Source: Candidatus Heimdallarchaeota archaeon (GTDB taxonomy: Archaea; Asgardarchaeota; Heimdallarchaeia; Heimdallarchaeales; Heimdallarchaeaceae). From it: a DNA stretch of 64,000 nt. Where the stretch lies: NCBI GenBank assembly GCA_018238545.1, contig JABCTC010000012.1, positions 1 to 64,000 on the forward strand. The letters are read 5' to 3'. Below are positions 1 through 64,000 of this stretch, one piece after another. Position 1 is the first letter of the stretch. Each line of letters opens with the position of its first letter. A program made the translations under genes and the position numbers. Under the pieces are notes generated by a model. It was not told the origin of the DNA, searched no databases, and was given only the letters and a program-made list of their open reading frames with translations.

Positions 1-2
1 GT

Positions 3-1244
3 GCAGAGCGTATAGAAGTGGAGTATCATCCAGCACTGAGCAGAATCTGTCATCAAGCAAAAAATCTCTATAATCGAGCAAATTTTCTGATAAAAACTTC
101 TTTGAAACAAACAAACAAACTTTTCTTTTACTACGATCTTGACAGACAATTGAAACAGGAGGAGTGCTACAGAGTCCTCCCTGCTCATGTTGCACAACAG
201 ACACTCAAACTTCTTTCTAGAACATGGAAGAGCTATTTCCGAGCTAAACAAGAGTGGAAGAGGAAACCTTATCTGTTCTTTGCCATGCCTAATCCACCTA
301 ACTACAAAAAGAAGGATGGGGAAGTGGTAGCTATCTTCACCAATCAACAGGCGAAGATAGTCAATGGATGGTTAGTGTTACCTAAGAAAGTAAAGTACAC
401 CTACAAGACAAGACTGACAGCTCAAGCTGAATTACGGGAAGTAAGGGTCATTCCTCGAAGAACACATTACACCCTTGAAATTGTTTATCTGAAGAATATA
501 CCCAATCTCAGGAAGAAGATAACCAGAAAAGGAGCAGTCGATCTAGGGCTGATCAACCTTGCCGCTTTCGTGGATAACCTCGGAGGTCAACCGATTGTTA
601 TCAAAGACGCAGGGAAAGGGATAAAATCCATTACACAATATTATTTGAAAGAACAGAAAAAATTACAGATACAGTATAATCAGCAGCAGAGAAAACAATT
701 GCAATCGAATAATCGTTTAAAGTATGGCCCAGCTTACTATAAGCTCAAAGAAAAGTGGAGAAGAAAGCTAAACGATGCCATTCACCAATTAACCAAGTAT
801 CTGGTTGACTTATGGGTAGAACGAGGGCTACATGAAGTAGTGATAGGGTATAATGAACTATGGAAACAAGGGGTGCATTTCTGGAAGAAGACCACCCAGA
901 TGTTCGTCACCATCCCCTTCCTAAAAATCATCGATATGCTAAAATACAAAGGAACAGAACGAGGGATAAAAGTGGAAACCATCCCTGAACAATACACCTC
1001 TAAAAGCAGTTTCCTGGATAATGAGTTCCCTAAAAAACGGAAAAAGTACAAGGGGAAAAGGATCCACAGGGGGCTGTTTCGTTCTGCTGCTGGTCACTTG
1101 ATCAATGCTGATATTAATGCTGCATATAATATTCTGGTAAAAAGCGATCCGAAAGCCTTGCCTAAACGCAGGGCGAACGGGGTAGGAGGATACGTGATGT
1201 ATCCACTAAGAGTGAGTATAGAGTGTCTTCGCCCTATATCATGA
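3..1244 (+). CDS. tnpB: TnpB-family RNA-guided nuclease (IS200/IS605), 5' end outside window
   Basis: Homologue of the TnpB/OrfB accessory nuclease of IS200/IS605 elements. The frame is open to the left window edge, so the N-terminus is probably missing; the first in-window start is a GTG at 18. Numbering from that GTG, the RuvC-like acidic residues are all present: D175 in GAVDLGLINLAAF, E280 in VIGYNELWK and D365 in INADINAAYNI. The position where most TnpBs have a CxxC zinc ribbon reads YTSKSSFLDNE and has no cysteines, as in a known TnpB subgroup with an SFLD-type motif. TnpB proteins cut DNA guided by a right-end RNA; activity here is inferred from the intact catalytic triad. No tnpA is visible, but it could lie to the left. 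Identity is secure; completeness is not known. Confidence 0.88.
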   Translation, partial: AERIEVEYHPALSRICHQAKNLYNRANFLIKTSLKQTNKLFFYYDLDRQLKQEECYRVLPAHVAQQTLKLLSRTWKSYFRAKQEWKRKPYLFFAMPNPPNYKKKDGEVVAIFTNQQAKIVNGWLVLPKKVKYTYKTRLTAQAELREVRVIPRRTHYTLEIVYLKNIPNLRKKITRKGAVDLGLINLAAFVDNLGGQPIVIKDAGKGIKSITQYYLKEQKKLQIQYNQQQRKQLQSNNRLKYGPAYYKLKEKWRRKLNDAIHQLTKYLVDLWVERGLHEVVIGYNELWKQGVHFWKKTTQMFVTIPFLKIIDMLKYKGTERGIKVETIPEQYTSKSSFLDNEFPKKRKKYKGKRIHRGLFRSAAGHLINADINAAYNILVKSDPKALPKRRANGVGGYVMYPLRVSIECLRPIS

Positions 1245-1270
1245 ACTCTAAGCACGACATGTACCTAGCT

Positions 1271-1286
1271 TTGTCTAATAAGACAA
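1271..1286. repeat. Small hairpin after tnpB, possible IS right-end or guide-RNA structure
   Basis: TTGTCT-AATA-AGACAA forms a perfect 6-bp stem with a 4-nt loop, 26 nt after the tnpB stop codon. IS200/IS605 right ends carry short hairpins, and TnpB guide RNAs come from this region, so the position fits. Without a second copy of the element the boundary cannot be proved. Confidence 0.35.
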
Positions 1287-1347
1287 GAAGGCAAATAAGC
1301 ATCATTAGAACATTTTCCCTTAAAATTATTAAATCTGACTCACAATT

Positions 1348-1545
1348 TCATGCATCTTCTAGTTCTTCAAATTCTAGACGGAAATGAGTTGAACTAAGAA
1401 ATCGTTCAGGGTCTTTTTTGAATTCTTTTAAACAAGGTTTATCACAGAAGTAAAGTTTCTTACCTTTATGAACTGTTGAAACCTCAGAATTGGGACGATC
1501 AGCAGCACAGCAAGTAAATTTACCTTCAGATTGTGTTAAATTCAT
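1348..1545 (-). CDS. Small YHS/TRASH-type metal-binding protein
   Basis: 65 residues. The C-terminal half has the YHS/TRASH pattern: aromatic residues before CDKPCLKEFKKDPERFL, plus an N-terminal CC pair (FTCCAAD). These small treble-clef domains bind heavy metals or iron, alone or fused to metal-transport ATPases and regulators. There is no adjacent metal transporter, so the role (metal sensing or chaperoning) is an inference from the domain only. It is transcribed away from the ABM-like gene at 1729 with a 183-nt AT-rich divergent spacer that holds TTATTTATAC-type promoter-like sequence. Confidence 0.65.
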   Translation of the reverse strand: MNLTQSEGKFTCCAADRPNSEVSTVHKGKKLYFCDKPCLKEFKKDPERFLSSTHFRLEFEELEDA

Positions 1546-1728
1546 CTTAGATAATTATATCTTATTGACATTATTTATACTTGTGAAAGAACAAAAATGT
1601 CAATATCTGTAGCATTGAAATTCACTTGTTTACTTAATTTTCCCCTTAAACTGCAATTGAGGGCTTTGATTTTGTAAAAATAATATTCTTTTTTGACAAA
1701 TAGATTAAAAAGTTAATTTGCACTAAGT

Positions 1729-2031
1729 ATGTCTATGAAAGTACTTATCTTTCATTTCAGAAGTAATTTGTCATTTGATGAGGTAATGGAAAAAGCCGAA
1801 GCTAGAGAGAAGCAATATATGAACGTTCCAGGATTGAACCAGATCGTATATATGAAAGACGAAAGAACAGATCAGTATGGGAGCATCCTTTTCTTTGATG
1901 ATGAGGAAGATTTGAACGAATTTCGTGTATCCAACTTAGCAAGAACTTTAAAGGAAGTTTATAGTTCGGTGGGATCACCTGAAATAAGGATTTTTGATGT
2001 TATTAAACAATTATCCCCCTCGGATGAATAA
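1729..2031 (+). CDS. Dimeric alpha/beta-barrel (YdhR/ABM-like) small protein
   Basis: 100 residues with the length and secondary-structure pattern of the dimeric ferredoxin-like alpha/beta-barrel proteins (YdhR and antibiotic-biosynthesis monooxygenase-like): an N-terminal strand KVLIFHFRS, a helix, then MNVPGLNQIVYMKDE and YGSILFFDDEEDLNEF. Such proteins are often small monooxygenases or dimeric ligand binders, but no catalytic residue can be assigned here. There are two close ATGs (1729 and 1735). It stands alone between divergent and convergent neighbours. The fold assignment is fairly likely; the function is unknown. Confidence 0.6.
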   Translation: MSMKVLIFHFRSNLSFDEVMEKAEAREKQYMNVPGLNQIVYMKDERTDQYGSILFFDDEEDLNEFRVSNLARTLKEVYSSVGSPEIRIFDVIKQLSPSDE

Positions 2032-2111
2032 AGCTTTCAGAAATCTATTTCATTTTATCTAGCTTATAATTTAGAAGCTTTGGACCCTTCTAGATATATC
2101 TAAGAATAGTA

Positions 2112-3542
2112 TCATTTCGATTCATTATGTAGATTATCTAACTCCAATTTAATTTTCTTTATTTTCTTTCCATGTAAGGGATAGAAGTATAGAGCAATAA
2201 GAGCAAGTACAAGGAAAATAAGAGGTAAAATTCCAACACCAAGTCTTATACCCACTATTGCCTGAGGTGATTGAATATCTAGCTTGGAATTATAACCATA
2301 AAATTGAATTATTGCAGAAAAAACGAATATTATCAGTGAGGATGCTGGTTTGGTGATTAAGGCGTTTGTCCCAAAAAACATCCCATCTCTTCTATTGTTT
2401 GTTTTGAGTTCATCTTCATCAGCGATATCTCCAACCATGGGATTGACTAAAAGCCACCATACTGTTGACATACTTAAACAGACGCCATAACAAATCGACA
2501 TAAAGACAACTGATTGAGCAAAAAATAGACCTGTGAACCCTAGAATCAGTAACACAATTACTAAGAAGAACGTGTGGCGAAGACCTACTTTCTTCTGTAG
2601 TTTCTCAAAAGCAAATAAAATGGGGATATAGAAGACGCCTGTAGCCACCGTAATAATCAAAATCTGAATTTGGTCAAGCTGAAAGACGTACTTGTAGTAT
2701 AAGGGAATAACTGCTAAGAGATTAATTGCAACAGCATTCATCATGAAGGAAAAAATCACAAAAAAGATGAAGGATTTAGATTTGAAAGTTTCTTTGATTG
2801 CTGTCAAGATTGGTAACGGTTCAGCATCCTTATCTTCAAGTGACTTTTCTTTTAGTTTTATTGATCCATAAATCATCAAAATAACTGCTACTAGACCAAT
2901 GGAAATGAAAATCAATGACATATCTACAGTGTTTAGTGTTGAAGAAGTTAGAACAAAGTTTGGTGTCATAGAAGCTAATCCAACAGGGACCATACTAACT
3001 AGCATAGAAATCAACACTATTCTTGTTCGTTCATTTGTACTAGAGGTTTGATCTGTTTGAAGTGCACTAATATTCAAACCTGCGATAGTTAAACCTGTAT
3101 CAAAAATAAAGAGTGAAACAAGTAAGAAAATGAAGAGTGAAATTTGTGACCATTCGGGAGAGGCTAACCAAAACATTAGATAACCAGCAAAATAAAATGG
3201 TATAGATAAACGAATAAAGAAAGATCTTTTCCCTCTTTTGTCCATTCTCTTTTTATCTGACATGTAACCGAATATTGGATCATTAATAGCATTCCATATT
3301 GCGAAGATAATCATTACTATACCATAGTTGATAGGATCCATGTGGAGAATGTCAACATAAAAACCAAACAGGGCTCCCATGAAAATAACACCGAATACGT
3401 CAGAACCAGATTTGGTGAGACCAATATAGATTCGTTGTTGAATAGAAACGCGTTGATCGTTTTCTAATGATTCCCCAGTTAGTTCAGACTTTATATCGCT
3501 CATATCTGTATCTATCAATATTATCGACAATTTCTTTATCAA
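2112..3542 (-). CDS. GPH-type (MelB-like) MFS sugar:cation symporter
   Basis: Polytopic membrane protein of the glycoside-pentoside-hexuronide symporter family. It has about 12 hydrophobic segments; the family-typical early motif NDPIFGYMSDKKRMDKRGKR follows helix 2, and a second-half match is MVGDIADEDELKTNNRRDGM. Family members import oligosaccharides or glycosides with Na+ or H+. A GH3 and a GH2 glycosidase at 13.5 and 17.5 kb and a second sugar-type transporter at 29.9 kb make a saccharide substrate plausible. The frame starts at 3542, but ATG 3503 (MSDIKSELTG) is a better start and gives 463 aa, close to family length. Confidence 0.82.
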   Translation of the reverse strand: MIKKLSIILIDTDMSDIKSELTGESLENDQRVSIQQRIYIGLTKSGSDVFGVIFMGALFGFYVDILHMDPINYGIVMIIFAIWNAINDPIFGYMSDKKRMDKRGKRSFFIRLSIPFYFAGYLMFWLASPEWSQISLFIFLLVSLFIFDTGLTIAGLNISALQTDQTSSTNERTRIVLISMLVSMVPVGLASMTPNFVLTSSTLNTVDMSLIFISIGLVAVILMIYGSIKLKEKSLEDKDAEPLPILTAIKETFKSKSFIFFVIFSFMMNAVAINLLAVIPLYYKYVFQLDQIQILIITVATGVFYIPILFAFEKLQKKVGLRHTFFLVIVLLILGFTGLFFAQSVVFMSICYGVCLSMSTVWWLLVNPMVGDIADEDELKTNNRRDGMFFGTNALITKPASSLIIFVFSAIIQFYGYNSKLDIQSPQAIVGIRLGVGILPLIFLVLALIALYFYPLHGKKIKKIKLELDNLHNESK

Positions 3543-3545
3543 TTT

Positions 3546-3582
3546 TGCTTAAAAATGAAAAGAAAAAAGAGAAAAGGAAAGA
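3546..3582 (-). terminator. T-rich terminator-like tract
   Basis: On the minus strand this stretch is rich in T runs (A-rich on the plus strand). It follows the 3634-3936 gene and precedes the symporter gene, as expected for an archaeal intrinsic terminator. The call rests on composition only. Confidence 0.35.
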
Positions 3583-3633
3583 TTTCCTTTATTAATTCAA
3601 TTTATTGTAGATTACTGAAAAAGAGTTGCTTTT

Positions 3634-3936
3634 TTAATGTTCGTCGCTTTCTAGAGTGATAACTTCGATACTCTCTCGACCTTTTTCTAGTTTTTTGGAG
3701 AGTTCCATATATTTTGGATCATCACGTAGTTTATTGACTGTCTCTTCATAGTGTGATTTGTTTTTATAAAGAGTCATTAGATACATTTCGCGACGATCTT
3801 CAACATTTGTTCCACCACCTAAAACCTGAACATCATGTTTCTGGTAGATCTTGTTAAACTCCGAAAAGCTTTCGTCATAACTAACATCAGTAGTCTTGGT
3901 TTTTGTTTTGTAAAGTTTGTAGTACATGAATGACAT
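3634..3936 (-). CDS. Small alpha/beta-barrel-like protein (NIPSNAP/DUF1330-like), function unknown
   Basis: 100 residues: a strand MYYKLYKTKTK, helix YDESFSEFNKIYQKHDVQV, a turn GGGTNVEDRRE, a second strand YLMTLYKNK and a helix DDPKYMELSKKLEKGRES. This order fits the dimeric alpha/beta-barrel fold and resembles NIPSNAP or DUF1330-like stress proteins. No active-site residues are recognisable. It lies between the amidohydrolase and the GPH symporter on the same strand, possibly co-transcribed with the amidohydrolase (73-nt gap). Confidence 0.5.
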   Translation of the reverse strand: MSFMYYKLYKTKTKTTDVSYDESFSEFNKIYQKHDVQVLGGGTNVEDRREMYLMTLYKNKSHYEETVNKLRDDPKYMELSKKLEKGRESIEVITLESDEH

Positions 3937-4009
3937 ATAGGAAGCAGCTTTTTAAAGAGAAGTTTATTACCAAACTCTGATTAACGCTACTCATAAATGG
4001 AATGCCTCT

Positions 4010-5467
4010 TCAGAACTCGTTGAACACCCACTTTGGAACACTTGGTTTTACTTCCGCTGGTATTGGACATTCATAGTTGTTAGAATCTAACCTGTTTACT
4101 AATTCATTTTTAGCTTCTTCTATCAGCTCTGATTTTTCTATAAATTCTAAAGCTGTTAATGCCAATACTTTAGCTGCAACTATCATCCCTTTGTGACCTG
4201 CACTCGTAGTGACTTGGGTTACTTCTTGCCAAGAATGACCAGGTGTTCCTAACGCAACGCAGGTTACTCCGATTTGTGATGTTGGTACAACCCAACTCAC
4301 ATCTCCTACATCTGTTGAACCAGGAAGAACAATTTCGGGAATCTTATTAGGTAAAATATCTTCAAATAAAACATCATTCTTTATTTTATCAAACATCTCT
4401 TTTCCTAAAATATTTTTAAAATTGGCAAACATTGATACTTCGGATCTTTCATTAGTTGCGAACGAAGCTTGAATATCCTCTCCGAAACTAATTTCTTCTT
4501 CAGTAAATTGTGGGGGTCCTACTTCTATGAATTTGTCAAATAAAACTGAGCCAATAATATTGTTCGGAATTAAATTAGATGTTGCTTTATCAAGAATAAC
4601 CTCAACTTCTGTTTCCGTCATCATTGCTGCACCTTGAGCTACTTTGATTACTCTTTCGTAAATCTCCTTAGTATGTTGATTTGTTGGAGCTCTGACTAAA
4701 TACAACACTTCTGCATCAGCTTGGACGACATTTGGAGCATTTCCACCTGTGTTTGTTATAGCATAATGCAACCTTGCATCTGAGTCTATATGTTCCCTTA
4801 GATAATTTGCACCTACATTCATGAGTTCAACAGCATCAAGAGCTGATCTACCAAATTGAGGACCAGCTGCTGCATGAGCACTTATCCCTTTAAAACGGAA
4901 ATAAGCTTGGATATTGGACAGACTCGCTAGATTGAATATAAAATTAGTACTGAAAGGGTGCCAACAAAGAGCAATGTCAACATCAGTAAACAACCCATCT
5001 CTTACCATATATGTCTTACCAGATCCACCTTCCTCACCTGGACAACCATAATATCTAATTGTACCTTCTAGATTATTTTTTTCTAAATATCTTTTTACTG
5101 AAATAGCTGCTAATAAACTACCTACACCAAGTAGATTGTGACCACACCCGTGACCGTGACCGTTTGGAATTATAGGCTCTTTTTCACATGTATTTGGTTT
5201 TTGACTTAGTCCTGCCAAGGCATCATACTCGCCTAATAATGCAATTACTGGACCTTCCTTTCCATAAGTGCCAATAAATGCTGTAGGCATATCAGCTAAT
5301 CCTTTGGAAACTTCGAATCCTTCTTCTTCTAAAACCTTCATTTGTAATTTTGCAGATTTTACTTCTTCAAAGCGTATTTCTGCAAATTCCCAGATGTCAT
5401 TTGCCATCTTAATGAATCTCTCTTTGTTCTCTTCTATCCAATTAAGTATAGTTTCTGATTTTACCAT
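4010..5467 (-). CDS. M20-family amidohydrolase, AbgB-like
   Basis: 485 residues, matching the length of AbgB (aminobenzoyl-glutamate hydrolase subunit B) and related M20D amidohydrolases. The metal-site motif HGHGCGHN lies at about 104-111, the glutamate pair is in GCPGEEGGSGK (about 145), and CWHPFST (H170) and a late GTPGHSWQ supply further ligands. The lid/dimerisation domain spans roughly 190-300. Family members hydrolyse amide bonds of p-aminobenzoyl-glutamate or other acyl-amino acids in the cytosol, using two divalent metals. AbgB normally pairs with an AbgA paralogue, which is absent here. The substrate is therefore open; peptide or N-acyl amino acid turnover is equally possible. There is no signal peptide. 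Confidence 0.82.
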   Translation of the reverse strand: MVKSETILNWIEENKERFIKMANDIWEFAEIRFEEVKSAKLQMKVLEEEGFEVSKGLADMPTAFIGTYGKEGPVIALLGEYDALAGLSQKPNTCEKEPIIPNGHGHGCGHNLLGVGSLLAAISVKRYLEKNNLEGTIRYYGCPGEEGGSGKTYMVRDGLFTDVDIALCWHPFSTNFIFNLASLSNIQAYFRFKGISAHAAAGPQFGRSALDAVELMNVGANYLREHIDSDARLHYAITNTGGNAPNVVQADAEVLYLVRAPTNQHTKEIYERVIKVAQGAAMMTETEVEVILDKATSNLIPNNIIGSVLFDKFIEVGPPQFTEEEISFGEDIQASFATNERSEVSMFANFKNILGKEMFDKIKNDVLFEDILPNKIPEIVLPGSTDVGDVSWVVPTSQIGVTCVALGTPGHSWQEVTQVTTSAGHKGMIVAAKVLALTALEFIEKSELIEEAKNELVNRLDSNNYECPIPAEVKPSVPKWVFNEF

Positions 5468-5519
5468 TTCTAGAACCTAGGAGAAAAGAACAATGAGCTG
5501 TTTTAATCTTTTCTAGAAT

Positions 5520-6296
5520 TCAAAGTTTGTTTAAAGCTTTCTGGACTCGACTCTCAATAAATTTTGCAAGCAAATTTTTTGAAAGTGGTATATTCGCATC
5601 ACAGTAAAAATCTGATTCCAACCAACCTTTCTCTTTCCAATGCTCATAATCCAAAGGAAGCTCTTTTTTAGCAAAGGTTATCATTACACGCATAATGCGA
5701 AAATAGGATAAATCATACAAACCAAGTTTAGGTTTTTGATTTTTCAAGACCTTAGTATGGATCTCTTTACTAAGTTTCTTGATTTCTTTTGCTATTGGTT
5801 CAGGATCTCTTTCATGGAGAGACATTCTAACTATCAACCTACCAATTGGAAAGCATACCCACCTTCGAGCAACATTGTCTAAATAGTCAAGTGTTTCTTT
5901 TCCTCCCGAATATTTTGTTGTAGCAAGTAGGAATGAATGCTTATCAAATAACCATGGACGATGCATAAAGTATACCATTCTATCAATAAAATTCTTCATG
6001 ATTCCACTAATGAAATCACAGTAAACAGGTGTGGCAAAGAATAATACGTCAGCTTTTGACATTTTGTTAATAATTTCTTCTACATCTGCAAAATTTGGAC
6101 ACTTTCCTATACCGTGGATGAGACATAGCTCACAACCTCTACAAAACTCAATTTTGTGCAGAAAAGCGTACTCCATAGTAAAGTTATATTTTTCCAGTTC
6201 ACTCTCAAACATCTTAAGAATATTATATGCACTCTTCTTTCTACTAGTTCCAATCAGTGCTAAAATTGTCTTGTTGACAGTCATCTTATCCCTCAA
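5520..6296 (-). CDS. Iron-sulfur flavoprotein / NADPH-dependent FMN reductase family
   Basis: Flavodoxin-fold protein: N-terminal ILALIGTSRKKSAY (FMN phosphate loop), a cysteine cluster CRGCELCLIHGIGKC like that of methanogen iron-sulfur flavoproteins, and ATPVYCDFISGIMKNFIDR, the second flavin-binding segment. Isf-type proteins carry FMN and a 4Fe-4S cluster and pass electrons from ferredoxin to oxidised acceptors, including oxygen or peroxide. The C-terminal 80 residues beyond the fold are not recognised. The frame opens with a TTG at 6296; ATG 6284 (MTVNKTILAL) behind GAGGGAT is the likely start. It probably has its own transcript. Confidence 0.75.
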   Translation of the reverse strand: MRDKMTVNKTILALIGTSRKKSAYNILKMFESELEKYNFTMEYAFLHKIEFCRGCELCLIHGIGKCPNFADVEEIINKMSKADVLFFATPVYCDFISGIMKNFIDRMVYFMHRPWLFDKHSFLLATTKYSGGKETLDYLDNVARRWVCFPIGRLIVRMSLHERDPEPIAKEIKKLSKEIHTKVLKNQKPKLGLYDLSYFRIMRVMITFAKKELPLDYEHWKEKGWLESDFYCDANIPLSKNLLAKFIESRVQKALNKL

Positions 6297-6504
6297 TTCT
6301 ATAACTAATAGCTATGGAAAAATAGGTTAATAACTTTTTACCCATATTTTGATAATATCATCTAAAAGGGCATCTTCTTGGAAAGGCGTTAGACAGCTAG
6401 CGTGGTTCTACACTTATTTTACAGATGTTAAACAATCTTTTAACAAGATCACTATCTTACAAGTATGTGAATAAACTCTTTCAGATATAAAGAATTATAC
6501 TCGT

Positions 6505-6559
6505 TAAATCTATAACCCTTTGACGCAAGGAATTAGTCCTGAGCTGATTTTTGTTTTAC
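6505..6559. repeat. Copy 1 of a 55-bp near-identical repeat
   Basis: Matches 7184-7238 with only about 3 differences in 55 positions. The copy spans the last codons of the FG-GAP gene, its stop codon and about 28 nt downstream (shared core CTATAACCCTTTGACGCAA). Confidence 0.8.
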
Positions 6560-6616
6560 TAGTTTCTTAAATGGTTGATGTTTTTGGAGTGGGAGAAGAG
6601 CTAATAGATGTGAAAT
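6533..6616 (-). pseudogene. Relic of the 3' end of an FG-GAP protein gene
   Basis: On the minus strand this reads ...LPKHQPFKKLVKQKSAQD and then a stop. The intact gene at 7212 ends ...LPSKYQIFKKQAKQKSAQD. The identical KQKSAQD-stop ending and conserved flanks show that this is the tail of a lost paralogue; a TAA at about 6617 closes the frame upstream. No FG-GAP repeats remain. Confidence 0.7.
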
Positions 6617-6697
6617 TTAATATAATCTCTCAGTATAAGTTATCTTCGAAGAGATTGAACCTACTATAATGGTGAATTTAATAAAAAAAGAATAAGT

Positions 6698-7160
6698 CTA
6701 AGAGTCTTTTTCTATTGAAAACTCTTTTTGACTCTTATTTTCTTGAGACAGCTTCTTTAACGTTTTAAGAGCGGAAAAAGACGATCTAGGTCCAAAAATT
6801 TGCATCAACGGAAGAATTCCTAAAAAACTCAAAGTAAGCAAGGAGAACTAATATTGGAAACTCAATAATAAAAGCGATTATCATGTAAAGAATATCCCTT
6901 TTTTTAGTTATGAGATAAGATACAAGAATCACTAAAAGATATAGAATTAGTACACTCCTAGCAAACATTTGTGCTTCAAAGGCATAACTCTCCTGAAAAC
7001 CTGCGAAAAGGAGCATTGCTAAGAAGAAAATAGGTAGCAATAAATGTTGGAATAAGCTGTATGTCGAGTGTTGTTTTGTATGTAATAAAATATGTAGTCT
7101 TGTGGTGTATTCCACATCTTGCTCTGGCATTTCTTCTTCATCTACTATATTTTTATTCAT
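6698..7160 (-). CDS. Small three- to four-helix membrane protein, frameshifted near its end
   Basis: The frame from ATG 7160 gives 124 aa with hydrophobic helices around 43-60, 66-84 and 90-110, then stops at 6786. At an A6 run (6822-6827; T6 on the coding strand) a one-base shift lets the protein continue as FLGILPLMQIFGPRSSFSAL and a charged tail ending FSIEKDS at 6698. That ending is far more protein-like, so the true product is probably about 153 aa and the short form an indel artefact or mutation. N-terminus cytosolic and acidic (VDEEEMPEQDVEY). No known family. The gene sits between the FG-GAP gene and its relic, so it was part of the same duplication. Confidence 0.55.
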
Positions 7161-7183
7161 TTAAATATCAGCTCCATTCCTTA

Positions 7184-7238
7184 TAAATCTATAACCCTTT
7201 GACGCAAAGAATTAGTCTTGAGCTGATTTTTGTTTTGC
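7184..7238. repeat. Copy 2 of the 55-bp repeat, at the FG-GAP gene end
   Basis: Partner of 6505-6559. It covers the FG-GAP stop codon (7212-7214), the preceding codons and the downstream flank. Confidence 0.8.
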
Positions 7239-8969
7239 TTGTTTTTTGAATATTTGATATTTTGAGGGAAGATGTTTGTAGATAAAAACATAAGTGAGCA
7301 CAGGAACAGCTAACCATAGAGGGAGTAAATATAATCCAAAGAGTTTAGCCCAATTATCCCACTTCAATGGGTCATGACCATTTTCTATTTCCCACCCATC
7401 TAATAAACCATCTCTGTCTGTATCTGCAGTGAAGAGCGAAGTGTGGTGGATTTTAGCTTCTTCATAATTGGTTAATCCATCACTATCTTTGTCTTCATCA
7501 GCGTCATCAATAAGCGGGTCAAGTCCCACTTGCACTTCCCAACCATCAACAAAACCGTCTCCATCGGTGTCATCATCAGTATGGTTAGTTTGGTAAAATT
7601 CTTCTGTTAAATCATCTAGGTAATCTCCATCAGAGTCCATCCAACCTGTATGATATGCGGAACCCAAGAAACTAGGCCATGGCGCAATATTGCCTTGAAT
7701 ACATATTCTGGAATTTAGAGGTTTTAGCGAGAAACTATAAATGTTGAAATCATAGCTACCGACAAGAATCTCAAGAATACCGTCTCCATCCAAATCTGCA
7801 ATAGCTGGGGTTCCACCTACAGTATCTCCTACAATGTACTTTCTTAGCAATTGTCCATTATAATCTAAACAATAGAGGTTGCCATCAAAAGCACCTGTCA
7901 CTACTTCGAGAACATTGTCATTATCTAAATCTACTATACATGCTGAATGCGAAGAGCCACCTTCAGTTTTAAAACACCAGCTTATGGATCCATTATGTTT
8001 AAAACAGTAAAGACCACTATCTGTTGCACATGTTTCCATTAATACTTCTAGGAAACCGTCATTATCAAGATCCCCTATACTCGGTTCTGATACAACACTA
8101 CAAGGTAAAGTATAATTCCACTTGAGATGTCCTTCATGAGTTAGACAATAGGCGTTATTGTCCCAAGACCCAAAGAGGATATCCAATAAGCCATCGTTGT
8201 CTAGGTCAGCTATTGCTGGAGATCCAGTTACTACCCCCCTAGCAAAAAATCTCCAGATCCCTACACCTGTTGCATTAACACAATAAAGGTAGCCATCCCA
8301 TGATCCAAAAAGTGTTTCAAGATATCCATCGTTGTCTAAATCTGCAACACAAGGAGTGGAAAAAATAGCGTTACCTGTAGTATAATTCCATTTGTGTTTT
8401 CCCTTATAATCAATACAATATAGTTTAGAATCTTCAGACCCTATAAGAATCTCAAAAAATCCATCATTATCAATATCTGCAATAGTTGCAGAAGAACCAA
8501 TATTTTTTCTGATTCTATATGCCCATTCAAGTTCCCCCTCATGACTGATACAATAAACATTATTGTCTTGACTGCCAAAAACTATTTCTGATGTACCATC
8601 ACCATCTAGATCAGCAATTGCAGGTGAGGACCAGATGTTAGAACCAGTAGTGAAAAACCATCTTAGTGATCCATCATAGTTTAAACAGTAGAGATTTCTA
8701 TCACGAGAGGTAATAAGAACTTCTATGAGTCCATCTCCATTTAGATCTGCAACTGTAGGACTTGATTGAATAAGATTTGAGGTTGTATAAGTCCATTTCA
8801 AACCAATACTGGTAATATAGGCTTGTGTTGCAGGATTAGAGGGGGGTGTAAAAGGTAATAAAAATGGTGCATTTAATACACTTGAAAAAACAACTACAAT
8901 GATAACAATCGATACGAATTTTTTCGGTTGCACAACCTCAACTCCTTCATGTAATTTCTCCACTCTCAA
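7212..8969 (-). CDS. Surface FG-GAP/PQQ-type beta-propeller protein with Ca-binding TSP3-like repeats and C-terminal anchor
   Basis: 585 aa. A signal or anchor helix lies at about 17-37 (FVSIVIIVVVFSSVL). Eight repeats of about 46 aa follow, each with a core like SSPAIADLDGDGTSEIVFGS and a second half like NNVYCISHEGELEWAY, which together predict an eight-bladed propeller with DxDxDG calcium loops. Residues about 440-540 are DSDGD-rich, thrombospondin-type-3/EF-hand-like repeats (DTDGDGFVDGWE, DKDSDGLTNYEE, DTDRDGLLDGWE). A transmembrane helix at about 546-565 and a basic tail anchor it. It is probably displayed outside the cell for adhesion or binding, as for integrin-like proteins; the ligand is unknown. 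The start is TTG 8969, supported by a TATA-like box 26 nt before it; GTG 8963 is an alternative. Confidence 0.82.
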   Translation of the reverse strand: MRVEKLHEGVEVVQPKKFVSIVIIVVVFSSVLNAPFLLPFTPPSNPATQAYITSIGLKWTYTTSNLIQSSPTVADLNGDGLIEVLITSRDRNLYCLNYDGSLRWFFTTGSNIWSSPAIADLDGDGTSEIVFGSQDNNVYCISHEGELEWAYRIRKNIGSSATIADIDNDGFFEILIGSEDSKLYCIDYKGKHKWNYTTGNAIFSTPCVADLDNDGYLETLFGSWDGYLYCVNATGVGIWRFFARGVVTGSPAIADLDNDGLLDILFGSWDNNAYCLTHEGHLKWNYTLPCSVVSEPSIGDLDNDGFLEVLMETCATDSGLYCFKHNGSISWCFKTEGGSSHSACIVDLDNDNVLEVVTGAFDGNLYCLDYNGQLLRKYIVGDTVGGTPAIADLDGDGILEILVGSYDFNIYSFSLKPLNSRICIQGNIAPWPSFLGSAYHTGWMDSDGDYLDDLTEEFYQTNHTDDDTDGDGFVDGWEVQVGLDPLIDDADEDKDSDGLTNYEEAKIHHTSLFTADTDRDGLLDGWEIENGHDPLKWDNWAKLFGLYLLPLWLAVPVLTYVFIYKHLPSKYQIFKKQAKQKSAQD

Positions 8970-8987
8970 ACGTGATGGTTTTCTTTC

Positions 8988-9000
8988 TATTTAATATTTA
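8988..9000 (-). promoter_or_regulatory. TATA-like box of the FG-GAP gene
   Basis: Minus-strand AAATATTAAATAG is centred about 26 nt before TTG 8969, the spacing of a leaderless archaeal promoter. Confidence 0.45.
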
Positions 9001-9089
9001 TCCAATTTATAGAGACTTTTTCCCATACAGCAACTCACTTCTCAGTATTAAAACAACTAAAAGAGCATAACTTCTAATAAGGTATCTTC

Positions 9090-9869
9090 TTGGATGATTT
9101 TATGTTACCTGAAAATGAGCAAATGGTTCTTCACGCAGGAACAAATCAAGGAACAGCTTCTATAATCGCTCTAATTCCAGAACAAAAAATAGGCGTAATA
9201 TTATATTCCAATTCAGAAGAATTTATTGATCCATCAAAAAGCTTAGCTCTAGAAATATTGAGTATAATGCACGAAACCAAAACTGGATTGAAAAAACAAA
9301 TAGATGATTATGAATTCCACGAAGTAGACTCAACTATTTTACAGAGTTATGTTGGAGAATACGCTATTGAAGGAGATATAGCGGAAATATATCTTACTTC
9401 AGCAGGTAATCTCAAAATCAGTTATCAAGGTGCAAATATGGATCTAGATTCCCTAAATGATAGTACATTTGTAGCGTCACATTGGTTTCTTAATGTAGGA
9501 GATATCAAGGTGAAATTTGTTGAAGATTATATGATTGTCACGATTGAAAATGTTGCACACATTATTTGTCCTTCTTATGAAATAAATGAAGAATATATGG
9601 CCAGTTGGTTACCATTCTTAGGTGATTATGAAGCTTGGCAGAGACATTATTCAGTCTATACTGTAAATGAGATCCCTTACAATGTGGTTTTAAAAGTTGA
9701 AGATGATATTTTTGCATTAATTTGGCCTACCAACTTCATTCTTGAACCAATTAGTCAAACAGAATTGATGATCTTAAGCGGACCTTTCGATGGAGAAATC
9801 ATGCAGCTTGATTTGGCATCAGGAGCGATTTATTGGCAAACTAGAGTTTTCATACCAGTAAATATCTAA
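9090..9869 (+). pseudogene. C-terminal fragment of a serine beta-lactamase-like hydrolase
   Basis: The first 50 residues (VLHAGTNQGTASIIALIPEQ, then KIGVILYSNSEEF) match the end of a beta-lactamase/penicillin-binding-protein-like catalytic domain, including the HxG third motif. A lipocalin-like C-terminal extension follows (LQSYVGEYAIEGDIAEIYLT). The catalytic SxxK and YxN motifs, which would need roughly 250-300 more N-terminal residues, are absent. The sequence upstream (8970-9089) does not encode them in any frame I can see. The frame begins with TTG/ATG and no signal peptide. This is most likely the 3' relic of a deleted gene, though a free-standing C-terminal domain cannot be excluded. 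Confidence 0.7.
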
Positions 9870-9886
9870 CTTCTCCTCTTTTTTAT
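9870..9886 (+). terminator. T-rich terminator-like tract
   Basis: CTTCTCCTCTTTTTTATT directly follows the stop codon of the beta-lactamase-like fragment, an archaeal T-tract terminator pattern. Confidence 0.4.
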
Positions 9887-10000
9887 TCAAATCCGAATTT
9901 AATACCAGTTAGTTTTTCTATTTTTATCTTTCCTACTTTAAAATTTTAAAGCACAAGTATGATATTTTACTAAATTATTTTTTTTGTACTAAACAAAAAA

Positions 10001-10005
10001 AGGTG
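10001..10005 (+). promoter_or_regulatory. Ribosome binding site of the caspase-like gene
   Basis: AGGTG, five bases before ATG 10011, fixes the start of the secreted caspase-like protein. TAAATTATTT about 30 nt further upstream may be its TATA box. Confidence 0.55.
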
Positions 10006-10010
10006 AAAAT

Positions 10011-10892
10011 ATGAAATATTCAAAATTCTACCTTGTTTCCCTCATTTTCATATCTAGTTTGTTTGTTGGAGTGTTTGTTCCTACGAGCATTGCTAGAGCA
10101 GAAACAGGAATTGACTCTAACCAAGAGGTAATTTCTCTTACTTCTTTAGACCTAACATTTAATCCTGAAGCCCCTTCTTATGGTAAAGCTGAGCATTGGG
10201 CTGTTATCGTTGGTATTAGCGATTATAAGGCTATAAACGACCTTAATTTTTGTGATGAAGATGCCAATGATTGGTATAACTATTTTGTTGGGCTAGGGTA
10301 CGAACATATTATTGTTCTAGGTGATCATTCAAACGAATTCTGTCAATTTGATTACATTGCTTCTGAATATAACATAAAACAAGCACTAAATTATGTTGTA
10401 GCAAATGCTGATGAAGACGATGTGATATCTTACGTTACATCAGGTCATGGATCAAGAGCTAAAGTTGGAGAAAGTCTTATCTGTGCTTGGGATTATGGAG
10501 ATGGCGAAAACGGTGAAGACGGAAGATTTTGGGATTATGAGTTAGCAGATATACTAGAATTAGCAGTAGCTAAGCAAATATTTGTTTTCATTGACCATTG
10601 CTTTTCAGGTGGTTTTGGACCTGAGTTAATGGCCATGTCAAATTCTGAATATGTTTGGTTTGGCGCAGCTTGCGCTGAACAAGGAATGGGCTGGGATGCA
10701 CCAGAATTCAAAAATGGTCTGTGGACTTACTATTTCTTAGAATTTACTCTAGTTGATCATTTCAATTCAAATTCTAAGACAACAATGGAAGAAGCATTCG
10801 TTTATGCTTTAGCATATTTTTCATATGAATTCGGAGTAATGGTACCACAAGAATATGATGGGAATCTAAATAAATTGTTTCTATTAATTTAA
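10011..10892 (+). CDS. Secreted caspase-fold (clan CD, C14-like) cysteine peptidase
   Basis: 293 aa. A signal peptide covers about 1-30 (hydrophobic LVSLIFISSLFVGVFV, likely cut after ARA). The caspase fold begins at HWAVIVGISDYKAINDL (about 62-78), followed by FCDEDANDWYNYF. The catalytic dyad is visible: His146 in YVTSGHGS and Cys197 in FIDHCFSGG. The FGAACAEQGMGWD segment (217-229) fits the substrate-pocket strand. Caspase relatives in prokaryotes cleave proteins after basic or acidic residues; the specificity here is unknown. No p10/p20 linker or regulatory domain is attached, and export means it acts outside the cell. It has its own ribosome site and a T-tract terminator, so it is monocistronic. 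Confidence 0.82.
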   Translation: MKYSKFYLVSLIFISSLFVGVFVPTSIARAETGIDSNQEVISLTSLDLTFNPEAPSYGKAEHWAVIVGISDYKAINDLNFCDEDANDWYNYFVGLGYEHIIVLGDHSNEFCQFDYIASEYNIKQALNYVVANADEDDVISYVTSGHGSRAKVGESLICAWDYGDGENGEDGRFWDYELADILELAVAKQIFVFIDHCFSGGFGPELMAMSNSEYVWFGAACAEQGMGWDAPEFKNGLWTYYFLEFTLVDHFNSNSKTTMEEAFVYALAYFSYEFGVMVPQEYDGNLNKLFLLI

Positions 10893-10911
10893 CTCCTTTC
10901 TTTTTTTTCTT
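10893..10911 (+). terminator. T-rich terminator-like tract
   Basis: CTCCTTTCTTTTTTTTCTT immediately follows the caspase-like stop codon. Confidence 0.45.
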
Positions 10912-11021
10912 ATGATTAATAATAGCTCTATTACAGATCTAGATAAGAAATTGATAGTGAATGCGACTCAGAATCCTATCGAACCCGTACTAAAATATCT
11001 AATATAGAGTTGAAATCTATG

Positions 11022-12413
11022 TTACCCTCTTGCTTCTTCTAGAAACTTATCAGATGGGATCTCTTCTGGATAATCCGATCCCATTAATCCCTTCTTTCCA
11101 GAATAGATAAGACCTATGATAATCGTAATTGTGAGTATTCCTGAACTTCCTAGCAGCACATACATTGGCAAAACATATTCTGCGATAAGAGCAACTATTC
11201 CCATTCCTATTAGTTGTGCGAAATTTTGCAATAATTGTTGAGTTCCAAATACTCTTCCTTGTAATTCATAGGGTACTGATTCTTGAATTAGAGTTGTAGA
11301 AGGTACATTTATACAAACCGACATAACTCCATAACTAAACATTATAATTGCCATTACATAGAGATCTCTTACTACTGCGAAAATGTACATAGATACCGTT
11401 ACCGCACTAAAAGTGATATTTAGTAGTAGTATCTTGCGTTTTATTCTCCCTATTCTCATAAGAATTACAGCTGTAATAATTCCTGATGTTCCCATTAATG
11501 CTTGCAATATACCATACCACGTCGGACCTAACCCCATTTCACCTTGAAGAATTACAATGAAGAGAACACTAATAGCTCCAAATGAAAAGGTAATGAATGA
11601 GAAAACCACGAACATGTAAGATATTTTGGGGTGTTGGCGAATTGTTCTGTATCCAACTGCAATATCCTCCCCAAAGCGTTGCAATTCCCGCTTAATGTTC
11701 TTACTTGTCTCTCTTACAACCTCAGGAGGTTTTGTACCTATGAAAATAATGACTCCTATCAAAACACCAGATATAGCGAAAGTTGATGAATTAACTATGA
11801 AGCTAAGCAAATAACTTTTGGCAGCTAATAATCCCGCAAGAACAAATCCAATAATTGTTGCTACTTGAAAAACAGAAGATCCTACTGAATTAGCCACTAG
11901 TAGATTCTTTTTCTTAACGATTAAACGGGTGTAAGCATTTCTGGAAGGGAAGAAGAATGCAGCAGATGAGGAATTTATGAAACAAAGAACGAATAAGGGC
12001 CAAAGAACATGAAGATAATTTGGTATGGGTTGTCCTGCTACATTAACATAATTTAGAATAGGTTGCCCTACCGTATATTGTGTTTGTGTTAACTGCTCTT
12101 TGAAGAGAAAAACAATCACATAACCTATTGAAGCAATAGCACTTACAATGTTGGAGTAAAGCATTAGTTTTCGCTGGTCAAATCTATCGGCTAGCGCTCC
12201 AGCTATTGGTGCCAATATAACAAAAGGTAGTAGCCATACTATTGAAAGAACGCCCATCAACAATGGACTCGCAGTAAGTTCAAAGATAAGAAATTCTATT
12301 GCTAAACCCGAAATTGATCTGCCTATGTTTTCAGTAAATTGTGCTGCGAATAGAATCATAAAAGTTGCATTTGTAAGTACTTCTTTAATTGATGGTTTGG
12401 CATCTTGAGTCAA
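11022..12413 (-). CDS. MFS exporter (MFS_3/EntS-like)
   Basis: 463 aa with about 12 transmembrane helices. The MFS motif A is GALADRFDQRKLM in the loop after helix 2. N-terminal FAAQFTENIGRSISGLAIEFL and the layout resemble the MFS_3 branch (EntS and macrolide-efflux-like proteins), which exports small molecules by proton antiport. The substrate cannot be inferred. It starts at TTG 12413, supported by a minus-strand GGTGAT ribosome site (12418-12423) four bases before it. A loop of about 30 residues between helices 3 and 4 (TQTQYTVGQPILNYVNVAGQ onward) contains a short internal repeat, GQPILNYVNVA/GQPIPNYLHV. Confidence 0.8.
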   Translation of the reverse strand: MTQDAKPSIKEVLTNATFMILFAAQFTENIGRSISGLAIEFLIFELTASPLLMGVLSIVWLLPFVILAPIAGALADRFDQRKLMLYSNIVSAIASIGYVIVFLFKEQLTQTQYTVGQPILNYVNVAGQPIPNYLHVLWPLFVLCFINSSSAAFFFPSRNAYTRLIVKKKNLLVANSVGSSVFQVATIIGFVLAGLLAAKSYLLSFIVNSSTFAISGVLIGVIIFIGTKPPEVVRETSKNIKRELQRFGEDIAVGYRTIRQHPKISYMFVVFSFITFSFGAISVLFIVILQGEMGLGPTWYGILQALMGTSGIITAVILMRIGRIKRKILLLNITFSAVTVSMYIFAVVRDLYVMAIIMFSYGVMSVCINVPSTTLIQESVPYELQGRVFGTQQLLQNFAQLIGMGIVALIAEYVLPMYVLLGSSGILTITIIIGLIYSGKKGLMGSDYPEEIPSDKFLEEARG

Positions 12414-12525
12414 TTTATCACCGGTCTACTAAGATATCACAGCAGTAGAATCTTTTTTTTACAAAGTTCAATTCCAGTTGTTGTTGAGGAATATATAATA
12501 CTATCTTAAACCACAAGGTGAAAGT

Positions 12526-12609
12526 ATGTGCAACAATCATATTCTAGTTTTACTCTCTTGTATGAAGTTTAAACAATTTTGTTTAATAGTTGAACTTATT
12601 TGGTATTAG
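12526..12609 (+). CDS. Possible 27-residue small protein
   Basis: ATG 12526 is preceded by AAGGTGAAAGT (ribosome-site-like) and by ATATATAATAC (12491-12501, TATA-like, about 30 nt upstream). The product would be short, cysteine-containing and hydrophobic (starts MCNNHILVLLSC). Signals and start fit a gene, but length alone gives no statistical support; it could also be a gene relic. Confidence 0.2.
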   Translation: MCNNHILVLLSCMKFKQFCLIVELIWY

Positions 12610-12676
12610 GTTGGGTCTTGCTCTATCTCTTGGAAGATTAAAGCTATCAGAAAGCTTGAAACTCCCAGACTCGATT

Positions 12677-13408
12677 CTATCCTAAGTTATTAAGTTCTGG
12701 TCCTGGAAATAAATGTAGTAATTCACCAATTGAGAATAATGTTACATCTGGTTCTAATTCTCTGATTTTGTCTTGTGTGTATTTGGCATTTACTCCTAAA
12801 ATTGCTATGGTTTTGGTACCTGCTGCCTTCCCTGCTCTGATATCTGGAGGAAAATCTCCTATCATCGCACAGGTTCCTGGTTGTTTATTAAGTGCTTTAC
12901 ATGCAAGAAGAATGGGTTCTGGGGAGGGCTTAATTTTTTTAACAGAGTTTCGTGTAACAATGAAATCAAATTTATTAAGAATATCTAAAGCCTCTTTAGC
13001 TCTACCAACTGTTTTTTCTCCAGCGTTAGTAACTAAAGCCATCTTGTATCCACGTGATTGAAGAGTTTCTAATACTTCTGCAACACCTTCAAGGGGAACA
13101 AGTTCTTTGAACGCAAGAGGATCTTTTCTAACCATCTTCATAAGTCTATAAACATCTAACAAGGAAGCTTTTGAATCCTTAATTGTTTTAAGAAATATTT
13201 TTAATTTCATGATTTTAGCACTTCTCATCCCTGCTTCCATTACTCTTACTAAGACTTTTTCAAAAACTTCTTGCTTTTGTTGTTTATCATGATCAGGTTT
13301 TAATTTATCATATGCTCTGAAGAAAGGTTCCCACCATCTTTTCCCAAGATCTGTGAGGGTACCATCCAAATCAAAAAGAAGAGTGTCAACAACCTGAAAA
13401 GATTTCAT
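12677..13408 (-). CDS. HAD-superfamily hydrolase, phosphoglycolate-phosphatase-like
   Basis: 243 aa with all four HAD motifs: DLDGTLTD (nucleophile D13, acid D15), LVTNAG (motif II), lysine in KKIKPSPEP (motif III) and IGDFPPDIRAGKAAG (motif IV). A helical cap occupies about residues 20-100, as in C1-cap phosphatases such as Gph. Members dephosphorylate small phosphometabolites in the cytosol; the substrate is not predictable. It is monocistronic, between an MFS exporter and the GH3 gene, both on the same strand but more than 130 nt away. Confidence 0.82.
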   Translation of the reverse strand: MKSFQVVDTLLFDLDGTLTDLGKRWWEPFFRAYDKLKPDHDKQQKQEVFEKVLVRVMEAGMRSAKIMKLKIFLKTIKDSKASLLDVYRLMKMVRKDPLAFKELVPLEGVAEVLETLQSRGYKMALVTNAGEKTVGRAKEALDILNKFDFIVTRNSVKKIKPSPEPILLACKALNKQPGTCAMIGDFPPDIRAGKAAGTKTIAILGVNAKYTQDKIRELEPDVTLFSIGELLHLFPGPELNNLG

Positions 13409-13543
13409 TAATAGTAGAATTTCTTGGTTTTATAAAAGAGTTTATTCTCTGCTAATGAAATTTCAAGCACTTTATGAGACACTTGAAAATGAAAATCATT
13501 GGATAGCTTACAATATATGTTAATTATTTACTGAAACCTAATA

Positions 13544-15616
13544 TCAATTTATTACAGTTATCTTTTCTTGTAGATGAAAGTTTCTTGAAGAATTACCTAT
13601 ATGTAAGATAAAATCTCCTTTTTCTAATTTCCAATCACTACTTGAAACATCGTAGAAAGCTAAATCCTTACCTTTAATTTCAATGGGAACGATTTGTGTT
13701 TCATTTGGTTCTAAAAACACTTTCTCAAACCCAACCAATTCTCTTTTTGGTCTATCAACTGAACTTTTCACATCTTCAGAATAAACCTGAATGACTTCGC
13801 CCCCAGCTCTATTTCCAACATTAGTTATTTTCACATTAATTTCTAATGTTCCCTGTATCATCTTTATTTTATTATTAGTAGTTTTAACTTCCTCAAATTT
13901 GAACTCAGTATATGAAAGACCAAACCCAAATGGAAATAGAGGTTTGATATTTTCTTTGTCAAAATGTCTATATCCAACATATAACCCTTCTTCATGATAT
14001 ACCTTCAAATCTACTCCTGGGAATGTTTTTTCCGATTTATGTGCTGAATTATCTTCAATTTTATTTGGGAAAGTCATAGGAAGTTTTCCTGAAGGATTAA
14101 CATCACCAAACAAAACATTTGCAATTGCTCTTCCACCTTCCATTCCAGGATACCAAACCTCTAGAACAGCAGGTACATTTTGTATCCATCCGTTCATTGC
14201 AATGGGGCTTCCGTTTATTAGAACAACGATGGTTTTTTGGTTAATTTTCACTGTTTCATTGATTAGTTTAATTTGTGATTCAGACAGTCCTAATTCCTTT
14301 CTATCCATTTTTTCTGACTCATTACCAAATTCAATTCCTTCATTTGTAGTTTCATCACTCATCATTTTCTTTGGTGAAGCATGATTTAACCCCATAACAA
14401 GAAGAACAAAATCTGCGTCAGAGGGATCATCTGAGATTTGAATTTTACCTTTACATTTTTTTTTAAGTCCTTGTAAAGCCGTAATTTCATATGGCGGGGT
14501 TACAGCTGCAGCGCCACCGTATAGAAATTTGCCAAATTTCTTGTTTGCATTAGGTCCTAAAATTGCTAATTTCTTGATTTTATCAATATCTAGTGGTAGA
14601 ATATTGTTTTGATTTTTCAGAAGAACTATACCTTCCTCTGACATTTTTCGTGCTAAATTTTGGTGTTTTTTTGTATTTCTCTCTCCTTTAGGTAATGATT
14701 TCTTCTTTTCAAACATACCTACTCTAACATAAACACGTAATATCCTTCTTATCAAATCATCAATATCTTTTTCTGTGAACTTATTACTCTTGTATGCTTC
14801 CCCTAGACGTTTTTTCTCATAGATGTGTCCTTTAGGCATTTCAAGAGATAATCCTGCTTTAATTGCTATTTCAGGTGGGTCTTGTGATGGTTCTTTATTT
14901 TTGCTATCTCCTTCAGCTGTTGCCCACCAGTCAGTCATCACAAAACCTGAGAAACCCCATTTTTCCATTAGGATCTCTTTTAACAATTTTGAGCTTTCAT
15001 GAACATATTCTGAATTGACAAGATTATATGAAGACATTATTGTCCAGGGGTCTGCTTCCTCGACTGTCTCTTTAAATGCTCGAAGGTAAATTTCGTGAAG
15101 AGTTCGTTCGTCAATCTCTGCACTAACTGTATATCTGTTTGTTTCTTGGTTATTTGCTACATAATGTTTAGGGCATGCGGCTACTCTCTGACTTTGTACT
15201 CCTTTAACAAAAGGTATGGACATTTCTTTAGTTAGGTATGGGTCTTCACTGTAGTACTCATATGTGCGCCCACAAAAAGGAGTTCTATTAATATTTATAC
15301 CCGGACCTAGGACACATAATCTTCCTATTGCTCTTGCTTCTTTCCCAATAGCCTTTCCGCATTCGTAAGCTAATTCTCTATTCCATGCAGCTGCAAGATT
15401 CATACCTGCAGGAAAATAGGTATTCCTTCTAAGAAAACTTGAATGCTGTGAAATTCCAAGAGGGCCATCTGTTGTCTTAAAAGTTTTTATACCCAATCTA
15501 GGAACAGTATGTGTTTGAAAAAAGAAATAACCAGTTAATAATTCGAATTTTTCTTTTAATTTCAATTTACTAATTAGAGATTCTACTATTTTCTCTTCTG
15601 AGCTGTTGAATTTCAC
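13544..15616 (-). CDS. GH3 beta-glucosidase-type glycoside hydrolase
   Basis: 690 aa with the full GH3 architecture. The TIM-barrel domain carries TTDGPLGI (about 48-55), KHYVANNQE (K150/H151) and the nucleophile Asp229 in GFVMTDWW. The alpha/beta-sandwich domain starts at about 330 (EGIVLLKNQNNILPL). A C-terminal fibronectin-III-like domain follows PFGFGLSYT. There is no signal peptide, so it works in the cytosol on imported oligosaccharides or glycosides, releasing terminal beta-D-glucose or xylose. Together with the GH2 enzyme at 17.5 kb and the GPH and SLC45-like transporters it suggests sugar use. Specificity cannot be read from sequence. The family is mostly bacterial and fungal, so gene transfer into this archaeon is plausible. 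Confidence 0.92.
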   Translation of the reverse strand: MKFNSSEEKIVESLISKLKLKEKFELLTGYFFFQTHTVPRLGIKTFKTTDGPLGISQHSSFLRRNTYFPAGMNLAAAWNRELAYECGKAIGKEARAIGRLCVLGPGININRTPFCGRTYEYYSEDPYLTKEMSIPFVKGVQSQRVAACPKHYVANNQETNRYTVSAEIDERTLHEIYLRAFKETVEEADPWTIMSSYNLVNSEYVHESSKLLKEILMEKWGFSGFVMTDWWATAEGDSKNKEPSQDPPEIAIKAGLSLEMPKGHIYEKKRLGEAYKSNKFTEKDIDDLIRRILRVYVRVGMFEKKKSLPKGERNTKKHQNLARKMSEEGIVLLKNQNNILPLDIDKIKKLAILGPNANKKFGKFLYGGAAAVTPPYEITALQGLKKKCKGKIQISDDPSDADFVLLVMGLNHASPKKMMSDETTNEGIEFGNESEKMDRKELGLSESQIKLINETVKINQKTIVVLINGSPIAMNGWIQNVPAVLEVWYPGMEGGRAIANVLFGDVNPSGKLPMTFPNKIEDNSAHKSEKTFPGVDLKVYHEEGLYVGYRHFDKENIKPLFPFGFGLSYTEFKFEEVKTTNNKIKMIQGTLEINVKITNVGNRAGGEVIQVYSEDVKSSVDRPKRELVGFEKVFLEPNETQIVPIEIKGKDLAFYDVSSSDWKLEKGDFILHIGNSSRNFHLQEKITVIN

Positions 15617-15677
15617 AGAATTTTGTAATTTCTTTGAATAATAAATCTTATGCCGACGATTGCTTTGATTAATGATA

Positions 15678-15887
15678 TCAATTTAAGAGAGATTGATATT
15701 TTTCCTTAGCTTCTTCAAACTTGTTTTTAATCTTAAACTCACTAGAAAATTCCCAGTGAGTGCTTTCTTTACAGATGTTACAAGAGTGCCAACTTCGAAC
15801 CTTGTAGTGATTAGAAAATATACTATCTATGGTATCCTTGTTAATTTGATAACAATTCTCACATATTTTTGCTGTAAATTTAAACAT
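15678..15887 (-). CDS. Small zinc-ribbon-like protein
   Basis: 69 aa with two cysteine pairs, CENC (about 9-12) and CNIC (about 36-39), spaced like a four-cysteine zinc site. A charged helix follows (KFEEAKEKYQSLLN). No family is recognised. It lies 61 nt from the GH3 start on the same strand and may be co-transcribed with it or with the membrane protein at 15954. Its role is unknown. Confidence 0.5.
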   Translation of the reverse strand: MFKFTAKICENCYQINKDTIDSIFSNHYKVRSWHSCNICKESTHWEFSSEFKIKNKFEEAKEKYQSLLN

Positions 15888-15953
15888 GAATGCAATATTT
15901 CCAAGTATGCTGATAAATGTTTTTAAAAAGAGAATGAAGAGAGTAAGAATGTC

Positions 15954-16583
15954 TTACTCTAATTCTAAAAGATAGTCTATTACTCTAAACACCATGGCAA
16001 GAGGAACAAAAGCTGCTAAGACATAAATAACAATTGATACAATGTTAACTACTAAAACATTTGTGACATACATACCAATTACAAAGTAAATCGCTCCTAG
16101 GATAACCAACAATATTGCATATGTGAATAGTATTGCCCATGCTCCAAGAAAGCCTTTGAAGAAACTTACTGGTTTAGCAATTCTATCATTGCGAGATGCA
16201 ACGAATAAGAATGCTGCAGCTGTACTAACTATTGCTAAGATAGCTGCAACAGCTATTATATAGTGTCCCCATTCAAGTGTTGTTGAAAGAATACTTGCAG
16301 GATTACTTAACATACCTGTGATTAGGTTCAATAGATCTGTATATCCTGTGGTAAATGCTGTTGACGTATAAGCCCAATAATAACCACCGAACGCAATTCC
16401 TAATGGTATGAGATTATAGATTATAAGCATAACAACCAAGATTATAGCTTGTTTAAATGAGTCAAAAATATCTTCAAAGAAGTTGTCTTCACCTTTTGGT
16501 TTTTTTATTTTTTCTACTTTAGTTGTCAAATAATCACCGAATTCAACAAAAGATTCCTCTACTATAATAAGCTTATTGTGCAT
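15954..16583 (-). CDS. Integral membrane protein, about five helices, function unknown
   Basis: 209 aa. After a charged cytosolic N-terminus of about 40 residues (KVEKIKKPKGEDNFFEDIF), hydrophobic helices lie at about 47-68, 105-128, 142-168 and 172-205, with a re-entrant segment at 70-95. The overall plan resembles Yip1/DUF-type membrane proteins with five helices, but no diagnostic motif is visible. It is flanked by genes on the same strand; no operon link is clear. Confidence 0.55.
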   Translation of the reverse strand: MHNKLIIVEESFVEFGDYLTTKVEKIKKPKGEDNFFEDIFDSFKQAIILVVMLIIYNLIPLGIAFGGYYWAYTSTAFTTGYTDLLNLITGMLSNPASILSTTLEWGHYIIAVAAILAIVSTAAAFLFVASRNDRIAKPVSFFKGFLGAWAILFTYAILLVILGAIYFVIGMYVTNVLVVNIVSIVIYVLAAFVPLAMVFRVIDYLLELE

Positions 16584-16629
16584 TTTTTGGCGTTTATGAG
16601 ATATACAGAAAAAAGCTAATTTCTTCTTT

Positions 16630-17427
16630 TTACTCTTTTCTTTTTTCTTTAATTACTGCATGAAAACGGTCAATTGTCATATTAAACCATCTCTCATTTA
16701 CATCATGAGGATATTTGGGTAATCTTGGAGATTTCTTTATCTCTTGAACACTTAATTTCTGTGACGTCAATTCCTCGATGATTTTAACTAAGTTCATCAA
16801 TAGTTCCTTTTGATTTTTTAATTCAGTAACGGAACTAATGTGACCATGACCCGGAATTACAATGTTCGGTTTTAAGTCAATCATTTTTTGCAAGGCATCA
16901 ATCCATTCATAAGGATTTACAGTTGGATCCCCAGCAAAAGGAAACATATCTGCAAACAATAAATCCCCAGTCAAAATTGCTCTTTCTTCCGCTAAATACA
17001 CAAAAGCGCTACCTTTTGTATGACCATTTGTTTCGATTAATTTTATAGTTTTGTTTCCTTCTTTAAGTTCATACTCTCCAGAAAATGTTTTGTTAGGTAA
17101 GATGATATTTTTATCTTTGTAATCACCTTCCATCTTTTGAGCAAGAAGATTTCTTGTTGCTTGAGTAGAAATAATTTCACAGTCTTCGAAAACACTAGTT
17201 CCAAAAGTGTGATCACCATGATAGTGGGTTATGATAACATAGCGGAATTTTTTTCCTGTAGTCTTTTCAGCAAATTTCCTGAACTCTATTGTTTTTTCAA
17301 TATCCATCCCTGTGTCTATCATCAATAGATATGAGTCAAAGTCGATGAAGGATAAGTGAGAGGATGTGTCGCTTTGGGCATAATCCCAGATAGATTGGGT
17401 TAACATTAGAGGATTCATTTTGGTCAT
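16630..17427 (-). CDS. Metallo-beta-lactamase-fold hydrolase
   Basis: 265 aa MBL-fold protein with the metal signature THYHGDHTFG (about 77-86), a second ligand in TNGHTKGSAFVY, Asp in LTGDLLFADMFPFAG and a late VIPGHGH. This set supports a binuclear zinc or iron hydrolase. Subfamilies include lactonases, thioester hydrolases (glyoxalase II-like) and quorum-quenching enzymes, and the sequence does not choose among them. There is no signal peptide. It diverges from the beta-galactosidase gene with 111 nt between them, so a shared regulatory region is possible. Confidence 0.8.
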   Translation of the reverse strand: MTKMNPLMLTQSIWDYAQSDTSSHLSFIDFDSYLLMIDTGMDIEKTIEFRKFAEKTTGKKFRYVIITHYHGDHTFGTSVFEDCEIISTQATRNLLAQKMEGDYKDKNIILPNKTFSGEYELKEGNKTIKLIETNGHTKGSAFVYLAEERAILTGDLLFADMFPFAGDPTVNPYEWIDALQKMIDLKPNIVIPGHGHISSVTELKNQKELLMNLVKIIEELTSQKLSVQEIKKSPRLPKYPHDVNERWFNMTIDRFHAVIKEKRKE

Positions 17428-17532
17428 ATTTCAACAAATATGTACTCATTAATAAGAAATTTGTCTTCGTTCAAAATAATTTATCATATTTGTTTCAGAG
17501 TTAAGATAAAACAAAAAAGATTTGAATAATGA

Positions 17533-20667
<3,135 letters not shown>

Positions 20668-20700
20668 ATTCTTTTTCCTTTTCAAATTTTGTTCTTTCCT
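20668..20700 (+). terminator. T-rich terminator-like tract
   Basis: T-rich run (CTTTTTCCTTTTCAAATTTT) right after the beta-galactosidase stop codon. Confidence 0.45.
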
Positions 20701-20746
20701 ACCCATTAAATATGAACTAGGCTGTGTTTACAAGGAGAATTTATTC

Positions 20747-21279
20747 ATGCGTATCAAAGAAGGACAGAAAGCAAAAGATTTCACTGTTGAAGACATCTAT
20801 GGTAATAAGATATCTTTGAAGGATTATAAAGAAAAAAAACTTCTGCTATCATTCTTTAGATATGCATCTTGCCCTTTGTGTAATTTACGAGTTAACCAAC
20901 TAGCGAAATTTTTTCCTACACCAGATTCAAAGGGGTTACAGATTCTAGCTTTTTTTGAGTCACCAAAAAAGAGTATATTGAAGTATGTTGGTACGCAAGA
21001 TACTCCTTTTTCTATCATTGCCCAGAGAGAATAGTGTACAAATTATATGGCGTTGAAAAATCATTGTTAGGTTATATTTTGGGAGGTATTTCCCTAAAAA
21101 TGCTAAAGGCTTTGTTGATGGGATACAAAATAGAAGGTGCTGAGGGACAGAAGACACTACTTCCTGCAGATTTTCTTATAGATAATTTAACTGTAAAACG
21201 TGCATACTATAGTAAAAAAATTTCAGACCACCTACCCATAGGGGAATTGATAGACTTAATCTCGAGTAATGAACGATGA
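20747..21279 (+). CDS. Peroxiredoxin/AhpC-TSA-like thioredoxin-fold protein, frameshifted
   Basis: Reads MRIKEGQKAKDFTVEDIYG, the standard N-terminus of peroxiredoxins, and then a redox centre in RYASCPLCNLRV (CxxC). The frame stops at 21034, but a one-base shift in the C run at 21021-21023 continues it as PERIVYKLYGVEKSLLGYIL and on to LPADFLIDNL, the normal second half of the fold. The joined product of about 177 aa is a full-length PRX-like2/AhpC family protein that would reduce peroxides or disulfides. ATG 20747 has an AGGAG site (20733-20737) and TTAAATATG upstream. The break is either an indel error or a recent mutation; nothing else has decayed. Confidence 0.72.
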
Positions 21280-21371
21280 TTAGATCCGGCAATAATTTTC
21301 ATAAAATGTGAATCTTTTTATTCTATTACACTGAGAATGACAAAATTACCGTTAAGTGCGGATGTGACAAA

Positions 21372-23000
21372 ATGACAACAAACGCAATTTCAACCTTAAA
21401 TGTTGAAGAAAGCCCATTTGAAGGGATTGAAAAAGTTCAAGGAACGGAAGAAATCCTTTCAAGTAATTCTGATTATATTGTTGATGAATCAAAGATAGCT
21501 GGAGGATCTGCTGAATGGCTGTTCTTTCCTAAGAAAGAATCTGAAGTTGTTACTATCATTAACAAAATGAGTCAAGAGAAGATTCCCATAACTCTCTCAG
21601 GAGGAAGAACCGGGATTGTAGGTTCAGCAGTGCCTTTCGGAGGAGCTGTTATCTCTACTGATAAAATGACAGATGTTCTTGGATTAGGTTATGATGAGAG
21701 TGTTGGCAAGTATTTTGTAAGAATCCAACCCGGAATAACCCTGAAAGACTTAGAAGATTTTATCCGTTATAAGGAATTCACAGATGACCATAATCTGAAT
21801 CTTGATGATAATATTGTACAGAAATTCAAACAAGATTCTGATAACTATCTGTTCCCAGTTGACCCAACAGAAATGACCGCATCTGTAGGCGGTTCAATCG
21901 CAGCTAACGCATCGGGTGCAAGATCATTCAAGTATGGTGCTATGCGACCTTGGGTTAGACATCTAAGAGTTGTTCTAGCCTCTGGAGAGGTTATCGATTT
22001 AACTCGTGGAGAATGTAAAGCTGAGAATGGTGTTTTTGTTTTCAAGAAATCAGGACGCGATGTAGAAGTAAAAATACCAACTTATGAGATGCCAAAAGCA
22101 AAAAATGCTGCTGGCTTCTTTGCAGCTCCTGATATGGATCTAGTAGATTTATTCATAGGTAATGAAGGTATTATAGGAATGATTACTGAAGTTGATTTGT
22201 GGATAATAAAGAAACCAATGGGTTTACCCAATGTTATGTTTTTCACAGCTGAAGATGATTCTTTACTTTTTGTTGAGAAACTTCGTGACGATCCAGATCT
22301 GAATGTTGAATATATGGAATTTTTTGATGAGAACTCCTTTGAATTGTTGAAAAGCAAACAAAAGACAAGCCCTGCTCTGGCAAATCTCGCAACTATTCCT
22401 TCTGATGCAAAAACAGCTATTTTCTTTGAGATACCATATAGTGAAGACACTCTAGAAGATATAATTGTTAAATTAGATGAAATTGCTATGGATTGTAACT
22501 CTTCAATTGATTCCTGTTGGTCAGCATTTGATGAAGTAGAGAAGGAGAGTTTCAAAGCAATGCGTCATGCAGTACCAGAAACAGTAAATGCCATCATTGC
22601 AAAACGTAAGAATGAATATCCTGGAATACACAAGCTTGGTACAGATATGTCGGTAGCGCATCAGCACTTCAGAGAAATGATGAAGCTTTATCATGACAAA
22701 ATGCTCGAACATGGTTTAGAGTATGTTATGTGGGGTCATATAGGTGATTCACATGTTCATCTTAATATCCTGCCACGCAACATGGATGAATTATCTTTAG
22801 GTAAAAAGCTTTACAAAATTTTCGCTGAAAAAGCGGTTGAATTTGGAGGTTCTGTTTCCGCAGAACATGGTATTGGAAAAATAAAAATTGAGTATCTTCT
22901 TATCATGTATGGAGAAGAAGGTGTAAATCAGATGCGAGCTGTTAAGCAGGCATTAGATCCACAAGCTATATTCAATAGGGGTAACATGTTTACCCTCTAA
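21372..23000 (+). CDS. FAD-linked D-2-hydroxyacid dehydrogenase (D-lactate dehydrogenase/GlcD family)
   Basis: 542 aa. The PCMH-type FAD-binding domain is at about 50-270: ITLSGGRTGIVGSAVPFGG, PGITLKDLE, VDPTEMTASVGGSIAANASG and GNEGIIGMITEVDLW. The FAD-oxidase C-terminal domain includes MWGHIGDSHVHLNILPR and SVSAEHGIGKIK, where His and Glu bind metal and substrate. The family oxidises D-lactate, glycolate or other D-2-hydroxyacids and passes electrons to quinone or an electron-transfer flavoprotein. There is no Fe-S subunit gene beside it, and no C-terminal Fe-S domain as in some fused forms, so the acceptor is unknown. It is longer than GlcD by an insertion at about 120-155 (FIRYKEFTDDHNLNLDDN). 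Confidence 0.88.
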   Translation: MTTNAISTLNVEESPFEGIEKVQGTEEILSSNSDYIVDESKIAGGSAEWLFFPKKESEVVTIINKMSQEKIPITLSGGRTGIVGSAVPFGGAVISTDKMTDVLGLGYDESVGKYFVRIQPGITLKDLEDFIRYKEFTDDHNLNLDDNIVQKFKQDSDNYLFPVDPTEMTASVGGSIAANASGARSFKYGAMRPWVRHLRVVLASGEVIDLTRGECKAENGVFVFKKSGRDVEVKIPTYEMPKAKNAAGFFAAPDMDLVDLFIGNEGIIGMITEVDLWIIKKPMGLPNVMFFTAEDDSLLFVEKLRDDPDLNVEYMEFFDENSFELLKSKQKTSPALANLATIPSDAKTAIFFEIPYSEDTLEDIIVKLDEIAMDCNSSIDSCWSAFDEVEKESFKAMRHAVPETVNAIIAKRKNEYPGIHKLGTDMSVAHQHFREMMKLYHDKMLEHGLEYVMWGHIGDSHVHLNILPRNMDELSLGKKLYKIFAEKAVEFGGSVSAEHGIGKIKIEYLLIMYGEEGVNQMRAVKQALDPQAIFNRGNMFTL

Positions 23001-23138
23001 TCTTCTTTTCCATAAAGAAACTGATACTCTTGTTTTTTTATCCATCTAACTCTTACTTTGAAGAAAAATGGGATTGTTCCTATTTCAAAGCTAATAACTA
23101 TTTTCATTATTCGCGCCCCACTTTGGAAAGATAATTCA

Positions 23139-23811
23139 TCACGTTTCTTTGAGAGCCAATTCGATTTGCGATAAAGTTCGAGTAGCTGCAACCATGAATT
23201 TTCCAGTATCAATCTTGTCATCTGGAATGTTATGATTGTATTTGTAATAAGATAAAATTTGTTTAAGTCTCTGGGAATTAAAAGATCCTTCTGTATCCAA
23301 CCAAATTATGCCTGATTCTAGCCCTCCGTATTCTTCTGGAAGTAAACAGTTGGCTGTGATACTATAACAAAGCTGAGTTTTACCTGACTGAGGGGCTCCA
23401 TAAAGCTCAACGAAGGTTCCAGTTGGAATACCTCCTTGGAGAAGGTCATCCAAAGCTTTAGCACCAGTTTTAATCTTTGACCTTACAGTCTCTAATTCTT
23501 CTCTCTCCTCTAATGAGAGGAAGATTTTCCCTTCTTGTTTTGTTTTAAATTGATCAAGTAAGAGAGATGCTGTTGCATCTGTAATACCAGGTAGTTCCTC
23601 AAGCTGTTTTTTGGTTAAGGATTTGATACCTCGAGGATCAACAATACCTTCAGTTATTGAGGACTTTATGAACTTTCTTTTTCATAGAATCAGAGAGGCC
23701 AGTAATACCTGACAAGAAGTCTTGAAGAGCATCTTTCTCTTCTTTAACAGTCTTTTTCTTACTAGAAGCAGTAGGTTTACTGTCTTCTATATTCTCTTGT
23801 GTATTAGCCAT
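23139..23811 (-). pseudogene. Truncated, frameshifted RadA-like recombinase
   Basis: From ATG 23811 the protein begins MANTQENIEDSKPTASSKKK. A one-base shift near the A5 run at about 23683 moves it into a frame that reads TKKQLEELPGITDATASLLL (helix-hairpin-helix), KALDDLLQGGIPTGTFVELY and the Walker A loop GAPQSGKTQLCYS, then a stop at 23139 after IELALKET. The Walker B strand, the L1/L2 DNA-binding loops and the C-terminus, about 150 residues of a normal RadA, are missing. The 140 nt beyond (to about 22997) have an open frame with no RadA similarity. The cell must have another radA. A TATA-like box (ATTTGATATATAAAG, minus strand, 23830-23844) still lies 27 nt upstream. Confidence 0.78.
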
Positions 23812-23826
23812 GTCAACTTATTATCG

Positions 23827-23853
23827 GCAATTTGATATATAAAGTGAAGAAAA
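23827..23853. repeat. 27-nt exact repeat, copy 1
   Basis: Identical to 25163-25189; core TTTGATATATAAAGTGAAG. Both copies lie upstream of a beta-helix gene; this one also contains the minus-strand TATA-like box of the radA relic. Confidence 0.85.
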
Positions 23854-23876
23854 CTTAGCTGAAAATCTAGAAAAAG

Positions 23877-23886
23877 CATATAAATC
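23877..23886 (+). promoter_or_regulatory. TATA-like box of beta-helix gene 1
   Basis: CATATAAATC is centred 26 nt before ATG 23906, the spacing of a leaderless promoter. Confidence 0.5.
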
Positions 23887-23905
23887 CTTAATAGTAGTTT
23901 AACTG

Positions 23906-25114
23906 ATGAAATTTAAGGAAACACTCAACAATCCTGGTCGGATTTTAACAGTTCTTGCAGTGATTAGTTGTTTAGTTCTTTTTAGTTTTTTAATTGCGTA
24001 CAGATTAAGACCTCCTGCACCTTCTTGTAGTTCGGGTTCAGATATTTGTAATCAGGAAACAATGGAGCTTTTCAGTTCTCGAGGGATCGGTACAGATGAA
24101 GACCCATATATCATAGAAAATCTATTTTTTACAAAGGATTTTCGAATCACAGTATGCTGTGCTCAATTTGCATTCACCCTACAAAACTGTACTTTTTTGG
24201 ATAGTAATTTATTCTTGCAAAATTTAAATAGAGGTTATGGTTCAGTTTATATACCAAAAAACGTTATGATTTTGAATAATTCATTTAATAATGGAAGTCT
24301 TTGGATTACTTCAAGCACCATTCAAACTGTGGCAAACAATTCATTTCTTGACACTTCATATGGGCTCTACATTCAAATGGCATATGTAGAAAATCTCATT
24401 GATAATGTATTTGAATCAAGTAATCTGTTTATAAAATTTGCAGACAATTGGGACACATATTATATCGTTTTCTCTAATTTTGTGAATAATACTATTGATG
24501 GAGTAGAGATAGGTTTTTTTGATTCTGAGTATAATATTACCATATCTGCACCATATTCTCAATTATTTATTTTTAATTCAACTTTGGTTAGTATTGTAAA
24601 TCAAACAATATCTAATACAATTGTTGGAGTTCACATTGGTTTTTGTTCAAATTTTAGCTTAATTGGTAGTAATTTTTCAACTTGTGAAACTGCAGTAAAG
24701 ATTAGAAACTCTTCAGAGGGAAATATCTTTAACTCAATTATAATTAATTCTGCTCAAAGAGGAATCTTCATTCGTTCATCAGAAAAAGTTCTTATCAATA
24801 ATAATACCTTATCAAATAACAATATAGGAATAGAATATAGTGCTGAGTATCTAACTATAAAATTTAACTTAATAGCTAATAACCAATCTTATGCAATATT
24901 CTCAGATTACTATTCAGATTTTTGTACTATTACTAACAACAATTTTCTTTCCAATGCAATAGGGGAAATCTCTCAAGCTTTTGATGATGGATTAAACAGT
25001 GATTGGGATTATAATTTTTGGAACGATTATATTAGTGGAAACTATCAGATAGAAGGTTCAGGTCCCGTTTATCATTATGATCACAATCCACTTTCTTCAC
25101 CTGTGGATCTATAA
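23906..25114 (+). CDS. Membrane-anchored right-handed beta-helix repeat protein
   Basis: 402 aa. An N-terminal helix at about 14-32 (ILTVLAVISCLVLFSFLIAY) anchors or exports it. A short cysteine-bearing segment and the entry motif GIGTDEDPYIIENLFF lead into a parallel beta-helix (NosD/PbH1-like). Asn-rich rungs such as NCTFLDSNLFLQN, NNSFNNGSLWI and LINNNTLSNNNIGIEY recur about every 22-24 residues to the C-terminus. Many NxS/T sequons suggest N-glycosylation outside the cell. Such proteins bind or cut polysaccharides or act as surface structures; no catalytic residues are recognisable. A degraded paralogue follows at 25272. Confidence 0.78.
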   Translation: MKFKETLNNPGRILTVLAVISCLVLFSFLIAYRLRPPAPSCSSGSDICNQETMELFSSRGIGTDEDPYIIENLFFTKDFRITVCCAQFAFTLQNCTFLDSNLFLQNLNRGYGSVYIPKNVMILNNSFNNGSLWITSSTIQTVANNSFLDTSYGLYIQMAYVENLIDNVFESSNLFIKFADNWDTYYIVFSNFVNNTIDGVEIGFFDSEYNITISAPYSQLFIFNSTLVSIVNQTISNTIVGVHIGFCSNFSLIGSNFSTCETAVKIRNSSEGNIFNSIIINSAQRGIFIRSSEKVLINNNTLSNNNIGIEYSAEYLTIKFNLIANNQSYAIFSDYYSDFCTITNNNFLSNAIGEISQAFDDGLNSDWDYNFWNDYISGNYQIEGSGPVYHYDHNPLSSPVDL

Positions 25115-25162
25115 ATGGCTCTACATGGAGAATTTTTTTCAATTTCTTGATAGTAGTTTTAT

Positions 25163-25189
25163 GCAATTTGATATATAAAGTGAAGAAAA
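25163..25189. repeat. 27-nt exact repeat, copy 2
   Basis: Identical to 23827-23853 and lies upstream of beta-helix paralogue 2, marking a gene duplication that included upstream DNA. Confidence 0.85.
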
Positions 25190-25271
25190 TAAGGCTATTT
25201 AATTATAAAATCTATTTAATCCTAGACAAGAGCTTTTTCTTTAAATTTCTAGATAAAAATTATAAACGTAT

Positions 25272-26516
25272 ATGACCATTCTTTACTATTTAGTGCTTGG
25301 AATGAGTGAAAAAAAGCCAATATCTGCTTCTAAAAGAATAGCTATTGCTATTGGTATAATTCTGCTAATTCTTGTTATTCTTTATGGAGCGCTTTTAATC
25401 ACTTTTTTAATTAATGAAAAGAATAATTGTTATTGTAGTTTTGCTGACAACAGTTTATGTACTGATAAAGATATCAAAAAATTAAGTTCTTCTGGAGATG
25501 GAACTCTTGAAAATCCGTATGTAATAGATAATTCTACTTTTGATTTTGTCTGCATTGGTGGGTGGTATTCGCGAATTACAGTACATTTCATTATTAAAAA
25601 TTGCACTTTCACTACTGGTTTAGAAATAACTCATGTCAATAACTTTGTAATTTAAAATTGTAGTTTTTTTGGTGAAGATAATTATCCTGATTTGGAATAT
25701 TGTTGGCTAGAATATTGTACTGGTTTTATCATCAAGCAATTCAATTTTCTCAATGTAAAACTATTAATTGGTGGCTCAAGGTTTACTATTGAAGACAACA
25801 AATTTAGTTCTAAAGAGGATTGTATTTTTATAGAAAGTTCAGATGAGTTTGAAATAAGAGATAATATATTTAGTGATGGTTTAGTAGATTTATGGCATTG
25901 TACTGACGTTGTTGTAGAAAATAATCTGTTTGAATCAACTGTCTTTCTTGGTTCACAAAAAGGTCTTGGCTTATATACTGTAAAATCTCTTACACTTAAA
26001 CACAATTCATTCAAGGTTGGGGGAATAAATTTGATCCTAGACCCTTCTCGGGATATTTATCATTTTAGACTCTTTGATGAATTTATAAATAACACAATAG
26101 ATACTCAGACTATCCTTCTTATCTATAATGAGTCAAATAAGACAGTAACAGAGAATTTTGGACAATTGATTTTGCTCAATTGTACAAATATTTTAATTTC
26201 AAACCATTCACTAGCAGAGGTGAACGCAGGAATTATAATAAGTGATTCTTCAAATTGCACAATTGTAAAAAATAATTTCTCAAATTGCTTTAATGCTTTG
26301 AATATCTACTATTCAACAAATTGTTTCATTTATAACAACTCTATTATAAATAGTTATGAAATTGGAATGTTCCTTATCTCTTCTGATTACAATATTGTTA
26401 AGTTCAATCAAATACAAAATGGTACTTCTTTTGGTCTATATCTATGGAGGTCCTCAAATAACCAGATAAATGGTCAGCAGATAGTTTTACACATAAAGAG
26501 GATCTTGATAATATAG
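25272..26516 (+). pseudogene. Second beta-helix paralogue, interrupted by an in-frame stop and truncated
   Basis: It starts at ATG 25272 or 25302 (MSEKKPISASKR), with a membrane helix IAIAIGIILLILVILYGALL, the entry motif SSGDGTLENPYVIDNSTF and beta-helix rungs. A TAA at 25653-25655 (NNFVI-stop-NCSFF) breaks it. The same frame then stays open to 26516 with typical rungs (IKQFNFLNVKLL, NCFIYNNSII), so this is one gene with a nonsense codon. The last residues (QQIVLHIKRILII) are no longer beta-helix-like, because the gene runs into GNAT-derived sequence from about 26462. It keeps a 27-nt upstream repeat in common with its intact paralogue at 23906. Confidence 0.78.
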
Positions 26517-26972
26517 TCTATATTCAGAAAGTCAAAGAACTAGAAAATGGAATTAATGTAACTAATGTCAGAAATTTCGATTCAAGTAAAGATTTGGATA
26601 AATGGCTATCAATTGTTAAAAAACTTGATAATCGAACTGATGAGCAATTAGAACGAATCAAAGGTGAAATTAAAGATGAAAATGTCATTGCTCATCTAGT
26701 TATCGAAGATAATGATGAAATTGTTGGGACAGTATTAGTTTTCAGAAATCCTATCAAGAAGGAATCTGCTAATCTTGCCGCCCCCCTATGCTACGGAAGA
26801 GAAATATTTCAATCAGTTACTTGCTAAAGCTTCTACCATAGCTTTGGAAAATGGTGTAGAGGAATTTATAATTTGGCTCTTTGGTGAAAGGTTATCTTTG
26901 AAGGATTATGTTGAAGCTGCTTCCTTTAAATTTGGTAAACCTGCATTCTCTCGTTATGAGCTAGATCTCTAA
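26462..26972 (+). pseudogene. GNAT-like acetyltransferase, N-terminally fused to beta-helix relic and frameshifted
   Basis: From 26462 a second frame reads PDKWSADSFTHKEDLDNIVY and continues through DENVIAHLVIEDNDEIVGTV and LVFRNPIKKESAN. This is the mid part of a GNAT-type acyltransferase or its N-terminal partner domain (beta-strand pair before the acetyl-CoA site). A one-base shift at the C6 run 26781-26786 continues it as PPYATEEKYFNQLLAKAS and FGKPAFSRYELDL to 26972. No start codon with signals exists, because a stop lies at 26459 and the beta-helix gene abuts in another frame. I infer a truncated gene joined to the beta-helix relic by deletion. The GNAT identity is moderate. Confidence 0.5.
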
Positions 26973-27270
26973 TACTACTATCATACTAGCATCGCTTGAA
27001 AGCACTTCATTTGATTAAAACCAAGGGATATATGGGAGGGAGTTTAAGATTATTTTTCCTTAAATTTTCAACCATTTTTTCAGTGTGTATTCCTTCACAC
27101 AAGCACCATAATAAGTGTAACAATGTAGGGTTATTCGAGACACTAAGTAGTTAGTGGCTAGAAAGAACTTCATTTAATATCTTAGAGTAGATTGGACGTA
27201 AGTTCAATCGCCCTAAACACCAAGTGTCACTTTTTAGAACTTTTTGACTCTAAAAATCTGTGAAGAAAGC
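26973..27270. other. Non-coding stretch, nothing recognised
   Basis: About 300 nt between the GNAT relic and the helicase gene (transcribed toward it). It has no open frame of note. A TTCAATC-GCCCTAAACACCA segment looks faintly like a tRNA 3' half, but its stems do not pair (see rejected items). Confidence 0.5.
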
Positions 27271-28887
27271 TTACTCCTCTTCTCCTTCTTCTTTCACTTC
27301 TTCGCTTTCCTCATCCTTATCTTCGTCTCCCTTTCCCTTATCTTTGTCGATTAACTTCTGATAATCCTTTATTTTTCCTTCTTCACTAGTCTCCTCTAAA
27401 ACAAGTACATATTCTATACATCCTCTTGCTCTCTCTCTACGTTGGATCATATCGTCTATATTAGTGGTAATGTCAAGGTGGATGACAACATCAGCTGCCT
27501 CTAAATTTAGTCCTCTCCCCCCTAAAGGAGTAAAAATTAAAACATTAACATTACCTTCGTCAAAATTCTTCAGAACAATTCTTCTAGTGTCTTCAGTTGT
27601 TTTGCCTGACAAATACTTAACTTCAGGAAAACCGAGATTATTGAGGAGCCTATTAAGATAACTTCCTAATGCTAGATAACGAGTGAAAAGTAGAACTTGT
27701 GCTCCTCTGAATAAATGCTCATGAATGATGTCTATCGCCGTATAGACTTTTGGTTGTACCAGAGCTCGTGTTACTTTCTCTTCAGGATTTTCGTATTTAG
27801 GCAAATCAACTCTGTAAGTTATGAGTTCCTTACTTGGTTCATGAATACTTCTAAAAATCTCCTTGTTTTCTTCCAATTCTATATATTTCAGGAATTCTCC
27901 TGGTGTAGATTCTAACAATAATAATCTAGCGTGACTTAGTTTGAATAATCTTCTAAAAGCAAGTATTAGTTTAGTCTTAGCTTCTTCATCCTTTACTTGA
28001 TATTTATTTAATCTTGCTGGGAAATTCTTTAACCTTTCAAGACGTTCCAAAACTCCACTATATGAAAGTTTGATGATTTCTAAACGTGATAGGTTTGCAT
28101 CCAGATGTTTTTGAATAATCTCTATTGGTTTGGTTAACTGTATTGATATTTGCTTATCTATTTTTATATAATCTTCCCTTCTGATCTTATGAATTTTAGT
28201 GACAGTTTCATAGGGTGATAGATCAAGCCTCTGCATCAAAGCTGTATTCTTCCCCAATAATTTGAGAACGGCTTTAGCACGTTGCCCGTCTCTTGTTCCG
28301 GTCATCGCCAATATGGGAAAAGCAAACCCCTTTTCTCTGAATTTAAATAATCCGTCAAAATACTTACTTAGACGAAATCCTGCCATATCTCTTGCCAAAA
28401 CATCAGTTGCTTCATCTATAACACACATAGTAATATTTTCCAAGATATTGACTCTTAGTTTAGTTTTCATCTCATAATAGTCATTCATTAATGATGTAAT
28501 TGGCGCAAAAATAGCTGTTGAAGCTTCATACATCTTACTTTTTTGTCTTAAGCTGATACCTTTACCGCTGGGATCATAGAAATAGCCTAGCTTATCAATA
28601 AACCCAAACTTCTTCCCCATCTCTAGTGCTTGACGGCATCTGAGTCCTGCTGCCTCTCTTGCAGAAGTGAATAGAAACTTTGCATTAGGGTTATTTTGTC
28701 TGATTGCAAGAAATGATAGCAATGCAATGATTGTCTTTCCTGTACCATAGGGGTAATTTAGAAGAATAGAACCTTCAGAGAGTTTCTCCAGAATCTCGCT
28801 GACAGCACTTAACTGGTAATCTCTGTGTTCAATTGTTAATCCTTCCAAACTTTCTACAAAATCTGTTGGTAACTCCATTTCAGCCAA
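27271..28887 (-). CDS. SF2 DNA/RNA helicase, Hef/ERCC-like
   Basis: 538 aa. RecA-like domain 1 has a Q-like motif EHRDYQLSAVSEI (about 20-32), Walker A NYPYGTGKT (about 43-51), Ia FLFTSAREAAGL, DEAT box VIDEATDV (about 155) and motif III AMTGTRDG. Domain 2 has FTRYLALGSYL, YLSGKTTEDTRR, FTPLGGRGLNL and motif VI QRRERARG, plus a helical insert between domains (about 250-350) as in Hef/FANCM-type helicases. It would unwind or remodel branched DNA or RNA using ATP. A strongly acidic and basic tail (KGKGDEDKDEESEE) ends it. No nuclease domain is fused. It is monocistronic and precise function is unknown. Confidence 0.82.
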   Translation of the reverse strand: MAEMELPTDFVESLEGLTIEHRDYQLSAVSEILEKLSEGSILLNYPYGTGKTIIALLSFLAIRQNNPNAKFLFTSAREAAGLRCRQALEMGKKFGFIDKLGYFYDPSGKGISLRQKSKMYEASTAIFAPITSLMNDYYEMKTKLRVNILENITMCVIDEATDVLARDMAGFRLSKYFDGLFKFREKGFAFPILAMTGTRDGQRAKAVLKLLGKNTALMQRLDLSPYETVTKIHKIRREDYIKIDKQISIQLTKPIEIIQKHLDANLSRLEIIKLSYSGVLERLERLKNFPARLNKYQVKDEEAKTKLILAFRRLFKLSHARLLLLESTPGEFLKYIELEENKEIFRSIHEPSKELITYRVDLPKYENPEEKVTRALVQPKVYTAIDIIHEHLFRGAQVLLFTRYLALGSYLNRLLNNLGFPEVKYLSGKTTEDTRRIVLKNFDEGNVNVLIFTPLGGRGLNLEAADVVIHLDITTNIDDMIQRRERARGCIEYVLVLEETSEEGKIKDYQKLIDKDKGKGDEDKDEESEEVKEEGEEE

Positions 28888-29003
28888 TCAACCCTTTCTT
28901 ATATCTCCAAACAAGTTCATATTTTTAAACATTGTACTTCTTTCGGATTTCGCTATTAACAATTAACAGAATGAGTATTACACATCATAAAATCTAATAG
29001 AGT

Positions 29004-29672
29004 TTAAACTTCGTAACACAACCCAAAATCGTAAAATATTTCTCTTAAAAGCAGGAGATCTAATCCATACTCTAGAGAAAGTTCGATTACTTTGAAGCCT
29101 TCTAATCGTTTCCTTATAAGATCAGCTATATTTTCAATAGTTTTTGTCTTGTATCTAACAGCTGTTACATTGACTCCAGAATTCCTGATATGTTTGTTAA
29201 GTTGTTTTGGTGTGATACCAAGAAAGATTGAGATTGATTCATTGTCATAACCCTTGTTCTTCATTTGAATATATCTGGCAATAAGAATGGTGTCTCTGTC
29301 CTTTTTCTTTAACAATAAACCCTTTTCTTCTAGCACTTTGCGAACAGTATAATCGGTTAGCTCTAAAGCCTCAGCAATTTCCTTTTTATCTTTACCTTTA
29401 TTGAAAAGTTCAACGACTTCTTCATGTTTAAGCTTGTGATAATCAGCTATAGTTCTTGTTTCAATTTGGTTTTTCTTTAAAACCTTGGAGACTGTGTGCC
29501 TGTTTAACTCTAATTCTTCAGCAATCTGATAAGTTGATTTTCCTCCGTCATATAATTCTACAATCGAAATATCCCTTACTGACATTTCATGGTTTACAGA
29601 GAATCCTGAACCTACATCTTCTGAAGAATTATACATTTCAGTTTGTTCATCTCTGTTAGTCATCAGTATCAC
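29004..29672 (-). CDS. Protein of four tandem helix-turn-helix units (resolvase-type HTH)
   Basis: 222 aa made almost only of HTH repeats. Units run at about 31-73 (ELYDGGKSTYQIAEELELNR), 82-122 (ELFNKGKDKKEIAEALELTD), 130-168 (MKNKGYDNESISIFLGIT) and 185-219 (LIRKRLEGFKVIELSLEYGL). The first two look like Hin/resolvase-type HTHs; the last two are more divergent. There is no catalytic domain, so it is a DNA-binding regulator or architectural protein. ATG 29663 (MTNRDEQTEM) follows GTGATACTG and is preferred to the GTG at 29672. It diverges from the SLC45-like transporter gene with about 200 nt between them, so control of that gene is a testable guess. Confidence 0.68.
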   Translation of the reverse strand: MILMTNRDEQTEMYNSSEDVGSGFSVNHEMSVRDISIVELYDGGKSTYQIAEELELNRHTVSKVLKKNQIETRTIADYHKLKHEEVVELFNKGKDKKEIAEALELTDYTVRKVLEEKGLLLKKKDRDTILIARYIQMKNKGYDNESISIFLGITPKQLNKHIRNSGVNVTAVRYKTKTIENIADLIRKRLEGFKVIELSLEYGLDLLLLREIFYDFGLCYEV

Positions 29673-29843
29673 TTTTGCTGCTCGTTTCCACTATGAATAA
29701 ATTCCTTCTTAAAAGAAAATTGTCATCATCTTTAAAATATCTTTCTAATCAATTTCGATTATTGGAATAGATTTTCAAGAAGAATGGAGCTTCCTTTCTT
29801 CTAATTATGGTTATGTTTTAAGTTCTTATAAGTTTGGAGCAAA

Positions 29844-29853
29844 CTATTTAAAC
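29844..29853 (+). promoter_or_regulatory. TATA-like box of the SLC45-like transporter
   Basis: CTATTTAAAC, preceded by purine-rich AGCAAA (BRE-like), is centred 26 nt before ATG 29874. This selects MSFKSKFRD as the start and a leaderless transcript. Confidence 0.6.
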
Positions 29854-29873
29854 AATAATTGATTGAGTATTTT

Positions 29874-31331
29874 ATGTCATTTAAAAGCAAATTTAGAGAC
29901 GCACAAGACGGTAAACGTTTTTCGTATCTATTCACAGCGATTATCGGCTTGGGTTTTTTCACAACAGCTATAACATGGGTGATATATAATGTATATATCC
30001 CAACTTACCTTAAGAGCTACTTAAGAGAAGTGTGGGGAACAGTACCTCTTGAAACCTTTATCATTGGTTCAATAATGGTTCTAGATAATGTAATAGCGGT
30101 ACTAATCCAACCTTGGATTGGAAATATCAGCGATAAAACTTGGAAAAGATATGGTCCTAACAAAAAAGGTCGTAGAATGCCTTTCATAATAATAGGAGTG
30201 CCATTAGCAGCTGTATTCTTCGTTTTAGTAGGTATATTTGGCTATGATTTATTTTCAGCTAGCTCAGATTCCTTTTTCTTAGGTTTTATACTTCTTCTCC
30301 TTGTTATAGGAGGTTTTAATATCAGCATGGCTCTCTACAGATCTCCTGTAGTTTCTTTAATGCCAGATATAATACCAAAAGAGTTTCGAAGTCGAGGAAA
30401 TGGTTTTATTAACCTACTTGGAGGTATTGGTGCTTTAGTAGGCTTGTTTGCATTTCCGATGATAGAAAAGATTAACACATTTTGGGCATACATTTTTGTC
30501 TCAGCTATCTTGATTATTTGTCTTATAATTTTATACTTCACTATTAAAGAACCTGAAGTACTGAAAGACGTTGAGAAGAAAGAGAAAGTAAAAGTTATTC
30601 CAACACTTAGAGAAATTTTCAAGCGAGAAGATAAGAGTCTAGTATTTATTCTATTCGCAATTTTCGCTTGGTTCTTTGGATACAATGTAGTTGAAACATT
30701 CTTCTCTAATTATGGAGAAGATGTTCTTCTGATGGCTAAAGGTGATATCAGTATGATATTTGGTGTAATGGCCTTAACCTTTATTATTTTTGCTTTTCCA
30801 GCAGGATTGATTGCCAAGAAGATAGGTAGAAAACAATGTATCTTAGCAGGTCTTGGAATATTTGTAGTGTTTCTAGGCATTGCAACCGTTTTCTCTTTAG
30901 CTAATTTTCCAGCTTTGGCTGTTAGAACAATCTTTATTGGTATGGACATACCCTACTTGGCACTTTTGTATGCGGGTTGCTTCTTCTTTATGGGTATTGG
31001 CTGGGCACTCATTAATATCAATAGCATCGTAATTGTATGGGAATTATCCGGAAAAGATAAAATTGGTATGGGAACAGGGATTTATTACTTCTTCTCAGCA
31101 GCTGCAGCTATTACCGGACCAGTAATTATTGGTGGAATATTAGATCTAATAAACTTTGGATTGGATCTTGGAGAAGGTGAGCAATACAAATATCTTTTCC
31201 TTTTTGCTGTAATTTTCTTCTTAATCGCAGGGATTTTAACATTCTTTGTTAAGGAAACTGGTGTTGAAGGAGAATCAGGAGATCTTCCACCCGAAGGAAA
31301 ACCTGAAAAAATTGAACCCATAGCAGAGTAA
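29874..31331 (+). CDS. SLC45/GPH-like MFS sugar transporter
   Basis: About 485 aa with about 12 helices. The cytosolic loop after helix 2 reads QPWIGNISDKTWKRYGPNKK, close to the WGxxSDrt-GrRrP pattern of SLC45/SUT-type sucrose:H+ symporters, and GRRMPFIIIG follows. The middle loop and FFMGIGWALININSIVIVW also fit that branch. It is expected to move disaccharides or other saccharides with protons across the cell membrane. The start is placed at ATG 29874 because of the TATA-like box at 26 nt. It is followed by a strong T-tract, hence monocistronic. The substrate is not defined, but the GH2 and GH3 enzymes upstream are natural partners. Confidence 0.8.
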   Translation: MSFKSKFRDAQDGKRFSYLFTAIIGLGFFTTAITWVIYNVYIPTYLKSYLREVWGTVPLETFIIGSIMVLDNVIAVLIQPWIGNISDKTWKRYGPNKKGRRMPFIIIGVPLAAVFFVLVGIFGYDLFSASSDSFFLGFILLLLVIGGFNISMALYRSPVVSLMPDIIPKEFRSRGNGFINLLGGIGALVGLFAFPMIEKINTFWAYIFVSAILIICLIILYFTIKEPEVLKDVEKKEKVKVIPTLREIFKREDKSLVFILFAIFAWFFGYNVVETFFSNYGEDVLLMAKGDISMIFGVMALTFIIFAFPAGLIAKKIGRKQCILAGLGIFVVFLGIATVFSLANFPALAVRTIFIGMDIPYLALLYAGCFFFMGIGWALININSIVIVWELSGKDKIGMGTGIYYFFSAAAAITGPVIIGGILDLINFGLDLGEGEQYKYLFLFAVIFFLIAGILTFFVKETGVEGESGDLPPEGKPEKIEPIAE

Positions 31332-31336
31332 GTTCA

Positions 31337-31377
31337 CTCCTCTTTTTTCCCTTTTTCCCTTTTTCTCTTTTTCTGCT
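31337..31377 (+). terminator. Long T-rich terminator-like tract
   Basis: Four consecutive T5-T6 runs separated by CCC or C (CTCCTCTTTTTTCCCTTTTT and so on) after the transporter stop codon. Confidence 0.55.
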
Positions 31378-31430
31378 TCTACAACATCTTTAAATTGTTG
31401 GTTATACATTTTACAACATAGATACGATTA

Positions 31431-34424
31431 TTGGTGAGTTTCTTGACAACCTTTACAGATGATGAGAGCTTCTTCATGGAATATAAACCTAAATTCAAGG
31501 TTTTTCATGAATTAATGGCTGTAAGAATGAGTAATGTTTTACTCGTTTCCAGTATTTACGATAGTTTTATGCTTGAAGAGGATGGTCGCCTCTCTGATCA
31601 AATTTATGAGGAATTTCACAATCTTAACCTACGTACTTTACCTAGGATAACAAGAGTTTCCTCTGCAAAAGAAGCTTTAGCCCTCTTACATGAAAGGTCT
31701 TTTGATTTGGTTATAACTATGCGAAGACTTGGTGATATGGATGTGTTTTCTTTTGGAAGAAGTGTAAAGGAAATCAAAGATATACCTGTAGTTTTGCTCT
31801 TAAATAGCGTTGTTGAAATTAAATATATCCCGGAAATTTCCAAACGTGAAGGGATTGATCGCACTTTTGTTTGGAATGGTGATTCTAAAATATTTGTTGC
31901 AATTATTAAACATCTTGAAGATAAGATAAATGCTGAATACGATACGAAAGCTGGCAAAGTTAAAGTTTTCATATTTGTCGAAGATTCAATTCGTTCCTAT
32001 TCCTTACTTCTACCTGAAATGTATGGTGAAATTATGCGTCAAACGCATCATCTGATTACAGAGGGTACCAACGACTTTCAAGATTTACTAAAAATGAGAA
32101 TCAGACCCAAGATTCTTCTTGCTGAGACTTATGAGGAGGCAATGAAACTCTACATGAAGTATAAACGTAGCACATTAGGTATCGTTAGTGATATTGAATT
32201 CCCACGCAATAATATTTTAGACAAAACTGCTGGTTTTTCATTTGCTAAGAAGGTTAAAGAAGATTATCCTAACATGCCAATGATTTTACAATCATCGAAG
32301 GAAAAACATCGAGAAAGGGCAAATAAAAAAGGCATTTTCTTTCTATATAAGAGGTCACATACCATGCTTTCGGATTTGCGAAAATGGTTGCTTGATAGGG
32401 TAGGTTTCGGTGACTTCGTTTTTCGAGATGCCAGCGGTAATGAGATAGGAAGAGCAAGTGATATAATCAACTTTTACAAAGAAATTGAGCAAGTCCCATT
32501 TGAATCTCTTGCTTATCATGGTCAGAGTGATTATTTCTCAAATTGGTTGAGTGCGAGAGGAGAATTTGAGATAGCTGAGAAATTACGTCCACGAAAGGTT
32601 TCTGAATTCGAAGGAGAAGAACTTAGGGAGTTCTTGCTTTCTACTATAAAAGAAGTAGTGATTGAGAAAACAAGAGGGATTGTTAATGATTTCAATAGAG
32701 AAAATTACCATTCAGAAATTTTATTTTTAAGACTACGTCCTGGCTCCCTTGGTGGTAAAGGAAGAGGTTTAGCTTTTCTTATGTTCCTGATTAATTCTCT
32801 GTTGTTCCAAAAAGAATTTAAAAATATTTCAATTGAAATCCCTCAGACTATTGTAATTGGAACTGACGAATACGACCGTTTTATGGAAGATAACAATCTT
32901 CTCAATTTTGCATTGTCTGGTGTATCAGATCAGCAGATAAAAGAGAAATTCGCAAAATCAAAACTCTCTAAGAGTATTAAATCTGACCTGAAATTTCTTT
33001 TGAAGGATATCGATGGACCTATTGCAGTAAGGTCTTCAAGCTTATTGGAAGATTCTGCTTTCCAACCCTTTGCAGGAATCTTCAATACATATATGATTCC
33101 TAATAATTCTAGTAGTGAAAATGAAAGATTGAATCAATTATGTACTGCTATCAAATTAGTATATGCTTCTCAGTTTTTATCTCTAGCTATGTCTTATGCA
33201 GAGACAATTAATCAGACAATTGAAGAATCAAAAATGGCTGTCGTTATCCAGCAAGTAGTAGGAAAAGAGCACAACAACCGGTTATATCCCGATTTTTCAG
33301 GTACTGCTTCTTCCTATAATTATTACCCATTTGGTGAATATATGCGACCTGAAGACAGAATAGCTCATGTCGCATTGGGTCTTGGAAAAACAATTGTTGA
33401 TGGTGAATCTGCCTTAAGATTCTGCCCTAAATATCCTGAGATGAATTTTTATTCAACTCCAGAAATTCTCCTTAAACAGAGTCAAAGATATTACTATGCA
33501 GTAGACTTGATAAGAGAAAAATTTGATATTCTAGACGATGCTCCTTATCTTGTTAGACTTAATCTATCTGATGCAATAGATGATGGAACCCTAATCAAAA
33601 TCGCAGATACCTATGATTTCAATTCAGAGACGTTGAATTCAGGCTTTTTCGGGGAAGGTTCTCCCGTAATCACTTTCAATAATCAACTAAAATTTGAGAC
33701 ATTTCCTTTAGCCAAGCTTATTACTCGATTGTTGTCAGTAGGTGAGAAAGCATTTGGTAGTTCCATAGAAATTGAATATGCCTGCGATTTTGGCGAAAAA
33801 AAAGGTGATAGTGACACATTTTATATTTTACAAATAAGACCATTTTTACATCAAGAACTAATATCAAAAGAGGATTTTGAATCGGTGGAGTTGAAAAAGG
33901 TACTCGCATATTCCACTCATGTCTCTGGGAACCTAATAGTGAAAGACATAAAAGACATTATCTATGTTAAACCTGAAACTTTTGACAAAACAGCTACGCT
34001 TGAGATTGTTGAGGAAATTGACAAGTTAAATGCCAAAATGTTAGAAGAAAAACGTCCATATCTATTAATGGGATTTGGTCGTTGGGGAACTGCTGATCGT
34101 TTTCTAGGGATTCCTGCGAAATGGAATAATATCAGTGGAGCAAAAACTATCATTGAAGCTACAACAGATGATTTCACAGTAGATTTTTCTCAAGGAAGTC
34201 ACTTCTTCCATAATCTTGTTACAGCAAATATAGGCTATTTACACATCAAACACAATTCAGAACAGCACAAGATTGATTGGGATTGGTTAGCTAGTAAAAA
34301 GAGCGTTAACGATTTAGAATATGTTCGTCACGTCAGAACTAAAAAACCATTGACGATTGCCATCGATGCCCAAAGGGGAGAAGGAATGATAATTAAACCT
34401 AATAAACAAAATAAAAAAAGATAA
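31431..34424 (+). CDS. PEP-synthase-like ATP-grasp (PPDK N-terminal) protein with receiver-like domains
   Basis: 997 aa. About 34-165 looks like a response-regulator receiver fold (VLLVSSIYDS, DLVITMRRLGDMD, IPVVLLLNS), and about 180-330 is a second, more diverged receiver-like unit (FIFVEDSIRSY, LGIVSDIEFPR, PMILQSSKEKH). The pyruvate phosphate dikinase/PEP synthase ATP-binding domain starts at about 440 (RPGSLGGKGRGLAFLMF) with IPQTIVIG and AVRSSSLLEDSAFQPFAGIF. A conserved tail has QIRPFLHQE and LLMGFGRWGTADRFLGIP. The phosphohistidine swivel domain and the PEP-binding barrel of PpsA/PPDK are absent, so it cannot be a complete PEP synthase. A phosphotransferase to another partner is more likely. 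The start is TTG/GTG 31431-31434 with TTATACATTT 26 nt upstream. Confidence 0.75.
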   Translation: MVSFLTTFTDDESFFMEYKPKFKVFHELMAVRMSNVLLVSSIYDSFMLEEDGRLSDQIYEEFHNLNLRTLPRITRVSSAKEALALLHERSFDLVITMRRLGDMDVFSFGRSVKEIKDIPVVLLLNSVVEIKYIPEISKREGIDRTFVWNGDSKIFVAIIKHLEDKINAEYDTKAGKVKVFIFVEDSIRSYSLLLPEMYGEIMRQTHHLITEGTNDFQDLLKMRIRPKILLAETYEEAMKLYMKYKRSTLGIVSDIEFPRNNILDKTAGFSFAKKVKEDYPNMPMILQSSKEKHRERANKKGIFFLYKRSHTMLSDLRKWLLDRVGFGDFVFRDASGNEIGRASDIINFYKEIEQVPFESLAYHGQSDYFSNWLSARGEFEIAEKLRPRKVSEFEGEELREFLLSTIKEVVIEKTRGIVNDFNRENYHSEILFLRLRPGSLGGKGRGLAFLMFLINSLLFQKEFKNISIEIPQTIVIGTDEYDRFMEDNNLLNFALSGVSDQQIKEKFAKSKLSKSIKSDLKFLLKDIDGPIAVRSSSLLEDSAFQPFAGIFNTYMIPNNSSSENERLNQLCTAIKLVYASQFLSLAMSYAETINQTIEESKMAVVIQQVVGKEHNNRLYPDFSGTASSYNYYPFGEYMRPEDRIAHVALGLGKTIVDGESALRFCPKYPEMNFYSTPEILLKQSQRYYYAVDLIREKFDILDDAPYLVRLNLSDAIDDGTLIKIADTYDFNSETLNSGFFGEGSPVITFNNQLKFETFPLAKLITRLLSVGEKAFGSSIEIEYACDFGEKKGDSDTFYILQIRPFLHQELISKEDFESVELKKVLAYSTHVSGNLIVKDIKDIIYVKPETFDKTATLEIVEEIDKLNAKMLEEKRPYLLMGFGRWGTADRFLGIPAKWNNISGAKTIIEATTDDFTVDFSQGSHFFHNLVTANIGYLHIKHNSEQHKIDWDWLASKKSVNDLEYVRHVRTKKPLTIAIDAQRGEGMIIKPNKQNKKR

Positions 34425-34454
34425 GAATTTTCGACATAAAGTCGAAATAATTTT

Positions 34455-37358
<2,904 letters not shown>

Positions 37359-37419
37359 TGTTTTCAAGTGCAAAAAAAAGAAATAGAAAATCTCCTCTCC
37401 TCTAGTTTATTAATTTTGT

Positions 37420-38175
37420 TTAGTGGAATTCTTTTCTGAGAGCTTCTAGAATTCTATAGGAATCTGAGTAACTATCGTATTCTAGTACTTTCTCAAGCAA
37501 ATTATTGAGAACAGGTTGAACTCTTACTGTAGCCATAGTAACTTTACTCTTGATTTCGTCAAGTTTCAATCCATCAGGGGAGGAAGCAACAATTGACACT
37601 ATCTCAGCTTCTGGGACATCAAGTAATCCTGCATCCATGAGATAAACAATAAGCTTGTTATCTTCTTTTGCTTGTGTTAGAATTGTTTGAGATTCGTTAA
37701 TTTTTTGTTCCATGTCCTCGAGATCTTGTCTAGATTTCACTTCTAGATGGTTGTAAGCCTCTTCTTTGTTCTTTGCCGAGCTTGAAAGATGTTCTAGTTC
37801 TTGTTCCAGCCTGTTCTTTTCATTTTGTTGATTAGATATGCTAGCTTCAAGATCCTGTTTTTTGTTTCTCTTCTCTATCTCAGTTTCCTCTAACTCTCTT
37901 TTTTTACTTCTATTAATCTCAATTTCAGCAGAAACCGTTTCAATTGCTTGATTGGTTTGAATTATTTGTTGCTCCAAGTCTGCATTAACTTGTTTTAGAT
38001 CTTCTAGATTCTTTTTGAGTGTATTAACATACTCAGGAATTGCTCTAATGTCCTCTACTACAGATTCTAATGTTTGATTAGTGTTTGAAATAACTGAAGT
38101 GTTTCGAGAAGTTAATTCTTCTACATCACGTTTGATGTCGCCAATAATTGTTATCATTCTTTCTTCTTCTGCCAT
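37420..38175 (-). CDS. Coiled-coil protein with C-terminal winged-helix-like domain (B)
   Basis: About 251 aa. A continuous heptad-like coiled coil covers about 10-170 (rich in E, K, Q, L, with NADLEQQIIQTNQAIETV and EKNRLEQELEHLSS). The C-terminus (YLMDAGLLDVPEAEIVSIVA to the end) looks like a winged helix: EIVSIVASSPDGLKLDEIKS then VRVQPVLNNLLEKVLEY. The coding start is most likely ATG 38175, because GGTGA in the upstream gene's stop region sits six bases before it; GTG 38184 is the longer option. Its partner gene at 38185 has the same plan, so the two may form a heterodimer that bridges DNA or a membrane. No known family. Confidence 0.6.
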   Translation of the reverse strand: MAEEERMITIIGDIKRDVEELTSRNTSVISNTNQTLESVVEDIRAIPEYVNTLKKNLEDLKQVNADLEQQIIQTNQAIETVSAEIEINRSKKRELEETEIEKRNKKQDLEASISNQQNEKNRLEQELEHLSSSAKNKEEAYNHLEVKSRQDLEDMEQKINESQTILTQAKEDNKLIVYLMDAGLLDVPEAEIVSIVASSPDGLKLDEIKSKVTMATVRVQPVLNNLLEKVLEYDSYSDSYRILEALRKEFH

Positions 38176-38184
38176 ATCATTCAC

Positions 38185-38937
38185 CTAAATATCAATCTCC
38201 GTTATAACTTGGAATTTTCCTGTATGAGATTCGAAAGTAATTATTTCTCGTTTAGCAAGTTCAACAAGAATGTTTCTAATTATCTGTTCAGAAACTCCAG
38301 ACATCTTCTTAAGATTCTCCTCTGTGTTAATGCCTGGGGTAGTTAAACTGCGGATAACCTGAACTTCAGGTAAAACCACAATATCCTTCTTGACTAAATA
38401 CTTCAAAGCTTTTGAACGTGAAATCATCATTGTATATTGACCGTTCAAATCTGCTAATCGGATTTCTTTGCTTCTAATAGCTTCAGATGTATCGCTAGAA
38501 GTTGCTTGACTAAGAACATTTAGTTCTTCTACTTTCCTTTTGAAACCAGACATCTTTTCAGTAAGAGAATCTACTTGCATTTTAAGCTCTGTAGAAATTT
38601 GCTCCCTTTCCATAATAAGATTCAAGAGCTGCTGGATATCTTTTTGCTTACTTGAAATCTCTGACTGGAGAACGTCTTTATTATGGGTAAGTTCTTGTAA
38701 TTTCTGACTAAGTTGATTTAATTCAGTTGTGTTATTGCTTTTCTTCTCTTCTTCTTGAGCAATAACTTGATTGAGCTCATCGGCTTGTTTGAAGTAAGCA
38801 GATAGAATTCCATTGATTTCACTAATCTTTGTCGCTACCTCGTCTTTCTTGCTTGAAAGAATCTGTTGAAGCTCATTGAGATTAGTAGTTACACGCTCAA
38901 CATTATTTTGAGCCGATTCAAGATTTACTCTACTCAT
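38185..38937 (-). CDS. Coiled-coil protein with C-terminal winged-helix-like domain (A)
   Basis: 250 aa. Coiled coil at about 5-165 (ESAQNNVERVTTNLNELQQI, KLQELTHNKDVLQSEIS), then YLVKKDIVVLPEVQVIRSLT and a winged-helix-like end, NLKKMSGVSEQIIRNILVEL followed by AKREIITFESHTGKFQVI. It abuts the next gene (37420) with a ribosome site overlapping its stop codon, so the two are translated together. Both proteins share length, order and a proline-containing linker before the wHTH (VLPEVQ and DVPEAE). ATG 38937 has GTGAGG upstream. Confidence 0.6.
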   Translation of the reverse strand: MSRVNLESAQNNVERVTTNLNELQQILSSKKDEVATKISEINGILSAYFKQADELNQVIAQEEEKKSNNTTELNQLSQKLQELTHNKDVLQSEISSKQKDIQQLLNLIMEREQISTELKMQVDSLTEKMSGFKRKVEELNVLSQATSSDTSEAIRSKEIRLADLNGQYTMMISRSKALKYLVKKDIVVLPEVQVIRSLTTPGINTEENLKKMSGVSEQIIRNILVELAKREIITFESHTGKFQVITEIDI

Positions 38938-39122
38938 GATGTATTCCTCACAAAACCTTAATTCCGTGAATAAATAACAACTAATATTCTGAAACTAAAT
39001 TAATAAACCTTGTTAAAATCCTAGCTGAAAAAAAATGCTTTTTACTAATAAGATTCTTCAAGTAGATTGGATTTAACAATGCTGAAAATCTTATTTAAAA
39101 TAGTAAGAATTTTTCAATATCT

Positions 39123-39175
39123 AAGGAAAGAAAATAAAGAGTGAGAATAAAAATAATAAGAAAAAAAGAAAAGAA
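39123..39175 (-). terminator. T-rich terminator-like tract after the dpp ATPase genes
   Basis: The minus strand carries several T5-T7 runs (TTCTTTTCTTTTTTTCTTAT) just beyond the 39176 stop codon. Confidence 0.45.
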
Positions 39176-40396
39176 TTATTTAACGTAAGCTTCGGGACTT
39201 TCCTCTCCACCTTCAATGTTGTGGCAGTAAGCAACGTGAGATTTGCTATACCATCTAGCTGGGGGTTCCTCAAGACGACAAATGTCAGAAACGAGGGGGC
39301 AGCGAGTTTGGAATTTGCAGCCTGGTGGGGGATTGATTGGTGTTGGGATATCACCAGTAAGAAAAATCTTCTTGGAACGCTTGGTGGGGTCAGCGATAGG
39401 AACAGCTGAAATTAATGCTTTAGTATAAGGATGCATCATATTTTCAAAGATTTCATCACTTGTTCCTGATTCCATGATTTTGCCGAGATACATTACGTTA
39501 GTTTCGTCACAAAGGATTTTAACTAAGGAAAGATCGTGAGCAATGAAAAGGTAAGTAAGACCCATCTTGTGCTGAAGCTCGAGAATTAGTTGAATGATAG
39601 CTGCACGGACGGAAACGTCAAGATTTGAGACAGGTTCGTCCATAACTATGAAGTCTGGTTCAAGTGCTAATGCTCTTGCAATTCCCAATCTTTGTCTCTG
39701 CCCTCCACTGAATTCGTGTGGGTACCTATATGCGTGATGTGGCGCTAAACCTACATCTTTTAGCAGTGACAACACTTTGTAACTTGCTTCGTCTCCTGAT
39801 GCTACTCCGTGTATTGCGAATGGTTCTATAATGATATCATGTGCTGTTGCTCGAGGATTCAAAGATGCATATGGATCTTGGAATACAATCTGTAGATGCC
39901 TTCTTATTTCTTTCATCTCTACAGAGGTTAGACGATTTATGTCTATTCCTTTGAAATATACTGATCCTGCTGTTGGTTCTAATAATCTAATTATTGTTTT
40001 AGCAGCTGTACTTTTTCCACAACCTGATTCTCCTACTAATCCAACGATTTTTCCTCTACGAATGTGTAAATCTATCCCATCTACAGCTTTAAGATGGGCT
40101 ACTTTTGGTCGTTTATTGAATGGGGGAATATTTGGCAATAGGAAATAAAGAACAACTACTCCACCCATTATACTTAATCCAATTGTAATATTGAAAGCAA
40201 ACACTACCACTGCGGCTACGAATGCTAACATAAACCAAGTAGTTTCAAAAGGAATTGGGATGTTAAAGAATTTCTTGAGGTTGATAACTTCAAGAACAAC
40301 ATCTTCTTTCATTTCCTTTGTTCTGATCCTGCTAGATATTAGCCCTTTTTCCACTTGTTGTCTTCCTATTTTTTCTATAAATGTCTCTGAACTCAT
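39176..40396 (-). CDS. dppF: Oligopeptide/dipeptide ABC transporter ATPase (DppF/OppF-like) with membrane-helix insert
   Basis: About 406 aa from ATG 40396 (GGTGG nine bases before it; GTG 40408 is the longer option). ABC motifs: Walker A GLVGESGCGKST, Q-loop in QIVFQDPYASLNPR, signature FSGGQRQRLGIARAL, Walker B DFIVMDEPVSNLD, switch His in FIAHDLS. The C-terminal oligopeptide-type extension has cysteines in CKFQTRCPLVSDIC for a 4Fe-4S-like site. It powers uptake of peptides with the permeases at 42706 and 43779. The odd feature is two predicted membrane helices, WFMLAFVAAVVVFAF and GLSIMGGVVVLYFLLP (about 59-92), inserted between the first strand LEVINLKKFF and KAVDGIDL. Normal DppF has only a short loop here. 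Confidence 0.88.
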   Translation of the reverse strand: MSSETFIEKIGRQQVEKGLISSRIRTKEMKEDVVLEVINLKKFFNIPIPFETTWFMLAFVAAVVVFAFNITIGLSIMGGVVVLYFLLPNIPPFNKRPKVAHLKAVDGIDLHIRRGKIVGLVGESGCGKSTAAKTIIRLLEPTAGSVYFKGIDINRLTSVEMKEIRRHLQIVFQDPYASLNPRATAHDIIIEPFAIHGVASGDEASYKVLSLLKDVGLAPHHAYRYPHEFSGGQRQRLGIARALALEPDFIVMDEPVSNLDVSVRAAIIQLILELQHKMGLTYLFIAHDLSLVKILCDETNVMYLGKIMESGTSDEIFENMMHPYTKALISAVPIADPTKRSKKIFLTGDIPTPINPPPGCKFQTRCPLVSDICRLEEPPARWYSKSHVAYCHNIEGGEESPEAYVK

Positions 40397-40408
40397 TTTC
40401 TTTTCCAC

Positions 40409-41467
40409 CTAACCTGTAGCCTTTTTAGGCATTGTTGATATTTCACGTTTCTCACCATGTTGTTGCATCCAAGCTTTACCTTCTTCAGTATAAATGTGGC
40501 ATCTTACATCATGGCCTGGTTCAATCGTTACGATACTTGGAAGAATAGTGTCACATAACCCTTCCATCCAATAATCACATCGAGGATGGAAACGACAAGC
40601 TGATGGAGGATTAATAAGGTTCGGAATAGCTCCACGAATAATCGTGAGATCCTCACGAGCTGCATCAGGTCGAGGGATAGCTCCAAGAAGACCGCGTGTA
40701 TAAGGATGATAAGGTGATTTGAAGATGATTATAATGTCTCCAACCTCACATATGAAACCTGCATACATCACCGCTACACGGTCACACATTTCAGCAATTA
40801 CACCCATGTCGTGGGTGATTAAAATAATACTCATGTCGAACTCTTCGCTAGTAGCTTTCAGAAGCTCAAGAATTTGAGCTTGAATTGTTACATCAAGAGA
40901 AGTTGAAGGTTCATCTGCTATCAATAATTCAGGATTACAGCTTAGAGCCATCGCGATCATAACACGTTGGCGCATACCTCCCGAAAATTCGAAAGGATAA
41001 TTATCAACACGCTCGTCAGCACTTGGAATACCAACAAGGGACATAATTTTGATAGATTTTTCACGGGCTTCTTTCTTAGTAACCTTTTGATGAAGAATAA
41101 TAGCTTCACTGATCTGATCACCAACAGTAAAAACAGGATTGAGACTGGTCATAGGATCTTGAAAAATCATAGCTATTTGGTTACCTCGTATCTTACGCAT
41201 ATCAGCATCACTGAGTTTGCGTAAATCTTGTCCATGGAATATTACTTCACCTTCGAGTATTTTACCAGGAGGATCTGGAACAATACCTAAAATTGAAAGT
41301 GCTGTTACTGATTTTCCTGAACCTGACTCACCTACAAGTCCAAGAGTTTCTGATTTATGAACAAGAATGTCTATGCTTTCTATAGCTTTTACGACACCTT
41401 CCTCTGTAAAAAAGTATGTTTTTAGCCCTTTTATTTCTAAAAGAACATCTTCTGGTGGTCGACTCAT
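40409..41467 (-). CDS. dppD: Oligopeptide/dipeptide ABC transporter ATPase (DppD/OppD-like)
   Basis: About 352 aa. Walker [14 protein letters not shown]-loop [11 protein letters not shown], signature [15 protein letters not shown], Walker [13 protein letters not shown], switch His ILITHDMGV. The C-terminal peptide-transporter extension is present with [15 protein letters not shown] cysteines. It forms the ATPase pair with the abutting dppF gene (stop and next start adjacent). The start is ATG 41467 ([10 protein letters not shown]): a TATA-like TTATAAAAATA at 41486-41496 is about 25 nt upstream, which favours ATG 41467 over GTG 41476. Substrate: short peptides by family, though related systems also move nickel or sugars. 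Confidence 0.92.
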
Positions 41468-41672
41468 ATAATTCACTTACTAATATTTTTATAAGCGCTT
41501 AATTCTGTTGTTAGTTATACTTTTATAAGTTTGTCTGTCTTGCTCTACTAAAAATATTCTAGTCTATGCCGTTTAATGAGCGTTAAAACTGTTATGCTCG
41601 AGAATTGTGAACAATTCAAAAGAGAAAAGAATGTGAAGAAAAGGTTCTATTAGTCTACATTATTTCATGTGT

Positions 41673-42437
41673 CTATAGCCTTTCTTGATATCTTTTCACT
41701 CTTTTACGTAGAGCAGTTAAATTAACCTGAAAATCTCTTCGTAAATTCAATAAAACTACTAATCTTGCAGCTGGAAGATTGATATATGTTGGGAAAAATG
41801 CCACTATCATTGTTAGCGCAGATTCGCGTAGGTTAGCATAGGGTACGATTTTTCTTTCTGACAATTCTAACACTCTCTCTTTCAGCATCTCAAGCTCATC
41901 GTGTCGAGTCTGCAGCAGTTCTTCTAAATATTTGAGCCATTGGAAGATTTTTACTTGCAGTTCCTTAATACAATAATCCGAGCTAAATTTTAGTAGGTCG
42001 GCGTTTTCGAGATTATGTTTAGCAAGAGAGATTTTCTTCAAGAAAGAATCATGATCTTTATCCATTCCCCAGAATCTAAGAATTCTTGAGATATCCTTAA
42101 CCTGAATCTCTTTGCTGTTCATAGTCATATTATAGTCTAGAACAGCTAAAAAGTAGGCAAGAATATCACCATTCTGAAAACTAGAGTCATTCTGATGACT
42201 TTCTAGTAACAGAGTGTAAATATTTTGAAAATGTAGAACAGAGTCAGTAAAAACTTTTTCAGGGATATTATTGCGAAGAAGCTTAGATATAATCTCTAGA
42301 AATTGGAAAAAATGATTATGGTTTTTTTGCCAGTCAAATTTTTCTAGTTTCCCATTAATTAGAAACTCAGGAATAGAAACCTTGTCTTTGGGGCTTTCTA
42401 ATGGTTTGAAGTCAAGCTTTTTGATGACAGTGGTCAT
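41673..42437 (-). CDS. Unknown protein, possibly with a TFB-like C-terminal cyclin fold
   Basis: 254 aa, all-helical by composition, no signal peptide or membrane helix. The C-terminal 70 residues (LRESALTMIVAFFPTYINLP then AARLVVLLNLRRDFQVNLTA and LRKRVKRYQERL) have the order of the second cyclin repeat of TFB: helix pair, then a recognition-like VNLTALRKRVKRYQ ending. TFB's zinc ribbon is absent. It is embedded between the permease and ATPase gene pairs of the peptide transporter and has palindromes just upstream, so a local regulator is a reasonable guess. The resemblance to TFB is weak, and the gene could equally be unrelated. Confidence 0.4.
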   Translation of the reverse strand: MTTVIKKLDFKPLESPKDKVSIPEFLINGKLEKFDWQKNHNHFFQFLEIISKLLRNNIPEKVFTDSVLHFQNIYTLLLESHQNDSSFQNGDILAYFLAVLDYNMTMNSKEIQVKDISRILRFWGMDKDHDSFLKKISLAKHNLENADLLKFSSDYCIKELQVKIFQWLKYLEELLQTRHDELEMLKERVLELSERKIVPYANLRESALTMIVAFFPTYINLPAARLVVLLNLRRDFQVNLTALRKRVKRYQERL

Positions 42438-42445
42438 TTTGCCTC

Positions 42446-42467
42446 ACTAATATATACTTAAATTAGT
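42446..42467. promoter_or_regulatory. Palindrome ACTAAT-N10-ATTAGT, operator candidate
   Basis: Six-base inverted repeats around a TATATAC-containing spacer, ending 9 nt before the start of the 41673 gene (ATG 42437). The overlap with a TATA-like sequence suggests a repressor site. A related palindrome lies at 42566-42582. Confidence 0.4.
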
Positions 42468-42565
42468 ATAAATACTCACAAAATTTTTTGTGCAAAGTGA
42501 AAACCTACTATCCTTTAGGATATGGTGACTCCCTCCCAAAATAGTCTACACCCGATTTTGGAGTT

Positions 42566-42582
42566 ACTAAAATATATTTAGT
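42566..42582. promoter_or_regulatory. Palindrome ACTAAA-ATATA-TTTAGT, operator candidate
   Basis: Perfect six-base arms around ATATA, about 115 nt upstream of the similar palindrome. Both share ACTAA/TTAGT half-sites, consistent with two sites for one dimeric regulator. Confidence 0.35.
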
Positions 42583-42665
42583 AAATGATAAGCTTCCACT
42601 AGCCTATCAATAAGATAATACTTGAAATGCTTAATATACCTAAGAAAATATAATTGCATTTTAAT

Positions 42666-42696
42666 TGCATAAAAAATTAAAAAAGAAAAAAGTTTG
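42666..42696 (-). terminator. T-rich terminator-like tract after the permease genes
   Basis: Minus-strand T runs (plus strand AAAAAATTAAAAAAGAAAAA) lie just beyond the dppC stop codon and separate the permease pair from the downstream genes. Confidence 0.45.
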
Positions 42697-42705
42697 AGAG
42701 AAGGT

Positions 42706-43767
42706 TTAATCCTTCAATCTTGGATCTAATGCATCTCTTAAAGAATCACCGAGTAGGTTGAATCCTAAAACCGTGAAGAAGATGAACAAAGCTGGAAACA
42801 TCGGCATCCATGGATAATCCAATAAATTATTTTGCCATTTATTTAGATCATCACCCCATGAAATTGCGTTAGGATCTCCGAAACCGAAGAATGCTAGTGC
42901 TGCGAATGTAAAGATAACCCCAGCTATACCCAATGTGATAATAATAATCAATGGGGCTAGTGAGTTAGGCAGAATGTGCCTAAAGATAATCCTCATATCC
43001 GACGCACCTAACGCGCGTTCTGCTTCTACGAAATCTTGTTCTTTTAGAGAGAAGAAATTCGACCTTATAATCAGTGCCGTTCCTCCCCACCCGATAAGTG
43101 AGAAGAACACTATTACCACGGCGTATTTTCCACCCGGAATCTGCACATCTTCAAACAGTACAATGATAAAGATCATCAAGATAAATCCAGGCATGGAATA
43201 GAGTACTTCTATTACTCTTTGCAAGACATTATCTATAATACCACCATAGAAACCTGCGAGTGAACCAAGAACTGTACCAATAATCACTGTGGTCATCTGT
43301 CCGATGAAACCTAGTGCTAAAGATACGGATGCTCCAAAGAATACTCTGGAAAGCATGTCTTGTCCAAGACGATCAGTTCCGAATGGGTGTTCCCATGAAG
43401 GAGGTAGAGTTGATTGATCTGCGAATTGATACCTAGGATGTTGGAAAAGTACAATAGGGTTGGACTGATCCATTCCAGGGTACCATAATTCTATGTACAG
43501 GTTGTTTAGACTTGCAGGATTGTTAGGGTCACCAAGGAGTAAATTAGCGCTCGTCAACCAATTATCAACCATGAGTAGTATCCAAGAAACAAGGGCCATC
43601 ATGATTAGGAAGAGTACAATGTACAAACCTAACATACCCATTTTATCTTTCTTGATACGACGCCATACTATTGACCATTGGCCGGCACCTTTCATTGATT
43701 CAATTTCTCTTAACGTTTTCTCGTCAAGAAGAAATTCTTCTTTATCTACTTTATCTACAGTTGCCAT
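42706..43767 (-). CDS. dppC: Peptide ABC transporter permease (DppC/OppC-like)
   Basis: 353 aa. N-terminal OppC_N-type helix (MGLYIVLFLIMMALVSWILL), an extracytoplasmic loop of about 75 residues, then the BPD_transp_1 permease domain with GTDRLGQDMLSRVFFGASVS, the EAA coupling loop VEAERALGASDMRIIFRHIL and PNSLAPLIII. It pairs with DppB to form the channel for imported peptides. It lies 11 nt downstream of dppB, so they are translated from one mRNA. The loop is longer than in bacterial DppC and includes SLNNLYIELWYPGMDQ. Confidence 0.92.
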   Translation of the reverse strand: MATVDKVDKEEFLLDEKTLREIESMKGAGQWSIVWRRIKKDKMGMLGLYIVLFLIMMALVSWILLMVDNWLTSANLLLGDPNNPASLNNLYIELWYPGMDQSNPIVLFQHPRYQFADQSTLPPSWEHPFGTDRLGQDMLSRVFFGASVSLALGFIGQMTTVIIGTVLGSLAGFYGGIIDNVLQRVIEVLYSMPGFILMIFIIVLFEDVQIPGGKYAVVIVFFSLIGWGGTALIIRSNFFSLKEQDFVEAERALGASDMRIIFRHILPNSLAPLIIIITLGIAGVIFTFAALAFFGFGDPNAISWGDDLNKWQNNLLDYPWMPMFPALFIFFTVLGFNLLGDSLRDALDPRLKD

Positions 43768-43778
43768 TTTTTTAGCCT

Positions 43779-44786
43779 CTAATATTTAATCCTTGGATCG
43801 ATAAACACATACGTGATATCCGTCAGTAAACGCGCTACTAGAAAGAGCAGGGGAAAAATTGTATTCGTTGCCATCATAAGCGGATAATCCCTAAATAAGG
43901 CCCCCTCTAAGAATAGAGTTCCTAATCCAGGCCATCCAAATACTGATTCAACCATTACACTTCCACTTAACAATCCTGGTAATGAACTGCCTATGATTGT
44001 TACTATTGGTAGAAGACCATTTCTGAAAGCGTGCTTGTAAATTACTGCACGATTGTCTAGTCCTTTAGCTTTTGCCGTTGTTACATAATCTTGTCTCAGA
44101 ATTTCTAGCAATTGTGATCTTACTAACCTGGCCATGAAGACTAGTCCTCCCAGCGTAAGCGCCAGCGTCGGCAGAATCAGGTATTTGTAAAAATTCGGGT
44201 TAAAAATTAGTGGTGTCTTAAATGCATCTTTACTCACTACTCCAGTAAAGTTGAATAACGAATAGGATAGCAACATGATTAGTTTTGCTAGCCAGAAAAG
44301 AGGCATAGAATATCCAAGTAACATAGCAATAGTTAACGAACGATCCCAAATTGAGTTTTGTCTGGTTGCTGAAACAACACCAATTGCTGTAGCCAGCAAT
44401 AGTGAGAAAATGAACGATAAAACATTTAGTGTAATCGTATACACCATTCGTTCGGATATCAGTTGCGAGATAGGTATTCCCACTCCCGCTTGCGTATTGT
44501 ACCACGACCGACCTAAATCAAAATGTAATAAATCATTAACGAAATCAATATATCTTTCAAACCATGGAACTGTGTACATGTCATTGTCCAACAGACCCAT
44601 TTCTATTGCTTCTCGGTTATACGCCGAATTGTAACACTCTGGTGTCTCACAATGTAATAATCCCAGCCTGACGATAACCGGATCTCCAGGACTGACGTTA
44701 ATTAATGTAAAATTCATCAAAGTGATACCTAACATTACAGGAACGATATAGATGACTCGTTTTACTATATATCCTTTTAAAGACAT
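43779..44786 (-). CDS. dppB: Peptide ABC transporter permease (DppB/OppB-like)
   Basis: 335 aa, first gene of the permease pair. It starts with the family N-terminus YIVKRVIYIVPVMLGITLMN and INVSPGDPVIVRL. The EAA loop YVTTAKAKGLDNRAVIYKHA is followed by RNGLLPIVTIIGSSLPGLLS and VESVFGWPGLG, both typical of OppB. Six helices. An extra periplasmic stretch at about 35-80 contains a cysteine pair (HCETPEC). TATA-like ATAATACAC lies about 20 nt upstream of ATG 44786. No substrate-binding-protein gene is next to it. Confidence 0.92.
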   Translation of the reverse strand: MSLKGYIVKRVIYIVPVMLGITLMNFTLINVSPGDPVIVRLGLLHCETPECYNSAYNREAIEMGLLDNDMYTVPWFERYIDFVNDLLHFDLGRSWYNTQAGVGIPISQLISERMVYTITLNVLSFIFSLLLATAIGVVSATRQNSIWDRSLTIAMLLGYSMPLFWLAKLIMLLSYSLFNFTGVVSKDAFKTPLIFNPNFYKYLILPTLALTLGGLVFMARLVRSQLLEILRQDYVTTAKAKGLDNRAVIYKHAFRNGLLPIVTIIGSSLPGLLSGSVMVESVFGWPGLGTLFLEGALFRDYPLMMATNTIFPLLFLVARLLTDITYVFIDPRIKY

Positions 44787-45000
44787 AATATATACTCCGT
44801 GTATTATTTTACTCGAAATCTATTATATTCTAATTAGTTTCAAAAGTTTTGATGCGTTTATTAAGTTTCCTTTGCCCCTTTTTGGCCGCCTCAAGAAAAA
44901 TTTTACCCTTTAAATATAAAACCTAAAAAAATAGGTCTAAGTATTTTCATTAGTTGTAAGAAATTTAAATTGTTTCTAGGGAAAAGTTTGATTCACTTGG

Positions 45001-45714
45001 CTAAATACCTTCTTTTATCATCTCTTCTATCTTCATGTCGAAAGTTATTTTCCCATCATGCATGTGAAGAGTTCTATTCGCACGTTTTGCTGCTGCTAGA
45101 TCGTGTGTTACTAATAAAATAGATGTTCCTCTTTCTTTGTTCAAGTTATTAAATAACTCTAGTACTGCTCTCCCTGTTTTTGAATCTAAATTCCCTGTCG
45201 GTTCATCTGCCAGTAGTATTATTGGGTCATTTACTAATGCTCTCATAATTGATACTCTCTGCCTCTCCCCTGAGCTCAGTTCTTCTGGAAATTTACTTCT
45301 TAGATGATCTAAATCAAAATCTTGAATCAAGCTATCGACCGCTTCTTTTCTTCGCTCATATGGCACCGAATCAAAGATTAAAGGTAGCTCAATATTTTCA
45401 AAAGTTGTTAATCCCTCTATTAGATTGAAGAACTGAAACACGAACCCTAGATTTTTTCTTCTGAAGTTGGTCAATTCTCCTCTCTCAAAATTGCTTAAAT
45501 CTGTTCCATTGATTATTATCTTTCCTTCTGTAGGTACTTCCAATGTCCCTACCAAATTTAATAAAGTTGTTTTACCCGAACCTGAAGGACCAACAATGGA
45601 TGAAAATTCTCCTCTCTCAAAATTTATTGATAAATTATTTACTGCCTTTACTTCGTTGCTTCCTACTGTAAAGGTTTTCGAGAGGTTTTCACAGATAACG
45701 ATTTGTTCTTTCAT
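45001..45714 (-). CDS. LolD/MacB-type ABC transporter ATPase
   Basis: About 237 aa (ATG 45714 preferred to the TTG at 45735). Walker A GPSGSGKTTLLN, Q-loop VFQFFNLIEGLTTFEN, signature LSSGERQRVSIMRAL, Walker B ILLADEPTGNLDSKTG, switch His LLVTHD. These are the motifs of the LolD/MacB/FtsE group, which drives mechanotransmission by FtsX-type permeases in lipoprotein release or peptide/drug export. No FtsX/MacB-like permease gene lies within the neighbouring 5 kb, so the partner is elsewhere. It is separated from the peptide transporter by 214 nt of AT-rich DNA without genes. Confidence 0.88.
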   Translation of the reverse strand: MKEQIVICENLSKTFTVGSNEVKAVNNLSINFERGEFSSIVGPSGSGKTTLLNLVGTLEVPTEGKIIINGTDLSNFERGELTNFRRKNLGFVFQFFNLIEGLTTFENIELPLIFDSVPYERRKEAVDSLIQDFDLDHLRSKFPEELSSGERQRVSIMRALVNDPIILLADEPTGNLDSKTGRAVLELFNNLNKERGTSILLVTHDLAAAKRANRTLHMHDGKITFDMKIEEMIKEGI

Positions 45715-45781
45715 CTGTATGGTACCACAAGACAAGCACTAATAAAGTTGTTCAAATGCTTATTTCTCTTACTTTTCTATT

Positions 45782-47269
45782 CTAGTTAATGGTTGGCTTT
45801 AGAAACTTTGTTTCTCCCGTTGGTTCAAAATAGAGTAATTTTCCTTCAATATCTTGATTGGCTTGTTTTGCAGAAAAAGTAATGATATTTACTGGGACAT
45901 AAATAACGTGAACAATTATAGCCTCTATGGCTGATGTGATTCTTGCTGTTTCATCTAGAATAGTCTCAATGTTTTGGTTCTGTATTGCTTCCTCTAATAT
46001 TCTAATTATTGATTTACCGAAATTAAATAGCAATTTCTCATTAATCTCCGATAACCCCTCAACCGAAAATATTTCTATCCATTTTTCAAGAACATCTTCT
46101 TGCTTTTTAGCTCCTTTAATTGATTCATGAATCTTTTTCTTCTTTGCTTGGAATATTCTTAATTGATTTATCAAGTCCTCTTTTTGTTCCCTTGTTACTT
46201 TTTTGCCTCTTCTTTCATCTATTTGCAGTCTCTTTGTTCTAGCATCGATCTGTTTTTGCGTTCGTTTTAGTTTGAGAAAGTTAACTTTAGCATCTCTCCC
46301 CCTAGTAGCATACTCCTCTTGTTTAACCTTCAGTTGAGGTCTAATCTCTTGAAGCACTTTTTCAAAATCTGGTTCATTCCAAATTTGCTTATCATTCTCA
46401 ATCGTTTCTTTTAGTTTATTTAGAAATAGTATGAGTTCCGAATGATAGCTGTGTGTTTTATTCATTTTCTTCTCATAATCGGTTATGTAGTCATGTATCA
46501 CTTTTTCGTCAAGTTCTATGATACTGGTTTTTTTAACTTCCTCTTTGCTTAATCTTTCCTGAGAATCTCTATTCAGTAATTTTACTAAATTCATCTGAAT
46601 TTTGTTTATCGCTTGAATCAAATTTTCTCTTTCTTTGGCTTCTATTTCCTTGAATTCTTTCTTCCCAACAGCTAGCAGTTTTAATTGCTTCTTATCTCCT
46701 GAGAGAAATGTTGGAAGTAAGATTCCATCCAAATCTAAAGGTAGTATTGCTTTGAAACTATTCTCGATTTTGCACAGTGCAAAAGGATAACTCATCGTTT
46801 CTTGATGAGTTATTTTTATGGATTCTAATGAATGTAATCTCCCCTTAATTCTTTTAATTATGTCTTCTTTTTCTACTTCTTTGGTTATATAGTAAAAATC
46901 ATTTACTGAAACGCTTGTTTTTTCAAACAGTAGCGAAAGCGCATTCTCAATTTTGGTTATGTCCTCCAATCGTTTTTCTTTTGTTATTTCAGCCGATTCT
47001 TTCTGAACAACATCTATTTGCTTTTCGAGATCTGTTGCTTGTTTCTCAACATCATCTATCTCTTGTTCACTCTCACTCTTTATTTGCTCAACTTCACTTG
47101 ATTCAGTAATTGCTGCATCTTCCTTTTCCTCTTGTTTTACTTCTGTTGTATCTGCACTATCACTTTCAAGAGTAACATCTGGTGTTTTATCCACTATTTC
47201 CTCGATTTTCTTTGTCAGTGCAATAAATTCGGAAAATGTTTGAGGTTCATCCTTAGGCTTTTCGCTCAT
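45782..47269 (-). CDS. Large charged coiled-coil protein, unknown
   Basis: 495 aa, no family recognised. Residues about 1-110 are acidic and low-complexity (EVEQIKSESEQEIDDVEKQA). About 115-230 is a more globular segment (FYYITKEVEKEDIIKRIKGR, LPLDLDGILLPTFLSGDKKQ). About 230-390 is a basic and acidic coiled coil (KLKRTQKQIDARTKRLQIDE), and the C-terminal 80 residues (SIIRILEEAIQNQNIETILD) are helical. Cytosolic. It sits upstream of the LolD-like ATPase gene on the same strand (67-nt gap), a possible two-gene unit. Confidence 0.55.
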   Translation of the reverse strand: MSEKPKDEPQTFSEFIALTKKIEEIVDKTPDVTLESDSADTTEVKQEEKEDAAITESSEVEQIKSESEQEIDDVEKQATDLEKQIDVVQKESAEITKEKRLEDITKIENALSLLFEKTSVSVNDFYYITKEVEKEDIIKRIKGRLHSLESIKITHQETMSYPFALCKIENSFKAILPLDLDGILLPTFLSGDKKQLKLLAVGKKEFKEIEAKERENLIQAINKIQMNLVKLLNRDSQERLSKEEVKKTSIIELDEKVIHDYITDYEKKMNKTHSYHSELILFLNKLKETIENDKQIWNEPDFEKVLQEIRPQLKVKQEEYATRGRDAKVNFLKLKRTQKQIDARTKRLQIDERRGKKVTREQKEDLINQLRIFQAKKKKIHESIKGAKKQEDVLEKWIEIFSVEGLSEINEKLLFNFGKSIIRILEEAIQNQNIETILDETARITSAIEAIIVHVIYVPVNIITFSAKQANQDIEGKLLYFEPTGETKFLKPTIN

Positions 47270-47404
47270 ATACTGTAACCAGTTTATAATCGATTTTTCA
47301 CTTATTTAAACTACTCGAAATCCTCGAACCTATTGCAATAATTTCTTTTTACTGCTGTCTCTTGCTCAATTATTTGTTCTGAGATATCACGTGGGTATTG
47401 CGGA

Positions 47405-47414
47405 GTTATAAAAG
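47405..47414 (+). promoter_or_regulatory. TATA-like box of the zinc-ribbon membrane protein
   Basis: GTTATAAAAG is centred about 28 nt before GTG 47438 and supports that leaderless GTG start. Confidence 0.5.
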
Positions 47415-47437
47415 ATAAAGAAAGATGTTGTCCTTAG

Positions 47438-48721
47438 GTGAGCCCTATTTCCACAAAGAAATGTCCTATTTGTTATTCTATACTGCCTCACAAGGTTGTT
47501 TTTTGTCCAGTTTGTGGAACTGAACTTCAAACAAATATTGAGGAGGTTCCATCTGCACCTGAATCAGCCATTGAGCAAGTCTATAATTATCCAACTGCTA
47601 GGCGTTTGTACGGGGATGAACCATTAGAGACGTCTAATGCTCATGTAACTGATCATTTTAACGGAGAGCAATTTGCATGGAAAGTTTCTGACTCTGTTCT
47701 CCCAATTAAAGCAAAGAATCATACTAACTACTCTGAAATGTTCAATTCCCCCAAGATTAATCTGCAATTTATTAAAAACCTTAATTTGCTCGAAATTCTA
47801 CTATTTTCGGTTATAGGTCTATCGTACTCACTATTGCTAATATTCCAAATAGGTCTTTCAGGCTTGTTGATATCTAGTTCTCTAACTATTTCATGGATTC
47901 ACATTACAGTTCTTATTGTGTCATTAATTCCATCTTCATTATTATTGTATTTGCTTAATCAAAAAATAACTAAGACCTTAACTAGGCAAAACAATTCAAG
48001 CTTGGAATTGCCAAAATACCAACTGATTTCATTCCTTTTCGTGCAAATCACCCACCTTCTATCAGTAGGATTAATTGCTGCTGGGCTATTGACTACATTG
48101 CTACCATTAAGAACCTCAATAAATTCTATTGTTGTTGTGTATATTTTCGTAGTCATTACTGCTCTACTAGTGTCTATAATTTCTCCACCTTTTAGAATTG
48201 CAAAATTATTCACTTCTGTAAGAGAATCAGGAACAATACAAAATTATCAAGATTCTTTTCAATTTCCAAAAATTTGTTTGAAAAGATTTGTATTAATTAG
48301 TGTTTTCTCTTATCTTATTCCTGCAGTTCTCTTAGTTCTAGGTCTCCATTACTTTATCAATATTCTAGCATCAGTGTTTATTCCAAACTATGGAATCATT
48401 ACGACAGGTTGGGATATATCTTTAGGCATTCTACTCTGGTTACTACTCGCAGCAGCTATACTCTTCTCTAGTATTGAAGATGTGAAAACAACTTCATTTT
48501 ATGAGGGGTTACTGCAGAAATTTGTTAATCCACCATCGCTTAAATGGATGAACCAGGGATATAATCTAAACGCTTCTGGTAAGTCTGCAGAAATAGTAAA
48601 TTTCAATACTAATTCATCACTGTCATTAGATTCTAAAAATGAATTGTGTTCAACTTGCTCTGAACCTCTTGTAGGTGGAGCTGAGTTTTGTACTCATTGC
48701 GGAAAAAAAATAGTGGAATAG
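47438..48721 (+). CDS. Membrane protein with a zinc ribbon at each end
   Basis: 427 aa. N-terminal zinc ribbon CPICYSILPHKVVFCPVC (about 9-26) and C-terminal zinc ribbon CSTCSEPLVGGAEFCTHC (about 404-421). Between them is a linker of about 85 residues, then about six hydrophobic helices at roughly 116-140, 145-170, 190-220, 225-245, 280-310 and 325-350. Asgard and other archaea have many zinc-ribbon membrane proteins of unknown role, and this one matches no specific family I know. Both ribbons would face the cytosol if the helix number is even. It converges with the GTPase gene (only 8 nt between the stops). Confidence 0.6.
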   Translation: MSPISTKKCPICYSILPHKVVFCPVCGTELQTNIEEVPSAPESAIEQVYNYPTARRLYGDEPLETSNAHVTDHFNGEQFAWKVSDSVLPIKAKNHTNYSEMFNSPKINLQFIKNLNLLEILLFSVIGLSYSLLLIFQIGLSGLLISSSLTISWIHITVLIVSLIPSSLLLYLLNQKITKTLTRQNNSSLELPKYQLISFLFVQITHLLSVGLIAAGLLTTLLPLRTSINSIVVVYIFVVITALLVSIISPPFRIAKLFTSVRESGTIQNYQDSFQFPKICLKRFVLISVFSYLIPAVLLVLGLHYFINILASVFIPNYGIITTGWDISLGILLWLLLAAAILFSSIEDVKTTSFYEGLLQKFVNPPSLKWMNQGYNLNASGKSAEIVNFNTNSSLSLDSKNELCSTCSEPLVGGAEFCTHCGKKIVE

Positions 48722-48729
48722 AAAGAAAA

Positions 48730-49473
48730 CTATTGTAATTTTTTGACAATTTGTTTCAATATTGTTTGTACGGTATTCAATTTATCTTCAAGTTTTCCTA
48801 TTCTTTCTACTAGAGTGTCAAATTCAGCACGAGAAACAGTTTCCGTACTCATTGAAGTTTCTGTAATCTGTTTTGTTCCCATTGCTTCTTTAACATCAAT
48901 AATTCCATCTGTTTCTTCCGGTGGATCAACCTCTTGGATGTTGTTTACTAATAACAATCTATATGCGAGAAAATCAAATGTTTCTTGAATATTTTGACCA
49001 GTTAAAGCACTTGTTTCACAGTAATAAAATCGTATACCTGTTTCAATTTCCAAACGATTGCAAAATTCAAGAGCCATGTCTCGTGAAACCCTTCTACTCT
49101 CTTCAAGATCGACTTTGTTAGCTACCACAAAGTAGGATAAAATGCCATTATTTGACCCTTCTATTGCTTCCTCAACCCAGTTGGAAAGATTAGTCATAGA
49201 TTTAGGATCTTGACAATCAAAGACCATAATAGCGGCCGTTGCACCCTTGTAAAAAGATTTTCTAACAGATTGATAACTATCCTGACCTGCTAAATCCCAT
49301 ATTTGAAAAGTTATTAGCTCTTCATTTTTTTCCATTTTTTTTGTTGCAAAGTCAGCACCTATGGTTTTAAGGTAACTCTCTTGGAATCCCTTTCCCATAT
49401 ATCTTTCTCTGATAGAAGTTTTACCCACTGCTCCATCACCAGCTAAAATGATTTTAAAATTCCATTTTCTCAT
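48730..49473 (-). CDS. Ras/Rab-like small GTPase with C-terminal coiled coil
   Basis: 247 aa. All G motifs are present: G1 GDGAVGKTS (12-20), G2 Thr37, G3 WDLAGQD (59-65, catalytic Gln64), G4 NKVD (119-122), G5 ETSA (153-156). The domain is Rab/Ras-like (about 6-175), the class greatly expanded in Asgard archaea. Residues 180-247 add a linker and a coiled coil (RIGKLEDKLNTVQTILKQIV) instead of a CAAX or CC prenylation signal, so membrane binding would be indirect. It should switch between GDP and GTP to recruit effectors. It lies 12 nt after a coiled-coil gene (49486), a candidate effector or regulator. Confidence 0.93.
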   Translation of the reverse strand: MRKWNFKIILAGDGAVGKTSIRERYMGKGFQESYLKTIGADFATKKMEKNEELITFQIWDLAGQDSYQSVRKSFYKGATAAIMVFDCQDPKSMTNLSNWVEEAIEGSNNGILSYFVVANKVDLEESRRVSRDMALEFCNRLEIETGIRFYYCETSALTGQNIQETFDFLAYRLLLVNNIQEVDPPEETDGIIDVKEAMGTKQITETSMSTETVSRAEFDTLVERIGKLEDKLNTVQTILKQIVKKLQ

Positions 49474-49485
49474 GACGATACATCT

Positions 49486-50187
49486 CTAATTACTTTTGGA
49501 GCTAGCTAACTCTTCTTCTAGTTCTTCTATCCGAACCTGACTTTCCAACAATTTTTTCTGAAATGTTTCTCCAACTTCAGCTTGAGTTTTCTCAAAATGT
49601 TCCTTGGCTTCCTCTAGCTCTTTTTTCATCTTGTCTCTTTCGTCTTTTGCTCTCTTGATCTCTTCACTTTCTCGTGCCTCTTGAACTGCTTTCACCATTA
49701 ATTCATCAAGACTCCCAGAGGAGACATCGTATTTCGTAGAAATCAGCATCTTTAGACTTTGCAACTCTTCTGCACTAACTATAGGTCGATTGGATATCAT
49801 ATCGCTTACTTTTTCATTTAATGCTTTCTTCTCAACTAGCAAATCAGCAACTTGAGCTTTAAATTTCCTATTTTCATCTGATAATTCAGATGAGTTGCTC
49901 AGTTCGATGTCCAGTGATCGTCGGAGATGTTCAAGATCATCTGTTCCTTGTCCGAGTTCATTAACATATTTCACAATCATGATCATATATTCTCTAACAA
50001 TTGGATGTAAGAGCTCCCAGTATTCAATTAGTTCTCTTTCGACATCTTTTAGCCTTGTATCTTTTTTGTCTGAAGGTAATTTAACATACACAGGACTGTC
50101 TACATTAAATGATGGCAAATAGTCTGGAACATAGTTGAAAATAGTTTCCCCTTTATGCTTTTTTGGTTTTGACATAGAATAACCCAT
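49486..50187 (-). CDS. Coiled-coil protein beside the small GTPase
   Basis: 233 aa. An N-terminal globular part (about 1-95: FNYVPDYLPSFNVDSPVYVK, REYMIMIVKYVNELGQG) is followed by a long coiled coil (about 100-233: ELSDENRKFKAQVADLLVEK, KDERDKMKKELEEAKEHFEK). No family match. Its start is ATG 50187 or 50175 (MSKPKK), with a TTTATTTTTG TATA-like element about 23 nt upstream. Because it ends 12 nt before the GTPase start and both are coiled-coil proteins, the two products may bind each other. Unknown role. Confidence 0.6.
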   Translation of the reverse strand: MGYSMSKPKKHKGETIFNYVPDYLPSFNVDSPVYVKLPSDKKDTRLKDVERELIEYWELLHPIVREYMIMIVKYVNELGQGTDDLEHLRRSLDIELSNSSELSDENRKFKAQVADLLVEKKALNEKVSDMISNRPIVSAEELQSLKMLISTKYDVSSGSLDELMVKAVQEARESEEIKRAKDERDKMKKELEEAKEHFEKTQAEVGETFQKKLLESQVRIEELEEELASSKSN

Positions 50188-50242
50188 GTAATTTAATTTG
50201 TTCTCAAAAATAAACCTTACGAAACTGATAAAACAAAAAAAA

Positions 50243-50539
50243 CTATGATCCGGTTCTTTCTTTCACTTTACTTTCTTGATTAAGCAGCGTTTTGTCTAAT
50301 TCTAGAAAACCTCTAAGAATTTGGCTATCAAATACAATCTCTCCAAACTTACAATAATTATCAATAAGTTTGTCAATTGTTTTATCACTCAATCCCTTAT
50401 CAATGAATTTACCCATTAAGAAATTCTTAACAGATTTCTTCTTCTTCTTCTTTTTTCTAGAATGCCATTTAAATTTTGTTCTAAAAATAATTCCATAATA
50501 AAGCGTAATTAATGGATTGAATATTGCCATTATACCCAA
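50243..50539 (-). CDS. Small basic protein, unknown (related motif to 50565 gene)
   Basis: 98 aa. Starts with hydrophobic FNPLITLYYGIIFRTKF, then a poly-lysine patch (RKKKKKKKSVK) and a helical motif, KGLSDKTIDKLIDNYCKFG. That motif matches EGITKPTAEKIICEYSANL in the neighbouring 50565 protein (shared G, T, K, I, Y). TTG 50539 is the start, because AGGTG lies five bases before it. The N-terminal segment and basic patch could attach it to a membrane. Function unknown. Confidence 0.5.
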   Translation of the reverse strand: MGIMAIFNPLITLYYGIIFRTKFKWHSRKKKKKKKSVKNFLMGKFIDKGLSDKTIDKLIDNYCKFGEIVFDSQILRGFLELDKTLLNQESKVKERTGS

Positions 50540-50564
50540 AGTTGCACCTCAGAATATGTTATTT

Positions 50565-50906
50565 TTATTCTTTTTTCTTTAACATAGAAGCAAATCGATC
50601 TAAATTGGCTGAGTACTCACAAATAATTTTTTCAGCTGTAGGTTTGGTAATTCCTTCTTCTAGTAATTTCTTGTAAATTGTTACAATAGCATCTGCAAAA
50701 CTGTCAGCCAATTCAACGTCGTAAATCGCATTTAGAAATTGCTCAACAAGAACACCAACTTCTGCTGAGAGAACCTTTACAATTTCTTTTGTCTGTGAAA
50801 AATCTTTGATAGATTTTTTGTGTTTTTCGCCCCTTAAATCGTTAATATTCTTTTTGCCTTTCTTAGTAACATAGTTATTGTTAGCCACCAAATCACCACG
50901 TTTCAT
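50565..50906 (-). CDS. Small helical protein, unknown
   Basis: About 113 aa from ATG 50906, set by AGGTGA at 50914-50919; a longer reading to 50969 adds 21 residues without signals. It starts basic (MKRGDLVANNNYVTKKGKKN), then helices EIVKVLSAEVGVLVEQFLNA and a C-terminal EGITKPTAEKIICEYSANLD motif shared with the next gene. No recognised family. Part of the gene run that leads to the GTPase. Confidence 0.5.
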   Translation of the reverse strand: MKRGDLVANNNYVTKKGKKNINDLRGEKHKKSIKDFSQTKEIVKVLSAEVGVLVEQFLNAIYDVELADSFADAIVTIYKKLLEEGITKPTAEKIICEYSANLDRFASMLKKKE

Positions 50907-50913
50907 GATATTC

Positions 50914-50919
50914 TCACCT
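50914..50919 (-). promoter_or_regulatory. Ribosome binding site deciding the 50565 gene start
   Basis: Minus-strand AGGTGA lies seven bases before ATG 50906, which therefore outranks the longer reading to 50969. Confidence 0.55.
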
Positions 50920-51012
50920 ATAGAATTTAAAATGTTTCCCCTCTGGGCTATTGTTAAAACAGATAACATATTTTTGAAATAAAATACAAAAATAATTCAA
51001 GATTAGTAGCTA

Positions 51013-51684
51013 TTAATTACTTTCTTTAGCAGGTTCACTATTTTTTAGCTGAATTGAGACATAAACGAATCTTTGAATCACAGTTATAACACAAAGAGCT
51101 GTTAATACCATGTAACCAATTGAGAAACCAGTTATAGCAAAATGTAGACCAATTAATTCTATATTGATAGCAAGAGTGCCAACTTGAAGTCCAAATGAAG
51201 GCACTAAAAGAACGACAAACATTAAAACCATCAAAACAAGCCATCTTTCAGCTCTCTCCATAATGCCCATAGCCATTTTCTTTACTCCAACACTTTCCCC
51301 TTTTGCTCTAATATAACTGATTAGAAGGGAAGCGGCTACCATTGTTATTCCAGTAATTGCATCAACCTGTTTGCTGAATATTATCCCTCCAAAAACACAT
51401 ACATCACTAATTCTGTCAAAAATACTGTCCAGAAATGAACCTTGTTTTGAATCAAGTTGCCTGTATCTAGCCACTCCTCCATCTATGAAATCCATTGCTC
51501 CTCCAAACCATATGAGTATAAATGCTACTAAGAAATTATCTAAAGCTAGAAATATTCCTGTAGAAATTGACAATAGCAATCCAATTACAGTAAATACGGT
51601 TGGATGAAGACCTAATTTGGCAAAGAAAATAATTACAGGCTGAACTATTCGAGTCAATGGTTCACGAATCTGGGAAATTACCAT
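51013..51684 (-). CDS. CDP-alcohol phosphatidyltransferase, archaetidylinositol-phosphate-synthase type
   Basis: 223 aa, about six membrane helices. The CDP-alcohol transferase signature DGx2ARx8Gx3Dx3D is intact: DGGVAR-YRQLDSKQ-G-SFL-D-SIF-D (about 65-87). The N-terminus LTRIVQPVIIFFAKLGLHPT is typical of the archaeal archaetidylinositol phosphate synthase branch, which joins CDP-archaeol and inositol-phosphate to make polar membrane lipids. Product identity (inositol versus glycerol or serine) cannot be settled by motif alone. It heads a run of same-strand genes that continues through two small helical proteins and a coiled-coil protein to the Ras-like GTPase, with gaps of 106, 25, 55 and 12 nt. 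Confidence 0.85.
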   Translation of the reverse strand: MVISQIREPLTRIVQPVIIFFAKLGLHPTVFTVIGLLLSISTGIFLALDNFLVAFILIWFGGAMDFIDGGVARYRQLDSKQGSFLDSIFDRISDVCVFGGIIFSKQVDAITGITMVAASLLISYIRAKGESVGVKKMAMGIMERAERWLVLMVLMFVVLLVPSFGLQVGTLAINIELIGLHFAITGFSIGYMVLTALCVITVIQRFVYVSIQLKNSEPAKESN

Positions 51685-51861
51685 GGCAAGTCAAATTCCA
51701 TCTCCTCACTTTTTAATGTTTCTGTAACTATTATCCAATACATATTTTTGTTTATTTTAGTAAAAAGAATAAGTTGAATCCCCTTTCTCAGATTCATCTG
51801 AAAATTAGTTAAAATGGAAATTTTTTGATATGAATGAGTATCCAAAAATCGTTTTTATAGC

Positions 51862-52224
51862 TTATATTTTCAAGATTTCATTCATTTCTTCCATTTTAAT
51901 AAGAAATATTCGCTTGTTTCCCCTCTTATTGGTGGAACTTACCATATCATAGGAATTTTGTGAAAACCTATTTCCGATGATTATTGCCCCATCACAGTTC
52001 ATATCTTCTAACTTGTGCTCTGTTCTTATTATAGTGTTAGTTCCTATACTTTTCTTCCAATGAAAGGCAAACACTGCAAATCTTTGATCCTCATTTTCAA
52101 CAATATATGGTAAAATTCTATTATTTTCATCTAAATTTACATCACTTAACACTTTCACTTTACCATATCGATTGAGAAATTTACCGACCTTCTCTTCAAA
52201 CATCTTACTTTCCATCTTCTTCAT
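51862..52224 (-). CDS. Small protein with restriction-endonuclease-like core, degenerate
   Basis: 120 aa. SDVNLDENNRILPYIVENED, then FAVFAFHWKKSIGTNTI and a terminal DGAIIIGNRFSQNSYDMVSS arrangement, resembles the PD-(D/E)xK fold used by Mrr-type and Holliday-junction nucleases. The usual QxK or ExK is not clear (FAFHWKK in that place), so catalysis is doubtful. It may be a DNA- or protein-binding relative. It stands alone on its strand; no link to a methylase. Confidence 0.4.
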   Translation of the reverse strand: MKKMESKMFEEKVGKFLNRYGKVKVLSDVNLDENNRILPYIVENEDQRFAVFAFHWKKSIGTNTIIRTEHKLEDMNCDGAIIIGNRFSQNSYDMVSSTNKRGNKRIFLIKMEEMNEILKI

Positions 52225-52317
52225 TAGAGATATTTTGTCGGAATATTTGATTGTTGGTAACTCTAAAGTATTACATTTGAAAGAAAATTTAGAAAAATTC
52301 CAGAGAATGAAGATAGT

Positions 52318-52632
52318 TTAACGCCTTCGCATCTGTAAACCTTCGTTTTTCTCTTCTTCTTTTTCGTCAGCATCTTTTGATGGTATTGAATGCTTATATG
52401 ATGTACGAGATGTGAAAAGAATAATCGATAACCCCATAATACCTAAGCCTGCAAAAAAGCCATATTCATTATCGAGAAATACTTGAAACACTAAAATTAA
52501 AGTCATTCCTGCTACAAAGAGTAGCCCAATGATGACTGTATATATTAAGTTGAATCTCTTATTGTGGAATAGCCCTGTCTTCTTTGTGGGTTGCTCTTCT
52601 TTTTCAGGCGTGTTCTTCTTTTTTGAGCTCAT
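52318..52632 (-). CDS. Two-helix membrane protein, unknown
   Basis: 104 aa. Charged N-terminus (KKKNTPEKEEQPTKKTG), helices LIYTVIIGLLFVAGMTLILV and YGFFAGLGIMGLSIILF, and a charged tail ending RRR. The pattern suggests both ends in the cytosol. It lies downstream of the possible EMC6-like gene on the same strand (69-nt gap), so the two could act together. Function unknown. Confidence 0.55.
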   Translation of the reverse strand: MSSKKKNTPEKEEQPTKKTGLFHNKRFNLIYTVIIGLLFVAGMTLILVFQVFLDNEYGFFAGLGIMGLSIILFTSRTSYKHSIPSKDADEKEEEKNEGLQMRRR

Positions 52633-52701
52633 ATTTGCTACAACTCTTTACAATTTAAGAATTTATTCGTTTAATGAAAGAGAATGAATGGAGTTAGAAC
52701 T

Positions 52702-53088
52702 TCATGGAAACCATTCTGGAAACATAACACCGGAGATAGGAACGCCCCCATTCATCATCCAAACAAGTGCCCAGATGGCAGTCATTGTTATGAAATATTG
52801 AAACATTGCAGATGTGAAATATGATCTTATTTTGATTCCTGGTTCTTTCTTTCTAAATAGTAACATCCAGACTAAAGAGATTGTTAAGAAAAGTAGTAAC
52901 ATGGTTAATCCTGCTGGCCACCTTACAAAGCGTGTAGCACCAAAAATTGCTCCCGCAACAAACGCTAGAACGACCTTAGACCAATATACTTGGTTCATTA
53001 CAGCCATATCTTTTATTTTTTGAAGGATATTCTTAGGTTTCAAACTATTTTTAATCTTATCTGTAAATTTTAATTTATCTGTGGACAA
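52702..53088 (-). CDS. Small membrane protein, EMC6/Rab5IP-like candidate
   Basis: 128 aa. A cytosolic N-terminus of about 38 residues is followed by three helices: YWSKVVLAFVAGAIFGATRF, WPAGLTMLLLFLTISLVWML and FQYFITMTAIWALVWMM. The FxAGxIFGxxRFxxW-GL core, a loop, then Y-F-T-S---Y---W-A-L-W matches the layout of EMC6/RAB5IF-type proteins, found in eukaryotic and archaeal membrane-protein insertion complexes. The match is by pattern, not by alignment. It diverges from rqcH with about 20 nt between the start codons. Confidence 0.42.
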   Translation of the reverse strand: MSTDKLKFTDKIKNSLKPKNILQKIKDMAVMNQVYWSKVVLAFVAGAIFGATRFVRWPAGLTMLLLFLTISLVWMLLFRKKEPGIKIRSYFTSAMFQYFITMTAIWALVWMMNGGVPISGVMFPEWFP

Positions 53089-53108
53089 TTCAAATCACCG
53101 TGATCAAC

Positions 53109-55124
53109 ATGAAGACATCATTATCTAGTATTGACATATCTGCTTTAGTACATGAGTTGCAACCAAAATTAATTGGAAGCTGGGTTAATAATATTTATTC
53201 AATATCGAAAAATCGAGTTATATTAAGATTTCGTAAGTCAACAGAAAGTCCTATGGAGCTCGTTATAGAACTTGGAAAACGCTTTCATCTTACGAAATAT
53301 GTTAGAAAAAAACCAGTATCACCAAACAACAAAATAATGACCCTAAGAAAGCATATTAGAAACCTACCAGTGAACAAGTTTTACCAAAGGAAACTTGATC
53401 GTGTGATAGTTTTCGAGATTGCTTATAAAGATGGTTTCTACAAATTGGTTATTGAATTGTTCGGGGATGGAAATTTTATTCTAGTCGGTCCAAACAATAA
53501 GATAATACTTGCTTATCATTATAGAAGAATGAAAGATCGTGATATTCATCCTGGAAAGATCTACAAATTCCCCCCCTCTCCTAACGAAAACATAACTACA
53601 TTAACTCAAGAGCTATTTGAAGAGAAAATTAAAACAGCTGAAGGTAAAATCATCAATTTTCTAAATGATATTCTTGGACTAGGACCGTTATATTCAAAGG
53701 ACATTTTAACTAAATCAAACGTCCAAACAAAAATCATAGAAGAATTAGATGATGAGTCTAAAGAATTGCTTTACAACCAGATTAGTGCATTAAAAGAACA
53801 TATTGCTGAGAAAAACTTCACTTTTACTAAGTATATTGATGAAGATGAAGTTGTTGATATCACCCCTTTAGAGCTCTCAAAATATAGTGATTTAGAGAAG
53901 CTTGAAATTGAATCATTCAATGATGAACTTGATGATTTCTTCTCAAATCAGGAAGAAGAACCTGAATATGTTGAAGATAAAAAAGTAACTACTGGAAAAA
54001 AGACCAAATATCAGAAAACTCTCCAGAGTCAGCAAAATCATCGAAAAAAACTGATACAACAAGAAGAAGAAGAGAAACAAAAAGGAAATCTACTCTATGA
54101 TTATTTTGCTGCAATTGATGAACTATTAACAACTATAGTGAGTGCAAGACAGAACGATATTCCTTGGGACAAAATAGTTGAGAAGCTAGAACTAGCTCGA
54201 GAAAAAGGTATCCCGTCAGCTGTAATTCTTGAGAAAATTAACCCTAAAACTAAACAATTATGGCTAAATCTCCTTAATGAAAGAACAGGTGAGAAAGAAA
54301 TCATTGAACTAGATTTTACTTTACCCTTGGTGGAAAGTGCTAATTTACTCTATGAGAAATCAAAGAAGGCTAGAAGAAAAATACCCGGAGCTAATGATGC
54401 AATAGCTAGATCGAAGAAACTGATTGACGATGTAGCATCTACTCAAGAAGAAATTATTGAGAAAGTCGAATCAACACCTATGGTACTTAAAAGAAACAAG
54501 CGCTGGTATGAGAAATTCCATTGGTTTTTACGTGGAGATCAATTAATAATTGGTGGTACAGATGCTAATTCTAATGAAAGAATACTGAAAACATATCTCG
54601 ATGATAATGATTATTTCTTTCATGCTGACGTTCATGGTGCTCCCTATGTCGTAGCTAAAGATGGCTTATCTAATCTTTCAGAAGAAGATTTTCAAGAAAT
54701 AGCTGTGTTCGCTTTAAGTTACTCAAGTTTGTGGAAGGATAATAAGCTTGTAGGAGATGTTTTTCGAGTTCTGCCCGATCAAGTTAGTCTTACTCCTCCT
54801 TCAGGGCAGTTTTTAGCTAAAGGTAGCGTCATGATATATGGTGAGAAGCATTATTTCAAGAATGTTGAAATAAACCATGCAATTGGTCTGGTAATTTTTG
54901 AGAACTATGCTCAAATTATAGGCGGGCCAGTAACAAGTATTGATCAAAGAACAACCATGTATGTTGAAATCAAACCTGGCGATGTTCCCAAAGGAAAGAT
55001 AGCTAATCAGATCAAAGCTAAGCTAGCAAAACAGTGCCCTTCTGAAGATCTTTACAAACTAGACGCTTTGACCATCAATGATTTATTACCATTCATACCT
55101 GGTGATGCAGAGATTATTGAATAA
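53109..55124 (+). CDS. rqcH: RqcH/NFACT (NEMF/Rqc2-like) ribosome quality control protein
   Basis: 672 aa. NFACT-N domain (about 4-180) with the Asp-Arg pair in KLDRVIVFEI needed for tRNA recognition in bacterial RqcH and yeast Rqc2. A helix-hairpin-helix-like middle (about 185-230) and a coiled coil with acidic spacer (about 310-445) follow. NFACT-R is at about 475-590, including WYEKFHWFLRGDQLIIGGTD, HADVHGAPYVVAK and PSGQFLAKGSVMIYG. It binds 60S/50S-type subunits stalled with nascent chains and directs C-terminal alanine-type tailing. ATG 53109 is the start, as GTGATC serves as its ribosome site; GTG 53100 is the longer option. It heads an operon-like run 53109-56879. Confidence 0.93.
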   Translation: MKTSLSSIDISALVHELQPKLIGSWVNNIYSISKNRVILRFRKSTESPMELVIELGKRFHLTKYVRKKPVSPNNKIMTLRKHIRNLPVNKFYQRKLDRVIVFEIAYKDGFYKLVIELFGDGNFILVGPNNKIILAYHYRRMKDRDIHPGKIYKFPPSPNENITTLTQELFEEKIKTAEGKIINFLNDILGLGPLYSKDILTKSNVQTKIIEELDDESKELLYNQISALKEHIAEKNFTFTKYIDEDEVVDITPLELSKYSDLEKLEIESFNDELDDFFSNQEEEPEYVEDKKVTTGKKTKYQKTLQSQQNHRKKLIQQEEEEKQKGNLLYDYFAAIDELLTTIVSARQNDIPWDKIVEKLELAREKGIPSAVILEKINPKTKQLWLNLLNERTGEKEIIELDFTLPLVESANLLYEKSKKARRKIPGANDAIARSKKLIDDVASTQEEIIEKVESTPMVLKRNKRWYEKFHWFLRGDQLIIGGTDANSNERILKTYLDDNDYFFHADVHGAPYVVAKDGLSNLSEEDFQEIAVFALSYSSLWKDNKLVGDVFRVLPDQVSLTPPSGQFLAKGSVMIYGEKHYFKNVEINHAIGLVIFENYAQIIGGPVTSIDQRTTMYVEIKPGDVPKGKIANQIKAKLAKQCPSEDLYKLDALTINDLLPFIPGDAEIIE

Positions 55125-55197
55125 ATATAGGAAAACAAGCAGAAAATGTAAAACCTTTAAAGGCACAAATAATCTTACGTTAACATAAGCAACTAGG

Positions 55198-55797
55198 ATG
55201 TTTTACAAAGTGAAATCAATATTCGATAGGAAAAAATTCGAACTTGCTCTCAGTGAGATAATGACAACTAAAGTTATTTCTATAACTCTTGAGACATCAG
55301 CTGAGGTTTGTGCAAAATTGATGGTTGAAAATCATATAGGTTCAATAATCGTTCTTGACAAAAATAACAAAGCACTTGGAATTATTACAAAGGAGAATTT
55401 GATTAAGAATGTAATCGCAGCAAACGCGGATGCATCAGCTGTTTTAGCTTTAGATATAATGTCAAGTCCTGTTATTACTGCTCCACAAACTATGACAGTC
55501 ATACAAGCAATGCAATTAATGTCCAAACAAAGAATAAGGCACTTAGTCATTCTTAAAGGAGGTAAAGTTGCTGGAATGTGTTCCGATACAGATATTTTCA
55601 AGGTTGTCCCCCAACTTATCATGCTGGAACAAGAATATTTGAAAGTATTAGGAGAATCTCAAATTACTGAAGAACTTCCCGATCTAGCAGGATATTGTGA
55701 CGACTGCAAAGAGTTTAGAGATGATCTCATCTTCCATCAAGGTCTCTATATCTGCCATAATTGTGCTCCTGTAGGATTGTTGGAGCGTAATGAATAA
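55198..55797 (+). CDS. CBS-domain pair with C-terminal zinc ribbon
   Basis: 199 aa. CBS1 at about 20-75 (IMTTKVISITLETSAEVCAK, IGSIIVLDKNNKALGIITKE) and CBS2 at about 85-140 (IMSSPVITAPQTMTVIQAMQ, RHLVILKGGKVAGMCSDTDI), then a zinc ribbon CDDCKEFRDDLIFHQGLYIC followed by HNC. CBS pairs bind adenosyl nucleotides and report energy status. The zinc ribbon suggests contact with RNA or protein. It ends 8 nt inside the next ORF, so the two are translationally coupled. ATG 55198 has TTTAAAGG about 45 nt upstream. Confidence 0.82.
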   Translation: MFYKVKSIFDRKKFELALSEIMTTKVISITLETSAEVCAKLMVENHIGSIIVLDKNNKALGIITKENLIKNVIAANADASAVLALDIMSSPVITAPQTMTVIQAMQLMSKQRIRHLVILKGGKVAGMCSDTDIFKVVPQLIMLEQEYLKVLGESQITEELPDLAGYCDDCKEFRDDLIFHQGLYICHNCAPVGLLERNE

Positions 55798-56257
55798 GTT
55801 CTATGCAGATTCAATGCTCGGTAAATTGGCTCGTTTCTTAAGGTTTCTTGGTTATGATACTCTTTATCGTAGTGAAGAATCAGTTGAGAAAATGTTAGAA
55901 ACCTCTATTGAAGATAATCGGATTGTTTTATCAAAATCAAAAGATATTGTAAATAAATGCAATAAATTGAGCATAAAATCTTTTTTTATGTCTGCTAATG
56001 AAATTGAATATCAACTCAGAGTGTTGCATAATGTTTTGCATCTAGAGATGTCTACCCCTCCCCTAAATACCAGATGCAGTATGTGTAATAATGAATTGAT
56101 TGAAAAAAACAAACAAGAAATTATTAACCTCATTCCTAAGCGTACAGCAAGCCATCATGATCGTTTTTGGCAATGTTCTGCTTGTGGAAAAATTTATTGG
56201 ATAGGTAGTCATTGGAAAGATATTGAAAAAACAATAACTAGTGCAAAAGTTGGTTGA
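55790..56257 (+). CDS. Mut7-C RNase domain protein
   Basis: 155 aa. Starts FYADSMLGKLARFLRFLGYD, the hallmark of the Mut7-C (DUF82) PIN-like RNase domain with its conserved Asp in ADxMLGKLAxxLR. VLSKSKDIV follows, with a C-terminal zinc ribbon CSMC...WQCSACGKIYWIGSHW. Mut7-C domains are thought to cleave RNA. The gene overlaps the CBS gene by 8 nt and lies within an rqcH-led operon, so stalled-mRNA or tRNA cleavage is a plausible role. Confidence 0.88.
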   Translation: MNKFYADSMLGKLARFLRFLGYDTLYRSEESVEKMLETSIEDNRIVLSKSKDIVNKCNKLSIKSFFMSANEIEYQLRVLHNVLHLEMSTPPLNTRCSMCNNELIEKNKQEIINLIPKRTASHHDRFWQCSACGKIYWIGSHWKDIEKTITSAKVG

Positions 56258-56261
56258 AGTT

Positions 56262-56879
56262 ATGGATGTAAAAGATGATACTGGTATCTATTTAGTCAAA
56301 TTAGCTAGACATTCTGCTAGAAGTTGGGTCATAAATAATGAAAAACCTAAACCGATTGATCCTATTCCTGAGCAAGCAAAATTCACGACGGGAGTTTTTG
56401 TTACAGTAAAAGTATTTGAAAATGGAGAAACTCATCTTAGAGGTTGCATTGGTTACATTCTAGGTATAAAATCCTTGTATGAGGAAGTAATAGACCTTTC
56501 AAGAGAATCTACACTTAATGATCCTCGATTCCCTCCTGTTAAAGAACATGAATTTTCCTCTCTGGTTTTTGAGGTAACTGTTCTAACTCCACCTGTTGAA
56601 ATTGAGTATTCTGATTCTGAAGATTTACTTAAACAAATCAATGTTCCTGGAGATGGTTTAATTGTTAAATTTGGTAAATTTCAGGGACTATTATTGCCTC
56701 AGGTACCTGTAGAACAGAATTGGGATAAAGAGGAGTTCCTTTCATATACTTGTAGAAAAGCTTACTTGCCTGTTGATATATGGAAAAAAGAGAAAATATC
56801 TGTGAAGAAATTTCAAGGAATAGTATTTAGTGAATTAGAACCAAAGGGAGAAATTAAACGATTACCTTTGAATTATTAA
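56262..56879 (+). CDS. AMMECR1-family protein
   Basis: About 205 aa from ATG 56262 (MDVKDDTGIY), five bases after the previous stop. It contains the conserved AMMECR1 core: GVFVTVKVFENGETHLRGCI, then GYILGIKSLYEEVIDL and DPRFPPVKEHE, and the late LLPQVPVEQNWDKEEFL. The family is universal in archaea and eukaryotes; a redox- or RNA-linked role is suspected but not proved. It is the last gene of the rqcH run and overlaps the convergent ThiI-like gene by 4 nt. Confidence 0.92.
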   Translation: MDVKDDTGIYLVKLARHSARSWVINNEKPKPIDPIPEQAKFTTGVFVTVKVFENGETHLRGCIGYILGIKSLYEEVIDLSRESTLNDPRFPPVKEHEFSSLVFEVTVLTPPVEIEYSDSEDLLKQINVPGDGLIVKFGKFQGLLLPQVPVEQNWDKEEFLSYTCRKAYLPVDIWKKEKISVKKFQGIVFSELEPKGEIKRLPLNY

Positions 56880-57835
56880 TTATAGAAAATTGAAATCTCC
56901 TCTTCTCTCAGATCTTCTACTAAGTATGGTACAAAAACTGGAATTGTGGTAGGAAATTTCATAGATATATCCTCAAAGATGGTTTTTGACATAGCAATAC
57001 TCAGACTCTGTGTTTTTTGATAATAATTTAAAACCTCTTCAACATTGAATTGTTTATCACTTGAAAATATGACTCTTTCAGTTTTCTTGAGATTTTGTTG
57101 TAAAGCAAGCAATTTCGAGATTGCTTTTTGATATTCCTTTGGGTATTGGGAAAACTGTTTTATTGAATATATTATTGTAATTGCTCCCCTTTTGTATAGT
57201 TGTAATATATTCGCTATATCTTCATTTTCACCAGAAATAATAACTAATACCTTGCCTTGACACCCCGCAGGAAGTCCTCCCAATCCTTTCGCAATCTGAT
57301 CATAAACATATGTCACTCCTTCGCGTATTTCCAAGTATAAATAATACTCTGGATCAGTTAGATTGACTCTTAAGTTGTTATCATTAATATTGTCTAGAAT
57401 GAACTCTCCAATGTCAGCTGCTATCTCTACGCTCGAAAAAGAATGCTTTCCTGTACGTTTAACTTTTACTGCAAACGTGGAGTGATTGCGTAACCTCTCA
57501 AAAAATTGTTCCCGTATTATTCCTGTGATTTCTTGAAAATCAGTTTTGCAACTATATACTTTGCTTATGCTTGATATACCTGGAATGAAATTGCTCAAAA
57601 GATGTACTATTTTATCTGTTTCTGCTGAAAAAACAAATATTCTGCTAAATCTGTTTTCTATTTGAAATTCCTCAATATCATTATTCTTCAAAACAAATTC
57701 AATATGAGATATTAGTTTTTTTGTTAACCATCTTCTGGTTTTAGGACTTTTAATACCTATTTCAGAAAATCTTATCAAAATTATTTGATGTTGCTCATTT
57801 AATCCAATGCTATCATCTAGATTACTCTGTTTCAA
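56876..57835 (-). CDS. ThiI-like THUMP protein with degenerate PP-loop
   Basis: 319 aa. ThiI order: an N-terminal ferredoxin-like region (IILIRFSEIGIKSPKTRRWL), a THUMP domain (about 60-175, including FAVKVKRTGKHSFSSVEIAA and YLYLEIREGVTYVYDQIAKG), then the adenylation domain beginning GLPAGCQGKVLVIISGENED. In active ThiI this is SGGIDSPVA; here the PP-loop reads SGENEDIAN, so ATP pyrophosphatase activity is probably lost. There is no rhodanese domain. Function may be limited to tRNA binding. It overlaps the TFS-like gene upstream by 14 nt and AMMECR1 downstream by 4 nt. Confidence 0.82.
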   Translation of the reverse strand: MKQSNLDDSIGLNEQHQIILIRFSEIGIKSPKTRRWLTKKLISHIEFVLKNNDIEEFQIENRFSRIFVFSAETDKIVHLLSNFIPGISSISKVYSCKTDFQEITGIIREQFFERLRNHSTFAVKVKRTGKHSFSSVEIAADIGEFILDNINDNNLRVNLTDPEYYLYLEIREGVTYVYDQIAKGLGGLPAGCQGKVLVIISGENEDIANILQLYKRGAITIIYSIKQFSQYPKEYQKAISKLLALQQNLKKTERVIFSSDKQFNVEEVLNYYQKTQSLSIAMSKTIFEDISMKFPTTIPVFVPYLVEDLREEEISIFYN

Positions 57836-58082
57836 AGAAATCTATACCCTCTATGAATCTCTCGCGTCTAGCCTCAATTTCAGCTTCAGTAAACCCACTT
57901 TCTCCTTCAGAGTCGACAACTTCTATGACGTCTGAAACTTTATGTTCAATCTCATCAGCTACTTCATAAGCATTTTTTTCTTCAAGTTTAGATTCATATC
58001 CACACTTAGAACAGGCTAAGATTTTTGATTTTCCCTTCTTCTTTGGGATTAACAATTTTCCACATTCTGGACAAAATTCCAT
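57822..58082 (-). CDS. TFS/RPB9-like N-terminal zinc-ribbon protein
   Basis: 86 aa. One zinc ribbon, FCPECGKLLIPKK followed by LACSKCGYES, is like the N-terminal ribbon of RNA polymerase subunit M/TFS. The second TFIIS-type ribbon with the DE hairpin that stimulates RNA cleavage is missing; an acidic helix (EAEIEARRERFIEGIDFFET) replaces it. It may be a polymerase-associated or ribosomal-type zinc protein rather than a cleavage factor. It overlaps the ThiI-like gene by 14 nt, so they share an mRNA. Confidence 0.68.
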   Translation of the reverse strand: MEFCPECGKLLIPKKKGKSKILACSKCGYESKLEEKNAYEVADEIEHKVSDVIEVVDSEGESGFTEAEIEARRERFIEGIDFFETE

Positions 58083-58194
58083 TTCAAACCCTCAACTTGT
58101 GATTTTTTTTCTATATGTTCGTTCAACCTTTTGAACGTTTCTGTTTGATACAAATTAGACGGAATCTTCCATAAGTAAGTTATTTCAAACTACA

Positions 58195-58206
58195 AACTTT
58201 TTAACC
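58195..58206 (+). promoter_or_regulatory. TATA-like box of the IPP isomerase gene
   Basis: AAACTTTTTAAC is centred about 27 nt before ATG 58227. Confidence 0.4.
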
Positions 58207-58226
58207 AAGGTTTACAAATTAATTTT

Positions 58227-59282
58227 ATGGATCAGAATTTCTCTTCTAATACCACCTCAAGGAAAGATGAACATCTTAAGATTTGTATCGAAAAAGATGT
58301 AAAATACGAAAGTGTTGCATCTGGGTTTGATAATTACACTATTAGACCAAATATTCTTACAGAAATTTCACCTGACGATATAGATTTGTCTACTACACTC
58401 TTAGGAAAATCGATGGATGCTCCTTTACTAATTGCAGGAATGACTGGAGGTTCAGAGAAAGGGAAAGAAATAAACAAAATTATTGCTAAGGTGTGTGATG
58501 AATTCAATATCGGTATGGGGGTAGGTTCTCAAAGAGCAGCTATAGAAAATCCTGCTTTGACTGATAGTTTTCTAGTCAGGGATAGTGCTGTAAACATTCC
58601 CTTGTTCGCAAATTTGGGAATTGCTCAATTCTCTTCTGGATATTCAGTTAAAGAAGCAGAAAAAGCTGTTGAAATGATAAATGCGGACGGATTAACTATT
58701 CATATAAATCCTTTACAAGAATTCATTCAACATGATGGGCATAAGAGGTTGATGAATATTCAACAAAACCTCAAAGATGTGGTAAGTGGGTGTAAATATC
58801 CAATTATCGTAAAGAGCGTAGGAACTGGTTTTTCTAAAGAAGATATGAAGTATTTATCGTCTCTCAACATAGCTGCAATAGATATCGCTGGTGCTGGAGG
58901 AACTAATTGGAAAAAAATTGAAATGTATAGAAACCCCTCTCTGTCAGATCTTTCCTCCTCTCTAATTAATTGGGGGATACCTACAGCTGATTGTCTTGTA
59001 AATGCTGTTGACGTTTTCGCTGGTTCTTCAAAGAAAATTATAGCTTCTGGTGGAATATGGAACGGTATGGATGCAGTAAAGGCTCTAATGTTGGGAGCAG
59101 ACTATGTTGCGTTTGCTTTGCCTGCTTTGTTGGCAATCAGCAAAGATTCAGAAGCAGGATTGAGAAAGTTTATTCACAATTATATTTTGGAAATGAAAAT
59201 AGTTCTAACAATGCTGGGTGTAACAAAACTTGAGGAATTAAGAAAGAAAAAAAACTTGTTAATGAGAAAAATTCCTCATTAA
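58227..59282 (+). CDS. fni: Type 2 isopentenyl-diphosphate isomerase
   Basis: 351 aa FMN-dependent IDI-2. RKDEH at about 12-16 (N-terminal family signature), MTGGSEKGKEINK (about 74-86), GVGSQRAA, FANLGIAQF, HINPLQEFIQHDGHKR (substrate/Mg site), VKSVGTGFSKED, IDIAGAGGTNW and ASGGIWNGMDAVKALMLGAD (FMN phosphate) are all intact. It converts IPP to DMAPP for archaeal isoprenoid lipid synthesis. It has its own promoter; the M50 protease gene converges downstream. Confidence 0.96.
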   Translation: MDQNFSSNTTSRKDEHLKICIEKDVKYESVASGFDNYTIRPNILTEISPDDIDLSTTLLGKSMDAPLLIAGMTGGSEKGKEINKIIAKVCDEFNIGMGVGSQRAAIENPALTDSFLVRDSAVNIPLFANLGIAQFSSGYSVKEAEKAVEMINADGLTIHINPLQEFIQHDGHKRLMNIQQNLKDVVSGCKYPIIVKSVGTGFSKEDMKYLSSLNIAAIDIAGAGGTNWKKIEMYRNPSLSDLSSSLINWGIPTADCLVNAVDVFAGSSKKIIASGGIWNGMDAVKALMLGADYVAFALPALLAISKDSEAGLRKFIHNYILEMKIVLTMLGVTKLEELRKKKNLLMRKIPH

Positions 59283-59401
59283 TAATTCAGACTAACTATG
59301 ATTCGTCATAGAGTATAAACTCTCAGCACTCATTTTTCATCCTTTAGTTATAATGATTATTCGTATAATTATCTCTTTTGATAGACACTAAATAACTCAC
59401 A

Positions 59402-60343
59402 CTAGAAAAATCCGGGATTAAGTATAAACGATGGAATGACAATTGCGACATTGATAACCACAACTATAGCGAAGACCTTCCAGTCCCATTTAAGTATTTT
59501 TGCTCCATCTAGTTGCCAGACTGGTAAACAATTGAATAGAGCAATTAGAGCGTTAAATTGTGCTACTTGTATGAAAATATTTGGCGTTGCAAATAACCCA
59601 ATAAATGGTATTATCCCAAAACTCGCATCAGTTAATAAACCTATAACTAAACTAATAGCTCCAATAACTGCATTGATTGCAGGTCCTGCCAAAGCAACCA
59701 TACCTAGATCTTTTTTGTCCATTTGCCTGCTCAAAGGTACAATGGCAACAAAACCTGGAACAATTAATCCAATACGAAAAATCAGGGTAAATAAAGTGTA
59801 AATTATCCCTCTCGTCCAGAGTATGTATCTTGCATACTGCCCTCTTCGCTGAGCGACAACCTTGTGAGCCATCTCATGTGGAAGAAAAGCTGTTGTTATC
59901 AAAATGGCTGAAATTAGAAAACCCCACCAATCATTAAAGAAAATCAGTCGAGAAAAACCAAAAACTAATACTATGAGAGTGAAACCTATGAGAATATCAA
60001 CCAATTCACTACCAAAAGAGAGTAAACCTTTAGATTTTTTCAAACGTTGTTCAATGAGTTTCTTCCTAGTTTCCTCATCAGCATAAGCATATGGGTCTTG
60101 TTGTCGTTGTTGTTGCCCCATTGCTTGTTGAGCCATTTTCATGGCACTTTGGGCCATTTGTCGGACTACTTCTTCATTCGATGGGGTGCTTGTAGCTGCA
60201 TAAGGTTGTTGAGCTTGCACACGTACTGCAGGACAACGATGTGCTTCTGGATCTCTATGTTTCTGACAAAACGATCCTCTACAATAACGACAGTAGAACA
60301 GTAAGTCTTCTTGCGCTCCACAATTAGGATACTCACATCTCAT
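59402..60343 (-). CDS. Site-2 protease (M50) with N-terminal AN1 zinc finger
   Basis: 313 aa. The AN1-type finger (1-36) follows the pattern CxxxxCx8CxxCxxxxCxxHxxxxxHxC: CEYPNC, FYCRYC, FCQKHRDPEAHRC. A Gln/Ala-rich linker follows. The M50 membrane core has about six helices, zinc-site motif LPHEMAHKVV (HExxH), and NCLPVWQLDG with the second Asp ligand. Such proteases cut within membranes. The eukaryote-like AN1 finger suggests ubiquitin- or stress-type targeting. It is divergent from fhs. Confidence 0.92.
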   Translation of the reverse strand: MRCEYPNCGAQEDLLFYCRYCRGSFCQKHRDPEAHRCPAVRVQAQQPYAATSTPSNEEVVRQMAQSAMKMAQQAMGQQQRQQDPYAYADEETRKKLIEQRLKKSKGLLSFGSELVDILIGFTLIVLVFGFSRLIFFNDWWGFLISAILITTAFLPHEMAHKVVAQRRGQYARYILWTRGIIYTLFTLIFRIGLIVPGFVAIVPLSRQMDKKDLGMVALAGPAINAVIGAISLVIGLLTDASFGIIPFIGLFATPNIFIQVAQFNALIALFNCLPVWQLDGAKILKWDWKVFAIVVVINVAIVIPSFILNPGFF

Positions 60344-60505
60344 CTATTTCATTTTGCACAGAACACGGGCATTTTAGAAGCTATCTATTTAACAGAAAAA
60401 TAGAAGCAGGAATCATTGGAAGTTGAGTTTGTAGAAGATTGTTTCCAGATACAAATATTTTTTAATACAAAGCTCAAAAATCCCATGAATTAACTCAACT
60501 AGTTG

Positions 60506-62206
60506 ATGATTACTATGAAAACAGACATAGAAATTGCACAAGAAAAAGCTAAGGATATGAAAAATATCCGAGAAATTGCTGCAAAAATAGGTCTAGAGGA
60601 AGATGATCTTGAACAATTTGGTAAATATGTTGCAAAACTAAATTACCAAACAATGCTAAAGATACTCAAATCAGACAAACCAAATGGTAAACTAATTGCT
60701 GTTACAGCTATGACAGCTTCAAGAGCTGGTGAAGGAAAAACAGTAACCACAATAGGACTCTCTCAAGCATTTCAGAAAATAGGAAAGAGTGTAATGTTTG
60801 CATTAAGAGAACCTTCAATGGGTCCAACTTTCGGAATAAAAGGAGGAGCAACAGGAGGTCATCTTTCACAAGTATTTCCAATGTGGGACATAAATCTGCA
60901 CTTTACAGGAGATTTACATGCAATTACTTCAGCTCATAATTTACTAGCAGCTTTGCTTGACAATCACTTAACAAAAGGAAATAAGTGTAACATTGATCCA
61001 ACCAAAGTAACTTGGCCAAGAACAATAGATATGAATGATAGAGCATTAAGAAATATCATTACTGGACTTGGTGGAAGAAGAATGGGTGGAGACGTCCGAA
61101 ACACAGGTTTTGTTATTACAGCAGCTTCAGAAATTATGGCCATTTTAGCTCTATCAGCTGATGTGGGAGAACTGAAAGAAAGATTAGGAAGTATTCTATT
61201 AGGATACACTTATGATGATAAGCCAGTCTTCGCTAGGGATATTGAAGCAGTAGGAGCAATGACACTAATACTGAAAGATGCAATAAAACCAAACCTTGTA
61301 CAAAACTTTGAAGGAGTACCAGGTTTTATTCACTGCGGTCCATTTGCTAATATTGCGCATGGAAACAGTTCTATTATCGGTACTAAACTAGCTCTGAAAT
61401 TAGTTGATTATACTATCACTGAAGGTGGTTTCGCAGCTGACTTAGGTTTCGAAAAATTTGTTGATATTGTTGCTCGTCAATATGATACCTTGCCAAACGC
61501 AGTAGTTCTTGTTGTTACTGCTCGTGCTCTCAAACTCCACGGTGGTATCAAAGATTTAGATGAAGCAAAGAATATTCATATGGATGAATTAGCTAAAGGT
61601 TTCGAAAATGTTGAAAAACATCTTGATAACATGCTTAACGTCTTTAATATACCCCCTGTTGTTGCTATTAACCGCTTCCCATTTGATTCTGATGAAGAGA
61701 TTAAATGGATTAAAGACAAGTGCTCTGAACTCGGTGTTACTGCTGCTGAAAGTGAAGTTTTCATGAAAGGTGGTGAAGGCGGTATTGCTTTAGCTGAAGC
61801 TGTTTTAGAAGCAATTGAAAAGGGTAAAGGCGATGTTAAATTCGCTTATGAATTCTCTGATCCTATTAAAGTTAAAATTGAGAAAATCGCCAAAAAAGTT
61901 TATGGAGCAGAAGATGTTGAATACACTCCTCGAGCATTACAGGAGATTGCAGCAATCGAGAAACTAGGTTTCGCTGATTTTCCAATGTGTATGGCTAAAA
62001 CCCAACTCAGTCTTTCTGATAAAATTGGTTTGATGGGTGCTCCAAAAGGTTGGACTCTCAATGTAGATGAAGTTCGTCTTTACACTGGTGCTCGTTTTAT
62101 CGTTCCTATTTGTGGTAGCATGTTCTTACTGCCTGGACTACCTCCAGTTCCAGCAGCTAATAGAATGGATTACACAGAAGATGGTGAAATAATCGGATTA
62201 AATTAA
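60506..62206 (+). CDS. fhs: Formate-tetrahydrofolate ligase
   Basis: 566 aa, the family length (about 555). TDIEIAQEKAKDMKNIREIA, P-loop TASRAGEGKTVTTIGLSQAF (about 70-89), REPSMGPTFGIKGGATGG, INLHFTGDLHAITSAHNLLA and late KIGLMGAPKGWTLNVDEV and GARFIVPICGSMFLLPGLPP all match. It adds formate to THF with ATP, feeding C1 metabolism or an acetyl-CoA-type pathway. ATG 60506 or 60515 with GTTGATGATT upstream. Codon choice changes abruptly about halfway (around 61,370): A-ending codons and AGA before, T-ending codons and CGT after. Confidence 0.95.
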   Translation: MITMKTDIEIAQEKAKDMKNIREIAAKIGLEEDDLEQFGKYVAKLNYQTMLKILKSDKPNGKLIAVTAMTASRAGEGKTVTTIGLSQAFQKIGKSVMFALREPSMGPTFGIKGGATGGHLSQVFPMWDINLHFTGDLHAITSAHNLLAALLDNHLTKGNKCNIDPTKVTWPRTIDMNDRALRNIITGLGGRRMGGDVRNTGFVITAASEIMAILALSADVGELKERLGSILLGYTYDDKPVFARDIEAVGAMTLILKDAIKPNLVQNFEGVPGFIHCGPFANIAHGNSSIIGTKLALKLVDYTITEGGFAADLGFEKFVDIVARQYDTLPNAVVLVVTARALKLHGGIKDLDEAKNIHMDELAKGFENVEKHLDNMLNVFNIPPVVAINRFPFDSDEEIKWIKDKCSELGVTAAESEVFMKGGEGGIALAEAVLEAIEKGKGDVKFAYEFSDPIKVKIEKIAKKVYGAEDVEYTPRALQEIAAIEKLGFADFPMCMAKTQLSLSDKIGLMGAPKGWTLNVDEVRLYTGARFIVPICGSMFLLPGLPPVPAANRMDYTEDGEIIGLN

Positions 62207-62215
62207 TTCTCAATC

Positions 62216-62237
62216 TCTCTTTTTTTCTTTTTTATCT
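62216..62237 (+). terminator. T-rich terminator-like tract
   Basis: TCTCTTTTTTTCTTTTTTAT lies 10 nt after the fhs stop codon. Confidence 0.5.
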
Positions 62238-62260
62238 TATCTACTTGCATATTAAGTTAG

Positions 62261-62270
62261 GTTTTTTAAC
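62261..62270 (+). promoter_or_regulatory. TATA-like box of the exported protein gene
   Basis: GTTTTTTAAC is centred 26 nt before ATG 62291, consistent with a leaderless transcript. Confidence 0.45.
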
Positions 62271-62290
62271 GTAAAACACATAATAATAGT

Positions 62291-63046
62291 ATGCAAAAAC
62301 GCACATTAGCCTTTTTTCTGTTTGTTTTTACGCTTTTTTCAGTTTCACTTTTCAATGTCGATTTTTCTTATGCTGGGTGGGAAGTTGATCCTGTAGGTGA
62401 TGTCCCCAAAGCTTATCTAGACATCACAAATATGACTATTTCGAAAAATTATTTGGAACTCACTTTAAATGCTGATCCCTATTTTAATGATAGTGATGTT
62501 AATTGGCGTTTCTATAATATCTGGATTGACACCAGTATGGAAGATACCACTCCTGATACTTCCACTTGGAGTACTGACGTTTATGAGTATTTAGCTCACT
62601 TTGATTGCCGTTGGAATGGTGATCAATGGATAAACAACTCTTACATCAATGCCTTCCACTATTATCTAACTTCTGATGGTAGTGCAGAGGTTACCGGAAG
62701 TTTCTTCTGGGATGGAAATAACTGGGTTGGATCTGATCCAAATATAGATGTAGCAGTTGTCTCAGGTAGTACCATTTCTTATGATACTGAAGGAGCTCTT
62801 TTTAGAGAACAGCCTTTGGGTACAGGTTATGTTATTCAAGGTGTTGCCAATACTTCCAATCTTACAACAGTTGACATAGCTCCCGATTATGGATGGCTAG
62901 ATGAGTTCGATAATTTATGCGTACCACCAAATAACACAGAGCCCGAAACAACACCTACTCCCTTCTCAATCTTTGGTTTATTGTTTGGCATAATCCTTCT
63001 GGGTATCATTGGTTCAAGCATAAGTAAAACTAGAAAAAGGAATTAA
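62291..63046 (+). CDS. Exported protein with C-terminal membrane anchor
   Basis: 251 aa. Signal peptide about 1-27 (RTLAFFLFVFTLFSVSL, cut after SYA). The mature part (28-215) is rich in Asp, Trp, Tyr and NxS/T sequons and has a beta-sandwich character (WEVDPVGDVPKAYLDITNMT, NYLELTLNADPYF). A Pro/Thr/Glu linker and a transmembrane anchor FSIFGLLFGIILLGIIGSSI precede a basic tail, as in archaeal surface proteins. No known family; the WRFYNIWIDTS core resembles domains of archaeal surface layer proteins. Confidence 0.65.
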   Translation: MQKRTLAFFLFVFTLFSVSLFNVDFSYAGWEVDPVGDVPKAYLDITNMTISKNYLELTLNADPYFNDSDVNWRFYNIWIDTSMEDTTPDTSTWSTDVYEYLAHFDCRWNGDQWINNSYINAFHYYLTSDGSAEVTGSFFWDGNNWVGSDPNIDVAVVSGSTISYDTEGALFREQPLGTGYVIQGVANTSNLTTVDIAPDYGWLDEFDNLCVPPNNTEPETTPTPFSIFGLLFGIILLGIIGSSISKTRKRN

Positions 63047-63078
63047 TTTTTATTGTTTATCCTTCTTTTTTTTATTTT
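63047..63078 (+). terminator. T-rich terminator-like tract
   Basis: TTTTTATTGTTTATCCTTCT followed by T9 comes right after the exported-protein stop codon. Confidence 0.45.
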
Positions 63079-63126
63079 AATTCTGAAAAAATTGTTAGTG
63101 TTACAGCTTCAATTTTGTATAAGTAT

Positions 63127-63999
63127 CTAATCTCTCTGTTCTAATTCTTTTGCATAAATGATTTCGCAGATTCTGTGTTTACTTTTTGTGAGATTGACAT
63201 CTACTTTACTACTGTCTCTTATCCATTTTTCACATGAATTGCAAATAATCTCATCTGGATATCTCCAATAATTACATACAACTAAAAATTTCACATTCTC
63301 ATCTGTTTCATTAATGAAATGATCAGGAATGAATGGTGCTTTATTGAAGAGTTGAATTAACCTTATCATTGGATCGAATTCAGGGTAAAACTCCTCACCA
63401 ATATCAGCCTTTATCAGCTTCACTGTTTCTTCTCTCTCCTTCTCACCCATCTCCCTAATTGTCTGATCTTCTCTATAAGATATGATTTCTCTGCTTACAC
63501 GACCAGGAGCTATTTGGAAAATACAATCCTTAACGTAACTATATTCAGCTGCACATCTCATCTCACTGCAAACAACCTGCTCATTTAATAACTGGCTGAA
63601 TATTGCTTCTAACATTCCTTCCACGTAGGCACACGCTTTAGTCGCAATTACTCCTAATGATTCCGTCCAGATTGAGTTTTTCAGCGAAACAGTTGCGACT
63701 TTTTCGTCAGGATCAAAATGTAAAATACTAATCTCTCCCCATCTAGAAACGATAGGTGATGTGATTATTGTGTTGAGGTATGTGCGTAATGAATCATTTT
63801 GTTTAGGCTGATAACGCATAGAGATTTTTTTGCCAGCGTCATTTCCTATTTTGCCGAGAATCTGCGAAATCGCGTCTTTTCGCCCCTCGAATTGACCATA
63901 GAACAACTCTTGGAAAATATTAATAGCATTGTCTTTGAGAGATGTTAAGCAATTTGACACCTCTGGAAAATCATCTAAGATAGGATTAGCATAAGTTAT
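63127..63999 (-). CDS. V4R-like (hydrocarbon-binding-type) protein, N-terminus cut by window edge
   Basis: At least 291 aa; the frame is open to the right edge (reading ITYANPILDDFPEV before the GTG at 63960), so the start is outside. About 60-170, numbered from that GTG, has the V4R domain pattern: GNDAGKK, long helices, SRWGEISILHFDPDEKVATV, SLKNSIWTE, CAYVEGMLEAIFSQLL, then VVCSEMRCAAEY and CIFQIAP, matching the terminal E-C-x(n)-C-F signature of V4R/4-vinyl-reductase domains. A cysteine pair CNSCEKW lies near the C-terminus. V4R domains bind small hydrophobic molecules or act in signalling. Function uncertain. Confidence 0.6.
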   Translation of the reverse strand: MTYANPILDDFPEVSNCLTSLKDNAINIFQELFYGQFEGRKDAISQILGKIGNDAGKKISMRYQPKQNDSLRTYLNTIITSPIVSRWGEISILHFDPDEKVATVSLKNSIWTESLGVIATKACAYVEGMLEAIFSQLLNEQVVCSEMRCAAEYSYVKDCIFQIAPGRVSREIISYREDQTIREMGEKEREETVKLIKADIGEEFYPEFDPMIRLIQLFNKAPFIPDHFINETDENVKFLVVCNYWRYPDEIICNSCEKWIRDSSKVDVNLTKSKHRICEIIYAKELEQRD

Positions 64000-64000
64000 A

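Follow-up and report, generated by a model that had tools for sequence, protein, structure and literature searches.

EMC6-like, CBS, Mut7-C and AMMECR1 genes around rqcH in Heimdallarchaeia: a possible archaeal set for stalled or idle ribosomes

Mapping the gene neighbourhood of rqcH across archaea, we found that an EMC6-like gene stands divergent from and adjacent to rqcH in 87 of the 101 Asgard genomes with both genes. The window, by which we mean the whole 64,000-nucleotide stretch of Candidatus Heimdallarchaeota archaeon DNA analysed here, has this pair with CBS, Mut7-C and AMMECR1 genes downstream, and well beyond the window's own family rqcH again has EMC6, CBS, Mut7-C and AMMECR1 genes nearby. 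That these genes are kept together across very distant archaea suggests joint work on stalled or idle ribosomes. With a probability of about one half, the neighbourhood would be an ancient archaeal set for such ribosomes in its Heimdallarchaeia form, acting partly at the membrane, a function read from protein families and gene order.

For all five genes, the coordinates and family calls of the first-pass annotation hold, that of EMC6 by way of profile search. The genes and two short elements between them are as follows.

52702..53088, minus strand: EMC6-like protein (OPTI/EMC6 family), three-helix membrane protein, 128 aa, TTG start
53094..53104, unstranded: ATCACCGTGAT, palindrome inside the divergent spacer between the EMC6-like gene and rqcH
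53109..55124, plus strand: rqcH, archaeal RqcH/NEMF, 671 aa, ATG start; NFACT-N, coiled coil, NFACT-R
55147..55161, plus strand: TGTAAAACCTTTAAA, BRE/TATA-like 15-mer, putative promoter of the CBS, Mut7-C and AMMECR1 genes
55198..55797, plus strand: CBS2-Zn, CBS pair with C-terminal Cys4 zinc ribbon, 199 aa
55790..56257, plus strand: Mut7-C domain protein with Cys4 zinc finger, 155 aa
56262..56879, plus strand: AMMECR1 family protein with LRGCIG motif, from ATG

The ORF coordinates bear out the spacing first described, with 20 nt between the divergent EMC6-like gene and rqcH, an 8-nt overlap of CBS2-Zn and Mut7-C, and a 4-nt gap from Mut7-C to the ATG of AMMECR1. Alternative in-frame starts are GTG at 53100 for rqcH and GTG at 56241 for AMMECR1, the latter making AMMECR1 overlap Mut7-C, and the 3' end of AMMECR1 reaches 4 nt into a convergent ThiI-like gene. 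On inspection, ATCACCGTGAT reads as Shine-Dalgarno-like GGTGAT for EMC6 and GTGAT for rqcH, and may serve both divergent genes in this role; it is retained in five aligned sequences, one with an extra A inserted, and an inverted-repeat search of the spacer gave nothing at the length limit of that search. Downstream of rqcH, TGTAAAACCTTTAAA is identical in all nine same-family loci with divergent flanks, and is found once in the window when up to 2 mismatches are allowed. Because the 73-nt gap between rqcH and CBS2-Zn holds this conserved promoter-like element, the run of genes probably comprises at least two transcription units, and the single five-gene operon envisaged in the first-pass annotation is unlikely for the window's family. 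Several other genes of the window are neighbours essentially confined to the family, including those for archaetidylinositol-phosphate synthase, an Mrr-like protein, a membrane protein at 52318, an IPP isomerase-like protein and AN1-M50.

Among Asgards, EMC6 and rqcH lie close together in 19 of 23 families. The divergent pair is found in 50 of 72 loci of the Thermoproteota phylum and, with rows read individually, in 16 of the 18 loci from a third phylum (that of G121). Scripted pair counts, 13 of 18 for this last phylum, are slightly low where mechanical ORF starts overlap, and the surveyed genomes are mostly draft assemblies. The recurring set downstream of rqcH consists of CBS2-Zn, tetra-CBS, dihydroorotase, Mut7-C and AMMECR1; of these the window, with a reduced form of the set, keeps CBS2-Zn, Mut7-C and AMMECR1 but has no tetra-CBS and dihydroorotase genes, and its five genes are found in L286, L294, L302, L307 and L308 as well. 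Loci of the Thermoproteota phylum have rqcH overlapping, or almost touching, Mut7-C or CBS2-Zn. Among Asgard families, linkage to rqcH is found in 7 of 19 for Mut7-C and 6 of 23 for AMMECR1, the genes being apart in most, and in Thermococci RqcH is present without the EMC6, CBS, Mut7-C and AMMECR1 context. Since the neighbourhood, with EMC6, CBS, Mut7-C and AMMECR1, recurs across archaea, the objection that it might not be conserved beyond the window fails.

Housekeeping genes could share a neighbourhood and divergent promoters simply by descent, without joint function, and this explanation, though unlikely, survives best among the alternatives. In its favour, dihydroorotase lies within the cluster, the genes downstream form a mixed and reshuffled set, with a block of about 4.7 kb separating rqcH from the CBS gene in L034, and the CBS block of the window's family has its own promoter-like element. 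However, most other neighbours in the window have just 4 to 7 matches, essentially within the same family, versus 74 for EMC6; equidistant genes are lost outside the family, whereas the EMC6-rqcH pair persists across Asgard families and three phyla. On these counts, chance or lineage synteny was rejected for the pair. Moreover, in G048, a Lokiarchaeote-type genome, rqcH is present twice and a separate divergent EMC6 accompanies each copy, and in family f5, which has rqcH at another locus, EMC6 adjoins AMMECR1 in all three cases. Both observations argue for selection.

The EMC6 assignment, for which the first-pass annotation had called for a profile search, is confirmed by one. As a single sequence, the window protein scores 18.4 bits, below the Pfam cutoff of 23.3, but of 37 orthologues, 25 hit EMC6 (PF07019) and 9 hit EMC6_arch at E<=0.05, and the family profile finds only OPTI (E=3.8e-11) and EMC6 (E=5.5e-6) as significant matches in the PDB. 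The predicted model (pLDDT 83.8) has OPTI and EMC6 as its best four PDB folds, with TM 0.49-0.72 and probability 0.97-1.00 but E-values of just 0.4-0.8. EMC6-EMC3 fusions adjoin rqcH in L136 and L049 (PF01956, E=1.9e-20 and 1.5e-21, respectively). A false EMC6 call was rejected, since profile, fold and fusion evidence agree despite the sub-cutoff Pfam scan. A long EMC6 match in L048 was also considered as an EMC3 fusion and rejected, the extra part being LVIVD/beta-propeller-like repeats. By profile and fold, the protein resembles archaeal EMC6-like proteins (PF19094/PF07019), eukaryotic EMC6 and OPTI (C20orf24), with an N-terminal extension that is Heimdall-specific, but in contrast to known EMC6 and OPTI its gene is held back to back with rqcH and is fused to EMC3 in two Asgard lineages. 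Archaeal EMC6-like proteins pair with YidC/EMC3 (PMC8675477), and the window's genome has one EMC3 gene.

RqcH is a full-length family match (NCBIfam RqcH_arch NF041120, 584 bits against a cutoff of 400), with NFACT-N (PF05833, 205 bits) and NFACT-R (PF05670, 85 bits) domains. D9 and an Asp-Arg pair are required for tailing in characterised NEMF-family members. In the window protein these are D9, D97 and R98, invariant across 25 Asgard RqcH proteins, and the D97-R98 pair aligns with those of NEMF, yeast Rqc2 and B. subtilis RqcH, so that family score, domains and DR pair all liken it to these proteins. Unlike described NEMF-family genes, the window rqcH has a divergent EMC6-like gene and a downstream CBS/Mut7-C/AMMECR1 set; a literature search for a NEMF-family gene in such a context found no description.

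CBS2-Zn has two CBS domains (94 bits) followed by the Cys4 ribbon, a domain order shared with Ta0289. Its match to the Ta0289-like CBS-ribbon protein (PDB 1pvm/2qh1, E=2.7e-6) is confined to the CBS part, and its best PDB sequence match, a partial one, is chain 6 of 9zni (E=6.6e-16), whose PDB title names M. acetivorans 70S with SriC and SriD. Membership of CBS2-Zn in the Sri/Dri/HibA group was rejected because it has a single CBS pair and the full module needs two; it is a relative, differing from CBS-module hibernation factors (Dri, SriA-D, HibA, CM-1/4/5) in its one pair plus zinc ribbon. In contrast, the tetra-CBS proteins of the cluster in other genomes carry the full two-pair module and match SriD (PDB 9zng) with E=7e-33 over 259 residues (fold E=2e-26, TM 0.87-0.92), as well as SriA-C and Dri, all these entries being ribosome complexes. 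A HibA-like protein is encoded elsewhere in the window's genome, and CBS-module hibernation factors frequently sit in gene clusters (PMC13324472). The earlier suggestion that the CBS pair ties the locus to energy state is plausible, since related archaeal CBS proteins are ribosome-bound factors (PMC13324472).

The window Mut7-C protein (PF01927, 145 bits against a cutoff of 23) has invariant zinc-finger cysteines (C96, C99, C129, C132), and a PDB search with it gave nothing significant. AMMECR1 (PF01871, 159 bits against a cutoff of 25; TIGR00296, 162 bits) has an LRGCIG motif (L59-G64) conserved in at least 90% of 54 sequences. In the window the two genes are adjacent and on the same strand, and 10 of the 19 Asgard families that have both keep them linked. 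This resembles the AMMECR1-Mut7-C (arCOG01336-arCOG04290) association tabulated in 2019 (PMC6393860), except that in the window they are joined to rqcH, EMC6 and CBS genes. Hence this part of the module, which as a whole was earlier suggested to be undescribed, was already on record, while a literature search found no paper on an EMC6-rqcH, CBS-rqcH or RqcH-dihydroorotase link.

To our knowledge, no MUT7-C nuclease has been demonstrated. The first-pass annotation saw in this locus a candidate ribosome-rescue operon whose Mut7-C RNase could cut stalled mRNA or tRNA, which we consider improbable, the RNase reading itself being weak. A PIN-like nature with common catalytic residues has been put forward for Mut7-C (PMC1779556), D7 and D23 are retained, and several loci of the Thermoproteota phylum have a Mut7-C gene overlapping and following rqcH. 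However, Ser50 stands in place of the third PIN-like acid, a position that among 36 relatives is D in 20 and S in 15; in Asgards rqcH and Mut7-C are linked only here and there; and a MUT7-C structure is that of an RNA binder with a TOPRIM-like, not PIN, fold (PMC11347159).

An equally improbable alternative is RNA modification, in which the glycosylase-like NFACT-N domain and AMMECR1 would together act on bases of rRNA or tRNA while ribosomes are rescued. Burroughs and Aravind in 2014 reportedly predicted an NFACT-AMMECR1 link and proposed an RNA-modification pathway with both. Although the NFACT-N idea has been restated (PMC6514570) and AMMECR1 is conserved in the set, alanine tailing, in which bacterial RqcH has a role (PMC8373112), requires no base chemistry, and the EMC6 and CBS genes are left unexplained.

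For a set working on stalled or idle ribosomes, the families suggest the following steps. After a stalled ribosome is split, RqcH, judged by its family and DR motif, would bind the large subunit with peptidyl-tRNA and add a C-terminal tail. The EMC6-like protein would pair with the archaeal EMC3/YidC insertase and, because its gene stays back to back with rqcH, would most likely serve stalled nascent membrane proteins, holding or releasing them at the insertase. The CBS proteins, kin of ribosome-bound inhibitors, may couple ribosome engagement to adenylate levels. Mut7-C may attach to RNA in the complex, which AMMECR1 might modify, these being the weakest steps, and since dihydroorotase, a pyrimidine enzyme, is in the neighbourhood of many genomes, not every member need be ribosomal. 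More tentatively, in an ancestral module EMC6-like/EMC3 may have received stalled membrane chains from RqcH-50S, with co-encoded CBS sensors, kin of hibernation factors, choosing between ribosome rescue and storage.

If this is true, the link between an insertase and NEMF-type rescue would predate eukaryotes, and ribosome rescue may first have been coupled to membrane-protein insertion in archaea. The deeply conserved EMC6-rqcH pair, EMC6-EMC3 fusions adjoining rqcH and hibernation-type CBS genes of the cluster provide named, testable candidate partners of RqcH in cultivable archaea.

The contig carrying the window is contig 119 of a draft genome (3.6 Mb in 128 contigs), and the closest relatives of the window in a GTDB scan are Heimdallarchaeota, with 87 to 88% RqcH identity. 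ORFs and sequence place the five reading frames around rqcH where the first-pass annotation had put them, and the family calls for rqcH, CBS2-Zn (a CBS pair with a C-terminal Cys4 zinc ribbon), Mut7-C, and AMMECR1 are firm at sequence level.

53088 to 52702, minus strand, TTG start: EMC6-like gene
53109 to 55124, plus strand, ATG start: rqcH
55198 to 55797, plus strand: CBS2-Zn
55790 to 56257, plus strand: Mut7-C
56262 to 56879, plus strand: AMMECR1

The EMC6-like gene and rqcH diverge across 20 nt, rqcH and CBS2-Zn are 73 nt apart, CBS2-Zn and Mut7-C overlap by 8 nt, and 4 nt separate Mut7-C from AMMECR1. Between the divergent EMC6 TTG and rqcH ATG lies palindromic ATCACCGTGAT (window 53094-53104), which is retained in relatives and by its sequence can act as a Shine-Dalgarno-like site for both starts. 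The window also encodes, on the minus strand, a ThiI-like protein with ferredoxin-like and THUMP domains (56876-57835), followed by a TFS-like zinc-ribbon protein gene, and a fusion of an AN1-type zinc finger to an M50 (site-2-type) membrane protease (59402-60343). The ThiI-like protein may lack part of the catalytic domain, since it aligns only to residues 1-249 of the 373-residue ThiI model. A Ras-family small GTPase, of a kind typical of Asgard archaea, is encoded at 48730-49473 (minus strand; PF00071, E=1.5e-41).

A gene-neighborhood survey covering the Asgard archaea and the phyla of a Bathyarchaeon, of genome G121, and of Thermococcus found the surroundings of rqcH conserved in other archaea, with the EMC6-rqcH pair in three phyla. 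EMC6 lies <1 kb from rqcH in 89 of the 101 Asgard genomes where both were found (87 of these 89 divergent; 19 of 23 families). On contig 50 of a Lokiarchaeote-type genome (G048), at 63030-65575 and 86687-89198, rqcH occurs twice, and a separate EMC6-like gene diverges from each copy. In family f5, where EMC6 stands apart from rqcH, it adjoins AMMECR1 in 3/3 genomes. The divergent pair recurs in 50/72 distinct loci from the phylum of a Bathyarchaeon, which we read as Thermoproteota, and in 16/18 usable loci from the phylum of a "Euryarchaeota" MAG (G121), but in only 4/43 loci from the Thermococcus phylum, none of them among its high-scoring Thermococcus-like loci.

The window's EMC6-like protein alone scores 18.4 bits against a Pfam cutoff of 23.3. 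Its proposed identity was nevertheless borne out by a profile of 37 orthologues, all adjoining rqcH, whose only significant PDB matches are OPTI (E=3.8e-11), the obligate partner of the TMCO1 insertase, and human and yeast EMC6 (E=5.5e-6 to 1.5e-4). Pfam EMC6 was matched by 25/37 orthologues and EMC6_arch by 9/37 (E<=0.05), and the four best PDB folds for the predicted model (pLDDT 83.8) are OPTI and EMC6, with probability 0.97 to 1.00 and weak E-values. In two Asgard lineages, the EMC6-like half is fused to an EMC3/TMCO1 insertase half and divergent from rqcH: Helarchaeota (locus L136, 5357-6211, minus strand; PF01956, E=1.9e-20) and genome G107 (locus L049, 6123-6980, minus strand; PF01956, E=1.5e-21). 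Lewis and Hegde reported that every archaeal proteome they examined contains one EMC6-like protein, and they presented a model in which it pairs with YidC/EMC3 (PMC8675477); the window's genome has one EMC3 gene.

The fuller gene order elsewhere is EMC6 (divergent), rqcH, CBS2-Zn, at least one four-CBS protein (tetra-CBS), dihydroorotase, Mut7-C, and AMMECR1, complete in loci L136 and L272 and complete except for Mut7-C in Thorarchaeota, while the window's exact reduced set recurs in distant loci (L286, L294, L302, L307, and L308). In the Thermoproteota phylum, rqcH and either Mut7-C or CBS2-Zn frequently overlap or lie almost end to end, making co-transcription likely there. In four loci of that phylum (L263, L268, L305, and L274), EMC6 is followed immediately by Mut7-C and AMMECR1, which places them on the other side of rqcH, and two of these loci also have dihydroorotase there; thus, the set is retained though its side switches. 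The single operon of the first-pass annotation is unlikely in the window's own family, where the 73-nt rqcH-CBS gap contains TGTAAAACCTTTAAA, identical in 9/9 loci between variable flanks, which looks like a BRE/TATA promoter. Since this promoter-like element precedes the CBS gene, the CBS block is probably a separate transcription unit; in a closed genome of the family (G050), a gene block separates rqcH from CBS-Mut7-C-AMMECR1.

The cluster tetra-CBS proteins are homologous to ribosome-bound factors. A Thorarchaeal one matches PDB 9zng chain 7 (259 residues, E=7e-33), and the best fold for one model (pLDDT 92.7) is again 9zng, "M. acetivorans 70S ribosome in complex with SriD", with 9znf (SriA and SriB), 9e7f (P. 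calidifontis ribosome with Dri), and 9zni (SriC and SriD) among the next; the uL14 sequence of the 9zn entries is exactly that of published M. acetivorans ribosomes. PMC13324472 describes CBS-module families as hibernation factors of archaea whose genes are "often arranged in gene clusters", and states that HibA and standalone CBS modules seldom co-occur; its text mentions neither RqcH nor NEMF. Contig 4 of the window's genome encodes a HibA-like protein (386 aa; it scores 152 bits against 9sr9 chain H, whose length and ribosome entries suggest HibA), and a search of this genome found no full-length cluster-type tetra-CBS match, a combination that fits the exclusion. The HibA-like gene (L332:1111-2271, minus strand), with CBS domains and an HPF/RaiA-like tail, adjoins a small Ras-like GTPase gene. 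In contrast to the tetra-CBS proteins, the window's CBS2-Zn (best PDB match 9zni chain 6, E=6.6e-16) has a single CBS pair, which rules it out as a member of the Sri/Dri/HibA-type factors and leaves it a relative only.

The RNase role first given to Mut7-C was not upheld. That label stems from a PIN-like proposal (PMC1779556). A structural study of MUT7-C described the fold as TOPRIM-like, reported that the animal proteins bind RNA, and left the prokaryotic role open (PMC11347159). The window protein retains D7 and D23, but RNA cleavage by it is doubtful because the third acid is replaced by Ser50, as in 15/36 relatives.

All protein families in the set are already known. The AMMECR1-NFACT link is reportedly not new, Burroughs and Aravind (RNA Biology 2014) being said to have proposed AMMECR1 as a component of the NFACT pathway in archaea. 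Nor is the AMMECR1-Mut7-C link, already published (PMC6393860) if arCOG04290 ("PIN- and Zn ribbon domains") is read as Mut7-C. The open-licence papers searched yielded no description of the three-phyla divergent pair, the EMC6-EMC3 fusions adjoining rqcH, or hibernation-type CBS genes inside an rqcH cluster. The main doubt comes from dihydroorotase, which also belongs to the neighborhood, and from the shifting positions of the downstream genes; gene-order inertia, or a functional theme looser than the one proposed, could account for both. The set is most economically read as a neighborhood for ribosome quality control and hibernation that has a membrane arm, in which RqcH would tail nascent chains, EMC6-like/EMC3 would handle stalled membrane proteins, the CBS proteins would report adenylate state, and Mut7-C would bind RNA of the complex.
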